Source of the DNA: Rugalucina vietnamica
Lineage: Eukaryota > Mollusca > Bivalvia > Lucinida > Lucinidae
DNA: 64,000 nt
Assembly (NCBI GenBank): GCA_964017185.1
Contig: OZ024883.1
Span: forward strand, 41,966,395-42,030,394
Direction: 5' to 3'
In this document: positions 1 through 64,000 of the stretch, piece by piece
How the letters are laid out: each line of letters starts with the position of its first letter
Numbering within the stretch: the first letter of the stretch is position 1
Notes under the pieces: generated by a model
Told to the model about the DNA's origin: nothing
The model's input: the letters and a program-made list of their open reading frames with translations, nothing else
Database searches by the model: none
Translations under genes and position numbers: made by a program

Positions 1-2149
1 GTCTGTGTCATAACCATCGTAATAATTAGTAAAGTTATCAGGTATATTGTTCAACTACACGTGTATTGCAACAGTTGTTTCTTCAATGCCATTTGCAAAA
101 CACTGTACAGGCTAGTTGATTTACGAAGCACCTATATTTTGATGATAAACATGGTTGTTTAGAAGCGTACTCACAGCAAATCATTCTACTTGAAGTACGC
201 TATCTGTGACTAGAGTCACACTGTCGGCTGTTGTATATATGCATAATTGGTGCTAGCGCTCAGATCCCTTTAACATTATTTCGACCACCTGACTTAAGTT
301 GGATATAAGACCACTCACTCATGATCAAAAGTGGATTTTCAAATGGGTGTTTGGACATTTTGCTGGTTTCACATTGTTTTGGCTAACGACTGTGTATACG
401 GTGATTATATGCCTTAAGCTTGGGAGTGTTTATTTGCCTTTGTTTACCAGTTTTATATTAAACCATGCATCTTACAGAAATGTTGCTACGTTGCTACAAT
501 AACATCCTCCAAATGCGATAATTCCCCTGATATTATCTGGTAAAGGCTTACACAGTTCACCAAGCTTTTCAGGTATGAAACCCTTCGACATTGTTTTCAG
601 ACTGATCCCTTTCCAATGCATCAACATTAGGTTACTGTATCACATCCTGACAGAAATAGCATGCGCTGCAAGAAGGAAGAAGACTACGGTCTGATGTTTT
701 ACCACTTAACCCAATATTTACGGCCCTTCAAATAATCCCTTTTATATTGCCCATCCCCTTTTCGCGTTAATGTTTTTCCTGCTCTTAAAGGAACTTGGTT
801 TTACTTTTTATTCTTTTCAGTTTACATTGATTGTAGAAATTTAATCTAGAGCAATACATAGACGTTCGTGTATGACAGTTACACATTTTCCTCAATGGTT
901 CGCAACCATCTTACTTCTTCCTACTGTTACACCAGGTCTCATCTCAACGGAGTTAGCTTTAGGTCCGAACACGATCAACAAGTGTGTTTTTTATCAGTCT
1001 ATGGTATCACAGCTGTAGCGTAGTTGTGGTCGGCATTGACTATGTTATACAGCCCTTCTTCAATGGGGAATGGACACAGTTGCTTGCACAATCATGAAAT
1101 ACTGAAATCATTGTACCTTTTCAACAGTGGTTTGAAAGATATCATATGCTGAGAAGTTCGAATAGTGTTGTGAGAATGCTTGTTCTTTTGTGAAACCTCT
1201 TGTCTTGCTGGAGAAGTTTTGGTTTTAATGCTACAGTCAAAGTAACAATGGGTTGCACACAAAATATCACAGCCCGTCGATGACGACAGCATCAGACCAG
1301 CGTAGTGTATGTGGATTTCACAACGAGTACATTTTGCTTCCAAAATATTGTGTGTTCGTAATCTATTCCCATGTCCCCGATGCCCTCCAACATTGAAAAA
1401 TGCTGGCAGTCAACTTCTGAGGTTATACCATGGCAAGGTCAATCTCCCTGGAAGAGTCTTGAATAAATAATCTTTGATTTAAATGCGTTTGTGGCTCTTA
1501 CTTAAATGAGTTTTGCTAAGCCATAGAAGCGATCAAGCGATCATCGTATGGAATCTTTCCAGCCAAAAATTGTGAATCCCTCCATCAATTTAAATCCATG
1601 CACTAAGAATACTGGACCAAGGTTTACACACGTGCTTATTTGAAATGTGACAACAGCATTGTATATAGAGTTGTGATGTTGTATTCCCCATTATTCAGAG
1701 TTTCTATGCACGTTTTAAACTTTTTTTTCTGTTCTTAGCATTAGCGTCAGTTCGACTCTTCCTTTCTTCTTAGTGAACCAGCTTTATCTGCGTTTCTCAG
1801 CCTGTTACATCCTTTCCATTTTTGCTACGGACATATAGACCAAGAGCCTAGCGTTTTATAGCTCTATTGAAGGATACACTAAATTATCTTTAAAGAAAAT
1901 AGATACCGTCCTCTTTTTTTCTTCCTTATATCTAAACTGTAACTGTTATAAGTACTTTCATTTGGTGGTGCAGATTGATTTACTTCCCTCTCGTTATTCT
2001 GCTGAATCAATATGTAACACTTACATTAAAATGATGTTTTGATCAGTGAAGAAGTTCTCAGTCGTATTATAATTTCGTAGGGCACATTTGTGTTATTTTG
2101 CGGCGTCAAAACAAAACATGAACATTAAATTTCGATATTTACAACATAA
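1..2149. other. No gene recognised; probable intron upstream of the 4715 exon
   Basis: AT-rich DNA with no exon that combines an open frame with credible splice sites. Short open frames on both strands (299-502 plus, 1092-1343 minus) show no family signature. Because the exon at 4715 begins at a splice acceptor in mid-codon, at least one upstream exon must exist. The simplest reading is that this is intron sequence of the FARP gene, with the FERM exons left of the window. Confidence 0.5.
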
Positions 2150-2935
2150 AATGATCATTTCAAATACAAGGCATTCAGTATTTGCAGCAGTGGAATGCTG
2201 TTGTGTTTAGAGAAGATTAAAGTATGAGTATGGTGGTCATCTTGGTCACCATCTTGTTTTATTGTTATAATGTTGGGTCAAATATAATACAAAACATTTC
2301 ATTTTTCAATGATAATTTGAACATTTTAATTACAAAACATTGTGCAAATGCAGCATTGGAATGCTGATTCAATTAGAGGTTATGTATTTATATATTATGA
2401 TTATGGCGGCCATCTTGACCACCATCTTGGCTCATTGTTATATTGTGGGAATAAATACTAGATATTGATGCTCACAACATTATACGAGCATTTCAAACGC
2501 ATTACATTGGGTATATGCAGCACAGGAATGGTGTTTTTATCAGAAAACACAATCTTTGAAATTATAATTATGGTGGCCATTTTGGTAGCCATCTTTTCAT
2601 TGTTATGATGGGGTCATAATTGAAACCAAATACTTAACTATTATGTGTACAAAAAAAAGGGACTTTCAAGCACAAGACACTGTTTTATGCAGCACTTGAA
2701 TGCCGTTTTATTACATAAATATCGTTAAAGTATGAGTGTGGCAGCCATCTTGTCCGCCATCTTGCCTCATTATAATAACACGGGGGTCAAAACTTAGAAT
2801 TATCTTTTTAATTATGTTTACAGAGTAAAATGAGCACTTTAAATGCAGAGAAATGGGTATATTAAACCCTGGGGTGCTGTTTTCTTGTTTATGGCGACCA
2901 TCTTGGACGCCATCTTGATTTTTCCAAAACGCTCA
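2150..2935 (+). repeat. Divergent tandem repeat, about 5 units of ~170 bp with paired CCATCTTG motifs
   Basis: A marker like GCAGCATTGGAATGCTG recurs near 2183, 2351, 2518, 2689 and 2860, spaced 167-171 bp. About 50 bp after each comes a pair of CCATCTTG-type motifs (near 2231, 2404, 2572, 2740, 2892), for example GGCCATCTTGACCACCATC. Units are diverged but in register. The pairs resemble YY1 sites (AAGATGGCGGC core) read on the other strand. Origin as a mobile element or local satellite is undecided. Confidence 0.75.
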
Positions 2936-3541
2936 ATGATGCCAGGGTGGCATCATGCAGTTTCTGAACCAGCGTGGCCCAGTGAACTGTAAACCACAAT
3001 AAAATTTCATGCGGCATCATCTTCCAGGTTATGCTGATGGCTACTGGACTAAAAGGGTCAGAAATAACTTACTGTAAAAAAGGAAAAGAAAAAAAAAATC
3101 CTTCGTTTATCTTCAATTCTGCTTGCATGACATTAAATTAAATAGCTTCCAAACAATATTGCAAATTTTAATTAAGTTCAAGAGCTAACTTAAATCTAAA
3201 GCTCACAGCAATTGTTTTATGAATATTTCAAAGAAAATTCATATTTTATTGCTCTAAGCCTTGTGGAACAGTTAAGAAGGACATTCTGACGCTATGACAT
3301 CATCCCCTTATCCTCAAAATACTTCAGATTTTTTGATACTCAAAAGATGTACCTAATTAAGATGCAGAAAATATGAACCCCAAACTCAAATTTTTTGTAA
3401 AAAAGTTAGATAATAACTTGAAAAATATGATAGATACTTGCCTTATCTAATCTTCTGCATGGAGCTTGATTTATTCCTTTCATTTGTCATTTGCATTGTT
3501 CTTAGAAAATCTATGTGATTAATTCAAAGACGAATTTAATT

Positions 3542-3806
3542 GAGCCACTGAATGGGAAAACCAACAATTTACATTTCCGACCAGGTCTGACACAAACCGA
3601 CAGAAGCAGGCTAGAAAGGTCTGACACAGACCTGCAAAGTCACAGAAGCAGGCTAGAAGCTTGAAAATTTGGGTTAACATAGAAGAGATATTGTACTATC
3701 TGTGTAGCGAAAACAAACGCGCTGATCAGCTGTGCAGTTACTGCACAGCTGATCTGCACCTTTGTTTTCGCCTAAGCATTTTGTTGGTTTTCTCATGCAG
3801 CGGCTC
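3542..3806 (+). mobile_element. H1 element, copy 1 (MITE-like, internal hairpin)
   Basis: Founding description of family H1. Ends are GAGCC and GGCTC and extend into imperfect inverted repeats containing GGGAAAACCAACAA / TTGTTGGTTTTC. The flanks carry a 4-bp A/T-rich target duplication, here AATT at 3538-3541 and 3807-3810. The body is 225-265 bp with no open frame and a long hairpin in its second half (about 3706-3775: GCGAAAACAAA with its complement, and inner arms CAGCTGTGCAG / CTGCACAGCTG). This copy has an internal duplication of the GGTCTGACACA segment. Superfamily not assigned. Confidence 0.85.
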
Positions 3807-3956
3807 AATTGCAACTCTAAGACATCAATTTACTGTCTGCCTCTATGATTTGTTGGCTCAGCATTTCTTCCAGGAAGAGTAATATTGGGCAATTTTAAAA
3901 ATTTATTTTAAAAACAAGTTGCCAATGAAACAAACATATATGTTGTGTTTATGTTG

Positions 3957-4258
3957 ATGCACTAGTCATTTGTAACCACAGCCCCCCTCCGCCTGAGGGA
4001 GGGCGGGGGATAGCTGTGGGGCTTTGACCAAAGTTTGGCCACAGTGGCAGTGTGGGGGACATACCCGGGGTTTGCTTAAATGGGCAAAAAGGGCCGTGAA
4101 ATGAAAAGATAGCAGGCTGCGGGGGAAACAACAGTGGTTTTACCAACGAGCAGTCTCCGCAGGGTGGGGCTTTTAGCAGGGGTTTGCTTGACTAAAAGTC
4201 AAAGTCCCCACTATTCCCCGGGCCTGGGGGGTGCGGTGGTTACAAATGACTTGTGCAT
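3957..4258. mobile_element. Inverted-repeat element of ~300 bp
   Basis: The left end (ATGCACTAGTCATTTGTAAC) is matched in reverse complement by the right end (GTTACAAATGACTTGTGCAT), giving terminal repeats of about 30 bp around a GC-richer interior. There is no coding potential. It is a non-autonomous DNA transposon of unknown family. Confidence 0.7.
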
Positions 4259-4714
4259 AATATTGAATCTTTGTAGTCGAATAGTTAATTCTTGTTTGAA
4301 TCAACAACATGGGCTTTGGTAGGCATTTTTTTTTTTCTATTTTCCTTTGTTAATCATTAAATTTCCTTCTCTGTTTTCTTGACCTGTTTTCAAAAATTTG
4401 CAACAGAAATATTTTTAGAAATTATTTTTAGTGTCTCAGGTTCAAATGTGCCAAATGTGTCATTTGACTTTTAGGTCAGTTTGAGCTATTATAGCTGAGT
4501 TGATAGTGTTTGCAAATTCAGCAAGTTTCCTAATAATGCTTTCCTCCAGTTTAGCAATGAAGGCGGAGTTAATACAAACAGCTCTTTTTGGAGCCCTTGT
4601 ATAATTTAAAAAAGAATGCTTAAATCGATTCCAGCATATTTTAAGCTTAAGTTTATTGTATTTTCTTTTAGATTTTAGCCATATTTTGATATTAACATTT
4701 TGCTATCTTTGCAG
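4259..4714 (+). other. Intron end with splice acceptor before the long exon
   Basis: AT-rich and T-rich sequence with no gene. It closes with TGCTATCTTTGCAG at 4701-4714, a good polypyrimidine tract and acceptor, so the open frame continuing upstream from 4656 is intron read-through and not the true start. Confidence 0.7.
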
Positions 4715-7700
4715 GACTGTAAGTGGTCGGATCTCCAATCGGAGTACGAGCGTTACCCCTAAAATTCCTGCCAAGGCTTCTCTACACAATTCTGCTGATC
4801 TTCACAATGACACTGCATCTAGTGGTTCACACATTCTCGACCAGACTCAATCGACGGTTCACTACGGCAACGAAGAAACCGTCGACGTTCATAGTGAAAG
4901 TTCTGTCTCAGGAAGTAGGTCGTTGAATTCTCCGAAACTGGAGCGAATTCAGAGCCAGGAGGATGAAATTCTGCCGCGGGAAGTTGTGGAATTTATTCGT
5001 GAGGCAGAAGATAAAGGGGACGCTATGGTGGTTACCACGGAAACACAAGATCAAGGTGCTTGTAATATTTTTACTAACATGTTAAACACTAATCTAGATG
5101 ATGTTGTAGTTAATGAATCATATAATATTGATATTATTGAACCCGCCCATGCTTCGTCAGCCAATCAAAATGTAAATGACATTGATGACAGTGTGTCACA
5201 TGATGAATATGCATCTCATGAATATGCATCACATGAATATACATCGCATGATGAAAATTTGTCACATGATGAAAATTTATCACATGATGAAAGTTTATCA
5301 CATGATGAAAGTCTGTCGCATGACGAAAGTTTGTCACATGACGAAACCTTTTCTCAGACATCTCAAGCTTCGTACCACCTAGATAGCTGTGATACAGACC
5401 AATCTTCTTATGACCAATCAAATTCCATGTCACTTCCTAGTGAACTAAGATTTTCTAGTCTCGACCAATCAGATTCACTGTCTCTTCCAAGTGACGTTAA
5501 AGGTTCTGATTCGTTACAATCAGGACTCTCAGAAGATGATCTTTTAGAAGGTGAAAGACTTTATTTACAGTCCATTTCTAATATAGGTGACGGGGATGTT
5601 GATAGTTTTGTTGATAACATTGTAGAACCACTTTTATTTGAAGCTCAAACTAAATCATTACATACTAGTGTTAAAACTGTTGAAGCCTTAGGTACTGCTC
5701 CAGATACAGGTTTTGTTTCTGAAGAGACTGCTGTTGCTGCTGAGGAAGATTCTACTGATTTAGGTGACATTCAGAAAGGTAAAGTAGACAATGTTTCAAT
5801 TGATGTTTTACCTAATGATAATAGTACTGAAAATGACAGTGTTAGCGATTTTCAGACAGTTTCAGGTTCTTTGCAAAGTGAAACAGTTAAAGAAATTGAA
5901 AATGGGAAAACTGATAAAATTTCTGTTGCTGTTAAACCTAAAGCTTATGATCCAGATGAACAGGATTTTCCATTTATTGATGATGAGCAGGATGAAATTG
6001 AGCCAAGTTCTTGTATCATAGCCACTGTTGAATCAAACAATGAAAACACTAAAAAGCATTCAGATGAAAATTTAAAGAATGTTTCTGAAAATGATAACGG
6101 TTGTCTTCCAAATGGTACTGCAGTTGTTTATTCTGCTGAGGTTATGGAGACTGAAAGTGGCACTGGAGCGGCTGATGCAGAAAATACTGAAAATGTTACA
6201 AGTGATAGACATAAATTGATTGCTGAAGATGCAGTATCGGATGAAATGACTGAAAATATGGATAATATTAATGATAATGATTTGTTTGATGACATTCCAT
6301 ATTATCTTCATAGAAGGCATATAGAAGGGGATATTAAGCGTAAAAAAGAAACTGAACTTTACACAGCTTTAGCAAGTGTATTGAGTATGTCACCTTTTTC
6401 AAGTCAATCCAGGCCTGGCCGCAGCTTGAAACGACCACAAAATATTAAAGTCCAGCAACTCAAAGCAGATGAAATACCATACCAGGTCCCTCCAAATTCT
6501 ACAAATAAAAGAACCCCATCTGCCTCTCCAGGGCGTTCTACAGGAAGAATTTCTCCAGGAGGATTAACACTTGATTTCTCAGCAGAAGGTCGAAGATCAA
6601 GAACATTATCACGATCCTCCCATAGTCGGTCGCCTTCTGGAGGTAGAAATAGAATAGAACTGATAGACTATCATAAGCTTCCGAAGAAGGATAATTTTTC
6701 AAGTGTTGATGATACCGCAAGCTCACCAAAAGAAGGTGATATTTTACCATTTTCAAAACAAAAACATTCAGCCAAAACTAGTAAAGGAAGTAAGAATGAA
6801 TTTAATGTGAAAAATGATACTGCTGCGAGTTCCATTAAAGCTGAAAATAAATCTGACAATGGGAAGAAACTTGAGGAAACAGCAAATATCAAAAAGAAAA
6901 AAGAGAAACATGTCAAAAGAGTTGTAAAACAAGACAGTGTTGTATCTGAAGGAAGTGTAAATCTTTCAGAGATAAATATAGGTGATAAAATAATGGATTT
7001 ATCAAATGACTCGCCACCTTTAGTTGAGCATAAACAATATTCAGCATCTGGTGCAAAAAGAAGTGATATAAGTAAAAGGCGAAAAAGTGCTTTTGATTCA
7101 AAGGAATACACTCCAAAATCTATATTAAGTCGGAAATCTCAAGCTAGAAGGAGATTTTCAGAAGGTGCACCAATTTTTACGCAAACAGTGGATGAAACTG
7201 ACATTGATGATTTTATCAACACTCTACCAGAGCAGCAGATTCCTGCATACATTCTTGCAGAGTCTGGTATGAAAGTGATTCAGGAAAGTAACATTGGTTC
7301 TGTAGCAACAGATTCACTCACGAGGCCGTCCTCAGCATTGAAAAAGGGCAAGCCTAAATTAACTGATCTAAATACTAAAGGTAAAGGCAATTTAGATTTG
7401 AATACTAAAGGTAAAAGTATTGAAGAGCAAGAATGGGAAAATTTAATCCAAAAACTGAGAAAAGAAGATGATTCCAGCCCAATTGATCTTCAACCATCTG
7501 ATCTCTTAAAACCTCTGAATGAGACAGTAATGATGAAGAAAACCTCGCCAAAAGCTCAGGTTAAGGTACATGACTATTATTACGATCCTGAGCCCCCTTA
7601 CACTGCAGCATCTATACTGTTATCACAAAGTTACTATCGGAACTATACAACCCATCATGATTGTGTTGATTCAAATTTTTCCACTTTTAAGTCGACTCCA

Positions 7701-8798
7701 TCGGAAAGTCCAATTGGGTCAAGGTCAAGCACGAGTTTGTCGTCCCTTGGTGACTCTAGTGGCGCCATAACAATGTCATTGTCCCATGATACTGAAGACA
7801 TCCAAATGGAAGAAAAGTCTATCGTGGATTATGCATTTGGTGTCTTAGAAACTGATATTGACTGTTCGGCAGCTCCTCATCATGCTGTAATTAGGCGAAG
7901 TCTAAGTCCATGTAGGCTTAAGGAATATACTACTCAAAGTTGTAAAGAGGTTAGAGTATGCAATGGTAGTGATACAAGTGATGACCTTGAACTTGTGCCA
8001 AAGAGACACAGTTACCATGGTGAAACTCTTGAAAGTGCTATACATAAACAAAGAAGAAGAAAACTTCTAGAAACTAAAAGAGTTAGTTTTCATGAAACTG
8101 TTGAAGAGATTCAGTCAGAGCCTTATCGTAGCTCAAGTTCCAGTGATGAAAAACAGTCTGATAAAGATTCACCGAATGAGAATCAAAATCGGTCCATTGA
8201 AGAGAAACTAAAATCTGGTGAATTTGTAGAAATTTCCTTGACTAGAGATGAGAACGATTCTGATGGCTCCAGTATCTCACAAGGTCAAAGGTCAAGCTCT
8301 CAAGGTCACAGTGAAAGATCAAGGTCAGGCAGTGAGAGTGACGACGAGAGTGATTGTAGCGATGGTGACGATCTCGATAAAACTAACGAATTTCTGAAAT
8401 TTGCCAGAAGTTTAGCTGAATCTGGTAAGGAAAGTACTGCCGACTCTGGTGTAGGTGACTCAATGACTAACACAACTGAGCCTTCACCATGTGAGTCGAT
8501 GAAGAAGATTGAAAATTTCCAAGAATCTCATTCTAAAAAGCCACTGGGTGACTTAAAAGATGGTAGGAATGATTTGAAAGAGATCTCTAGTGATAAGCCT
8601 AAAACATCTGCTGGAGATAATATGTCACAAAGTTTTGAAGGTGATTCATCCTCAAGTTCGGATAATTCCGACGACCATGCGCCAGAGAAAACTAAACGTC
8701 CAAGCATAGATCCTCTAGAATCATTAGAACAGTTTCACGATAGTTATGTATCTTCGGATGATGAAAATTTTGAAGGGGAGGCAATGCCGACAGATTGA
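4715..8798 (+). CDS. Giant FARP-locus exon: ~1360-residue acidic, Ser-rich disordered segment
   Basis: One uninterrupted frame of 1360 codons follows the acceptor at 4711-4714; two bases of the first codon come from an upstream exon. The first residues (TVSGRISNRS) loosely resemble the SGRT stretch that follows the FERM-adjacent (FA) region in FERM proteins, which would fit a position right after FERM; this is weak evidence. Seen in order: an acidic N-terminal third; an in-frame SHDE/SHDEN repeat (codons about 161-212); an Arg/Ser-rich patch (SRSSHSRSPSGGR); Lys-rich clusters; and KRVSF at codon 1121-1125, a match to the PP1-docking RVxF motif. The frame stops at 8796-8798. An internal donor, TCTG|GTAAGG at 8424/8425, leaves one base, exactly what the exon at 25601 needs. 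The exon may therefore be internal (4715-8424) in full-length FARP, or terminal in a FERM-only isoform. No catalytic domain is recognised. Confidence 0.75.
5196..5352 (+). repeat. In-frame coding repeat (SHDE/SHEY units)
   Basis: Roughly ten units of 15-18 bp built on TCACATGATGAA encode S-H-D-E-N/S-L and S-H-E-Y-A/T. The later units are nearly identical, which suggests recent slippage inside the exon. Frame is kept throughout. The peptide would be acidic and disordered; no known domain matches. Confidence 0.85.
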
Positions 8799-11700
8799 CT
8801 AGAACAGGATGATAGCAGAAAAAGATGATTTGTTGTTGTTGTGTTGTGGTTTAATATCCCTGCAACAGGCTTGGTCATATGGAGACAGGACCTTGGTTTC
8901 ATGTCTCATCAGAAAGACTCAAGAAAACAGGGTTCAAACTTGCCACTTGTGATTTATAATGCAAGCAGCTTAACCACTATGGTTAGAACTGTATTTTAAG
9001 CCATAACTTGTTTTAGATTTTAAAGGAAAAAGAAGTCTCATAGCTAGTTTTCTTTACTCGTTAACATTGCTAAAACTGTTTCTATGATAAGAGTTTTAAT
9101 GTAAATGAACTGTTACATACCGGGATATTGTGTGTATAATGGAAGTGAGAGTTAAGTTTATATAATTACCTGCTATAGTCTGATTTTTTTCAATGTGCAG
9201 GGCGGAGCCTGTCAATTTTTGATTGACAATGACAAAGTTGACCATTACATTTAAAAATAGGTAGTTCTCACTTGGACTGTTACTTTGACCCACTTGTTAT
9301 TGTTGAACCAATCGGTGTCAAAATTTAACCTCATGCATTGAAAATGATGGGTAAACACATACTGTCACAGAAACATATTCTGTACTACATGACTGTATTT
9401 ATGTATGGCCATATTGAAAATTCCCTTAGTAAATGCCTGGTAAACATTCTTGTTGTATGACTCTCTGTTTTTCGTTTCAAGTTTAAAACTTTAATTCTGA
9501 TACAATTGAATATCAAATGATGCAGGCTTACTTTAAATTACTAATTTACTAATGAAGGCGGCAGAAAAAAGTGCAATAACTTCTACTGGAAGTCACAGTA
9601 CGAATCTGTAAAGTGCTACTGACAGCTCAGTCAAGATAGCAGCGAATCTGTTGCAGCAGCAGCAGCAGCAAAAATTGTCTATTGTTCATACATACAAGGC
9701 TCCAGAGTATCATCGTCTATCTTGAAGCTTACACTGATGAGCAAATCACTAAGGTGAGCTACGGCACAATTCGGTCTCACGTTTTCGTTTAAGTCTGTCT
9801 ATGAGCGCTATAAGAAACGATGATGAATGTCATCACAAACAGAAGTTTTATATCCCACCTATTACCCAGTCTGTGGACATTTTTACTGTTGGCAGGGAAC
9901 TTTTGTCCTTAAGCTATGTTAAGGATGGGATAGAAAAGTCTTGTTTGCGGCATATGTTTGCGGCATAAGTTATGCCGCAAACAAGACTTTATGATAAGGA
10001 TTCGTTTCCTATATGCACTCACAGCCAGACGAAACTTTAAAAAATCGGCAACATTTTCCATAACGCTGGTAATAAGTGGTCTAGAAAAGTTCTGTTGCAG
10101 CATTCATCATCATTTTCTGCATAGCGATCACAGCCAGATGAAAAAGAAAAAAAGTAATAAGATTAAAAAAATGGCGACAAACATTTCCACTTACATGGAA
10201 CTTTTTTCGTAGGTGACGTCGAAAAGATGTGATTGTGGTATTAAATGTCATTTCCTTATGCGATATCACCTAGATTAAAGCCAAAACAATCTGTGACAAA
10301 AATGTTCGCTGCAAGCGAAATTGCTGCTTACTTGACTGTTCTTTGCTTTAGCAAAATAGCTGCTTACTTGACAAATTTCACTGCAGCAAAATTGCCGCTA
10401 ACCTCACTGTATTTTGCTGCAGCAAATGCAATTCTAACGCTGCAAGCATAATTGCCACTAACTTAACTGCTTAAAATTGCTGCTACAAATAACATGACCG
10501 ATTTTGCTGCAGTAAAATTGATGCTAACATGACCGTTTCAGATGCAGCAAATTTGCTGCTAATTTGACCGAGCTGACTTTGTAGGAAAAATTAGTAAAAA
10601 CAGCTGGTTCTCCGAATCACTTTATTTTTTCGAATGATACTTTATTGACCTTCTACTGCGGTCATGTACCATCAGTAAAGCAAAGAGTTGTTGACAAAAA
10701 TAGAGGAATTGGCTAACTTGATAGAAATATTTGAGTGTAGCTGTATGGTTATATTTTAGAAACAAAATGTTTATGTTTTTGTGCGTCTGCCATTCACTTC
10801 ACCTATTTTGAAATCATTCAGGTGAAACACAGGTATAGCACAAAGACAACAAGCATAGTCACCTTTACTTCAATTATACATTGTCAGCTCTGGGACCCTT
10901 TCTCAACAATGAAATCATCCAAGGCTGGGCTTAGCTAAGCCCTGCCCTGCACATTGAAAAAAATCCAAGTATATAAGAAATAAAGTGCTTTATAATGCTG
11001 TAAACAAGCACATGAACTTAAGTTTCCTTGAAATAAACAAACGGCAATCTGATATTAAATTAGGAAAAAGTTGTGCATAAAAGAAAAAAAAAAGGTTTTG
11101 GAAGGGATGTTAACCAAAGACAAGCTGTAGCCCGACTTTCCTAGCTAGGTTCATGTTTCAGTTTTGGACACAAAATCACCAGACTGAAAAATTGTCAACT
11201 GACCAAAAGTATCCAGACATTTAATTCAATTTGTGATTAATCTTCCAAACTGACTTTCCAAATTTGCCCCATGATGTAAAAACCTATGTTAGGGTCTCCT
11301 ACTAGGCTTGACATTATAGGCCCGGATTTTCGACCATAGAAGATAGCTAGTTACTTTTTTAAGAATCTAGAAATTGTACTAGGGATAGAGCAGAATACTG
11401 ATTCACACATTTGTTTTTCATATGATTTTTCCAATATTTCGACTTACGAGTGCTAGGGACTTGATCAGAAATGAAACTATAAAAGTTGCCAATGTTGAGA
11501 CAGACTTTCTAAGTAGGATTAGACAGCATTTGAATATTAAGTTTGGTCTGACCCATCTGGGACTAGACTTGGCAAACTCGTTTTATTTTTGGTCTACCTT
11601 TTCTGACAATTTCATGTTGAGTTTGACTGCATTTATAAAGGTCTATACTTACCCCCACCAAGAATCTACTTTGTTCTTGTCCATAAGTAACCATTTGTTA

Positions 11701-11975
11701 AGTTTTAAGTCTCCCATTCTGACCTATTCCTTTCTTGAGAAATGACAAATAGCAGTGAGAAAAAAAAAAAAAAAAAAAAGAAGAAGAAGAAAAAAAAGGC
11801 ATCTCCTGAATGTCTTCATGTTTTCCAAGAGATTCTTGATATTTCTTCTAGTTATGTTTTTCTGTGGTCATTTGGATTTTTTTTCCCTTAATTATTACTG
11901 CCATAGTAGCTATAGATATTCAAACATTTCAATGCCAGATATCCTGCTACAATTCACCAAATTCTTAGAAAAAGA
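8799..11975. other. Probable 3' UTR and/or intron after the giant exon; degraded repeats
   Basis: No splice-supported exon seen. Around 8840-8960 is a SINE-like remnant. A (GCA)n run lies near 9653-9669. At about 10300-10575 there is a degenerate ~40-bp repeat built on GCTGCAGCAAAATTGCTGC. The first clear AATAAA after the stop is at 10979-10984, about 2.2 kb downstream, so a long 3' UTR is possible but unproven. Confidence 0.45.
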
Positions 11976-12224
11976 CATTACGAAACACGCCCATGCAATA
12001 TACAGAGATTTTTTGAGCTTTAAAAATTGAAAATTTTCAGCTGAAAAAATTTGATATTTTTCAAAACATAGATTGTGTATACTGAGGCAGTTCTAACGAG
12101 TACCCACAATCTATGTTTTGGAGCAAAAATAAGAAAAATAGGTATACGCCTGTATACCCCAGTTTTACTATATAAAAGTGGTGTTTGAGGGGGGTATACA
12201 TTACACGGACATGTTTTCCTGATG
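11976..12224 (+). mobile_element. H2 element, copy 1
   Basis: Founding description of family H2. The left end resembles CATTACGAAAACATGCCC, and the right end GGACATGTTTTCCTGATG is its imperfect reverse complement (about 18 bp). Inside are an A/T-rich left arm ending GAAAATTTTCAG, a long palindrome centred on ACAATCTATGTTTTGGAGCA and its complement, and a right arm with TATACCCC and TATATAAAAGTGG. There is no open frame. Target duplication is not clear. Typical size is 235-260 bp. Confidence 0.85.
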
Positions 12225-12848
12225 CATTGGAAAGATGCAGACAGCATGGCAAACAGTGCAGACCCTGATGATACTGCAGAATCAGCCTACCTTGGTCCAC
12301 TACTTTTCTAATTACTAAGGTTCTGAGAATGTAAATGTTAAATGTCATTTTCACGAGACAGAGATAAGAAGCAATCGAAAGATTTAAACAATGATGCAGC
12401 TGCGTCCCCGATAAAATTACTACCGAGAAAGTTAATTTTAGAAAAGCTAATTTAAGACGTTTTCTCGTTAAATGTCAAATACTGTATTTATTACCTTCTG
12501 ATTTCGGCATTGCACCTAGAATTAGCATTTGATTTGAATGCGTCTGCAAATTTGGCTGCAAATCTTAATCACCGAAGACTTGCATTAGTGATAAGTTTGA
12601 AAATGGCTTCTTGGCAATTTAGCTGCCACTTGGAGGAGTTTGAAAAATATAATGACTGAGTATAAAGGCAAATTGAAGCTATTAATTTCCAAATTTTGGT
12701 AAAATTTTCCAAATTATGGTAAAATTTCCATGAGTGCATTTGCATGATGAAGAGAGGCTCATGTGAGCAAATGAAATTGGATTGGGTTTCATTGTCTTTG
12801 AGGATCTAAACAGATTAATTGCTAGAAATGTGAATACATCACATTGCT
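12225..12848. other. No feature recognised
   Basis: AT-rich intronic or intergenic sequence between two mobile elements. I see no exon, RNA gene or obvious repeat here. Confidence 0.5.
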
Positions 12849-13490
12849 TAAAACAGCAGTCACACAGTAGCGTATAATCCAAACGTGCGCCGGGCGTATG
12901 AAAAATCTCAACACGCTGAAGACTTTGGACGTATAAAAATTAATTTGTTCCTTTAACTCGCTTTAGCAGTCACACATTAGCGCGTGCTGGACGTATAAAA
13001 TATCCTAAACTTTTGGAGTACGGTTGTGATACGTCCCAGACACGCTAAGCATGCGCTACAGGCTTGCATTGAACGTTCAATGCGTGTTTCACACACCCTT
13101 GGGGCACGCTACTGAAGCAACATTTAATAAAATTGGAACGCGCATGGAACGTACACTGGCTTGCTTCAAACTCGCACCAAAGGAGTTCAGAGCGTGTTCA
13201 ACGCGCCTGTAGCACCCATGGAACTTATTCGGGATGTATAAGTCACACGCCCGAGACACGCCAAGCTTTTGAAAAAATTTTAAGCATGTTAAAAAATTTT
13301 TTGAGCCCAAACGCACGCGAAAGGCGCAGAGACTTTTAGCGACGTACAGCGACACACCAAGCGTACCCAACGCGCTTGCAGCAAGTTTTGAATGTGTTTC
13401 CGACATGCGTCTGGCGTGTGTGGACTTTTGCTATTTTTCCAATTTTTGGCGCGCATTTCACTTTTACGCTACTGTGTGACTGCTGTTTTA
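12849..13490. mobile_element. 642-bp inverted-repeat element, CGT-rich interior
   Basis: The ends match in reverse complement over about 26 bp: TAAAACAGCAGTCACACAGT at 12849 and ACTGTGTGACTGCTGTTTTA ending at 13490. A partial internal copy of the end motif lies near 12966 (CAGTCACACATTAGCG). The interior is richer in G+C and CpG than its surroundings. Open frames on both strands inside it have no recognisable domain. Confidence 0.8.
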
Positions 13491-13747
13491 GGTTTGACAA
13501 AGCTATATACATGTATTTGGCTTTAGCTGTCATTCATTGTGAGCATAAAGTGGTGTGACATTAGCGAGGTAAAAATCAAAATTGAGATCCTTTTTGGTGT
13601 GTTTGTGGTTTGGCATTCAGCTAAAGAAGGACCATGATTTTTTTTTCCTGCGCGAGACTAGTACTATAGTAGGTTTTTTTTTGTGGGTTTGTTGTCCCGG
13701 GAGCACCCGAAGGCTCAACCGAGAGATTGATTTTTGTTGTTGTTTTT

Positions 13748-13816
13748 GGAGAAGCCCGGGATCGAACCTGCGACCCCTAGTTTACAAGGCGAGTGACTTA
13801 TCTCTTCAAAAGAATC
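13748..13816 (-). repeat. tRNA-Thr-like SINE head, degraded
   Basis: On the minus strand it reads like the 3' half of tRNA-Thr(TGT): an anticodon region CTTGTAAA, then GGGGTCGCAGGTTCGATCCC, a good B box. The 5' half is lost or diverged, so this is a relic and not a tRNA gene. Confidence 0.55.
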
Positions 13817-14057
13817 TGTCTTGCCTCATCATGATAATTGGCAACATACGAACAGCAACTTTTCTCACATTGTTTTGCATTTTGCTGTTGATCTCTAAAT
13901 TGAAAAATATTTCTTGCACAATGTTGACCTAAAAATGATTTCTGATTTCTATTCCGATCATTGATGATGCATTATGGGAATTGAAACAGGAAGTACATTA
14001 AGACAGCAATCCATAACGTCAGTTTGGCGTGTCAGAAATTTGTCAATATCTTCATAT

Positions 14058-14288
14058 GAGCTGCGCCATGAGAAAACCGGATTTTTGCCTAGGCCAAAAC
14101 AAAGGTGCTGATCAGCTTGGCAGTAACTGCGAAGCTGATCAGCGCCTTTGTTTTCGCTTCAAGGTTAGTACAATTTCTCTACATAAATCTGAAATTTCAA
14201 GCTTCTAGCCTGCTTCTGTGCTTGGTTTGTATCGGACCTGGTCGGAAACCCCAAACTTTGAAAGACCGGTTTTCTCACATCACGGCTC
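14058..14288 (-). mobile_element. H1 element, copy 2 (minus orientation)
   Basis: Flanked by ATAT at 14054-14057 and 14289-14292. The hairpin arms CAGCTTGGCAG / CTGCGAAGCTG carry one mismatch, unlike most copies. Confidence 0.85.
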
Positions 14289-14504
14289 ATATTTTCCCTG
14301 TAAATGATTCTGATTTACCACTTTGTCTTGTTTAAAAATCAAGAGTTGTGCCAATTTATCCAGGCTTTATGCGCCACTTTGACATAGAAAATGGCTAGAC
14401 ACTTCAAAGTTGGGATTTACTCACAAGATGACTGAAAAATTAATGCTATTCAGTGTTCTGAACGTCAATCATAGTATAACCCAGATCTGCACCTTGCAAA
14501 ACCC

Positions 14505-14546
14505 TTTTTTTTTTTTTTTTTTTTTTTGGGGGGGGGGGGGGGGGGG
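14505..14546 (+). repeat. T23-G19 homopolymer junction
   Basis: A run of 23 T directly followed by 19 G. The G run could form a quadruplex, or mark an assembly or sequencing weak spot. Just after it (about 14600-14760) is a SINE-1-like remnant with GGGTTCGACGC and AACCCAAACGAACAAA. Confidence 0.9.
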
Positions 14547-14760
14547 TGGTTAAAAAAAAGAAGAAAAAAACAACAACATGTTTTTCATTAGAAATAATTT
14601 AGGGTGGTCCTGGGTTCGACGCGGGGTTGTGTTGTTCGTTGAGTAAGCCACAATAGTCACCTGTACTTCCCAAAACGAGTTGGTTCTGTCTCGACAACGC
14701 TGAAAACTTAGTGACTGGGACATTCAGCCTCAACCCAAACGAACAAAGATCCTAGTAAAA

Positions 14761-15608
14761 ACCAGCTTATGCTTTATGACCATGCTAGCCTTCAAGCTAA
14801 GCTGTTTGTTTGACGATAAAATCAGCTGCAGACAATATTTGAATATGTCACTTATTTAGAACCGAAGTCCATTTAGATAATGATAGGTAATGATTCTGTT
14901 CTATGTCTGATGATGATTGTTTAGGCCCTAGCGGACAGTTAGAAAATTTGTCGCAAATTATTGCTGGCCAAAGGATAAATTACTCCTACTCACGAGAGAT
15001 GATTTTCTTTTTTTGGAATGGCATGGTATTTCTGAAATAATGATAGCAAAATAAAAGAAAAAATGGTATGGTACATTGTCAACCCACCCATCACCATGCA
15101 TTAGTCTATATTTTCAATGATTTCTGAATTAAGTAATGCTAGCCACAAACGATAACTGAAGAATTTTATTTGCAAAATCTTGTAAAAGTAGTTAGCTTAC
15201 AGCTACCTTTCCCAGTTTTTGCTTTGATTTTAAGGCCTTGCACGTGCTTCATTGTTCTTAATCATGACACATGCTTTGCATTATTCAGACATTGATTTTT
15301 AGCTCTCTCTGCATTCATTTTTCTTCGAATATTTGGAATATTGGCCATTTTTACAATGTATGAGACGTTTACGAGCTCGACAAACTCTGTTCTTTTTGAG
15401 CTGTCAAGTTTGAAAAACGTAATGCGAGATTAATGCCTTCTCATTGTCATTCTAGTGTCGTTAGTGTAACGGGCAGCTTAATGTCCAATGAATATGGAAT
15501 GAGACAGTTCTGAGTTGTTCTGTCCAGGATCAAGAAGTCTTGGTCAGAAATTCTGCCTCTATGGGATTGAATGTAATTTAAATCTGTGAATTGGACTCCG
15601 TAGAAAAA
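14761..15608. other. No feature recognised
   Basis: AT-rich, no splice-supported exon and no clear repeat structure. Confidence 0.45.
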
Positions 15609-15949
15609 CATTACAAAAACATGCCCATGCAATATACAAAGATTTTTAAAGTTGTAAAAAATGAAAATTTTCAGTAGAAAATATTTGCTATTTTACATTA
15701 CAAAAACATGCCCATGCAATATACAAAGATTTTTAAAGTTGTAAAAAATGAAAATTTTCAGTAGAAAATATTTGCTATTTTTTCTTATTTTTGCTCAAAA
15801 CATAGATTGTGGGCGGTTCTAACGAGTACCCACAATCTACGTTTTGGAGCAAAAATAAGAAAAATAGGTATACCCCTGCATACCCCAGTTTTGCTATATA
15901 AAAGTGGGGTTTGAGGGGGTACACATTTCACAGACATGTTTTCATGATG
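15609..15949 (+). mobile_element. H2 element, copy 2, with duplicated left arm
   Basis: The left 87 bp (15609-15695) is repeated exactly at 15696-15782, so the element has two head-to-tail left ends. The palindrome (around 15797-15846) and right end are normal. Confidence 0.9.
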
Positions 15950-16057
15950 AGTAGTCATTCAGAACACTTGAAAAAAATATGTTTACTCATTCCCTGCCAC
16001 TTTGTTTGGTCAATAATCTTTGCAAGCATTTTGGTATTAGTTGTTGATGTATAAAAT

Positions 16058-16291
16058 GAGCCGCCTCGTGGGAAAACCAACAATGTGGTTTCCGACTGGG
16101 TCTGATACAAACCAGACTGCACAGTAACAGAAGACAGCTAGAAGCATGAAATTTTGTATTTAGGAAGTAGAGGAATTGTACTATCCGTGTAGCGAAAACA
16201 AAGACGCTGATCAGCTTCGCGGTCACCGCGAAGCTGATCTGCGTCTTTGTTTTCGCATATGCAGATTGTTGGTTTTCTCACGAGATGGCTC
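16058..16291 (+). mobile_element. H1 element, copy 3
   Basis: AAAT duplicated at 16054-16057 and 16292-16295. Hairpin arms CAGCTTCGCGG / CCGCGAAGCTG pair perfectly. Confidence 0.9.
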
Positions 16292-16295
16292 AAAT

Positions 16296-16475
16296 GTTTA
16301 TCTCATCATTGTGTCTGGTGTGAGTTCGAGCCCCACATGGGACACATGTGAGACAAGCCAAGTTCTGCTTGCGGATGTGCCATGTGTTTTTTCTCGGGGG
16401 TTCTCCTGTTTTCACCCCTTCTACTAATTGGCCTGTCTCATATGAGCTTAAATAATCTTGAAAGGGAGGTATAAC
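16296..16475 (+). repeat. SINE-2 fragment (5' truncated)
   Basis: Contains GAGTTCGAGCCCCACATGGG (B box), the family body GACAAGCCAAGTTCTGCTTG, and the 3' part CTTGAAAGGGAGGTATAACT followed by an A-rich tail. It lies directly against H1 copy 3. See the full SINE-2 at 42589. Confidence 0.75.
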
Positions 16476-16980
16476 TTAATAAAATAAAAAAATGAAATGT
16501 TAAGCCAGATGTGGGTATTTTTGTAGAACAGTATTTTTATGAAGAAATTAATTTTGAACCTTATTAGCAAACAACAAAATGCATTCAAAATTCCCCATCA
16601 TGCTTTAAAGACTTCAGGCAATGCAAAAAATATGACAAAATCAATGTTAGGCGCTGGAGTTAAACTATTGTGAGACTTCTTTAATCGTGTTAATTTTACG
16701 CCAGAACAAAAGAGTCTGCTGCATTTCGGATTAAATTAAACTATTAGCCACCAAATACAAAACATTCTGTCTGCATCTTTTGAATGCTAATTTTGATTTT
16801 AAGCCATTTTGCTCAAACGTTTTTGGTTATTGAAAATTAAGATCGGCCAAATGTTTAGCCGAGTGAATGGCAGCAAGCAAATTAGTATTGTAACTTTATA
16901 AGCCCAGTGGAATTCGCTTTAGTCTTATATTTTTATTTATTAGGGGTTGACATTTTTAAATATCATGACTTTCTAGCATC
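16476..16980. other. No feature recognised
   Basis: AT-rich intron-like sequence without visible structure. Confidence 0.45.
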
Positions 16981-17176
16981 TACTGTAAATCCGGAAATAT
17001 TTGTGAGAACTTAATTTTCGCTAATGAATTAAATTCAAAGTTCTCACTAATAAAGAGTTACTTTAAGCTTAACATACTGTCATAGTACTTGTTTGCAAAT
17101 TTAAGAACTCGCTAATAATTGGGAAATAGAATATTCGCGAAATAAAAGTCACACAAAAATTTATGAACTTACAGTA
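16981..17176. mobile_element. H6 element, short form (TA-flanked MITE)
   Basis: The ends TA|CTGTAAATCCGGAAAT and GAACTTACAG|TA are imperfect inverted repeats, with TA on each side as in Tc1/mariner insertions. The interior has mirrored pieces GTGAGAACTTAATTTTCGC, GTTCTCACTAATAAAGAG and CTCGCTAATAAT. The same ends bound the 4.4-kb composite at 34708-39160. Confidence 0.75.
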
Positions 17177-17317
17177 AGTTCAAGTCTTTTGCTCTCCAGT
17201 ACATGTGGTTCACGACTAAGCATAGATTCGGTAACTTACAGAGATGGCCGTCAACCTAATGGAAGAAAATCGTTTTGGCTATCAGCATTTTGATGATAAT
17301 TGAAATGCTTTGGACTT

Positions 17318-17527
17318 AACTCATATAAGCCTGGCATTCTTTTTACGAGACATAGGCAAACAGCATAGCCCCAGATGTGACGCCGCAGAAAGTGTCGTCC
17401 CATCTGGAGCTATTCTGTTTGCACGGAGAAATTTAATCGAAAAATGAGATAAAAATTAAAAATCATTGGTAACACCCCTAAAATGAAAGTCCATCCAATT
17501 GATAATGATGGGAGAATCCATTCATCA
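17318..17527 (+). mobile_element. H3 element, copy 1
   Basis: Founding description of H3: it begins near CATATAAGCCTGGC, has a hairpin with AGCCCCAGATGTGACGCCGC and its partial complement, then an A/T-rich right arm ending CATTCGTCATTAATGGGTTA in better copies. Clear terminal inverted repeats are lacking. In this copy the second hairpin arm has lost symmetry (TCCCATCTGGAGC). Confidence 0.7.
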
Positions 17528-17627
17528 AACAAACAGTAAAGCACAAGTTGATACAGATGAGAAATTTATGATGTCCATTAAATTCCAAATGATCTGAATG
17601 GATAAAGACTGGAAAGTCAGGGCCGAA

Positions 17628-17856
17628 GGTTATAAAACCTTTTTCATGCTCAGCTCGGCTGAGACTAAAATTTATCCTGCTGATAAATGTTAAAATGCCA
17701 ACAATGGTTGGCATTTTTACATTTATCAGCAGGATAAATTAAAGGCTTTGGTGATCTAAACCAAAAATTTCAATTTATTTTGGCTATTTCAGTATTTATG
17801 AGGGATTAAAATTTCATGCTCAGCTGAGTTGAGCATGAAAAAAGTTTTATAACCTC
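17628..17856. mobile_element. H4 element, copy 1
   Basis: Founding description of H4: the outer inverted repeats read GGTTATAAAAC...TCATGCTCAGC and GAGCATGAAAAAAGTTTTATAACC. The interior holds a palindrome around ATGCCAACAATGGTTGGCAT with TTTATCCTGCTGATAAATG arms. About 230 bp, no open frame. Confidence 0.8.
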
Positions 17857-18539
17857 GAGACCAGCTCAGCTTTGCTTTGGTTATACATTTTCCTCCGAGA
17901 CATATACAAAAAAGGTTTGACCTAGAAGAAGAAATACGAGAGAATACGAGAGACTGAGAACTTCTCAATTAATACGAAGTGGCTTCCAATAAAAGGCAAA
18001 ATATCATTATCCCCTACAGAACTGAATATATTGCGGAGCTTTTCCTAAGCTAACATGATTTAAAAACAAGTTTATTGCCGAATTAATCACCAGCAACAGT
18101 TTTCCAATATCAGAATTTTCGCTTCGTGGCGGATTTATGAATTTTCTCTATACATACAACGTAGCAAAGTATAAGATTTGTCCTAGATTGGTTTTCGAGA
18201 GGATTTTTTTCATTTGATTTACAGTCGTTACAGTGATCTATCGCCTAGGTTACTGCTATGCGACCTTGGAAACCTCACATATGACCTTTAGGCATCAATA
18301 TTTTCCATTACAAGACACTGGAAATGTCATATTTCAAATATTGACGCTTCTGAGTCAGAAATAATGAAAATAAAGACAATAACGGCCAACAATATTCAAT
18401 ATGCGGTGATATTTGATAGTGAGAAACAGTATCTTTATTCTGAATCATGACTGAACTTGGTACCAATGAGATTCTGTATGAAAAGTTACTGTACATTGAT
18501 TATTATCAGAAAAAATGTTGATCATGCTGTCGCTTCACG
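17857..18539. other. No feature recognised
   Basis: AT-rich with no exon or repeat that I can support. Confidence 0.45.
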
Positions 18540-18712
18540 TCCCAGTCAAAAATTGTTCAGTCATGTTGGGACGGAGCCACCATGTTGGGATATGTAAGCA
18601 GAACTGGGTATGGGGATTAAATGTGTCTCGCTCATGGCAGGGATAGGTTTTGAACCCATAACCTTTCCCTCCATAGTTCGATGCTCAGCTGCTGTGCCAC
18701 CGTGCTAGAGTG
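18540..18712 (-). repeat. SINE-1 copy, minus orientation
   Basis: Reads on the minus strand from a tRNA-like head (GGTTCAAAACCTATCCCTG region) to the family 3' end (CTGAACAATTTTTGACTGGG). Confidence 0.7.
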
Positions 18713-18822
18713 TCAAAAAAAAGTATAATGAATGTGGTAATCTGTATTTTGTATTATAGATCTGTTTTGATTCATGCATCATTCAACAGTAAAATTCACC
18801 CACTTTGATGATTTTCATCTGT

Positions 18823-18824
18823 AT

Positions 18825-18857
<33 letters not shown>

Positions 18858-18878
18858 GTCATCATCATTATCAACACG

Positions 18879-18966
<88 letters not shown>

Positions 18967-18987
18967 ACATCATCATCATCAACACAA
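18823..18987 (+). repeat. (ATC)n microsatellite, ~165 bp
   Basis: A nearly pure ATC/CAT array with a few CGT, ATT and AAC interruptions. It produces spurious poly-Ser, poly-Ile and poly-Asp frames on the two strands. Confidence 0.98.
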
Positions 18988-19090
18988 TGAATTTTCATTA
19001 AGCTGTTAATTTGAGCATTGTCTCAAGAATGCTTGTATGCAATTTTTAATCAGGTAAGACACTAACCAGCTTTCTCTGTGACTAAGAAAT

Positions 19091-19326
19091 GAGCCACGTC
19101 ATGAGAAAACCAGCATTGTGGTTTTCAAACAGGTCTGACACAAACCAAGCTGTACATTTAGCACAGAAGATGGCTAGAGGCTGAAAAATGTGGAATAAGA
19201 AAGTAGAAGAATTGTACTATCCATGTAGCGAAAACAAAGGCGCTGATCAGCTTTACAGTTACTGTAAAGCTGATCTTTGCCTTTGTGTTCGCTTATGCAG
19301 ATTGATGTTTTTTTCAAGATGTGTTC
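19091..19326 (+). mobile_element. H1 element, copy 4 (decayed right end)
   Basis: AAAT precedes the left end; the right end is decayed (TGTTC in place of GGCTC, flank AAAA). Hairpin arms CAGCTTTACAG / CTGTAAAGCTG differ from other copies but still pair perfectly. Confidence 0.8.
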
Positions 19327-19627
19327 AAAACCAAAATTACTAGACAGAGTTTTGTACCTTGTGTATCTGTGCAAGCGTTTGCATAAAAATTGAAACAATG
19401 TTTCTCCTTATGATACTGAGCTTAATTAGTTAGGGCTGTTCGTAGATTTGATATTTAAATATTGTGATGGATTGCATAGATTTTGCATACATATTGTGAT
19501 TTTTCAAAACAATTTTAAAATTACATAAAAATCTTTTGGAGAAAAAAATTGTTTTATTATTATTTTGTGCCCAGAGAATTTTGTGCTCATCAGTTAGACT
19601 CTTAGACAGGCATAACCAGGTTCTATT

Positions 19628-19845
19628 GTTTTTATGCTCAACTTGACTGAGCATAAAATTAGAATTGCTCATAATTATACATACTTATACATCAAAATAG
19701 TAAAAATGATTTAAATTTAAAAATCTAGATTATCAAAATGAATCATTTACTTCTCCTACAACTACTAAAGTTGCCTACACAGAATATTTATGTACAAAAT
19801 AAATTTCATGCTCAGCAAAGTTGAGCATGAAATACTTTTAACTTT
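19628..19845. mobile_element. H4 element, copy 2 (diverged interior)
   Basis: The end pieces TTTATGCTCAACTTGACTGA and TTCATGCTCAGCAAAGTTGA are recognisable, but the central palindrome of copy 1 is missing. Confidence 0.55.
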
Positions 19846-21028
19846 TGGGACCCAGTAGTCTGATCAATTTCTTTTGCCTTTGTTTTTCGCATTTACCTAA
19901 ATCAGAAGTTTCCCTATATCTTGAGTGAAAGTGCAAACCATTTTGTTTTAAAATTGCTCTAGTAATGAAGTATTTTCTTGATATTTGATACGGACAGAGT
20001 GATAAATCGTGACTTGAATTCAGGATTCTGTTATTTGAATTAGATTTAATGATACAAACATTGCTTTGATGGCACTTAAGAAAGAGTAAAAAAATACAGA
20101 AATTATTCTGCTTCCAAGGTTGCTCATTTTTTGCAAATAATAGAAAATGGTTAATACATGTATTATTCTTACACACCCTGAATACCCGTGATACAACCAA
20201 ATTTTTTACAGCCCAGATTGAGGCAATGTAATGTAGCTGGACAAAATGAAGTGTTTTGAATCCGCCTGATCGATTTTGCAACAACATACAGCGAAGCAAT
20301 ACCTACAGGGAGGCAATGAACGTGTCATGTGTCAAGTGATGTTGCATCAATCTGTGCTGTAAGAATCATGGGTATAATTATAGGGTGAACATAAGAAAAC
20401 AGAAAGCACATACACATTACCATTTTATTGACTTTTGTAATCTGAATAGGGTGTTCCCTGCTTTCCGTTCCATCTGCACATTTGGCAGGCTTGTCTGGCC
20501 ACAACCAGGAACTTGCACAATCATAAACACACATATCATGAAACCAAATGGGGAAATAACTAAAGCAAATACATGTAATATGTCAGATATGGTGGAAACA
20601 AATGATAAAACAGAATGTCATTTGACAACAAGAATAGTTTATGCATCCACAAAAATAACTACTTTTTACCATAATCTGAAACGAAGATCGCTCAGACTCC
20701 AAAGGGAGTTTTATCTTATTGCGTACCAATTCCCTTGGGAATTGACATTTGCTGTTTAATGTAATTGCATTGGAAGACAAATACAAAGATTAGTCTAGGG
20801 TTAAAAAGTCTATATTGAGCGTCAGTCTAGTTTGAACTTAATGGGTTTGATGTGCAAAAATTGAATGATTAATATCGTAAAATGCTTAGAATTGAACACC
20901 GCCACGAAAAACTGATGTACATAATCCTGTGTTTTTAATATTAAATTTCTGTCCGAAAGCTTTGTCTGAAGGCAGCGTTGTATTTTTGTTGAAAACGTAA
21001 GAAAAATAATATTAATAGTACATGTAAT
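19846..21028. other. No gene recognised
   Basis: Open frames on both strands (for example 19838-20299 minus, 20385-20759 plus) lack domain signatures and convincing splice sites. I treat the stretch as intronic. Confidence 0.45.
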
Positions 21029-21265
21029 CATTACGAAAGCTTGCCCATGCAATATACAGAGATTTTTTAAGCTTTAAAAATTCAAAATTTTCAGCTGAAA
21101 ATTTTGATATTTTTCGCCGAGGCGTTTCTAACGAGTACCCACAATCTATGTTTTGGGGGCAAAAATAAGAAAAGTAGGTATACCCCTGCATACCGGTACC
21201 CCAGTTTTGCTATATAAAAGTGGGGTATAAGGGGGTATTCAGTGCACGGACATGTTTTCATGATG
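21029..21265 (+). mobile_element. H2 element, copy 3
   Basis: The left half of the central palindrome is largely deleted (after GATATTTTTCGCCGAGGC), while the right half and both ends remain. Confidence 0.85.
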
Positions 21266-21811
21266 ATTAACATTATTGCATAAAACAAAATCTGTATTTA
21301 CTCTCAAAGAGAAAATTCCAAATAAAGAGATACTCATTTACTCAGAATCTCAGAAAAGGATGTAGCGCCTTCATAATTGTTTCTTTTTGAAGTAATTAAA
21401 AGTTTTAAGGCAAAACAAAATTATTTTCTGTAAAAATTGGCAAAATCTTTTGACAGATATGTGCTACTTTTAATTTTTATGACTTTCAAAATTTATGAAA
21501 TAAATATGGTATTTGTGTCAGAAAATACCGGATGGTGAAACAGAACTTTTGAATTTTCCCTGAATTATTAACTTCAATTATGTCAAATTAAGCAGTGAAG
21601 CGATTTCACTTCTTTATGAAATTTAAAAGGAGAATATTGATATAGTCTCTCCTGAACAGATTGAAATTGCCACCAAAATGTGTACCGTAATCATTTCGGC
21701 AACAAAATAACCTCATTTCACAAAATCATTTTAATGGCTGGAGTCAAAACCTCTCAATGTTTTACAAGTGCCAAGATTTTCCTGAGAATGCTATTTCTAT
21801 TTCGGGGATGG
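21266..21811. other. No feature recognised
   Basis: AT-rich, no supported feature. Confidence 0.4.
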
Positions 21812-22085
21812 GGTTGGGGAGTGTGGTGGTCTGGTGGTAGGGTGCGACTTTAGATCACAAGGTTCTGGGTTCTATACCTACCTCCAGTGTGTAGCGTCTT
21901 TGAGCAAGACACTTTCAGATCGCTGGATCTGATTCTTAAAGCCCCAATCAACATTTTTCAGTCATGTCAGGATGGAGCCAACACTTCTTAGGTAATACCA
22001 TTACTTTATGGGGTAAATATATCTTGCTCAAGGCAGAGGTAGGGTTCACACCCAGGACCCCTCAATCGTAGTCCTACACTTCCAC
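21812..22085. repeat. Two SINE-1 fragments in inverted orientation
   Basis: A plus-strand head (GGGGAGTGTGGTGGTC... TTGAGCAAGACAC) runs to about 21940. A minus-strand copy then starts with its 3' end (CAACATTTTTCAGTCATGTC) and reads back to its head near 22080, forming a tail-facing pair. Confidence 0.65.
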
Positions 22086-22993
22086 AGGGACATTCTTCTC
22101 CCAAGAGATCAATCTAACATTCGCCATAGACATGCATGATAGTCAGTGATGTGATACATGTTAGTGATAGCATTGATAAAATGTTTAGTCTTTGAGTAGA
22201 ATTTCAGAAGCATGATAAAAGGAATAATGTATTACAGAATCAGTTTTGTTAACAGTTCATGTTAATTAATGCATTAATCATGATTACAGTTTAAGGAGAT
22301 GTAAAAAGAAGCGCTCCATACAATATTTTGTTGCAATACTAGAACATAAATACATGTAAATACTATCGGTATTCAAACAATTGTATGTACTTACTTTCTT
22401 TGAAAAAGCAATGCTAAAAGGAAACTTCAACTGTTTTAGGTGGTTGAGAAAATTAAATGAATGTCTATGAATTTGTTGTTATTAAATTATAGAAGGATAG
22501 AATTTTTGTCTTTTTTTTCCATATTACCTTGCATGCATGTAGTAGTAAAGTGTCATTTCCTATTCAACCTTTTCAAATGTTAAAAACCTTGTCTATTTCC
22601 ATTAAATTCTTTGTTTTTACTCAGAAAATGATTTGTTCTCCATTTCTAATTTAAACTTATTTTTGTGGTTTCAAATCTTGAATTTTACCTCTATTTTTAC
22701 CCGAATGACATTGTAACGTTACATATTGTACGTACACGCATTGTTGTGAAACATTTTGATTGGCTGACGTTGCTTATACATGTTTTCAGATATGTTTATT
22801 TGTAGCATAGGTTTAGTGTACCAAGACTTACATTTTGTTACTGTATTCATGATGCTCTGTGTCCATGGTTAACAGCTAAGGTCATGTTGGGAGGGTCACT
22901 GTTTCTAGCCTCACAAAGGCTGAGTACTAGGTCCCTGAACCAGTGGAAGAGGGAAAATGGCTATGGATATATTTTCATGACTAAACTTTCATG
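22086..22993. other. No feature recognised
   Basis: AT-rich intronic sequence, no supported exon. Confidence 0.4.
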
Positions 22994-23190
22994 GGGAGCA
23001 TGGTGGCATCGAGGCAGAGCATTTTACTCTGAATCAAGAGATCCTGGATTTGATCCCCACTCAGGGGGCTGTGTTGTGTTCTTGATTACCAGAGTACTGG
23101 TTAATACCCAGGAAGTGGTGATTCCGTGCTGACATGACTGAAAAATTGTTGACTGGGATGTTAAACCTCAATACAAACAAACAAATGAAT
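22994..23190 (+). repeat. SINE-1 (near full length)
   Basis: Founding description of SINE-1: a tRNA-like head with A box (GTGGCATCGAGGCAGAGCAT) and B box (GGATTTGATCCCC), a body with TTGTGTCCTTGAGCAAGAC in good copies, TACTGGTTAATACCCAGGAA, a conserved 3' region CTGAAAAATTGTTGACTGGG, and an ACAAACAAACAAA tail. About 200 bp, Pol III-type, presumably moved by a partner LINE. Confidence 0.85.
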
Positions 23191-23398
23191 CTCAATGGCA
23201 TGGAGTCAGTCTAAAATCTGCCCCAATAAGAATGGTACCGATCAAGCTACTAAACCCAGTTGCTGCTGTATTCACTTGGTTGGTCAAACACGGGTATTTT
23301 ATTTTCATATTTCTATTCCTAAATCACTCTGTAAGTGTCGGTTACCTGTGTATTCACCCCTGGCAACCTATGTCACACTCAATTTTACCTAGTTTTAG

Positions 23399-23570
23399 AG
23401 GGGAGCATGGTGACCTAGTGTAGGACTACGGTAACTGCTGGATTCAAACCCAACCATACCTGGGTTTTGTCCTTGAGTAATACACATTATTTACAAACAG
23501 TGTTTTTACTACTGAGGAACCATTTGTCTCTGTCCTGGCAGAATTGACAAATTGTTGACGGAAGCATTTA
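23399..23570 (+). repeat. SINE-1 copy
   Basis: Head GGGGAGCATGGTGACCTAG, weak B box GGATTCAAACCC, 3' region ACAAATTGTTGACGG. More diverged than the 22994 copy. Confidence 0.7.
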
Positions 23571-24227
23571 GACAATAATCGAACAACATTTAGACAATAA
23601 TCGAACAAACAGAAAAGCTTTATTGTTGGTTTTGATGACTTATGAAGGGCTCTGGGCTCCTTCTGCCTTGCAAAGTTTGACAACCTTTGTATTTTGAAAC
23701 CAGATGACATTTTTGTACAAAAGTAAGAATATAGAATAGAGTATTGTACATGTAAGACATTACGTAATGCTCATTTATTATTGATTGATATTTTCTGCTT
23801 TAAAGAAATGACTTCTTATTTCAAGAAATCAGTTTGTAAACCCTAAATACAAATATCAATAGATCGCAAGACTATGTATGACATGGGTTGTTGTGGTTAC
23901 CCTGCACGCTTTAAATGTAATTTTTGGCTTCTGTGTTCTCGTCTGTATACCCATGTATCTTATGGCTGAAGAAAAGCTTTCCTTGTCATTTTGTCTGTAA
24001 GTTTGTCCTTGTCAAAACTTTTTTCATTGCTTTCACTTTGGAAGTTGGTAAGTGATTTTTACCATTCATTATTGAGAAAAATGAAGGTTCGCCACTTCCA
24101 TAATTATGGGAACTGAAAAAAAAAAGAATAAAATAAAGAATCAAATAACTACACATTATATGAGGGCTTTCTTGGTAGAGGAAATGCCAAGCAACTTCTT
24201 TCACATCTCTAGATCATAAAAAACATT
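23571..24227. other. No feature recognised
   Basis: Contains a short direct duplication at 23565-23605 (ACATTTAGACAATAATCGAA twice). Otherwise nothing supported. Confidence 0.4.
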
Positions 24228-24481
24228 CATCACGAAAGCATGTCCATTTAATGTATACCCCCCTGAGCCCCACATTTTTATAGTAAAACTGTGGTTTATA
24301 GGGGTATACCTATTTTTCTTATTTTTGCTCCAAAACATAGATTGTGGGTACTCGTTAGAACCGCCTCACCGAGACAGTTCTAACGTGTACCCACATTCTA
24401 TGTTTTGAGCAAAAATAAGATACTGAAAATTTTCATTTTTTACAACTTTAAAAATCTCTGTATGGACATGTTTTCGTATTG
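24228..24481 (-). mobile_element. H2 element, copy 4 (minus orientation)
   Basis: Complete, with the central palindrome intact at about 24322-24416 and both ends present (CATCACGAAAGCATGTCC and GGACATGTTTTCGTATTG). Confidence 0.9.
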
Positions 24482-24741
24482 AACTTCTTTTACAACTCTA
24501 AATCATAAAAAACATTGCTGTCAGACTACCTCTTTCTGACTTCATTCAAAATCAATTCTATCACTTGAAATAAAATTATTTTCGGAAAGAAAACGTGAAA
24601 ATTTCATTAGCCTATTTTCTGGGTCCCTTTGGCATCGGTATTAGGAGTTTTCATATTGATTAAGTGACTGCTGCCTGACAGTTTCGAGACGCGTTCATTG
24701 TTAAATTGACAGGCTTTTAGCTACATTTTCCGGTCACATAT

Positions 24742-24975
24742 GAGCCTGTGCGTGAGAAAACCAACAATTTGGGTTCCGACCAGGTACGACACAAACCAGG
24801 CTGTACAGTCACAGATGATGGTTAGAGGCTTTAAATGTTGGATTTAGAAACTAGAGGAATTGTACTATTCATGTAGCGAAAACAAAGGCGCTGATCGGCT
24901 TCGCAGTTTCTGCGAAGCTGATCTGCGCCTTTGTTTTCGCCAAAGCAGGGTGTTGGTTTTCCCGTGCGGTGGCTC
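24742..24975 (+). mobile_element. H1 element, copy 5
   Basis: ATAT duplicated at 24738-24741 and 24976-24979. Arms CGGCTTCGCAG / CTGCGAAGCTG. Confidence 0.9.
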
Positions 24976-25009
24976 ATATTGTGGACTTTGACTTATAAGG
25001 TGGGCAGTG

Positions 25010-25150
25010 ACTTGAGAAAACCTACCTTCGGGGTTAACAACAGGTTCTTTAGTAAAACAGGCTGTACAGCCGCAGAAGAAAGCTAGAGACTTGAAAGATT
25101 TAGATTGTTGATAGTATTCTACATAGTAAAATAAAAACACAAAGACTAGG
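25010..25150 (+). mobile_element. H1 element, left half only
   Basis: Starts GTGACTTGAGAAAACC and runs through GGCTGTACAGCCGCAGAAG and AGCTAGAGACTTGAAAG, then stops before the hairpin. It lies about 35 bp after copy 5. Confidence 0.65.
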
Positions 25151-25600
25151 ACATTTAAAAACAAACAACACAAAAGCCCGTACATTCATTGTTGCAAGTG
25201 GGTCATATGATTCTAATCATTGGACAAAAGAAATGTGAAAATCCAGAATGAGCCAATCTAAATACTTTGACAGTGCCGCTTGAACTCATGTGAAGCTTTG
25301 TAAACACAGTAAAAGGGGCACCTATTTGTTTTACACATTTTTCCAGTGGCATGTGAAGCACATGCTTTTATATATTGTTTAATGTATAGAGTCGCATAAT
25401 TGAGAACATAGTTCTTTAAACAGTCCGATCAACAAATGCATATCTATGTCCGAGGTTAAGTGGCACGGTCAAAGTATTTTACCTATACAAACGTGAGTTT
25501 TCTTGATACATAAAAACAAAAAGTAAACAAAGGCTTAATGAAAATTCAAATTTTTACGTTTATTTCTTTGAATTCAAATTTAATGTTTATTTCTTTTTAG
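25151..25600 (+). other. Intron end before FARP exon 25601
   Basis: No repeat recognised. It ends with TTTATTTCTTTTTAG at 25586-25600, a strong acceptor. Confidence 0.6.
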
Positions 25601-25832
25601 TGCCTTCACCGAAGTTCAGTCCAGGTCGGTCACCACGGTTACCACACCTTATATCCCGGGAAGACAGAAAAGTCTCGGCGCCGGTGTTCGGTTCGAAGGA
25701 ACGTGCCTTAGTTGTCGACGAAAATCACTTAGAACGTACAGACGAGGTTGAAAACATTCCAGAGATCATAGAGGAAGGACAAGAGCATGATGGGAGATTG
25801 ACCTTTCAACTCTCAAGTTCTGAGCATATTAA
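25601..25832 (+). CDS. FARP exon a (Ser/Pro linker)
   Basis: Needs one base from the exon before it and ends two bases into a codon before GTAAGT. Encodes PSPKFSPGRSPRLPH and an acidic stretch. No domain. The exon joined to it inside the window may be 4715-8424. Confidence 0.85.
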
Positions 25833-28800
25833 GTAAGTTTATGCTGGAAATTTCCTTTCTTCATTGGACATTATTGCATAAATACCCGTGTCACTCGATA
25901 TTAACAGCCGTCTATTAATGAAGAGAAAGCCATGCATTAATGTTGCAATTCACGAGCGCACATGCTGTTAAGACATGGCTTTTCTGTATGCTCTTTACCG
26001 GGTGCCACGCAAAGTATATGCTAATAATGAGAAAGTCCGCTCGGAATGAACATAAAAACGAAAGCTTTTACGCATATGAAAATGTGATGAGGCTGTAAAA
26101 TATAGTGCACCATTATTTCTTTAGTTTTTGCAGAATTTATGCTATAATAGCGATCAAAAATGATTTTGTCATTCATTAACATTCCCCGGGTCCAAAAGGG
26201 AAGTGTTGAAAATGTTAATGAATGGAAAGTCATGTTTGATCCCTGTATTGGTTAGTTCGTCAGACTCTGGATCAAGAGGTTGGCAGTTAGATCCCCACTG
26301 CAATTGTGGCCCTGGGTCGTGTCCTTCAGCAAGACACTCCCTATTATGAGTACTGGTTAATACCCAGGAAGCGGTCACTCTGTCCGAAAAACTTTTGACT
26401 GGGATGTAAAAACAATAATGTTTGAAATTCAAAGACTTAAAGATCCAGATGTGCCATTTCTCTAGTCTCTAGCATTTCCAGATTTAACCCATTAATGACG
26501 AATGGATTCACCCATCATTATCATTTGGGTGAGTCCACTTTCATTTTAGAGGCTTCAGGTGTGATTTTAGAATTTTATTCCATTTTTCGATGAATTTTTT
26601 CTAAGCAAACAGAATAGCCCCAGATGGGACGCCGCGTTTTGCGGCGTCACATCTGGGGCTATTCTGTTTGCCTATGTCCCATAAAAAGGACGCCAGGCTT
26701 ATATGAGTGAACTAATGTTGTGTTTGGCACTTAAAGGAGTAATATTGATCAAGAATGCTTCAATATTGCCATGTCAAGGAGAAATTAGTTCCCAGTCTGC
26801 TTTATTTCCGGTATAATTATGAATGTGATTACTGTCTTTTTCGTGCTAAATATGGCATAAGATGTAACAATTTCATCTGGAAATTCCCGTGACCTGTTAC
26901 AGGTGAAATAGTGCATGTCAGAAAATGACACCATAATTCTGTTACAGATGGAGGCATCTGCTGATTTTTACCTGTTATGACCCAGATCAGGCCCAGTAGA
27001 ATCATGGTCCAAACTGTTTGGCACACCATCATCTAAAAATTTGAAGGAAAATGATTATTTTGAGAAAAAAAATAGCAGACATCAAAAAGCATGCAAACTT
27101 ACCCAACATTCCAAGAGTTTCTTTTCACTTGACCGAAGGGAAATAACTCTGAACTTCTTTGCTTTTCAGTGTGACAAGAAGTAGCTCGGCCATTACCAGT
27201 CCTGTTCATGTGAGTCCTCCGCACGTACCTGAAAACCTCGCCGTCAACATATCCGACATCAACACGTCTGTCATCAACACGTCCGATTTGAGCCTTCCTC
27301 CCCCTGAAGAGAGTTATCCCCACCTGTCCCCAGATCGTGTCGACGACATTTACCCACCACCACCCCCTCCCCCACTGTCCAATGATATCTCAGCAATGAA
27401 CGGCTTAAGCTTGACGCCAAAACGTGACCAAAGATCGTCGGCAAGTGCTTTGAACAGTAATATCAGTACGTTGTCGGACACAAAGACGGATGATTCGGGC
27501 GATGAGAATAGGAGGCGCACCAAGGTGAGTAAGGTGAGAATGGCGCTTATAGCATTTTTTTTAGTAGTTTTAGTTATTTTTGCTAAGATGGCTGTTTTGT
27601 GTAGTTGTAGTTGGTTTTTAATATAAAGGATGATTAGGTTAGGAATTTGAAATCCTTTGGATTATTGGCAGACAAATTATATACTAGTCAAAAGTTCTGA
27701 ACGGCCACCAAGGTTTTTATCGATTTTCTTCTAAGCCAAAAGCGCTAAATAAATTATTTTTGCTTCATTTACTATACCAACATATCCGTAAAGCTTTTCA
27801 CTAAACAGCTTGACAAAAGTCAGAAACAAGCACCAGGGAGAAAAAAATGTGAAAAATTGCCCCACCACCTTATGTAGATTATTTTGCCAAACACAATTGT
27901 ACCCTCATAAAAAAAAAAAAATAATCTGCATAAGGTGGTGGGGTAATTTTTCACATTTTGTCCATAATTGACAAAAAAGTAATGCTCGGGAAAAACAGAA
28001 TTTTGCAGGAATATGTTCAATGTGAGTTAACCTTTTGAAATGAAAAGGTTTGAATGCCGAATACGGGCGTTTCAAAATGTCACCTTTAAATAAAATGATG
28101 GAATTTGCAAATTTTAAAAATGGGGGTATCACTATTCAGTGGGGCACCCTGCATGCTATGAAGAAAATTCTATAAAATTTTTCACTGCCTTTAGTGGATG
28201 AAGGATTTTTCTATTCGGAGATGTAAATAGAATTTTCAAATTATTTTTAGTTTTTAAGAAAATTGATAAAATGTAAATGGCCGGTTAGAACTTTTGGCTA
28301 GCATAGATGAACCCTGGCTGCAGACTGGGTCTTAATAAAGAAAAAAAAGTAGATTAATCCATTCAAGTAAGTTTTATCAAAACTCTCATTACTCTGACTG
28401 CTACATAGTTAGACCACAAAATGATCAGAATGTTTAGTTTTGCATAGGCCTAAATGTGTTCTTTTTAAAGCTGAGTCCTACTTTCCTGTTCATGAATATA
28501 ACCTGCCTATAGTTTTTGCAAAGGCCTAAATGTGTCTCAAAGTCGAGTCCTGTCTTCCTATTTATAAATCTTACCTGCCTTTGCGATATAGCGGATATTT
28601 AATAATCACCCCAACATACACTTCATTGAAGAACTTGATCAATATTCTGTTATTATGAAATACTCTGATCATTTCTTTAGAGGAAGTCATGACTATATTT
28701 TCAGAGGTACCCTGTAGACCGGGCCTACTACATTGCCAAAGAATTACTGATGACAGAGAGAACTTACAAAAAAGATCTAGAAGTTATCACTGTGGTAAGA

Positions 28801-31800
28801 TATCATTTTAAACATTCTAGGAAGGGGATTTATGACAAGGAGCAGCTGTAATTGTGAAGTAGAAGGGATGAACATATTTGCAGTAAAAAAGAACCCATTT
28901 TAAATTTATGTTTAGACACTTTGTAATACTGCCAATTATCTAGTGCGGCTCAAATGCAAGGTCTAACCCAATCAAATGCCTGTAAAAGATAACATAATTT
29001 AAAAGCATTGACCATTCTGTTGCGGAATTTATGATAAATAGAATTGGGGGTACCCTTGCTTGGGACTCCATGACTCTACCATAATACCTCTGATCAGGCT
29101 GTAATTTTGACAGTAAACATGCCAGTGTAGGCCACCATTTTACCCATAATTCCCTAGCTGTCATGTGATTTCCTAATATGTCTGTCACGTGCAAACAGGT
29201 GACCATTTCACATACACACACACACACAAAAAAAAAATCTCAGGAGATTAGCGCTTACTGTGTATGTTCCGGTAAGCAAATGGTTACATAACTAAAATCC
29301 TCATTGGATCCAGGTTGTTTGGGCCCCAATTTCTTGGACATCACACCTTGTAGGAACACTCGGTACAAAGGGAGTGGTATTTCTGTGGTCAATCTAGGGT
29401 TGTCTTGAATTGAAAGACAGGCAGTTTGTTGTTAAAAACATTTTATTGTGAGCTAGGCAAGCTGTAAAGGTTGACTAACCCCTCAAAAACGACAATTGTC
29501 GCGACCAGGAGGATTAAGATAACTAAACAGTTTCTTTCTTTGTTTATTTTTCTCTTGACTCTGTTATCAGGAAATTTTTCTTCTTTCAGTGGTTCAAAAA
29601 CTCAGTGAGTGGAGAAGAAATTATTCCCGACTACTTGGTTGAAATGTTCAAATATATAGAGCCTATCTATACCTTCCATGTGGGATTTCTCAAGGAAATT
29701 GAACAGAGACTTTCAATGTGGTAGGTGGAAATGAAAGTGTGCATTGTTACTCAATATTTATCCCATAGGCATACTACTAATCTATAGGAGATACTAGTGA
29801 TGGGAATCGGCTGAATTTTCAGAATCGATCATCGGTTCAGCGTAAATGAATGATGATCGATTATAATCGGTTCACAACATAAACTTTTATTTTGTTGTCT
29901 CACAGTTACCTTAGAGGCCTTATAGTGTGCTTCAGTCTCTGGAACTTCAACATAGACAGATGAACTTGATCGGATGCCTTCTAAAATATGAAGTATGACA
30001 TAAATTGTCACCCTCAGTCTAACAGCATCATTACCATGGCCTTAAATTTGCCAGTCAGATACAAAAACATCAGACTGATTATATATTATTAGCTCACCTG
30101 AGCCGTCAGGCTCACAAGGTGAGCTTATAGGATGGCCATGATCCGGCGTCCGTCCGTCCGTCCGTCCGTCGTCCGTCGTCCGTCCGTCCGTCGTCCACCA
30201 TTTTCAAAGATCTTCTTCTCTGAAACGCTTGGCCAATCAAAGCCAAATTTTACATGAAGCATCTATGGGAAGGGGGAACCAATGTGTATATAAATAATCC
30301 AGGTCACATGACCAAGATGGCCGCCATGCCCATATATGGTAAAAACCCTTCAAAAATCTTCTTCTCCGGAACCACTGGACCGATTTCAACCAAACTTGGC
30401 ATGAAGCATCGGTGACTCAAGTACTACAATGTGTATATAAATCATGACCTTGCGGTGACCTTGACCTATTTTACGGCAAGGTCAACATAGGTCGCCTTTG
30501 CATTTGAATGGGAAAAATTGTTAAATTGTTATTTAAAGGAAAAATCTTGCAGAAAACGAGCAGTAGGACTGAATATTAATGATTCTGAAAAAAATTGGGC
30601 ACCAGGGGCTCATCCGCCCCCACCCCGGGGCAATATACATGTATATTATCATAATATTCAAACATCTTCTTCTCTGAAACCGCTTGGCCAATCAAAGCCA
30701 AATTTTACATGAAGCATCTATGGGAAGGGGGAACCAATGTGTATATAAATAATCCAGGTCACATGACCAAGATGGCCGCCATGCCAATATATGGTAAAAA
30801 CCCTTCAAAAATCTTCTTCTCCAGAACCGGTGGACCAATTTCAACAAAACTTGGCATGAAGCATCGATGGCTCAAGCACTACAATGTATATATAATTCAT
30901 GACCTTTTCATGACCTTGACCTATTTTACGGCAAGGTCAACATAGGTCGCCAATGCATTTGAATGGGGAAAACTTTTAAAATGTAATTTAAAGTGAAAGT
31001 CTTGCAGGAAATGGGAAGTAGGACTGAAAATTAATGATTCTGAAAAAAATTGGACCCCAGGGGCTCATGTGCCCCCACTCCGGGGCAATATACATGTATA
31101 TTTCCATAATATATATTCAAACCTCTTCTCCTCTGAAATCGCTTGGCCAATCAAAGCCAAATTTTATGTGAAGCATCTATAGAATTGAGGAATCAATGTG
31201 TATATAAATAATCTAGGTCACATGACAAAGATGGCCGCCATGCCCATATATGGTAAAAACCCATCAAAAATCTTCTTCTCTGAAACCAATAGACTGATTT
31301 CAAGGAAACTTGGCGTGAAGCATCGATGGCTAAAGTACTCCAATGTATATATAAATCATGACCCTGTGATGACCTTGACCAAGTTTATGGCAAGGTCAAC
31401 ATGGGTTGCCTATGCATTTGAATTGGGAAAACTGTTAAAATGTCATTTGAAGGGAAAAGCCAGCAGGAAATTGGCAAATGGACAGAATATTGAAGATTCT
31501 GAAAAAAGAAAATGGCCCAAGGGCTTCATCTGCCCCTGCACTGGAGTTAAATACCATAATATTCAAACATGTTTATTGGTATATGCAGCAGATCTCAGGT
31601 GAGCGTTTACAGGACCATTGGTCCTCTGGTTGTTATAGTTTGTATGCAAATATTAGTCATATTAGTTTATGACTAAACTTGAACAAAATTTACATCTGGT
31701 GTTAAGTTAAATAGAAATTTCGCTGCTTAAAAAAATTTCCGATTATAATCGATTCCCAAAAATTCCATCCGATCATCGATCGGTTGCATGTAAATGAACG

Positions 31801-34800
31801 ATTTTCGATTATAACCGATCATCGTCCCATCACTAGGAGATACAGATCATTCTGTAACATAAATGACAACTCAATTTTGAACAGTCATAAATATGTAAAA
31901 GCATAAAATAATGCTCTAAAATGGCATTTATAGATTCCACAATTGCTGTACAGTTTGAAGAAAGGTTTAAAGTATCAAAATCTTAAAATCCAAACTTGTA
32001 AAATCCATTAGACAAATGCTATGCACTGTTTTAGCGACAATATTTTCCATAAAGGTTACACTATTCCACTTCTCGTCACAGACAGCCCTAAAGCAAGAAT
32101 CTCCTAAATCATGACATTAATTCCTGATTTCAGATCATCATTATTTCTCAACATCATCATTCAAAATGATTATAATAATGAAAATGGTGATATATTTTAC
32201 AGGGAGGGGAAGTCTAATGCCCACCTAAATGGTGACTACCAGAGAATAGGTGATATTATGGTGAATAGTTTCCTTACAGCGCTAGAGGTAATAATTTATG
32301 ATAATTTTATGGGGGTTCATGAAAAAACATGAATCTTAATCATGCCAACAAGGCTCTTGAGCATGAAGGATGCTTTCTCCAATTTTAAGTCTTTACTTAA
32401 TAGCTTAGGTCATTGATTTTAATTTCTTGATTCAAAATGCCAAGTTTCTGTTGACTTCCTGGTGACAAAAATGTTCCATATGAAGGGTTGGAAGCCTTAA
32501 AGTAATGATTGTGCTTTATATGGCTAATATGTACTTTTTCTCATTGCAATACATATATGTACCTTGTTCCATTTTACAGGCCTATATGAACTACCTAGAA
32601 AAGCAGGACGACATTTTAATGGAACTAGACAAGGCTGTAAAAACGGACAAAGATTTTGAGTTCTTGTACAAAGACTTTGAGGGCCAGAAAGTGTGTTATC
32701 TCCCTTTGAATACATTTCTGTTGAAGCCAGGACAGAGGCTGTTGCATTATAAATTACTGCTGGAAAGTAAGTTATTTCCCTTAGATATGATTAAGGAATG
32801 GGAGTTTGGTATGGTTTTGAGAGTTTCAGTAATAAAGTTTCCATAGCATAATGATCCACTTGAAAAAGATGTACACTAGGTCCTTGAAAAAAGGTGAGAA
32901 AAAGTGTCCATTCCTACGATTTTTCGAACAGTTCAGACACAAGCCAGAATGTGCAGTTATTGACATTTCGAAAACTTGTCCATGCAATATGTAGAGATTT
33001 TTATTTTTTTCAGAAGAAAAATTGGAAAATTTCATTGGAAAGAATTTGATATTTATACCCCCCCGCAAAACGAAGTTTTAGGGGGGTATACTGTTTTCAG
33101 CCTGTCCGTGATTCCGTCATTCCGTCAACATTTTGACATCTTTGCTGAATAACTTAAGTAGTTTTTATACCCCCCGCAAAACGAAGTTTTAGGGGGGTAT
33201 ACTGTTTTCAGCCTGTCTGTCATTCCGTCATTCCGTCAACATTTTGACATCTTTGCTGAATAACTTGAGTAGTATTTGCCCGATGTTCTTCAAATTTTCA
33301 ACACACCTGCACCATTAGACAACACATGTGTGATATGAATTTAGGGGCCAAAGGGTCAGTTTTGCAAGAGTTATGGGACTTTTTAGCTCACCTGAGCCGT
33401 TAGGCTCACAAGGTGAGCTTATAGGATGGCCATGATCCGGCGACCGTCCGTCCGTCGTCCGTCCGTCCACAATTTCAAAGATCTTCTCCTCTGAAACCGC
33501 TTGGCCAATCAAAGCCAAATTTGATATGAAGCATCTATAGGAAGGGGGAACCAATGTGTATATAAGAAATCCAGGTCACATGACCAAGATGGCTGCCATG
33601 CCCATATATGGTAAAAACCCTTCAAAAATCTTCTTCTCCCGAACCAGTGGACCAATTTCAACGAAACTTGGCATGTAGCATCAATGGCTCAAGCACTACA
33701 ATGTATATATAAATTATGACCCTGTGATGACCTTGACCTATTTTACAGCAAGGTCAACATAGGTCACCAATGCATTTGAATGGGGAAAACTTTTAAAATG
33801 TCATTTAAAGTGAAAGTCTTGCAGGAAATGGGCAGTAGGACTGAATATTAATGATTCTGAAAAAAATTGGACCCCAGGGGCTCATGTGCCCCCACCCCGG
33901 GGCAATATACATGTATATCTTCACTATATTCAAACATCTTCTCCTCTGAAACCGCTTGACCAATCAAACCCAAATTTTATGTAAAGCATCAATAGGAAGG
34001 GATAACCAATGTGTATAAAAATAATCCAGGTCACATGACCAAGATGGCCGCCATGCCCATATATGGTAAAAACCCTTCAAAAATCTTTTTCTCTGGAACC
34101 GGTGGACCAATTTCAATGAAACTTGGCATGAAGCATCAATGGCTAAAGCACTACAATGTAAATATAAATCATGACCCTGTGATGACCTTGATGTGACTGG
34201 CACACTGGGAATGTACATGAAGGATTATAATGCTGAAAATATATCTTTGACAAATTTTCTGCATGTTTGACTTAGGAAGTTATTGGCCAGCTTCAGATAA
34301 TTTTGCGGGGGGTATACTGAAAGCCTTGCTTGCAGCCAATTTCTAGTTTTGATAAATTTGCTCAAAACATTGATTTAGGGTACACGTTAGAACCGCCTCA
34401 ACGAGGCGTTTCTAACGAGTACCCATAATCTATGTTTTGGATTAAAAATAAAAAAAATATGTATACCCATGCATACCCCAGTTCCGCTGTATAAAAGTGG
34501 AGTTCAAAGGGGTATACATTTCACGGACATGTTTTCCTGATGATATGGATAAAAAGGCTTGAGATTTGCGATATTTGAATTTAGCAAGTAGAGAGGCTAG
34601 CAAAACGAAGTAACTAGTCAGCTGTTTAGTCAATTTTCTCCTAACTTCGCTAAACGTAGATAAATCTTTTTAATTTCTATATTCATTTCCAAACAGAACT
34701 AGGATACTACTGTAAATCCGGAAATTTTCGTGAGATACTTGGCAGTCCAAATCCAAAAAAGTGGCTTAGTTTTGGTTTTGTTGGCATTTTTGAGTACATT

Positions 34801-37800
34801 ATTCTACCTATGCTCATAATATTCCTTGGCATGTGCCCAAACTCGTATGGGTGGATGCCAAGTCTGTTAATGACCCTGGGCCACAGAACAAGGTCAAAGG
34901 TCAAACGAGTGCAAAATAGCAAAAATCGGTAAAAATGAAAGTAGACATTATTGTTTTGGAAAATAATGGACTGATTATAGGTAACTTGTACTCATGTCAT
35001 TCCTTGACATGTCTCCAAAGACATAGAGGTGGATGCCAAGACTGTAAAGGCTCCTGGGTGACAGAATTAGGTCAAAAGTCAAATGAGTGCAAAATAACAA
35101 ACACCCGTTACAATAATCAGGTATTTCTTAAATCAAACATGAACTGACTAAAGGCAACATGTTCTTATTTTATTCATTGATAAGTGTTTAAACTCATATG
35201 GGTATATTCCAAGTCTGTAATTGCCTCTGGGTCACATAATTAGGTCAAAAGTCATATGAGTGCAAAAATATCAAAACCTGTAATGATAACTAATATTATT
35301 CTACTAGCTACCCATACCCCCTTCCCCCAGGGGTAATTTTCTACACTATGATTTTCTAATTTAAGTACATTGAAAAAGCTATCAGCCCCTGTTTTCTGCC
35401 AGTGGAAGCGTCTGCCTTTTATACTATGTTCTATTAAAGTACCCTAAATATTCATTTTTTGCGTTTTTATTATGGGGGTACAGATAGAAAATTGAGAATA
35501 TCTCAGTTATTTGTAATCCTAGACCATTGAACTTTGTCTCATCTTAAAGCTTAGACACAGCCCTTTTTTCCTATGATAAGTAATGGAAAATATCTAATTT
35601 GCATATTCATGAATTTTCATTAAAACTTTAAAATGAATAAAAAGAAACAATTAAAAATCAATTATCCCATAAAAACTAATGTCATGCCTAAACTATCATT
35701 TTGGCTTATTGTTATTGTACCAATAATACTATTTGATAAATTTGTTGATGACTCATGGGCCTAAATAATAATTATCTCATTTGCATTTTCATGAATATTA
35801 ATGAAAATGACGAAAATCAAGATATACAAAGGGAAAATCTATTGCCATTTGAAGGGTTAAGGGTGGAATATCTACAGGATGTACCTTGCACCCTTAGAAC
35901 AAATGCTCATGGGTGCCAGTTTGGTCAGAGGATCTCTTTATTGCCCATGTGTGTCACGTAAAATCATAGAGTGTTCACCCCCACCTCTAATAAGCAGAGG
36001 AAGTAGTGTGGTACACCTATATTACCACATGTTTCTTGGCTACTGATAGACCTTGAGAGAGCAGAAATAGGTATCAAATGATTGGTTTGACAATGCTTGA
36101 TAACCACGTAATAAGATATAAATATCAAACAGACTTCCTGGTCTTCAAATATTAATGCGAACTTTATATATTAGAAAAAAATCACAGAAAAATGGAGTAT
36201 ACCAGCACAATTGCTTATATCTCGTCAACCAAAAGCCCTAGAGAGCTTAAATTGGTACCAAATGATTGCTATGACAATGTTCTATAACTCTGTAATAAGA
36301 TATATAAACAAACTGGCTATCATAGTGCTCAATATTAAAGAGAACTTCAGATATTAGAGAAAAGTGACAGATAAATGAAGGGGGTCTACCAACAAAATTG
36401 CTTATATCTCAGCAACCAAAAACTCTAGAGGGCTGAAATTTATATCAAATGATTGATATGATAATGGTTTATTATAATATGATAAGATACAGACAGAATG
36501 TAACTTTCTTGGGGTACAAATCTTGATGAGAACTTTCAATATTAGAGAAAAATCACAGAACAATGGAGGGGGTATACCTACAGAAATGCTTATAAGCTCA
36601 GCAACCAAAAGCCATAGAGAGCAGAAATTGGTATCAAATAATTGCTATTACAACATTCTAAAACCATGAAATAAGATATATAACAAAATCAGACTTTCGT
36701 GTTTTTCGAATATTGATGGAATCTTAATGAATATAATATTAGAGAAAAATCACAGCAAGTGAAGGGGTTATACATACAGAAACGTTTATATCTCAGCAAC
36801 CAAAAGCCATAGAGAGCAGAAATTGGTATCGAATGATTGCTATGACAATATTCTATAACCATATAATATGGTATATAAACAAGCTGACTTCCATGTTTTT
36901 CAATTTTTTTTTTAGAAAACTTAAGATATAGGAGAAAAGTCACTGGCAAACGAAGGGGGTTTACCAATAAAATTGCTAATATCTCAGTGACCAAAAGCTC
37001 TAGAGAGCTGAAATAGGTATCAAATGATTGCTATAATAATGTTCTATAATAGTATAATAAGATGCATAAATAATATGACTTTCTTGTTGTTGAATTAATG
37101 ATAAGAACTTTAAATATTAGATAATAATCTCAGAAAAATAGAGGGGGTACACCAACGGAAATGTATAAATCTCAGCAACCAAAAGCCATAGAGAGCAGAA
37201 ATTGGTATCAAATGATTGCTATGACAATATTCTATAACCATGTAATAATGCATATAAACAAGCTGACTGTCTTGTTTCTCAAATATTTAAAAAAATCTTA
37301 AGATATAGGAAAAAATCAGTGGCAAACGAAGGGGGTATACCAATAAAATTGCTAATATCTCAGTGACCAAAAGCTCTAGAGAGCTGAAATAGGTATCAAA
37401 TGATTGCTTTAATAATGTTCTATAATAGTGTGATAAGACGCATAAATAATCGGACTTTCTTGTTTTTCGAATAGTGATGAGAACTTAAATATTAGACAAT
37501 AATCTCAGAAAAATAGAGGGGCTATATCAACGGAAACGTATATATCTCGGCAACCAAAAGTCATAGAGAGCTGAAATTGGAATCAAATGATTGCTATGAC
37601 AATACTATATAATCATGTGATAAGGTATATAAACAAGCTTACTATCTTGTTTCTCAAATATTTAAGGACACTTAAGATATAGGAGGAAAATCCTTGGCAA
37701 ATGAAGGGGGTTAACCAATAAAACTGCTAATATCTCAGTGACCAAAAGCTCTAGAGAACTGAAATTGGTATCAAATGATTGCTAGGATAATATTCTATAA

Positions 37801-40800
37801 CCATGTTGTGAGACAAACAAACATTCTGAATTTCTTGATATTCGAATATTGATAAAAACTTTAAATATTAGTGAAAAACCACAGAAAAGTGGATGGGGTA
37901 TACTAAGGAAATGTTTTATGACTTAGCAACCAAAAGTCTTAGAGAGGTAAAATTGATATCAAATAATTGCTATGTTAATGTTCTATAAACATGCGATAAT
38001 AAATGAATAATTTGACTTTCTTGTTGTTTGAATATTGATGAAAACTTGAAATATTTGATAAAAATCACAGAAAAATAGAGGGGGTATACCAACGGAAACA
38101 TTAATATCTCAGCAACCATAAGTCCTAGAGATCTGAAATTGGTATCAAATGATTGTTATGACAATAATGTATAAACATGTAATAATATAAATGACCAAGC
38201 TGACTATACCGTTGCAAAAAATTAAGAAAACTTAAGATATAAGAGAAAAAACACAGACAAATACAGGGGAGTGTACCAATAAAATTGACAATATCTCAGC
38301 AACCAAAAGCTGCAGAGAGCTGAAATTGATATCAAATGATTGCTACGATCATATTCTATACACAATTGATACAAAATGTACATAAAAGAACTTTATCCCC
38401 ATCAGAATACCACTGACATTTATGTTTATACAGGCAATTGTAAAAGGGCATGAAAATAAGCATTTTTTTGCACTAAAGTGACCTTTGACCTAAATCTGCA
38501 TTACTTTGTTGTAACAATTGTAACTGATTACATCATACAAATGCATTAGATGTAATTTGGGGCTTTTTTACAAAAAAAGAAGAAAATATTTCATAAGATA
38601 CTGCCATAATGTTGAAATATCTCAAATTTTGCACTTAGTTGACCTTTGACCTATTTTTGGGTCTCTGGGGCATTTTCAGACTTGGCATCCACCCTAGCGT
38701 GTATTGTTACACATTAAGGTACACATTAGGCATGGATGCCAAAATGTACTCAAAAATGCCAACAGAAAAATATTTGGGGGGCTTGGGAGGCCAACTAAGA
38801 ACTTAAATTTCGGTAATATTCTTGTGAAAATAAAGTTCTCACTAATAAAGAATTACTACACCTAGACCTCTTTATAACAAGCTTCGTTACAACACAGTTT
38901 TGGATAACACTGATCACTCTTGGACCCCAATTGGTCATTTGAGACTATTTTTGCTATATGCCTATACATTTTACTCTTGTTATAACATGGATTGGATAGT
39001 TTACACGGAAATTGGCTTGGACCCCAACAATTATAATGTTATAAAGAGGTTGTGGTGTATAAGCTTTATAGACTGCAATAGTAATTCAAAAAATCGCTAA
39101 TAATCTGGAAAACAAAAATTTGCGAAATAAAAGCCACGCGAAAATTTACGGACTTACAGTTTTATCGTCTTTTTTGTACTTTTTGGTCAGCTAAATCCTG
39201 CTCTCCACTTAGTCGTAAAGTGTCCATGACATAATTTTCTTAGTCCTTATTAGTGATAATTGGGCAGTCTAGACCATATAATTTCTCTGAATAAAACACA
39301 ATTTGGCGTAATTTCCTTTTGATCCCATGTGAAATGTTTTGATTACTCTTCGCCTGAAACTGTCATTTGAGCCGCCTCGTGGGAAAACCAACAATGTGGT
39401 TTCCGAACAGGTCCAACACAAACCGGACTGCACAGTCAAAGAAGACAGCTAGAAGCATGAAATTTCGTATGTAACAAGTAAAGGGATTGTATTATCTGTG
39501 TAGCGAAAACAAAGGCGCTGATCAGCTTCGCGGTTGATCTGCGCCTTTGTTTTCGCATATGCAAATTGTTGGTTTTCCCGTGAGGCGGCTCATTTGCTGC
39601 TGACATTTTGGAAAATAGTTTTGATACAGATAAGGCCTGGTGTGCGATGACCTAGTGGTAGAGTTGACTCTGAATGGAGAGGTAATGGATTCAAGCACCA
39701 CTGGGGTGCTGTGTTTCCTTGAGCAAGGCACATGAAGTCCTTATTGTAGTGGTTAGTAACAAGGAAGAGCTGGCTCGGTCTTGGCATGACTAAAAAATTA
39801 TTGACTTATACGTTAAACCACAAAACATGCAAATGAATATGTCAGAGATTATGGCTGGCCCCTTTCTTGTCGTTTGTGTTTTTGTGTGTTAGATACATGT
39901 ACTTTGCTGGTTACTTAAATGAGCATAAAATTTATATCATGGTGTGGTATTGTCAATTTGATGTTTCATCAGTAAACTATTATGATTCTGACATATGGTA
40001 CTCGCAGGACTACTTCTTCATTACATGTACATGACTCCATGTAATAATAATTAAATGATAAATAATTTCACGAGTGTAACACAATCAGTACAAAACTAGT
40101 CTCCTTTGCATCCCTCAAATCTTCAATCTGAGGGGTATCTATAAAGCGTCGCACATGTTAATAGTTCTTTTGCAATTTGTTTATTACAGGAATTACCAAG
40201 CATTATTCCACAACACATCCTGATTATGCTGAATGCATGGGTAAGTGTAAAAGGAAACATCTTTCTGCATAGCTCAGAAGTAGGAAGTACTCATCAAACA
40301 GAAACAATCATCAAAATTAAACCGTGAACCAAACAAGCCTCCGCACAAGAAAAACATCAATCTGCATATGCGAAAACAAAGACACAGATCAGCTGTGCAG
40401 TAACTGCACAGCTGATCAGCGCTTTTATTTTCACTACGCAGATAGAACAATCCCTCTTCTACTTTAATCCGAAATTTAAAGCTTCTAGCCTTCTTCTGTG
40501 ACTGTACAGGACAGTTTGTGTAAGACCTGGTGCGGAAATCCAAATTGTTGGTTTCCTCATGCAAAGGCTCTAACATAAGTTATGAACAGGAATTATTGCA
40601 TAAATACCCGTGCCACACGATATTAACAGCCGTTTATTAATGAAGAGAAAGCCATGCATTAACATTGCAATTCACGCGCGCACGTGCTGTTAATACATGG
40701 CTTTTACTTATGCTCGTTACCGGGCGCCACGCAAAGCACGTGCTAGGAATGAGAAACTGAAGTCCGCCCGGAACGAGCATAAAAACTAACGCTTTTACGC

Positions 40801-42827
40801 GTATGAAAATGTGATGAGGCTGTAAAATATAGTGCACCATATTTCTTTCGTTTCTGCACCTTATTTCTTTCGTTTCTGCAGAATTTATGCAATAATAGCG
40901 ATCAAAATGATTTTGTCATTCATTAACATTCGCTAGGTCCCTCGGGGAGTGTTGAAAACCTCGGGCTACGCCCTCGGTTTTCAACACTCCCCTCGGGACC
41001 TAGCAAATGTTAATGAATGGAAAATCATGTTTGATCCCTATATTAAAGGAGACTATGTTCAAATTAAATGGTGATGAAAAGCAAGATGACCTTACTGAGG
41101 GGATAAAATCAATTTCTTTACCCTTATAAAGCTTGGTGGCTTAGTTATGCACAAAAAGAGAGCAGATTTCCAAAAGGGTGCATTTTTATTATGCGTAACA
41201 TTGTGGATATTTGTAACAAAGCAACTGCTTTTGACTTGCCCAGCAGACGTATACTGACTACTGAGAGGGTCCACAATATTGTCAAAAGTGAGATTCAGAT
41301 GAAATAATCTGCTGTGATTAACCAAGCAAGAAAACTTTTGACCTTTGAATTGGATTTCTTCTTTTGCAGCAACACTGAAGAAAGTCAGTGAGCTTACAAA
41401 CACTTTTAAAGGACAGAGAAAGTGTATGGTAGGTACATGTGTTGTTTGGCAAATAAGAGCCTCATCAGGATAACAAATTTGTGACATGTATACCTCCTTG
41501 AACCCCACTTTTGTATAGCAAAACTGGGGTATGCAAGGGCATATCTACTTTTCTTATTTTGACTCCAAAACAATGATTGTTGGTACTCGTTAGATCCGCC
41601 TCATTGAGAAAAGTAGATATAGTTGCATACCCCAGTTTTGCTATATAAAAGTGGTGTTCATGGGGGTACACATGTCCAAAAATTCTATTGAAAATTTTCA
41701 AATAAAATCTGTTTATCACATGGGCATGTTTTCGTAATGCTATAGCTAAAAAAAAAAAGACCTGAGTTTGGTGGCTTGGTGGTAGAGCGTTGGGCATCAG
41801 GCCCAGAAATCAGGAGTTTGAATTCTAAGCTGGTCAAGTTGTGTCCTTGAGCAAGATGTAGTCTCCCCATATTACCAGCTGTTTATACAGGAAGAGATGA
41901 CTGTTCTGACATGACTGAAAAATTGTTGACTCTCGCTTTGGACTATTTACAAACATATTTTGCTAGAAACCAGGTCTGAAGCTCAAACACTTGTTTTACA
42001 ACCACAAAAGATTATTTGAAATTTGAGGTTGAGAAAATTTAAACGAGTGGGGGTTTGTGTAAGGAAAACAAAAGTACAGATATGCTGCCTGTTAAAATAG
42101 CTATACACCCGTGTTATTGCATATGCTTTTGAAATTTGTTTCTTAATGATAAGACTTTTTTGTCAGTCGTGTAGTGTTTTAGACCAGTAATTTCTTGGAA
42201 TGTTGACTACCGTATTAACACCGTTTGTATCTGTACTCTTTTGTAGGAAAATTTACAGAAGTTGATGGAATTACAGCGAGATCTCATAGGTCTAGATAGT
42301 TTGGTGCATCCCGATAGGGTAAGTTTTCCATTCTCCACAACCCTTCTTTAAAACTATTATCAGGACCTATGGCAATTCCTGTATCAGCTATTCAATCCCC
42401 GCTTCACTGAGAGTATAGTAGTGTATGGTTTTCTAGTAAAACTCATTTTAACACATAATTATAAGCCTGGCATGCTTTTTATGGGACATAGGCAAACTGC
42501 ATAGCCCCAGATGGGACACCGCAGACAGCGGCGTCCCATCTGGGGGGTATTCTGTTTGCCTAGAGGAACTTCATCGAAAAATGGAATATTCAGGCGGCCC
42601 CCGTGGCCGAGTGGTTAAGGTCGCTGACTTCAGCGCTCTTAATCATTCGATCATCTCACCGCTGTGGGTTCGCGCCTCGCTCGGGGCACGAGTCACATGT
42701 GGGACAAGCCAAGTTCTGCTTGCGGGTGTGTCAGGTGGTTTTTCCCCGGGTACTCCGGTTTTCGCCCCACCTACCGATTGATTCGTCTCGATATGAGTGA
42801 AAAAGCTTGAAAGGGACGTAAAACTGA

Positions 42828-42865
<38 letters not shown>

Positions 42866-45800
42866 AAAATGGAATAAATATTCAAAGTCACTCCTAACGC
42901 CCCTAAAATTGACAATGGGTTCACCCAAATGATAATACTGGGAAAATCCTTTCGTCAAATATGGGTTAAGTTACCTTTTATGGAGCATGTTGGCCTAGGT
43001 AGAGGTAGAGCCAGAGGTACAGGGTTTGAACCCCACTGAAACCATGTGGTCGTTCGTCTCTCACTAATGAGGAAGACCATCATTATTTCTTGAATAGGTT
43101 CGTGTGTGTTTGTGAGTTCTTTGATGGCTGACTAGGCCAATTCTAGCAATAAACTGTCGGTTGCAAGTAGAGCAAGTCAATGTCATGGAAACTGCTGGAG
43201 GCCCATTGGTCTTGGCTTTGCATTCTCTGTGCTTTCTTTCAGCTTCACAGATTCTCTGAAACCATGTAAAGCCCTTGAACAAGACACTTAAAGCTCCCCA
43301 TATTACTGGTTAAATACCCTGAAAACTGTAGGCTTTGTTTATTGAAAAATTGTTGTTAATTTCAGGAGTTTATCAGAGAAGGTTGTCTTCAGAAGTTTTC
43401 TAGGAAAGGTTATCAACAGAGAATGTTCTTTTTGGTGAGTACACCCTGCTCTACATTTAAATTTTGTTGACAATATATAAACCACACAATATCTTAAAAG
43501 CGTGACAATATATAAACCACACAATATCTTAAAAGCGTGACAATATATAAACCACAATATCTTAAAAGCGTGACAATATATAAACCACACAATATCTTAA
43601 AAGCGTGACAATATATAAACCACACAATATCTTAAAAGCGTGACAATATATAAACCACACAATATCTTAAAAGCGTGACAATATATAAACCACACAATAT
43701 CTTAAAAGGGTGACAATATATAAACCACACAATATCTTAAGGATGTTCGCTGCCAACATTTGACATTTTGGAACTTCCGGTTTTTATTTTGTTGAATATC
43801 TCGTAGACGGTTGCAGATATTTTCCTAATATTTTATATTTGAATACATATTGATGATATGCATTGAACGAGTCATGAAAATTGTCAATCTAAGGAACTTC
43901 ATTTTTTCACCCCATTTTCTGCAACTTTTTTGAAAATTTTATGTGTCAACAAAATTTAGGGGGTAGGGTTGATTAAACTTGAATAGTACGCAACTTCAAA
44001 TTACTTGCACTGATTTGATGTTTATTTTAGTAAAAGTAGATGTATACAATGTCTTCTTTAGCAGTATTTCTTTTTTTGGTGTGCTAGTTATAAATTTTGG
44101 GTGGTTTTATGAAATGGGGTGTTAGAAGAAAAACGGCCGAAAAAAGGCTTAAAATGGCGATTTTCAAGTTGTTGGTTCTCTCTTATATGCACACTACCCT
44201 ATATTTTTCATTCTTTTATTCGAATAATATGAATAAGTTCTGTGTTGTGTGAAAATACAAGAAAAAGTTTGAATCTACAAATATGGATTTGACATATTTA
44301 TTAATATTGAATTTTTTCGACTTTTCAAATTAGGGGGTAGGGTTGTTCAAAGAGTCAAAAACAATTGTCATCCACTTCAAGGTGAAAATTTATGTATGTT
44401 TTAGGTCCAAAATAGACAGCGTTACTTAAACAAAATGCCTTTTGAAAGCATCCGTGATGCATTGTTTGTCCAGGAAGGTATATGTGAAAGAATTGAAGAT
44501 TAAAATATTTTTTCTAATTTTCAAACATGTTGTTTAGAGGTCTCATTCAGAGCCCTGTAGCTCGAAAAAATGCACACTACCCTATATTTATTTTGTTTTC
44601 ATATGTCTTATTTTATCTTTTGGAATCAAAAAAGAGCAGTTAGAAAAAAAGTTTGAATACTTTTTCATTGGCAGCGAACATCCTTAAAAGCGTGACAATA
44701 TATAAACCACACAATATCTTAAAAGCGTGACAATATATAAACCACACAATATCTTAAAAGCGTGACAATATATAAACCACACAATATCTTAAAAGCGTGA
44801 CAATATATAAACCACACAATATCTTAAAAGCGAGAGAAACCTTGAGGACGGAACTTCAAATATAAAATAAGAACATGGATAATGAAATTTTGAATATTTT
44901 TCTAGTAAAAATTTTCCCGATGGAAGGTAAATGTAAGTAAAACTTAATTTATTCAAAAAGAATCGCCAAATACGTTTCCCAGATATCAGGTTTAACCCAT
45001 TAATACTTTATTTTCAGTTTTCTGATATGCTAGTCTATACCAGTAGAACTGCCATGCCAATGTTACAGTTCAAGGTACATGGACAAGTACCACTTAGGGG
45101 AATGATTGTAAGTATAGTGAACACCATAAATTAACAACAGAAATTAGAAACCTCTGTTTGCTTTATCTGCACCTACATGTGAACAACTAGGCAGTTTCTT
45201 TCTTCTTTGTTTTTTAATGCAGAGGCTCAGTGGTAGCACATCAGATTCTTGAGCAACATGTTTGGGATTTGAAACTATTGCTGCTGTGTTGTGTCCTTGA
45301 GCAAGAGATTTTAAGCTCCACAAAGTAGTTAAAGATGAGGCATAAGTTTTGGCCAAGTATCTAATGAAAGCAAAGACTGATCAGCTGCTTTGTTAAAGCG
45401 CTGCTGATCTCTGCCTTTTGTTTTATGGTAAATGTTTCTGACATTCACATACATGTAAATGTATAATATGCTCCAATAATTTTGATCTTTGTATTCCTAG
45501 ATTGAGGAGTCAGACCATGCTAAAATGGCCGTTGCAAACAGTTTTGCCATCTATGGTGGAAATAAATGTATCTTGGTAGCAGCAAGGTAAAAAGTCTAAC
45601 AACAATATTTGAGCCGCGACTCGAGAAAAACGGACTTCAGGGTTTCCGGCCAGGTCTGACACAAACCGAGCTGTACAAGCACAGAAGATGGTTAGAAGTA
45701 TAAATTTGGATTTAGGAAAAAGGGGCATTGTACTATCCGTGTAGCGAAAACAAAGGCGCTGATCAGCTTCGCAGCCACTGCGAAGCTGATCTGCACCTTT

Positions 45801-48800
45801 GTTTTCGCATAGGCAAAAACCCGGTTTTCTCCTGGCGTGGCTCATTTTATGTAACGTGCATTTTGGTGGCGATTTTAATGCTATATGCTGTATCAAGAAG
45901 AGTAAAAAGAATGTGGTCGTTATATGGGTAATTGCTATGCAAGGTGAATGAATGAACAGAGTGGTTAAGTCACTGAAATGACCTCAAGTCTTTTATTGTG
46001 GTCTTTTAAGGCAAAAAACAAACAAGGGGAGCGTGGAGGCCTAAATGAAGAAGGAGAGTCGAAGGGGTGGGAGGGGAATCCATCTGACACCAAGTTTCGT
46101 CTTTGAGCAAAACATGTTTACAACTCATAGCACTGGACAATACCCAGGACGTTTAGCTCCATCCTGGCATGTTTGAAAAACTGTTGATTCGAAAGTTAAA
46201 CAGAAGTTCAAAGACAAATTAAACTAGCAAATATCGGCCAGTTATTTAATCTTTACAATATTTATCTTTTTCACATTAAGAGCGAGCTGTAATGAAGGCT
46301 TGAAATAGACAAAACCGTAGGCTAAAAATAGGAATGGAATTACCTAAAGGCTAAAAATAGAAATAACCTATATATTTATCTCTCGTTTAGTTCACAAGAA
46401 GAAAAAGACAAGTGGATCGAGGACTTGAATGAGGCTGTGATAAAGGCTAAAAATAGAAACGATGACAAACTGAAGTTTGCAAGTCTCAAATCTAGTACCA
46501 GTAAGTACAAACAATTTTTCTTCTGGATGAGAGAAATTTTACACAAGAAGCCTCTTTGGTGCAGTGGTTTAGCCACTCTTCTTGAGATTATAAAACTTTT
46601 TTCAAGCTCAGCTCAGCTGATTATGAAATTTCAACTACTCATAAATGTTGAAATAGTTGAAATTAGTGGAAAATTCCGGTTCAATACTCAACAATTAGTA
46701 ATTTATCCTGCTCATAAATGTTGGCATTTTAACATTCATGAGCAGGATAAATTTTAGTCTCAGCTGAGCTGAGCATGAAAAAAAGTTTATAATCTCAAAC
46801 CCGATGTTGTTGGTTTGATTCCTTGGCCCTCCAGACTTTTGGATGAGGCTTTAAATCAAGGTTCTGTCTCCTTTGACCTAAATTTCTTGTCTGAGAATTT
46901 GATTTTGTAATTGATACAAGGTGAAAAAAAATAAATAAAATGTGATACAACAAAAAAGACAAAGAAAAAAGAAGACAAAGAAATGTAACTCACATTGTCC
47001 CAACATGACTGAGAAAAAATATTGATTTGGATATATAGCCTGAAACAAAGCAATGATAGTTCTTCTAATGCATAAAGTACAGGACTCCAGAGCAAGAGAT
47101 CCTGGGTTCAATACGTTTAGCTCCCCAATCTAGTTAAGACCCAGAAAAATGAGTCTGTGTCGAAACACAATTTAAAAATTGTTGACGGGGATGTAAAGCC
47201 ATAACCAAACCAAAACCATATTTTGAATTGCAGGTTCCACAGAGAATGTTGAAGCCGCAGATGGGAGCAATCCTGACCAAGGACCACCATCCCCAGAAAA
47301 ACAGGTCCAACATCGGGCCAACACTACTATGCATGTGTGTTGGCATCGGAACACTTCTGTCAGTAAAAGAGATTTTGAAAAGGCAGTCAAGGTAATAATA
47401 CATTATTCCATTGCGCCCCACCACCTACCCTGGGGCATCTGATTAAGGTACACCAACATCAGAAAAACAGGCCCACCATCGTGCCAACACTACTATGCAT
47501 GTGTGTTGGCATAGGAACACTTCTGTCAGTAAAAGGGATTTTGAAAAAGCTGTAAAAGTAATTAAACATAATTCTATGGCACCACACTCAGCCTGGGGCA
47601 TCAGGGAAAACTCAGCCTGGGGCATCAGGGAAAACAGCCTGGGGCATCAGGGAAAACAGCCTGGGGCATCAGGGAAAACAGCCTGGGGCATCAGGGAAAA
47701 CAGCCTGGGGCATCAGGGAAAACTCAGCCTGGGGCATCAGGGAAAACTCAGCCTGGGGCATCAGGGAAAACAGCATGGGGCATCAGGGAAAACAGCCTGG
47801 GGCATCAGGGAAAACTCAGCCTGGGGCATCAGGGAAAACTCAGCCTGGGGCATCAGGGAAAACAGCCTGGGGCATCAGGGAAAACTCAGCCTGGGGCATC
47901 AGGGAAAACAGCCTGGGGCATCAGGGAAATGAACGCTTAAGATTATGAATACATCAGATAGAAATAGACTGAAAAGCCTCATTATACATGATTTTAAAAA
48001 TACTGTTCCAAAAAGTTCCTACCCCCTTCATTCTTTCATTCTAACACCACTCATCTCAAAGCCACAAATTAAGGTCTACAATCACATTAGAGGCATTAGA
48101 CGTTGAAGTTTGCTCCGAAAGCAGCATTTTTAAAACGTTAACTAACATAATTTTTCCGCTCCATTTTAGTTTCCTAAATTTTTGCAAAATCTGGACAATT
48201 TCTCCAAATTTTCACATGAAATAGTTTTATAAAGCAATAATAACGATCAAACATGTTCTTTCTGATGCATTAAAGTCAGCTGGACCCCTCTCTGGAGGGT
48301 TGAAACCCTCGCATTTCAGGCTCGGGTTTCAATGCCTCCCTGGGAGCCCAGCAGATGTTAATGCATAGAAAACCATGTTTGATCCTTATATCATGTTCCT
48401 TTTCAGAATCAGCTGAGTGGTTATCTGTTACGAAAGTTCAAGAACAGTAACGGTTGGCAGAAACTCTGGGTTGTGTTCACAAACTTCTGTTTATACTTCT
48501 ACAAAACATATCAGGTTGGTATAGTCCTGCTTGTATTCAAGACTGTTAATTTCCCCAATCTTTTGGCTGAGATTAACTTAAGCCTGGCGTCCCTCATATG
48601 GGATATAGGCAAACATAATAGCCCCAGATGTGATGCCGCAGAACGCGGCGTCACATCTGGGGCTATTCTGTTTGCTGAACGAACATTCATAAAAAGAAAT
48701 GAATAAAATTTAAAAATCACTCCTGATGCCCACAAAAATGAAAGTGGACTCAACCAAATGATAACAGTTGGTGATTCCATTCGTCATTAATGGGTTAATG

Positions 48801-49999
48801 TAATGTAAGACTTGTGAAAGAATCAGTGTGTGTTTTGCAAGTGTTTTCTATCTTTTTAATGATTAAAACATTCATGCAATAACAAAGTCTTGAATTTACA
48901 ATTTACTTGCAAACAAGTGATTCAAGTGATTAAACCATTTCAAGCATTTAATCTAGAACTTCTGTTATAGTTGTCTCTAACATGCTGGTTACCCACAGAC
49001 AACCAACGGTAATGAGAACAACTAACACAGAAGAAATCAATATGTAACAATAGAAAACAAATGCCTGTCTGGGAACAACTTTCTGAGGGATGGAACTATC
49101 CATGGAAAGTTGTTCCCAGACAGGTATTTGTATACTTAAATCTTACCTGTATATCAATTTTATCCACTTCGGTTGTTCTCAGTCTCATTGGTTGTCTCTG
49201 GATACCCTATGTGTCAGAGAATTACATGTATTTGTATTATTGAATTCAAATTTTGCAGGATGACTATCCATTGGCTAGCTTGCCGTTGCTAGGTTACGCT
49301 GTCAGCCAACCAGAGGACGGGGATGGTATTCATAAAGATCATGTGTTCAAATTACAGTTCAAAAATCATGTGTATTTCTTCAGAGCGGAAAGTGAATATA
49401 CTTTCGAAAGGTAATGTACAGATGTAAATAATTATTGATTAAAGCTTTTGGGTGAGATAGAAGAGCAATTTGTCAAATACTAGAAAAAGAATAGGCATTA
49501 TATACTGATCAGCCCAGAGGAATATTTCAGAAAAGAGAAGTTAGGTTATGGTCTTTACATTTTAGCTAATAAGTTGATTGTAGTGGAATAGCAACAAAGC
49601 AAATCTTGTGAGCCTTTACCATTTTACGAAAATTAGCACTTTCAACAAATTGGAAGCCTCTGTGAGAGGTAGGTTAAGGGTTTCTGATTTCATTACCGCT
49701 CTTAATCATGAATGAATTCCAATGCTGTGTCCAATGTGGGTTCGGGTCCATGTGAGGCACATATTGGACATTTCAAGTTCTGTTTGCTGGTGTGTCATGT
49801 GTTTTTGTCGGGGGTACTCCTGTTTTTGCCCCACCTACTGATTGGCAAGTCTGAGTGAGATAATCTTGAAGGGGACATAAAAATGAATGAAAAAAAAAAA
49901 ATCTTTTTTTTTCCCAGGTGGATGGAAGTGATCAACAGTGCTACAAGTAGTGCCAGAAGAATAAGACTGTTCAGTAGAATGGATAGCATGCAACCTTGA
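25601..49999 (+). CDS. FARP-type Rho GEF: linker, DH, PH1, PH2 (17 exons, C-terminal part)
   Basis: FERM, ARHGEF and pleckstrin domain protein; vertebrate FARP1/2 are Rac-family exchange factors at membranes and synapses. Joined exons: 25601-25832, 27170-27524, 28705-28794, 29590-29720, 32203-32287, 32580-32766, 40190-40240, 41370-41428, 42247-42318, 43366-43434, 45018-45107, 45501-45586, 46391-46500, 47234-47391, 48407-48514, 49259-49410, 49918-49999. Every junction is GT-AG and phase-consistent, giving 704 residues plus stop. Residues about 1-195 are a Pro/Ser linker; DH runs from about 197 (ERTYKKDLEVIT, then KVCYLPLNTFLLKPGQRLLH, which keeps P-x-Q-R) to about 396; PH1 about 421-528; PH2 about 592-692. 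The FERM domain must come from upstream exons outside the window. In vertebrate FARPs the DH-PH-PH module is autoinhibited through the DH C-terminal helix and the PH domains. The paralogue name is uncertain, as invertebrates usually have one copy. Confidence 0.95.
25869..26250 (+). mobile_element. H5 element, copy 1
   Basis: Founding description of H5: starts TTATTGCATAAATACCCGTG, includes a CpG-bearing segment (TTCACGAGCGCACATGCTG), and ends with a hairpin flanked by CATTCATTAACATT and AATGTTAATGAATGG, then CATGTTTGATCCCTGTATT. About 380-455 bp, no open frame of interest. Confidence 0.8.
26251..26430 (+). repeat. SINE-1 copy
   Basis: Plus orientation, abutting H5: TTAGTTCGTCAGACTCTGG head, GTCCTTCAGCAAGACAC, GTTAATACCCAGGAAGCG, ACTTTTGACTGGGATGT. 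Confidence 0.75.
26484..26712 (-). mobile_element. H3 element, copy 2 (best hairpin)
   Basis: Minus orientation, with a near-perfect hairpin at about 26606-26671 (CAAACAGAATAGCCCCAGAT and its complement around GACGCCGCG). Confidence 0.8.
27170..27524 (+). CDS. FARP exon b (polyproline linker up to the DH boundary)
   Basis: Acceptor TTCTTTGCTTTTCAG; the T completes an Asn codon begun in exon a. Contains YPPPPPPPLS, a possible SH3/EVH1-type ligand, and ends GDENRRRTK before GTGAGT at 27525. A second possible donor, AAG|GTGAGA, lies 9 nt later (27533/27534) and would add VSK in frame. Confidence 0.92.
27678..28306. mobile_element. Inverted-repeat element with inner foldback
   Basis: The ends CTAGTCAAAAGTTCTGAACG and CGGTTAGAACTTTTGGCTAG are inverted repeats that extend imperfectly to about 50 bp (TCGATTTTCTT / AAGAAAATTGA). 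Inside, 27840-27958 is a second foldback (GTGAAAAATTGCCCCACCAC and complement). Non-coding. Confidence 0.75.
28705..28794 (+). CDS. FARP exon c (start of DH, CR1)
   Basis: Thirty codons, phase 0 to 0. Encodes YPVDRAYYIAKELL and TERTYKKDLEVITV, the first conserved region of the DH domain, which normally contacts the GTPase switches. Confidence 0.97.
28795..29589 (+). other. FARP intron
   Basis: No repeat of the families named here; a short (CA)n-A run sits at 29213-29236. It ends TTCTTTCAG. Confidence 0.6.
29590..29720 (+). CDS. FARP exon d (DH)
   Basis: Starts WFKNSVSGEEIIP and ends EIEQRLSM plus two bases of a Trp codon, donor GTAGGT. Confidence 0.97.
29795..31835. mobile_element. hAT-type element split by block B
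   Basis: Ends TAGTGATGGGAATCGG and CCGATCATCGTCCCATCACTA, flanked by a perfect 8-bp duplication GGAGATAC (29787-29794 and 31836-31843), the hAT hallmark. The remaining own sequence (29795-30089 and about 31637-31835) is a ~500-bp MITE; the rest is a later insertion. Confidence 0.88.
30090..31636 (+). repeat. Block B: three tandem ~450-bp units inside the hAT element
   Basis: Starts TAGCTCACCTGAGCCGTCAG with a small end hairpin, then a (GTCC)n/(GTCCGTC) run. Three units follow, beginning near 30203, 30665 and 31120, each with CAAAGATCTTCTTCTCTGAA-like starts, CACATGACCAAGATGGCCGC and TGACCTTGACCTATTTTACG. It ends TCTCAGGTGAGCGTTTACAG and a GGACCATTGGTCC palindrome. Short frames recur in each unit but have no known domain. 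Confidence 0.85.
32203..32287 (+). CDS. FARP exon e (DH)
   Basis: Completes the Trp codon; encodes EGKSNAHLNGDYQRIGDIMV and on to TALE; donor GTAATA. Confidence 0.96.
32580..32766 (+). CDS. FARP exon f (DH core, CR3)
   Basis: Encodes AYMNYLEKQDDILMELD through KVCYLPLNTFLLKPGQRLLH and YKLLLE, the DH helix that forms much of the GTPase interface. The P-x-Q-R signature of typical DH domains is present. One base of the next Arg codon is left before GTAAGT. Confidence 0.97.
32964..34542 (+). mobile_element. H2 element, copy 5, interrupted by two nested insertions
   Basis: The left arm (CATTTCGAAAACTTGTCC... GATATTTA) ends at about 33054 and resumes at about 34346 (GATAAATTTGCTCAAAACAT), running on through the palindrome to CACGGACATGTTTTCCTGAT. 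The insert is described separately. Confidence 0.82.
33055..34345 (+). mobile_element. Element A (TATACCCCCCGCAAAACGAA type), carrying a block B copy
   Basis: Left part in two tandem copies (33055-33166, 33167-33278) beginning TACCCCCCGCAAAACGAAG with an immediate hairpin partner TTTTAGGGGGGTATAC. The right end is TTTTGCGGGGGGTATACTGA near 34300-34320. From 33383 (TAGCTCACCTGAGCCGTTAG) to about 34192 it holds two units of block B lacking the normal B right end. The order of insertion is therefore H2, then A, then B. Confidence 0.75.
36030..38370 (+). repeat. ~188-bp satellite array, about 13 units
   Basis: A marker like ATCTCAGCAACCAAAAGC recurs near 36220, 36405, 36595, 36788, 36980, 37168, 37355, 37545, 37730, 37920, 38103 and 38293 (spacing 183-193), with a diverged unit before 36220. 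From 36788 to 37730 units alternate between AGCAACCAAAAGCCATAGAG and AGTGACCAAAAGCTCTAGAG types, a dimeric higher-order pattern. Confidence 0.9.
38859..39057. mobile_element. TA-flanked MITE inside the H6 composite
   Basis: Ends CACCTAGACCTCTTTATAAC and GTTATAAAGAGGTTGTGGTG are inverted repeats, with TA at 38857-38858 and 39058-39059. It interrupts the right half of the outer H6 sequence. Confidence 0.8.
39369..39591 (+). mobile_element. H1 element, copy 6 (hairpin half deleted)
   Basis: ATTT duplicated at 39365-39368 and 39592-39595. The right hairpin arm is missing: AGCTTCGCGGTTGATCTGCG replaces the usual double-arm sequence. Confidence 0.88.
39637..39828 (+). repeat. SINE-1 copy
   Basis: Head GACCTAGTGGTAGAGTTGAC, body CTTGAGCAAGGCAC, 3' region CTAAAAAATTATTGAC. 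Confidence 0.75.
40190..40240 (+). CDS. FARP exon g (DH C-terminal part)
   Basis: Fifty-one nt, phase 1 to 1, encoding ITKHYSTTHPDYAECM. The preceding intron (32767-40189) is 7.4 kb, mostly nested repeats. Confidence 0.93.
40335..40570 (-). mobile_element. H1 element, copy 7 (minus)
   Basis: Arms CAGCTGTGCAG / CTGCACAGCTG intact. The left end is decayed (AAGCC) and no clean target duplication remains. Confidence 0.8.
40589..41044 (+). mobile_element. H5 element, copy 2 (fuller)
   Basis: Has the complete right hairpin: CATTCGCTAGGTCCCTCGGG with its complement CCCGAGGGGAGTGTTG-type arm around CTCGGGCTACGCCCTCGG (40929-41015). A TTATTTCTTTCGTTTCTGCA stretch is duplicated at about 40840-40880. 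Confidence 0.85.
41370..41428 (+). CDS. FARP exon h (last DH helix)
   Basis: Encodes TLKKVSELTNTFKGQRKCM, phase 1 to 0, donor GTAGGT. This helix is the autoinhibitory segment in vertebrate FARPs (established structures; transfer to this protein is inference). Confidence 0.92.
41463..41739 (-). mobile_element. H2 element, copy 6 (minus, rearranged)
   Basis: Both ends present (CATCAGGATAAC and GGGCATGTTTTCGTAATG), but the central palindrome is partly replaced by a repeated piece of the right arm (ATACCCCAGTTTTGCTATAT). Confidence 0.75.
41763..41950 (+). repeat. SINE-1 copy
   Basis: Head TGGTGGCTTGGTGGTAGAGC, B box GGAGTTTGAATTC, body GTGTCCTTGAGCAAG, 3' region CTGAAAAATTGTTGACT. Confidence 0.8.
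42247..42318 (+). CDS. FARP exon i (DH-PH1 hinge)
   Basis: Twenty-four codons, phase 0 to 0: ENLQKLMELQRDLIGLDSL and VHPDR. Strongly FARP-like. Confidence 0.96.
42440..42969 (+). mobile_element. H3 element, copy 3, interrupted by a SINE-2
   Basis: Hairpin at about 42490-42560 (AGCCCCAGATGGGACACCGC and near complement). The right arm continues after the SINE to ATATGGGTTAAG. Confidence 0.8.
42589..42863 (+). repeat. SINE-2, full length, tRNA-Leu/Ser-like head
   Basis: The head CCCGTGGCCGAGTGGTTAAG is a textbook class II tRNA A box, followed by a long variable region and B box GTGGGTTCGCGCC; GCCCC and GGGGC can pair as an acceptor stem. Body includes GACAAGCCAAGTTCTGCTTG, and the tail is a long A run (42830-42863). 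Flanked by a 13-bp target duplication GAAAAATGGAATA (42576-42588, 42864-42876). It looks young. Confidence 0.92.
43000..43350 (+). repeat. SINE-1 copy split by a LINE tail
   Basis: Head GTAGAGGTAGAGCCAGAGGT and B box GGTTTGAACCCC, then the insertion, then AGCCCTTGAACAAGACACTT and TTGAAAAATTGTTG. Its 3' end lies about 14 nt before the exon at 43366. Confidence 0.8.
43048..43255 (-). mobile_element. LINE 3'-end fragment with C2H2 finger
   Basis: The minus strand encodes a piece with EAERKHRECKAK and a C2H2 finger CSTCNRQFIARIGLVSHQRT, the kind found at the C-terminus of some non-LTR retrotransposon ORFs (family knowledge), and ends NNDGLPH-stop. A 12-bp duplication CTGAAACCATGT flanks it (43036-43047, 43256-43267). 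Confidence 0.75.
43366..43434 (+). CDS. FARP exon j (PH1 first strands)
   Basis: EFIREGCLQKFSRKGYQQRM and FFL: basic beta1-beta2 of PH1. Donor GTGAGT. Confidence 0.97.
43469..44832 (+). repeat. 35-bp minisatellite (12 units), interrupted
   Basis: Unit GACAATATATAAACCACACA plus ATATCTTAAAAGCGT. Eight units lie at 43469-43740 (one is 33 bp) and four at about 44694-44832. The gap is a transposable element inserted within unit 8's TTAA. Confidence 0.95.
43741..44683. mobile_element. 943-bp element with TTAA target duplication
   Basis: Perfect 16-bp inverted ends GGATGTTCGCTGCCAA / TTGGCAGCGAACATCC, flanked by TTAA at 43737-43740 and 44684-44687 as in piggyBac-type insertions. The interior repeats GGGGGTAGGGTTG twice (about 43958 and 44332) and ATGCACACTACCCTATATTT-like motifs twice (about 44188, 44569). 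No transposase. Confidence 0.9.
45018..45107 (+). CDS. FARP exon k (PH1)
   Basis: FSDMLVYTSRTAMPMLQFKV and HGQVPLRGMI, phase 0 to 0. Donor GTAAGT. Confidence 0.97.
45226..45345 (+). repeat. SINE-1 fragment
   Basis: CTCAGTGGTAGCACATCAG head and GTTGTGTCCTTGAGCAAGAG; 3' part lost. A degraded H1-like palindrome (GCAAAGACTGATCAGCTGC) follows at 45367-45425. Confidence 0.6.
45501..45586 (+). CDS. FARP exon l (PH1)
   Basis: IEESDHAKMAVANSFAIYGG then NKCILVAA, ending two bases into a Ser codon. Donor GTAAAA. Confidence 0.95.
45611..45843 (+). mobile_element. H1 element, copy 8
   Basis: ATTT duplicated at 45607-45610 and 45844-45847. Arms CAGCTTCGCAG / CTGCGAAGCTG. It begins only 25 nt after the exon donor. 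Confidence 0.92.
46026..46210 (+). repeat. SINE-1 copy, diverged
   Basis: GGGGAGCGTGGAGGCCTAAA head, TCTTTGAGCAAAACATG, CAATACCCAGGACG, AAAACTGTTGATTCG. Confidence 0.65.
46391..46500 (+). CDS. FARP exon m (PH1 C-terminal helix, start of linker)
   Basis: QEEKDKWIEDLNEAVIKAK is the PH1 alpha helix with its invariant Trp. Continues NRNDDKLKFASLKSST and ends one base into a codon, so it can join either linker exon at 47234 or 47448. Confidence 0.96.
46584..46796. mobile_element. H4 element, copy 3
   Basis: GAGATTATAAAAC and GTTTATAATCTC ends; inner palindrome around TTGGCATTTTAACATTCATG weaker than in copy 1. Confidence 0.75.
47040..47225 (+). repeat. SINE-1 copy next to a FARP acceptor
   Basis: B box TCCTGGGTTCAATACG, TAGTTAAGACCCAG, then AAAAATTGTTGACGGGGATG and CCAAACCAAAACC. 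Its tail runs to within about 15 nt of the exon at 47234. Confidence 0.75.
47234..47391 (+). CDS. FARP exon n1 (PH1-PH2 linker, long version)
   Basis: 158 nt, phase 1 to 0, encoding STENVEAADGSNPDQGPPSP then a conserved block ANTTMHVCWHRNTSVSKRDF and EKAVK that leads into PH2. The conserved block matches the vertebrate FARP linker. Donor AAG|GTAATA. Confidence 0.96.
47448..47557 (+). CDS. FARP exon n2: alternative linker exon, 16 codons shorter
   Basis: A diverged duplicate of n1. Acceptor GATTAAG|GT gives a phase-1 start; donor AAA|GTAATT gives phase 0, so it can replace n1 in frame but cannot follow it in frame. It encodes TPTSEKQAHH then the same 27-residue block from the conserved His onward. 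In those 27 codons all seven differences from n1 are synonymous, while the linker head differs at four residues. Only 56 nt separate the n1 donor from this acceptor, too short for splicing between them in most animals. The polypyrimidine tract is C-rich and modest, so expression needs RNA evidence. Confidence 0.7.
47589..47930 (+). repeat. 22/24-bp minisatellite, 15 units
   Basis: Unit CAGCCTGGGGCATCAGGGAA plus AA, sometimes preceded by CT. It starts about 31 bp after the n2 donor. The same motif appears once in the n1-n2 gap (ACCCTGGGGCATCTGATTAA, near 47427), so the array grew from the duplicated intron flank. The long frame across it is spurious. Confidence 0.95.
48228..48395 (+). mobile_element. 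H5-related short foldback
   Basis: TAATAACGATCAAACATG and CCATGTTTGATCCTTATA ends, with an inner hairpin GGCTCGGGTTTCAATGCC near TGAAACCCTCGCATTTCAGG. It corresponds to the right hairpin of H5 only, and ends about 10 nt before the PH2 acceptor. Confidence 0.7.
48407..48514 (+). CDS. FARP exon o (PH2 first strands)
   Basis: NQLSGYLLRKFKNSNGWQKL then WVVFTNFCLYFYKTYQ. The core of PH2, nearly invariant in FARPs. Donor GTTGGT is a weak consensus. Confidence 0.98.
48576..48797 (+). mobile_element. H3 element, copy 4
   Basis: Complete copy with a strong hairpin at about 48607-48676 (AGCCCCAGATGTGATGCCGC and complement) and right end CGTCATTAATGGGTTAATG. Confidence 0.85.
48985..49205. mobile_element. 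Foldback element before the last PH2 exons
   Basis: CAACCAACGGTAATGAGAAC pairs with GTTCTCAGTCTCATTGGTTG, and an inner pair CCTGTCTGGGAACAACTTTC / GAAAGTTGTTCCCAGACAGG is perfect. About 220 bp, non-coding. Confidence 0.8.
49259..49410 (+). CDS. FARP exon p (PH2)
   Basis: DDYPLASLPLLGYAVSQPED then KDHVFKLQFKNHVYFFRAES and EYTFE, two bases of Arg left. Donor GTAATG. Confidence 0.98.
49690..49895 (+). repeat. SINE-2 copy abutting the last FARP exon
   Basis: ACCGCTCTTAATCATGAATG, B box GTGGGTTCGGGTCC, CCCCACCTACTGATTGG, GAAGGGGACATAAAAATGAA, A12 tail. The exon's polypyrimidine tract (T9CCCAG) starts directly after the tail. Confidence 0.85.
49918..49999 (+). CDS. FARP last exon q (PH2 helix and C-terminus)
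   Basis: WMEVINSATSSARRIRLFSR then MDSMQP-stop. The invariant Trp of the PH alpha helix is present. Confidence 0.98.
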
Positions 50000-50300
50000 C
50001 CCACACATGGCATTTCCAGGAATGACCTGACCTTGGAGTTTGACCTTGAAATGTCATTAGCAGCAATAAAGATTGTTAAAGCAATAAGATTTGCTAAGCA
50101 GCTAATATTGAAAGCAGAAATGATCATGCTTGCAGTGAAACAGATAGAATTCGAATTTAAAGTGACCTTGGCACTTAGTATGATGTGGTGACCTTGACCT
50201 TAGTTAAAGGTGAAAAGGTCAAAGGTAAATTGGAGCAAAATTGTGATAGAAAGTACACATTATTGGTGACATTGTTGAATAAAGATATAAAATGAAGCAA
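50000..50300 (+). terminator. FARP 3' UTR with poly(A) signal at 50278-50283
   Basis: AATAAA occurs 279 nt after the stop. The UTR and the next 120 nt hold several nuclear-receptor-like half sites: GACCTGACCTTGG, GGTGACCTTGACCTTAG, AAGGTCAAAGGTAA and (at 50411) AGTGACCTTTGACAC. A second AATAAA lies at 51018-51023. Confidence 0.65.
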
Positions 50301-50630
50301 TATTTAAAAGGTGTTGTGAAAATGGTGCGAAATAAAGTCAAGAGCAAGAGCAAAACAGTGCATGTCCACGTTGTTGGACAAATATTGATGTAGCGAAAAA
50401 AGCTTCATAAGTGACCTTTGACACTGAATATTATAAGCATCTCTGAGGTCGCAGCATTGATATAATGAAAATGAAATATTTTATATATGAACTATTAAGA
50501 CATATATTCAGGTTTATATAGCAAAGGAATTATGTGTGTACATATTCAAGAATCATGTTGCAGCTTTTGTGTTATTTTCGTGTCTTATGAAATATAGGAA
50601 CAAAAGTTCTAAAAAAAATACATTACGAAA

Positions 50631-50865
50631 ACTTGCCCATGCAATGTACAGAGATTTTTAAAGTTGTAAAAAGTGAAAATTTTCATCAGAAAATATTTTA
50701 TATCTTTCTTATTTTTGCTCAAAACATAGATTTGGGTACCCACAATCTATGTTTTGGAGCAAAAATAAGAAAAATAGGTACATGTATACCTCTGCATACC
50801 CCAGTTTTGCTATATAAAAGTGGGATATAAGGGGGAATACATTACATGGACATGTTTTCCTGATG
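50631..50865 (+). mobile_element. H2 element, copy 7, flanked by a ~45-bp direct repeat
   Basis: Left ends at 50631, right end CATGTTTTCCTGATG. Before it (about 50576-50630) and after it (about 50867-50912) is the same sequence TTCGTGTCTTATGAAATATA followed by GGAAC(A/T)AAAGTTCTAAA. That is much longer than a usual target duplication. Confidence 0.88.
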
Positions 50866-51161
50866 TTTTTTCGTGTCTTATGAAATATAGGAACTAAAGT
50901 TCTAAAAAAATAGTTATGTCTAAGACCTTATTCCACATGTAGATATCGCTTATAAACACATTTATATAACATACTTAATGCTTTGATGGAAAACCAAAAA
51001 CTTTATGTAATAGATATAATAAAGCTTTGGAGATCTTGTTTTTGTTCAAAGCATAGATTGCTGGTTAGAGATTAGATTGTCGAGAAGGTTTGATTTGAGT
51101 ATGCTGTCTAGGTTGCTGTGCAGTGAAAATAAGAACATATTTTGTGTCCCTGTAAACTCCA

Positions 51162-51412
51162 GGGGCCAGTTGTTCAAAACTTTGTTAGCTTAAGGTCATT
51201 GTTAAGACCTCATCTCGTTAAGAAAATACCCACTACATAAGCAAATACACTATCATTTTTTGTCAATAAAATGTGTGAATCCTTTGCATTGCAATTTGCA
51301 AAGGATTCTCACATTTTATCAACAAAAAATAACAGTGTATTTGTAATATTCATATTTGAAATTTTAACGAATCATTAACTAACGATGTCGTTAATTTCGA
51401 ACAACTGGGCCC
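51162..51412. mobile_element. Inverted-repeat MITE (GGGCCAGTTGTTC ends)
   Basis: GGGGCCAGTTGTTCAAAACT and AATTTCGAACAACTGGGCCC are inverted ends. A central palindrome around ATCCTTTGCATTGCAATTTG with TTTTTTGTCAATAAAATGTG arms lies at 51250-51345. Confidence 0.85.
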
Positions 51413-51552
51413 AGTTTTATTGAATGAAATTGGGGTTTGAGAAGTCAAGATGTTATGCTCATGTGATAAGAAATGGCCTAAAATGATCAAGAAATACAAC
51501 AGAAAGGTTAGGATTGGAAAGGAAGCATTACTTTTTAGGTTGCAATTTATTT

Positions 51553-51790
51553 GAGACTGTTCATGAGAAAACCAACAATTTGGGTTTCCGACCAGGTCTG
51601 ACACAAACCGGGCTGTACACTCACAGAAAAAGGCTAAAAGCTTGAAATTTCGGATTTAAGAAGAAGAGGAATAGTACTATCTGTGAAGTGAAAGCAAAGA
51701 CACTGATCAGCTATGCAGTTACTGCACAGCTGACCTGCGTCTTTGTTTCACCTAAGTATGCAGATTTTTGGTTTTCCCCTGCTATGTCTC
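51553..51790 (+). mobile_element. H1 element, copy 9
   Basis: ATTT duplicated at 51549-51552 and 51791-51794. Arms CAGCTATGCAG / CTGCACAGCTG carry one mismatch. Confidence 0.88.
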
Positions 51791-51970
51791 ATTTCGATTT
51801 TAGCAATGTAACCTTTAGAGACATAGTGCTATCTTAATGAGGTGTAACACTCAGTTATAAAATGTGAAATGTCGTTGTGCGTATCATCTGACAATTTAAA
51901 TAGGATTCCAATGCTTTCTTAATGGGCATTGTTTAAATGAATATTACATTGTAGTCCTTATATAACAAAT

Positions 51971-52205
51971 GAGCCTTCACATGAGAAAACCAAGGATTTG
52001 CATATGCGAAAACAAAGACGCAGATCAGCTGTGCAGTAACTGCACAGCTGATCAGCGCCTTTGTTTTTGCCACAGGGACAGTACTATTCCTTTTTTACTT
52101 ATATCCAAAGTTTCAAACTTCTAGCTTTATGCTGTGACTGTACAGCCTGTTTTGTGTCGGACCTGCTCGGAAACCCAAATTGTTGGTTTTCTCGTGCACA
52201 GGCTC
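51971..52205 (-). mobile_element. H1 element, copy 10 (minus)
   Basis: AAAT duplicated at 51967-51970 and 52206-52209. Arms CAGCTGTGCAG / CTGCACAGCTG. It lies 180 bp from copy 9 in opposite orientation, so the pair could fold together. Confidence 0.9.
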
Positions 52206-52429
52206 AAATGTCTTCAAATCTGCAGATTTTGTAGTATCATTATCATTACGCAAGTAAACCGCTATAGAAAGTGCCGAGATATATTTGTTTTTGTGGTTTT
52301 AACACATTATGCTCTTAAGTAACGAATCATGCCTATCATTATCACATTCACTTTTTAAAATATTAATAAGATCAAGGTCTCTCTATATACATGTATATTG
52401 ATAAGATAGAAGCCTCTGTGACTTAGTGC

Positions 52430-52618
52430 TTAACCCTTTTTAGACGAATGGATTTTCCCATCATTATCATTTGGAACAGTCCATTTTCATTTTTAGGGGC
52501 ACTAGGAGTGATTTTTAATTTTTATTCCATTTTTCGATGAATTTTCGTTAAGCAAACAGAATAGACCCAGATGGGACGCCGCACTCTGCTGTTTGCCTGT
52601 CCCATACAAAGGACACTA
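52430..52618 (-). mobile_element. H3 element, copy 5 (minus, hairpin truncated)
   Basis: ACGAATGGATTTTCCCATCA and AGCAAACAGAATAGACCCAG are present; one hairpin arm is lost (GACGCCGCACTCTGCTG). Confidence 0.75.
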
Positions 52619-53305
52619 AAGCCACCATCCTTGTGAACTAGGTGTCATGGAATCCAGGGATTTTCTTCAGTATTTTGGATGACACCTTAAACCAACCAAG
52701 GTTCCATCTCTTTATGACCTTAGCTGTTGGTAGGACGTCCGAACACAACAGCAACAAAATTGATTCAGTCTGTTGTATCACATCTCAGTTACAAAACAAA
52801 AAATTTTGCACTATGTGAAATAAACTGTAATCGAATTATGTACTGCTGATTATGTATGATTACTTTTAAGCAATAATGGTTGAATAAATTGGACTGTTTT
52901 CATAAATGTATATGTGTGACTTTCACAGAAATTATGCGAGTGAATACATTTCATTGTTAGGGAAAACTTTTGAATGTGTTAAAACTTTATTCCCGTTATG
53001 TTGAAAAACAATTAAGTTCTGATACTAAAAGCTCAGTTTTTAACACATGCAAATAGCAAAAATTATGCCGGCTATGTGCTATGTCTCACAAATTTCAGTT
53101 AAACTGATGTCACGTTTTTTTTATGTACATTCATTTTATATCATGTTATTCATTTTATGTTGTATCTCTTCAATTTTGTGAAATGCATTGTTGTGACTTT
53201 TTAGATGTATTCTGTTGAAATTTTATTTAAATATGGGCCTTGCCACAGGGAACTCTTTTTTGCTTGACCCAAGTAAATAAAAAGAAAAACAGGGCAGTCA
53301 AAGTG
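52619..53305. other. No feature recognised
   Basis: Intergenic, AT-rich, no exon or known repeat supported. Confidence 0.4.
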
Positions 53306-53740
53306 TAGAGCATTGTGGCTTAGTGGTATAGCATCCAAGAACATGGGGGTATGATTCCCACTTCATTACGAAAACATGCTCATGCAATATACAGAGAGAT
53401 TTTTATAGTTGTAAAAAATGAAAAGTAGAAATTTTTTGCTATTTTTCTTATTTTCTCAAAACATAGATTGTGGGTACATGATAGAACCGCCTCGCCAAGG
53501 CGTCTCTAACGTGTACCCACAATCTATGTTTTGGAGCAAAAATAAGAAAAATAGATATACCCCTGCATATATAAAAGTGGGGTTTGAGGGGGTACACATT
53601 TCACGGCCATGTTTTCCTGATGTGCTCAAGTCATATTCTTGAGCAAGACATTTTAAGATCCTCATTATAGGAGAAAAGTACCCAGAAAGGCTCTGTCCCG
53701 ACATGAGTAAACATTGTTGACTGGGATGTGAAGAATTAAA
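53306..53740 (+). repeat. SINE-1 copy split by H2 copy 8 (53364-53622)
   Basis: The head GTGGCTTAGTGGTATAGCAT runs to GATTCCCACTT, then a complete H2 with intact palindrome (about 53457-53535), then the SINE resumes with TTCTTGAGCAAGACATTTTA and GTAAACATTGTTGACTGGGA. Confidence 0.88.
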
Positions 53741-55061
53741 TCAAACAAATTTTGCTTTCGATCAATCAGATTTTTGTGTGACAAGGCTTTACTAATCAAC
53801 CATATTCCAAATGTATCCCCCCCCCCCCCCCCCCATTAAGTATTAAAATAACATTTTTTGTCACAAAATATTTTAAAGATATATATGATATTCCAGGCAA
53901 ATTTATATTTTACAGTGTGCATACTATTCCCTTTATTTTTTAAAAATCGACATTTATATCTGTATATAATGTAAAATTCTCTATTTTATAAAATACATTG
54001 TACACATACTATGTTATTCCTTTTTTAAGGTCTTCTATCTACAGGCTGTTTGGAAATTTTAAGTTGTTTTTAAATTTTGAAAAAAATTTTCTGGCTTGAA
54101 GAAAAAGCCCTTAGTTTTGTCAAAAATAGAAAGGTGTTAAGTCAGACAAGATTTTTGCACCCATTGTGACAAAATTTGTGTGTGTGACTTACGAAAAGAA
54201 TTTTCTTTAAATACTTTTTCAAGATCTGATACATGGCATTTTACAGAAAGTTATACATGTAGTAGGCTGATTTTATTTAGTAGGACATGTTTAGCATGGC
54301 TGTTGAAATTCACTGCCACGCATACTGAACCATGGAATAAATAGGTTTAGCATGTCTTGACGGACATTTTTGACACCATGAATTTCTTTCTTTTCCTTGT
54401 AAAATCTTACAAATATACCATGGCAAAAATAAAATAGTTCACAGTATATACCATTTTTTCGCAGATTGTCAGGTATGAGAAAACATTCAAAAGATTGGCT
54501 TGAAATGTATATTTTAGCCTGTCAAAATTAAGCTTATTTATATTGCCTCCTTTAGTGTTGTGTAGTATTGTTTATTTTGCTTGTTTTGCTTGACTAAGTG
54601 ATATACTAGGTAGTTTTCTGCAATTAAAAAAACAATGCAAAGCTTCAACATTTTAAACAGGATCATTTTTCATGCTTCATTTTAGTGACGATACTTGTGA
54701 ACTGTGTGTGGTAAAATTGTCTAAATAGCATCGATCATGGAGTGCTGTGTAACAGATACAGGTAGATGTATAAAGCATTATGAATTGTGTCATTTGCAAA
54801 AACAAGCCAAAAGTGCAGTTCAGCTTGCTGTGGTATTTTGTAGGCGGATCAATGTAATTTTATGCACATTGCTTGAAAATAGTCACATTGTTCTTGTTTT
54901 ATAATCTAAAATATCCAGCTTCTTGTCCTTAAGGAGACAGCTTGGTTTGTACTGAAGACATGTTTTCGAAGATGAAATTTACTTCTCGAAGGGCCGCTGT
55001 ATTGGGCAGCTTATAAAGTTAAATAGTCATCTTGTGAACTCATTTTGACTTGTTTCAATAT
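53741..55061. other. Intergenic, C18 run at 53817-53834, otherwise nothing
   Basis: No gene between the FARP 3' end and the TMEM254 3' end can be supported. The homopolymer C run is the only marked structure here. Confidence 0.5.
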
Positions 55062-55242
55062 GGGGAAGCCTGGTGGCGTTGTGGTAGAACATCAGACTTC
55101 AAATCAAGAGATCCTGGGTTTGATCCCCACAGGCGGCAACATGTTGTGTCCTTGAGCAAGACAAATTAACTCTGCGTTGGTTCCGCCCCAACATTACTGA
55201 AAACTTGTTGACTTGGACATTAAGCCTCAATACAAACAAACA
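55062..55242 (+). repeat. SINE-1, near full length
   Basis: CTGGTGGCGTTGTGGTAGAA, GGGTTTGATCCCCAC, GTTGTGTCCTTGAGCAAGAC, ATTAAGCCTCAATACAAACA. One of the best copies. Confidence 0.88.
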
Positions 55243-55773
55243 AAATCATTCCAATATGGCATCTGAGATAAAAGGTACTAAAAATTTTGTCATGCACACT
55301 TACAAGAAATCAGGAAATATGATGTCAAGATTTTCCTCAGTTTTTCTTTTTGGTGCATCTCATTATGAATTGCCATAGCCTCCAGGTGATAAAACATCCA
55401 TGCTCAAATAAACTTAGCATGATATTTTAACTGCTTTAATAATGAAAATCTTGTCCTTGTACAAGTCAAACATTTATGAGCATGATAAATGTCATGCTCA
55501 GTTGCTTTGAGCATGAAGTTATATAACCTGCCAGCCTGGCATTTCATTCACAGTAGTCCTGCAAAGCTTTACGTTAATTGCATTTCTAATATAATTAAAA
55601 TGATAATCATGTATGAATAAAATGAACAAATACCCTATTTGTGACTGTGTTTTACTTTAAATCCTATATGAACTTCATTTTATTTGAACCACCTAGACTA
55701 CCAATGACTGTAACCAAGATATTTCAGGAGAGCACTGTAGACCAGTGGTTTTTGCATTTAGACTGGATCAAGA

Positions 55774-56036
55774 AGTTACGAAAACTTTCCCGTGCAACAT
55801 AGTTTTTTCAGCTGTACATAATGAAAATTTTATTGGAAAAAATCTGATATTTTGAACAGTTTTGCTCAAAACATTGATTGTGGGTACATGTTAGAACTGC
55901 CTATCTGAGGCACTTCTAAAGAGTAACCACAATCTATGTTTTGGATCAAAAAATAAGAAAAAAAAATGTATATCCCAGTTTAACTTTATAAAAGTGGGGT
56001 ATAAGGGGTATATATTTCACAGACGTTTTCCTGATG
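55774..56036 (+). mobile_element. H2 element, copy 9
   Basis: Diverged left end (GTTACGAAAACTTTCC), palindrome arms retained (ACATTGATTGTGGGTAC / CCACAATCTATGTTTTG). A fragment of H4 lies upstream at about 55466-55530. Confidence 0.8.
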
Positions 56037-56390
56037 AGTGGTTCATTCCAAGAAAATACCCTCCCCATTCAAAAAATAAAAGAAAATCTTTTGATTCAAT
56101 TACACAGAAAGCTCATGGAACTTATGTTCTTGAAGGCGCGGATGTTGGCATTAGTTGGTCATATGTGGTTGAGGAAACTGGAGAACCCGCGGAAAAACCC
56201 ACCTACCTTAGGCAATCATTAACCTGCCACAATCACTGGAGCAGATTCAAACCCAGACCGTAGAGGTAAAAAGTTGGTGTGTTAACCACTTCAGGTCCAG
56301 TTTCAATATTACTAGTTTAGCTGTTGCATAAAGAGTGGTAAATGCATTCTGATGTAGCTTCTTGAGCAGCCTTCTGTTGGAAAAAAAACA

Positions 56391-56600
56391 AGTTACAAAA
56401 AATGGCCCATGCAATATACAGCTTTGCATCTTCAAGAAAATGAAAATTTCAGTAGAAAAATTTTGTTAATTTTAATAGTTTTGCTCTAAACATTGATTGT
56501 GGGTACACGTTAAAGGTGGTGCTGTTCTAATGAGTAACCCCCCCCCCACACACACACACACTCCCCTCAATCTATGTTTTGGAACAAAAATACAAAACAA
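56391..56600 (+). mobile_element. H2 element, copy 10 (truncated)
   Basis: Left arm and a degraded palindrome with a (CA)n insertion (about 56537-56562). The right end is absent; sequence passes into another repeat starting AGCCCAAGGGCAACGATCGC. Confidence 0.65.
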
Positions 56601-56907
56601 GTAGCCCAAGGGCAACGATCGCTCACCTGAGTCAACAAGTACCGTCACTGGACAAAGTAGTTCAACAAGTACAGTCACTGGACAAAGTAGTTGGGGTTTT
56701 TACCATAATTTTGGACGTGTGACCTTTAAACCCTACTTACAACAGCAGAACAGCTCGTCTGGATTGTATCCTCTTGTCCGCCATTTTTTTGCTTGAAAAA
56801 TCATCATACAAGGTCAGGGCTATATTTGACCCAAGGGGCATGATTGGCAGGATTTATGTAGAGCTCAACATGACATTGTTGCATATCAAATATACAAGCT
56901 TTGTGTC

Positions 56908-57131
56908 ATGTGGTTTTTTAATGTTCAACTCAGCTGAGCGTGAAATTTAAACTGCTCATAATTACTGAAATAGACTGAATTGGTTGAAATTTCAGGTTAA
57001 GATTACCAAAGCCTGTAATTTATCCTGCTGATAAATGTTAAAATGCCAACAATTGTTGGCATTTTAACATTTATGAGCAAGATAAATTTTAGTCTCAGCT
57101 GAGCTGAGCATGAAAAAAGTTTTATAACCTC
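56908..57131. mobile_element. H4 element, copy 4
   Basis: Inner palindrome ATGCCAACAATTGTTGGCAT is perfect, with TTTATCCTGCTGATAAATG and CATTTATGAGCAAGATAAAT arms. Right end AAAAGTTTTATAACCTCC. Confidence 0.82.
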
Positions 57132-57409
57132 CGGAAACAAGTGGGGTTTATCTGGACAACGAACAATCAGACTTAAGGATCTTGAAAGAATAAAACAGTG
57201 ATCAGCTTAAATTTAATTGAGCATCACTGATTTAATGAAAAAATAAAAGATCATACAAAATTAACACAATCTAGAACAATACAATACTGGTAGCAATAAT
57301 GTTTGCACAACCAAACATGACACTTGTAGTCATTCTATATGAACCATGTCATGATAAAACCTAATTTTTTCCATGAGCTGAAAAAGTGCATAGCAGCTGA
57401 TCAACATAC

Positions 57410-57643
57410 GAGTCATCTCGTGGGAAAACCAACGATGTAGTTTCCGAACAGGTCTGACACAAACCGAGCTGTAAAAGCACAGAAGCAGGCTAGAAGCTTG
57501 AAATTTCGGATTTAAGAAGAAGAGGAAGTGTACTATCTGTGTATCGAAAACAAAGGCACTGATCAGCTTCGCGGTAACCGCGAAGCTGATCTGCGTCTTT
57601 GTGTTCGCATATGTAGATTGTTGGTTTTCTCACAAGGCGGCTC
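57410..57643 (+). mobile_element. H1 element, copy 11
   Basis: ATAC duplicated at 57406-57409 and 57644-57647; the final C is what shows the duplication is 4 bp and not a palindromic TA. Arms CAGCTTCGCGG / CCGCGAAGCTG. Confidence 0.92.
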
Positions 57644-57856
57644 ATACAGTATAAATTTTGTCCACAAATTACTAATTCCGAAAGATAACACCTGAACATA
57701 TTGCATTGTTGTTCAGCCTGATTTGTGTCCGACCTGTTAGAAAATCTATTACATGTCTGAGAAAACTTTGGGATCACCACAATTTGTTGTCATATTATAA
57801 TTCATCTATTCTGTATGGTTCCTAACTATTAATCTTTCTGATATACAAAACAAGTA

Positions 57857-58073
57857 GGGGAGTGTGGTGGCGAAGCGGTAGAGCATCAGACTCAGAATAG
57901 AGGGCTCCTGAGTTCGAATCCCATTGGCAGCACTGTGTTGTGTCCTTCAGCAAGACACATTAACTCCCCAGCATGCTGGTTAAATCCCAGGAAGTGGTGG
58001 CTCTATCCCAACATGACTGAAAAATTGTTGACTGGGACATTAAACCTCAAGACAACCAAACAAACAAAACCAG
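57857..58073 (+). repeat. SINE-1, best-preserved copy
   Basis: GGGGAGTGTGGTGGCGAAGC, GTAGAGCATCAGACTCAG, TGAGTTCGAATCCC (perfect B box), TTGTGTCCTTCAGCAAGAC, CTGAAAAATTGTTGACTGGG, ACAACCAAACAAACAAAACC. Confidence 0.92.
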
Positions 58074-58180
58074 TAGAGACAGGGTGCTCATGTGTTTATA
58101 TGATTGTTCTGTTAATAGCACATGGTTCTCAGCTTGGATTCTTTCTCATTGCTAACATAGGTTGATACATGGAAACAATC

Positions 58181-58186
58181 TTTAAT
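58181..58186 (-). terminator. Possible TMEM254 poly(A) signal (ATTAAA)
   Basis: ATTAAA on the minus strand about 57 nt after the stop codon. Variant hexamer; no transcript evidence. Confidence 0.35.
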
Positions 58187-58242
58187 TTTTCGTCATCTGA
58201 CACCATGTTTGTTCTATAAATAGCCCCTGTATGATTCCCAGC

Positions 58243-58357
58243 TTATGACTGTTTCTTCCTACTGTTATAAGGTACTAGAACAAGTAGAGAAGGGAAACCA
58301 ATCAGGAATGTCTGTATCATCCATTTGTTAGCTGCACTAGCTGTGAGACCCTTCCTT
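58243..58357 (-). CDS. TMEM254 exon 4
   Basis: RKGLTASAANKWMIQTFLIG then FPSLLVLVPYNSRKKQS-stop (stop at 58245-58243). Hydrophobic segment followed by a basic tail. Confidence 0.9.
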
Positions 58358-60903
58358 CTGAAAATACAGTACATACATTTGTATTTGTTTGTACCAAGAC
58401 TAACATCCCAGTTAACAATTTAGTCATGTCGACATTATTTAGCCATTTTTTAAATGTCATCAGATGCAGCTGACGTCATCCAAACTGAAATCACAAAATT
58501 TTAACTTTTCTTGACTGTTAACAAGTTTAGATTTTGATATTATGTTACAAAAAGACAATTCTACTGTTAAAGAAAGTGTGCAATATATTAAGAAAGTGTG
58601 CCTATATCCTGTGATATCTACACATGTGGTACATTCAGTATTTATAGCTATATATAAATAAAATAAGTTTTTGCATTGCAATGATTTTATAAAAACTTAC
58701 AAACTTATACTTCTGGCATATAAAGCTTCACCAATATGAGCTATAAGAGCACCAACAGTTCTGAAATACATGTGTATATGGACAAACACATCAGATTCTT
58801 TAGTTTTAAATAATTTACCACCGGTAATGAAAAGAAAGGTGGCAACCATGATCCATGAGTGGTTATGCTGCCATTATAACTCTTCAGAAGTCTGATATCT
58901 ACAGCTGTGGGTTTGTGCCATGCTCAGGTTACATTAAATTTTGGAACATGCCAAGTTCTACAAACATGAATTCCTTATTTTTTGCCATGTACTCTTGTTT
59001 TCAACCAAAAGGTATACCAAATCAAAATCTTGAAAGCGTAAGTTTGTTTACAAAAGTATTAATAAACCTATTGAAATTTTAAACATTATGACAACATAAC
59101 ATTACAACAGTAGTAATAGAATTACATGTTGTATATAATGGCGCTTGACAAAGCAACAAAAGAAGTCAATGCTATTAAGCTCTGACAAAGTTCATGTACA
59201 TTTAGAACAAACATTGTTGAACTTACATGAGTTGTAGGAGACCATAGTGGTTGAGAGCGAGGTGTCGACCCAACCGTCCCAATGGGCCGTAATAATCTAA
59301 CAAAACACTGTCAGGCATTGTCATAGATAACTGAAAGAAGAAAATTTGAATGAAATACTGGTCAGTCATCAGTCATGCTTCAAAGGGTGAGATTTTCTAA
59401 CTAAAATGTAGTGGGGCCACCAGAAATGACCCACTTTTTCTAGAAATATAACATGAACTTAATCTTCAAAGGGGCGGGGCAGGACCCTTTTCTGTGACGT
59501 GTGATAGGCCTTTTTTAAAGTCTGTGATTTGTGAAAAAGCAAAATTTAACTCTGTGATTTGTGACAGAGATACTGTATTTTCTGTGATGTGTGAAACACA
59601 TATTTAAATCCCTGTGATCTGTGATTTGTAAATTTTCAAGTCTGTGAATTGTGATTATCATCATTCCTTGTGATTGTAAAACCAATGATCTAAAAGTACA
59701 TTAAAATCGCATACATGGGCCTCCAGAATTTTAAAATTTTCTCGGGGAAGTCCCCCGAACCCCCCGTTTAAACAATAAGAATACCCCATCTCATACCCTT
59801 TGCAACTTGGCACTCATGATCACTCATGAAATAACTTAAAACATTTTGTGGCCGACAGGTCTGGTGACTAACAGAAATAAAGCTATGCATAGAATTACCA
59901 TTTTCATTTTGAAGTTTAAGACTGTTAATATACTGACAAACACCAGAATAAAGTATTGATGCATATCTTATTACAGTTTAAATAGAGGTTTTTGTTATTC
60001 TTTTTAGGCAGTTAGTAAAATGATTCCATTTTCCTCTGCACCACCGTGGCTGAAAGGCAAGAGTCTCTATAGAGACCCTGTTTTTTAACTACTTAACTGA
60101 GAAGTTATATGCTGTAAATCATTCAATACTGTGCAAAAACATTGGACAAATTGCCGAATTCTCTGTGATTACGAAAATTCATTGTCTGTGATTTGTGAAA
60201 TCATCATTTAAAAACTCTGTGATTTGTGATTTTGTGTTTTAAATCTCTGTGATCTGTGACCAGACCCCCCTCCTGCCCCCCCCCCCCCCCCCCCCCCCTT
60301 CAAATACCTTGAGACACCTTAATTTACTTAGCTTTACATACGGCATACACCCTCAACCGAGTAAATTACGTGCCGGTATTAGACTGCAAACGTCATGGGG
60401 TATTCACTTGGACTATGATAAGAACAAAATATGATGTTTTTTTTCTATCAAATGCTTCACGATTATGTCGTTGCTTTCTTTCGCGTTCGCGTTGCTTTCC
60501 TTCAGGTAGGATTTCTAATGCCGTAATGGATTCAAAGTCCACTTCTATACGCGATTTTAAACGTTTTACATCTATTTTCTACAACTTTTGGGGCTTCAGC
60601 TGTTTTCCTGTGGTGGTTTACAATATTTAGCACACTTACAAACAAAAGAAGCATCAAAATAACAATGAATATCGCTGGAACAGTGCGCGGTCCTCGAAAG
60701 TAGTTTGGATCAAACGCCATGTTTACAAATTTTCACCCCAGAGCACCTGCTCCGCGGCAAATAGTTTGAAGTCACGACCCCAAATCCAAAAATGATTATG
60801 GCTGAAACGGTTTGATACTTACAATTATCAAAATATTCACAAATATGCTAATAATTGCTGGAACTGGCTTTGGATAAGCAAAATATTTAGTGTCAACTGC
60901 CAT
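58243..60903 (-). CDS. TMEM254 (119 aa, four exons)
   Basis: Exons 60903-60823, 59330-59227, 58760-58701, 58357-58243, all GT-AG with matching phases (0, 2, 2). The product has about three hydrophobic segments. Key matches to the vertebrate TMEM254 pattern: DYYGPLGRLGRHLALNHYGL (family: LGPLG...HHH.LL), LIAHIGEALYARS (family: LIHVGESLYA), and KGLTASAANKWMIQTFLIGF (family: KGITS...LQTFFFG). Length is close to the human protein (123 residues). The molecular function of this family is not established. It was too fragmented to show as one open frame. Confidence 0.88.
58701..58760 (-). CDS. TMEM254 exon 3
   Basis: Sixty nt: TVGALIAHIGEALYARSIS. Acceptor TTTCAG, donor GTAAGT, phase 2 to 2. Confidence 0.9.
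59227..59330 (-). CDS. TMEM254 exon 2
   Basis: LSMTMPDSVLLDYYGPLGRL then GRHLALNHYGLLQL. Acceptor CTTTCAG, donor GTAAGT, phase 0 to 2. Confidence 0.9.
59466..60298. mobile_element. Element in TMEM254 intron 1, built on TCTGTGATTTGTGA repeats
   Basis: The left end GGGGCGGGGCAGGACCC and the right end CAGACCCCCCTCCTGC with a C23 run (60276-60298) are roughly inverted. Near both ends are arrays of CTGTGATTTGTGA-like words (at least five on the left, three on the right, all in the same sense). Interior lacks a coding frame. Confidence 0.6.
60640..60720 (-). CDS. TMEM254 alternative first exon 1b
   Basis: ATG at 60720; also exactly 27 codons, starts MAFDPNYFRGPRTVPAIF, donor TTT|GTAAGT, phase 0. 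Ungapped alignment with 1a gives 11 of 27 identities, including YF, P and VPAI. It lies 102 nt downstream of the 1a donor, so transcripts from 1a skip it and 1b needs its own start site. Confidence 0.75.
60823..60903 (-). CDS. TMEM254 first exon 1a
   Basis: ATG at 60903; 27 codons, starts MAVDTKYFAYPKPVPAII, donor ATT|GTAAGT, phase 0. Confidence 0.85.
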
Positions 60904-61241
60904 GATGATCGTTAATCTTATCACAGTACTTAAAGTAGTACGGCTGGCTCACAGTGCTTGCACTGGTACAGTGTGGTCTTTCTTTCTCTCTCTCTGATCT
61001 TCTCTGTCTTCTATACTTCAGGACCCTCCTGCGAGGATTATGTGCAGATTCTTTGTACAGTTGCGATAGAGCAATCAAGAGGTTGCGGGTTAAATACCCG
61101 GCTGGTATAACACATGCCTGTCTTGTTGGTGGCAAATGTTCACCCTGACGTAATAAAGGCAAACCGCCCATACTATGATATGGGTGTAAAATTTATTTGT
61201 GCATAAATGATCATAAGCAGTAATAGTAGTTGTTGTTATTG

Positions 61242-61242
61242 G

Positions 61243-61330
<88 letters not shown>
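61242..61330 (+). repeat. (GAT)n microsatellite, ~30 units
   Basis: A pure GAT array, which gives a spurious poly-Ser frame on the minus strand. Confidence 0.98.
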
Positions 61331-61331
<1 letters not shown>

Positions 61332-61384
61332 TACACATGTAGTAACTTTAAGCGGTGGTTAATGAGAAAAGTTGAATATTAGTT

Positions 61385-61557
61385 GTTCATGGTAGTTTTA
61401 GTTCTAAACTGTCTGTTGCAAGAAGGGCATCAGATTCGAAGATTTCTTGTGCTCATTATTGCTGACCCAATGACTATGGCATTGCGTCCTCTGCACTTTC
61501 TTTCAGCTTCACAACTTCTCTTTTCTTCATGTAATGATCGAACCGCATCCGAGCAGC

Positions 61558-61598
<41 letters not shown>

Positions 61599-61600
61599 AA
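61385..61600 (-). mobile_element. LINE tail fragment with A33-type run
   Basis: Minus strand shows CEAERKCRGRN and CPSCNRQF, paralogous to the C2H2 tail at 43048-43255 but with an in-frame stop. A homopolymer A run at about 61563-61597 (plus strand) interrupts it. Confidence 0.6.
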
Positions 61601-62475
61601 TGGTTGTGCCTTGTGGTCCATCGATGGAATAAATAGGATAAATATACATGGATTATGTACACAAATAGCGCTAAATGCTCTTTTCGGTTGTTGTGTGGTT
61701 TCAAACGCTGCATTTGGCTCAGATGAAGCTGTTTGGTAAAGCATTTTTGGATATTATATATTTTAGTGTAATTTATCAGCGTTCAGATGCCAGGACTTTC
61801 TTATTTCCATCGTTATCTTAATCAACGAGGTGTGAGCACGCGCTTTTATTTTCTTGACGACAGGTGTCATCACAATCAACTTCTCAGGTATAACGACGCA
61901 AGACAGTAATTGGATTAATTAGTTTATAATTCAATTAGAGAAGTAATCGATTAATAACCGAGTTGTTTGCACTCCGAGTTTATCGATTAACAATGCGGAT
62001 TCTGCACACATGTTGATTATTCTGACATGCAGATAGTACATGTAGTTGCCTAGTTGGACTTACATGTGTATGCTGTAATTTAGTTTGATGGTACTGCTAC
62101 ATTCTAATAGCAAAAATTCATAAGTAACATTGCTACTGAATCCCTATTAAATGACAGCCGTAATCATAGGTGCAATATATAACTGACACGTGTTTCATGG
62201 CAATCGGTTAATAATCGATTAGTTTCAAGCCAGGTATATGTATCGGAATACACGTCAAATCGCTTATTTGATTGTACTGAATAAAGTTGGTATGAATGAC
62301 ACTTACATGTATGTTTATTCTACCAATTATTCTGACAACAACTTATTGGCAAATTAATGACTAAAGAGTAAGTTTGGATAATATAAATGACGCGCAAATA
62401 AAATCGATAAGGAATTTCAGCATTTTGATAGCATTACCTTAGAATATTTTGTATGTATGGTCCATAACAAAGTAT

Positions 62476-62585
62476 GTATGAGGGTCTCAATGGGGTTCCT
62501 CTAAAATAGCTTATCAGTAAAATTTTGGCCAGTAAAATAAATGGCCAAAATCGCTAATCGGTAAACCCCATTGAGACCCTCATGT
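62476..62585. repeat. ~110-bp palindrome upstream of TSC22D
   Basis: TATGAGGGTCTCAATGGGGT pairs with ACCCCATTGAGACCCTCATG, and an inner pair ATTTTGGCCA / TGGCCAAAAT lies close to the centre. It ends about 375 bp before the TSC22D start codon. It could be a MITE or a foldback regulatory site. Confidence 0.85.
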
Positions 62586-62959
62586 ATAGTATACTCATCG
62601 ACAAATTTTGAAAAGAAGCCCGAAATTTCGAATCTGTTCAAAAATATGTGATAGGCCGAAATGGTAATGTACTCTGCATCAGAAATCTTTCGGTGCGGTT
62701 TAATCTCACAACCGTAGACGTAATTTCCCCACAATTCTGTGCGTTAATGTCCGCCATTATTTCCAACGAAGGAAATAGACAACTTCAATCGCCTAATTTT
62801 CATCAATTAAACTTTTTCTGTTAATCAGCAAACATTGGTAAGACCATGTAACGGAAGTTTGATGATGTGTTCTCACTGTGTGATTCCGTTTATCCTTCAA
62901 CTCGAAGTGGTAAAGGAGAAAAATCGGTTTCTTTGACGTATTTTGCCTGGATTTGTGTC

Positions 62960-64000
62960 ATGGCAGAACGTCACTCACCCGAAAAAATGGCAGTATCCGC
63001 AAATAACAAGCAACAAAAAGACGCGACGTACAGGGAGGAGGTAGAACAAAAGCCTGCAGGGAATAATGTCAAGCCTGCAACTGATGGGGTACCAAAGAAA
63101 AGGGGTACATTCAAAATCACGAGCATAAAAATGAACGAATTTGACGGTGACAGCTTAGATGATCTGGATGAAAGTCACACCGAATTGACAGAAGATCCCA
63201 GTTCAGAAATGCTAGATGTTTCACGTAGTACTGATGTAGATCAAGACACACCAATAGAAGAAATGAATCATGTAAATAGTATAGTACCGACTGTCAAAAC
63301 TGAAACTGTTGCACACAAAGAAGGTGAAGTAAAGGAAGTGAAAGAAAAGCCTTCTGATTTTGGGTCACGATTTAGAGTTGTAAAAATTGAAACACAAGAG
63401 CCGTTTCAAAGAGGAAGGTGGAGTTGTCAAGATTATTTAGATCCTCAACCCTCCGCGGCATCAAGCACGGAAAAGAGTGAAACGAAAATCAATGAATCGA
63501 AAGTTAATGACGATCATTCTGGAAGTTCAAGTGCTAGTAGTTCTGTGCATTATGTACATGGAGTGGATGATCCTTCAAAAAATCCATTGTTAGCGGGAGG
63601 CACAGGAACTGTTTCAGTGCCATCACAAATTAATGAAGGCCAGTTAACAAATTTCCAAGATTCTTTCCAACCTATTAACCCTGCACCAAGTACACTAAAT
63701 AATCAGCCAGTAATTTCCAATGTTATGGTCAATCAAATGGGACCCAGCTCAAATCAGATACAGTGCCAAAACTTAAATCAGTCACATTCACAACAAAATT
63801 TAAATGCATTAGGTATTACAGACAGTATTCAATTAAATCAGCCCGAAGGGCATTCTGGTCAAATGATGCAAGGAAATCAAATACTTGTAACTCAGCCCAA
63901 TGTATATATGCCACACTATAGTACTGGAAAACTTGGAGAAGGTATGTCAATGGCTAATATTACCAATGAAACTGTGATGCAGCCTGTTACCTTAGGTCAA
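62960..64000 (+). CDS. TSC22-domain family protein, long isoform (5' part)
   Basis: Open for 347 codons from ATG at 62960 (G at -3 and +4) to the window edge; an in-frame ATG also lies at 62987. Residues about 48-91 hold the first conserved box (KKRGTFKITSIKMNEFDGDS, LDDLDESHTE, SSEMLDVS), and residues about 137-165 the second (SRFRVVKIETQEPFQRGRWS then CQDYLD). Both are diagnostic of long TSC22D1/2/4 and fly bunched-A products. In flies the long form promotes growth with the NRBP1 homologue Madm, and the second box takes part in that binding (established for the family). The rest is Gln/Asn/Ser-rich and disordered. The TSC box and leucine zipper lie beyond the window. Paralogue assignment is not possible. 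Confidence 0.93.
   Translation, partial: MAERHSPEKMAVSANNKQQKDATYREEVEQKPAGNNVKPATDGVPKKRGTFKITSIKMNEFDGDSLDDLDESHTELTEDPSSEMLDVSRSTDVDQDTPIEEMNHVNSIVPTVKTETVAHKEGEVKEVKEKPSDFGSRFRVVKIETQEPFQRGRWSCQDYLDPQPSAASSTEKSETKINESKVNDDHSGSSSASSSVHYVHGVDDPSKNPLLAGGTGTVSVPSQINEGQLTNFQDSFQPINPAPSTLNNQPVISNVMVNQMGPSSNQIQCQNLNQSHSQQNLNALGITDSIQLNQPEGHSGQMMQGNQILVTQPNVYMPHYSTGKLGEGMSMANITNETVMQPVTLGQ

What the first reader, a model, noticed from the sequence alone, without database searches (positions are those of the whole stretch)
47234..47557. Mutually exclusive exon pair for the FARP PH1-PH2 linker
Exon n1 (47234-47391) has a duplicate n2 (47448-47557). Over the 27 conserved codons before PH2 they differ at seven sites, all synonymous, while the upstream linker differs at four residues and is 16 codons shorter. 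Both are phase 1 to 0, so either fits alone but both together break the frame, and the 56-nt gap is too short for normal splicing between them. Seven of seven silent changes argue for selection on both copies. Because PH1 and PH2 contribute to FARP autoinhibition, linker length could tune Rac activation.
Basis: partly seen in the sequence, partly recalled or inferred. Interest (0 to 1): 0.85.

Follow-up and report, generated by a model that had tools for sequence, protein, structure and literature searches.

The report
Partly duplicated exon in FARP gene
Part of one exon of an animal signalling gene (FARP, a regulator of the cell skeleton) was copied next to itself, and the copy still looks protein-coding, so the gene may be able to choose between two versions of a linker, though no RNA evidence was available to show that the copy is used.

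Summary
The duplication is real, in a FARP gene with no second close copy found in its genome. Over 27 codons the copies differ at seven sites, all silent. The chance is 2-7 in 100,000 if both copies drifted freely and 0.5-1.9 in 1,000 if one did throughout. That 27-codon boundary was seen before it was tested: over all codons shared by n1 and n2, the one-free chance is 0.8-2.8% (n2 from 47463) or 4.7-12% (n2 from 47448). Using exactly one copy keeps the frame; both, neither, or a retained gap gives a stop.

Two corrections. The duplicated unit starts inside exon n1 (about 47273), so n2 inherited a donor but no acceptor. The acceptor proposed at 47448 is very poor; 47463 is better, though weak, also in frame and well spaced from a branch-point motif. 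n2 is probably 47463-47557, with a linker 21 residues shorter rather than 16.

Best reading: a frame-enforced, weakly spliced mutually exclusive pair, a new member of a known kind. Main rivals: a copy that recently fell silent, or never worked. An effect on Rac is speculation.

The parts
46391..46500 (+). FARP exon, end of PH1 domain; ends in phase 1
   Evidence: tblastn of FARP1/2 pieces; AG/GT sites; translation
47234..47391 (+). n1: standard PH1-PH2 linker exon, phase 1 to 0
   Evidence: phmmer to 4gzu/4h6y FARP2/FARP1; acceptor in top 1.3% of random AGs
47273..47438 (+). first copy of the 166-nt duplicated unit (3' part of n1 plus start of the next intron)
   Evidence: offset-166 comparison, repeat family D3
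47439..47604 (+). second copy of the unit; homology runs to about 47602 in the gapped alignment, where the repeat array takes over
47392..47447 (+). gap between n1 and the first candidate acceptor of n2: no AG before its last two bases; holds one GGGG run; the only yTnAy motif in 47380-47470 has its A at 47442
47444..47446 (+). TAA where n1 has CAA (47278-47280): closes n2's frame upstream, so an n2 exon must begin after it
   Evidence: acceptor scores, branch-point spacing and translation
47495..47497 (+). in-frame ATG inside n2 (Met of TTMHVCW): possible start codon if n2 were a first exon
   Evidence: codon table
47589..47929 (+). minisatellite of 15 copies of a 22/24-nt unit, each with two runs of G, starting 32 nt after the end of n2
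   Evidence: G-run list
48407..48514 (+). next FARP exon, start of PH2; phase 0 start
49259..49410 (+). FARP PH2 exon
49918..49999 (+). last FARP coding exon in this model, ends SMQP-stop

Best explanation
n2 is a real alternative exon made by a tandem duplication of the 3' part of the FARP PH1-PH2 linker exon (shown: duplication, open frame, intact donor). Both copies have been kept under protein-level selection on the 27 residues leading into PH2 (supported statistically, with the boundary chosen after the fact). A transcript must contain exactly one of the two to stay in frame (shown by translation). n2 would be spliced from 46500 to a newly arisen weak acceptor, most likely before 47463 using the branch-point motif at 47442. 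That A is 50 nt from n1's donor, so splicing n1 to n2 would be cramped, and if it happened the product would carry an early stop (inferred). Because n1's acceptor is far stronger, n1 is expected to be the default and n2 a minor or tissue-specific form; the array of G runs after n2's donor may help it (inferred). The product would be FARP with the same conserved linker core and a head 21 (or 16) residues shorter.
For: 7 of 7 changes silent over 27 codons. P = 2-7e-5 if both copies drifted freely and 0.5-1.9e-3 if one did throughout; simulation gave 0-4 all-silent outcomes per 40,000 runs. The change in pattern falls where the alignment to FARP1 and FARP2 also tightens: 7 silent and 0 coding in the core against 1 silent and 5 coding in the linker head, Fisher p = 0.005 (one search gave 6e-4 by counting all six as coding). 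Frame logic. n2 donor intact. Only these two places were found to match the exon DNA in the 1.09-Gb genome, and no second FARP was found, so a surviving paralogue as source is unlikely. The gap copy lacks the CAG that precedes (C)CTGGGGCATC or CATGGGGCATC in 15 of 15 copies downstream, as expected if an intervening AG would spoil n2's acceptor. Three tandem alternative myosin exons in the same genome have acceptors (picked by me by eye) scoring -3.4 to -5.1, no better than n2's 47463 at -2.28.
Against: No RNA data. n2 inherited no acceptor. On the 27-site model 47448 scores -9.03, below 27 of 27 real acceptors; 47463 scores -2.28, with 1 of 27 real acceptors at or below it, and 30% of random AGs do as well (37% and 46% on the other two models). 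Counting from the start of the exon instead of the core, the one-copy-free chance rises to 0.8-2.8% (31 codons, n2 from 47463) or 4.7-12% (36 codons, n2 from 47448). Silence over the last 10-20% of n2's history has likelihood 0.34 and 0.13 on the core. No related species could be examined. The 15 array copies are related, so the lost CAG is one event, not fifteen, and 6.9% of random 54-nt intron stretches lack AG.
Confidence: 0.45

Rival explanations
1. n2 was a working alternative exon for most of its history but is now silent or spliced only at noise level; its sequence has not yet had time to decay.
For: Weak acceptors next to a well-kept coding core and donor. Death within the last fifth of its history has likelihood 0.13 or more on the 27-codon core.
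Against: The donor and the full 27-codon frame are intact with no indel. Death for half of its history has likelihood 0.014 on the core.
Confidence: 0.28
2. n2 was never functional: a neutral partial duplication whose differences in the core happen to be silent.
For: No inherited acceptor. Over the whole shared exon the pattern is 8 silent to 5 coding (36 codons) and one copy drifting freely throughout is not rejected there (4.7-12%). The intron flank is 37 of 45 identical when gapped, so the core (74 of 81) is only moderately more alike than its flank.
Against: P 0.5-1.9e-3 on the core and 0.8-2.8% over the 31 codons shared if n2 starts at 47463. Gene conversion would not favour silent differences (inference).
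Confidence: 0.15
3. n2 is an alternative first exon: transcription starts in or near the gap, no acceptor is needed, and the in-frame ATG at 47495 starts a short protein with little beyond PH2.
For: Good donor without a good acceptor; in-frame ATG with A at -3; conserved codons downstream of it.
Against: The same ATG is in n1, so its presence is not specific. The six core codons before it are also kept (one silent change), which a leader sequence would not need. No promoter evidence was sought.
Confidence: 0.08
4. An assembly artefact (two haplotypes laid in tandem).
For: None beyond the general risk in repeat-rich regions.
Against: The copies differ at 7 of 81 core bases and 8 of 45 aligned intron bases, more than I would expect between alleles. 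The unit starts inside an exon.
Confidence: 0.04

Closest known systems
Tandem-duplicated mutually exclusive exons with incompatible frames (human survey PMC5740500; passages seen)
   Same: Adjacent homologous exons, same phases, joint inclusion gives a frameshift. That survey reports 60% of human clusters with lengths not divisible by three and 9% with donor to branch point under 50 bp.
   Different: Here the copies differ in length because the duplication began inside the exon, and no transcript evidence exists.
OGDH exons 4a/4b (PMC7969005; start of abstract and passages seen)
   Same: Exclusion through a branch point close to the upstream donor in the intervening intron.
   Different: OGDH uses mapped distant branch points and long pyrimidine tracts; here the single motif lies at the 50-nt threshold, none is mapped, and the tract is weak.
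Muscle myosin heavy chain alternative exons (PMC3912159, listing only; cluster seen in this genome)
   Same: Tandem alternative exons in the same genome with acceptors that also score poorly on a simple model.
   Different: Those have clear pyrimidine tracts upstream. That they are the known mutually exclusive set is recalled, not tested.
coq-2 exons 6a/6e and their homologues in helminths, annelids and molluscs (PMC7434440; passages seen)
   Same: A pair of mutually exclusive internal exons changing a protein segment, reported in molluscs.
   Different: Equal length in C. elegans (134 nt each), RNA-confirmed, known biochemical effect.

Membership tests
Mutually exclusive exon pair | Adjacent homologous exons with the same phases | tested here: met
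   (homology over the 3' part of the exon only)
Mutually exclusive exon pair | Each copy flanked by usable acceptor and donor | tested here: inconclusive
   n2 donor good; n2 acceptors weak, 47463 comparable with the myosin control exons, 47448 worse
Mutually exclusive exon pair | Joint inclusion or joint skipping is non-productive | tested here: met
   stops in both cases
Mutually exclusive exon pair | Both copies under coding constraint | tested here: inconclusive
   clear in the 27-codon core, modest over all shared codons, recent loss not excluded
Mutually exclusive exon pair | Transcripts contain one or the other | not testable with these tools
   no RNA data held
Steric (branch-point proximity) exclusion | Branch point of n2 under about 50 nt from n1's donor | tested here: inconclusive
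   only yTnAy motif in 47380-47470 at A47442, 50 nt from the donor; the branch point is not mapped
FARP gene | DH-PH-PH protein closest to FARP1/FARP2 | tested here: met
   phmmer best matches 4gzu (FARP2, E 2.3e-76) and 4h6y (FARP1, E 1.4e-72) for the linker and PH2, the same two for DH/PH1 pieces; PH domain in Pfam

The most novel reading that the evidence does not exclude
A partial-exon duplication lacking an acceptor became a working mutually exclusive exon by evolving a new acceptor out of former coding sequence and losing an intervening AG. A G-run minisatellite that grew at the duplication's end supports its donor. The gene thereby gained a short-linker, differently autoinhibited FARP.
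Probability: 0.18. Interest if true: 0.6.

Novelty: new member of a known kind. Interest (0 to 1): 0.4.

Why it matters
If n2 is used, it is a natural experiment on how short the PH1-PH2 linker of FARP can be while the autoinhibited fold is kept, and an example of an exon copy that must make its own acceptor. Searches for such a pair in FARP (15 of 16 papers listed; 20 of 81; one each), judged by titles and abstract starts, showed none; they cover open-access papers only.

Tried and rejected
Surviving paralogue as source of n2: unlikely, since two exon matches and one close FARP locus were found (these searches score only the best candidates).

Conserved RNA hairpin in the exon core (GCCAACAC...GTGTTGGC): both copies fold only slightly better than shuffles (z -1.85 and -1.28). 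Fold of the gap region: z -2.03. Neither pursued.

First acceptor model from 11 FARP sites: found too narrow. Taking the best AG near each of 30 myosin exon matches, only 2 of 30 exceeded the 99% null. It was rebuilt with 16 myosin acceptors that I picked as having clear boundaries; 14 of the 30 were dropped as uncertain, and the 30 loci were 30 of 91 matches. The picks favour good-looking sites. A pyrimidine-tract measure did not separate n2 or n1 from random AGs; 2 of 31 real sites, n1 among them, are as poor as n2.

Relatives in other collections: viral contigs gave none. Genome contigs gave one hit, 30% over 44 residues, in a groundwater Nitrospinota bin; it was translated and I take it as chance. 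No animal relative was obtained.

Structure prediction was not tried, because the spliced protein is not contiguous in the window. Odds were lowered after one search showed that the evidence for selection weakens when all shared codons are counted. My notebook entry calls the linker changes all coding; one of six can count as silent.

Full report
What the gene is. The translated exons around the finding match FARP2 (4gzu, E 2.3e-76) and FARP1 (4h6y, E 1.4e-72) best by a wide margin, and pieces of the upstream exons match their DH and PH1 domains. FARP exons were placed by tblastn and by AG/GT boundaries from 25601 to the stop after SMQP at 49997-49999; the two exons before 28705 were assigned by position only. 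The window lies at C15:41966395-42030394 of a 1.09-Gb genome. The exon DNA was found in only two places, both here. Of seven protein matches five are this locus and two are weak PH-like matches elsewhere.

What is duplicated. At an offset of 166 nt, identity is 6 of 39 over 47234-47272, 26 of 33 over 47273-47305, 74 of 81 over 47311-47391 and 26 of 48 ungapped in the intron start, or 37 of 45 when three single-base gaps are allowed. The unit therefore runs from inside exon n1 into the next intron. n2 got the 3' part of the exon and its donor, but neither the first 39 bases of the exon nor the acceptor. A TAA at 47444-47446 (CAA in n1) closes the frame upstream.

Selection. In the 27 codons leading into PH2 there are seven differences, all silent. 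With transition/transversion weights of 1, 2 and 4, the chance of this is 1.6e-5, 3.6e-5 and 7.4e-5 if both copies drifted freely, and 5.4e-4, 1.1e-3 and 1.9e-3 if one copy did throughout. A simulation gave 0 to 4 such outcomes in 40,000 per setting. In the nine linker codons before them there are six changes that alter five residues. Counting the third base of the double change as silent (1 silent, 5 coding), the contrast with the core has Fisher p = 0.005. The boundary was suggested by the data, although the alignment to FARP1 and FARP2 also tightens there. Without it the evidence is weaker: for the 31 codons wholly shared if n2 starts at 47463 (7 silent, 2 coding), the one-copy-free chance is 0.8-2.8%; for the 36 shared if n2 starts at 47448 (8 silent, 5 coding), it is 4.7-12%, and both-free is 0.2-0.8%. 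Protein-level selection on both copies is therefore likely but not certain, and need not act now: silence over the last tenth or fifth of n2's history has likelihood 0.34 or 0.13 on the core.

Frame. The upstream exon plus n1, n2 from 47448, or n2 from 47463 gives an open protein through PH2 (202, 186 and 181 residues from the PH1 exon on). n1 with either n2 stops inside n2; skipping both stops after 50 residues; retaining the gap stops in the gap. Exclusivity is thus set by the frame.

Splice sites of n2. The donor is good. On a model of 27 acceptors from this genome (11 FARP, 16 myosin picked by me), n1 scores 7.58, n2-47448 scores -9.03 (77% of random AGs do as well) and n2-47463 scores -2.28 (30%; 37% and 46% on the two narrower models). 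In the same genome three tandem alternative exons of a myosin gene, which I take from memory to be the known mutually exclusive muscle set, have acceptors, chosen by eye, at -3.4, -5.1 and -4.8. A low score therefore does not exclude 47463. The only yTnAy motif in 47380-47470 has its A at 47442, 20 nt before the last base of the CAG of 47463, 5 nt before the last base of the AG of 47448, and 50 nt from n1's donor. I therefore prefer 47463. The gap has no AG before 47446. 15 of 15 downstream copies of the (C)CTGGGGCATC / CATGGGGCATC element are preceded by CAG and the gap copy is not. About 6.9% of random 54-nt intron stretches lack AG, so this is suggestive only.

Surroundings. A 15-copy minisatellite (47589-47929) starts 32 nt after the end of n2. 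It carries 30 of the 35 G runs counted in 47392-48406; the background in 33000-43000 is 7.8 per kb. G runs can act on nearby splice sites through hnRNP H/F (general knowledge; one search is a search listing, papers not read). Any effect here is a guess.

Function. PMC6041286 (passages) states that crystal structures of FARP1 and FARP2 DH-PH-PH are autoinhibited, with PH2 blocking the GTPase site, and that it has been suggested that the proteins lost exchange activity. The primary paper (He et al. 2013) was not held; that its linkers are well ordered is my recollection. n1 and n2 give the same conserved core, so any effect would come from the shorter, variable head. This is untested.

Verdict.

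Noticed in passing
window 47589-47929: Minisatellite of 22/24-nt units rich in G runs, sharing the element that ends the duplicated unit.
   Followed up: partly
L040 1078-1173, 2026-2130, 3004-3096 (G000:C3): Three tandem alternative exons in a myosin head gene, taken from memory as the known mutually exclusive muscle cluster; used as a control for acceptor scores.
   Followed up: partly
window 47317-47346 and 47483-47512: 30 bases identical in both copies include an 8-bp inverted repeat (GCCAACAC/GTGTTGGC); folding is only slightly better than shuffles.
   Followed up: partly
window 46582-46798: Inverted repeat with 73-nt arms (82% complementary) in the intron before n1, possibly a mobile element remnant.
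   Followed up: no
window 48609-48675: 31-nt inverted repeat (94% complementary) in the intron after the first PH2 exon.
   Followed up: no
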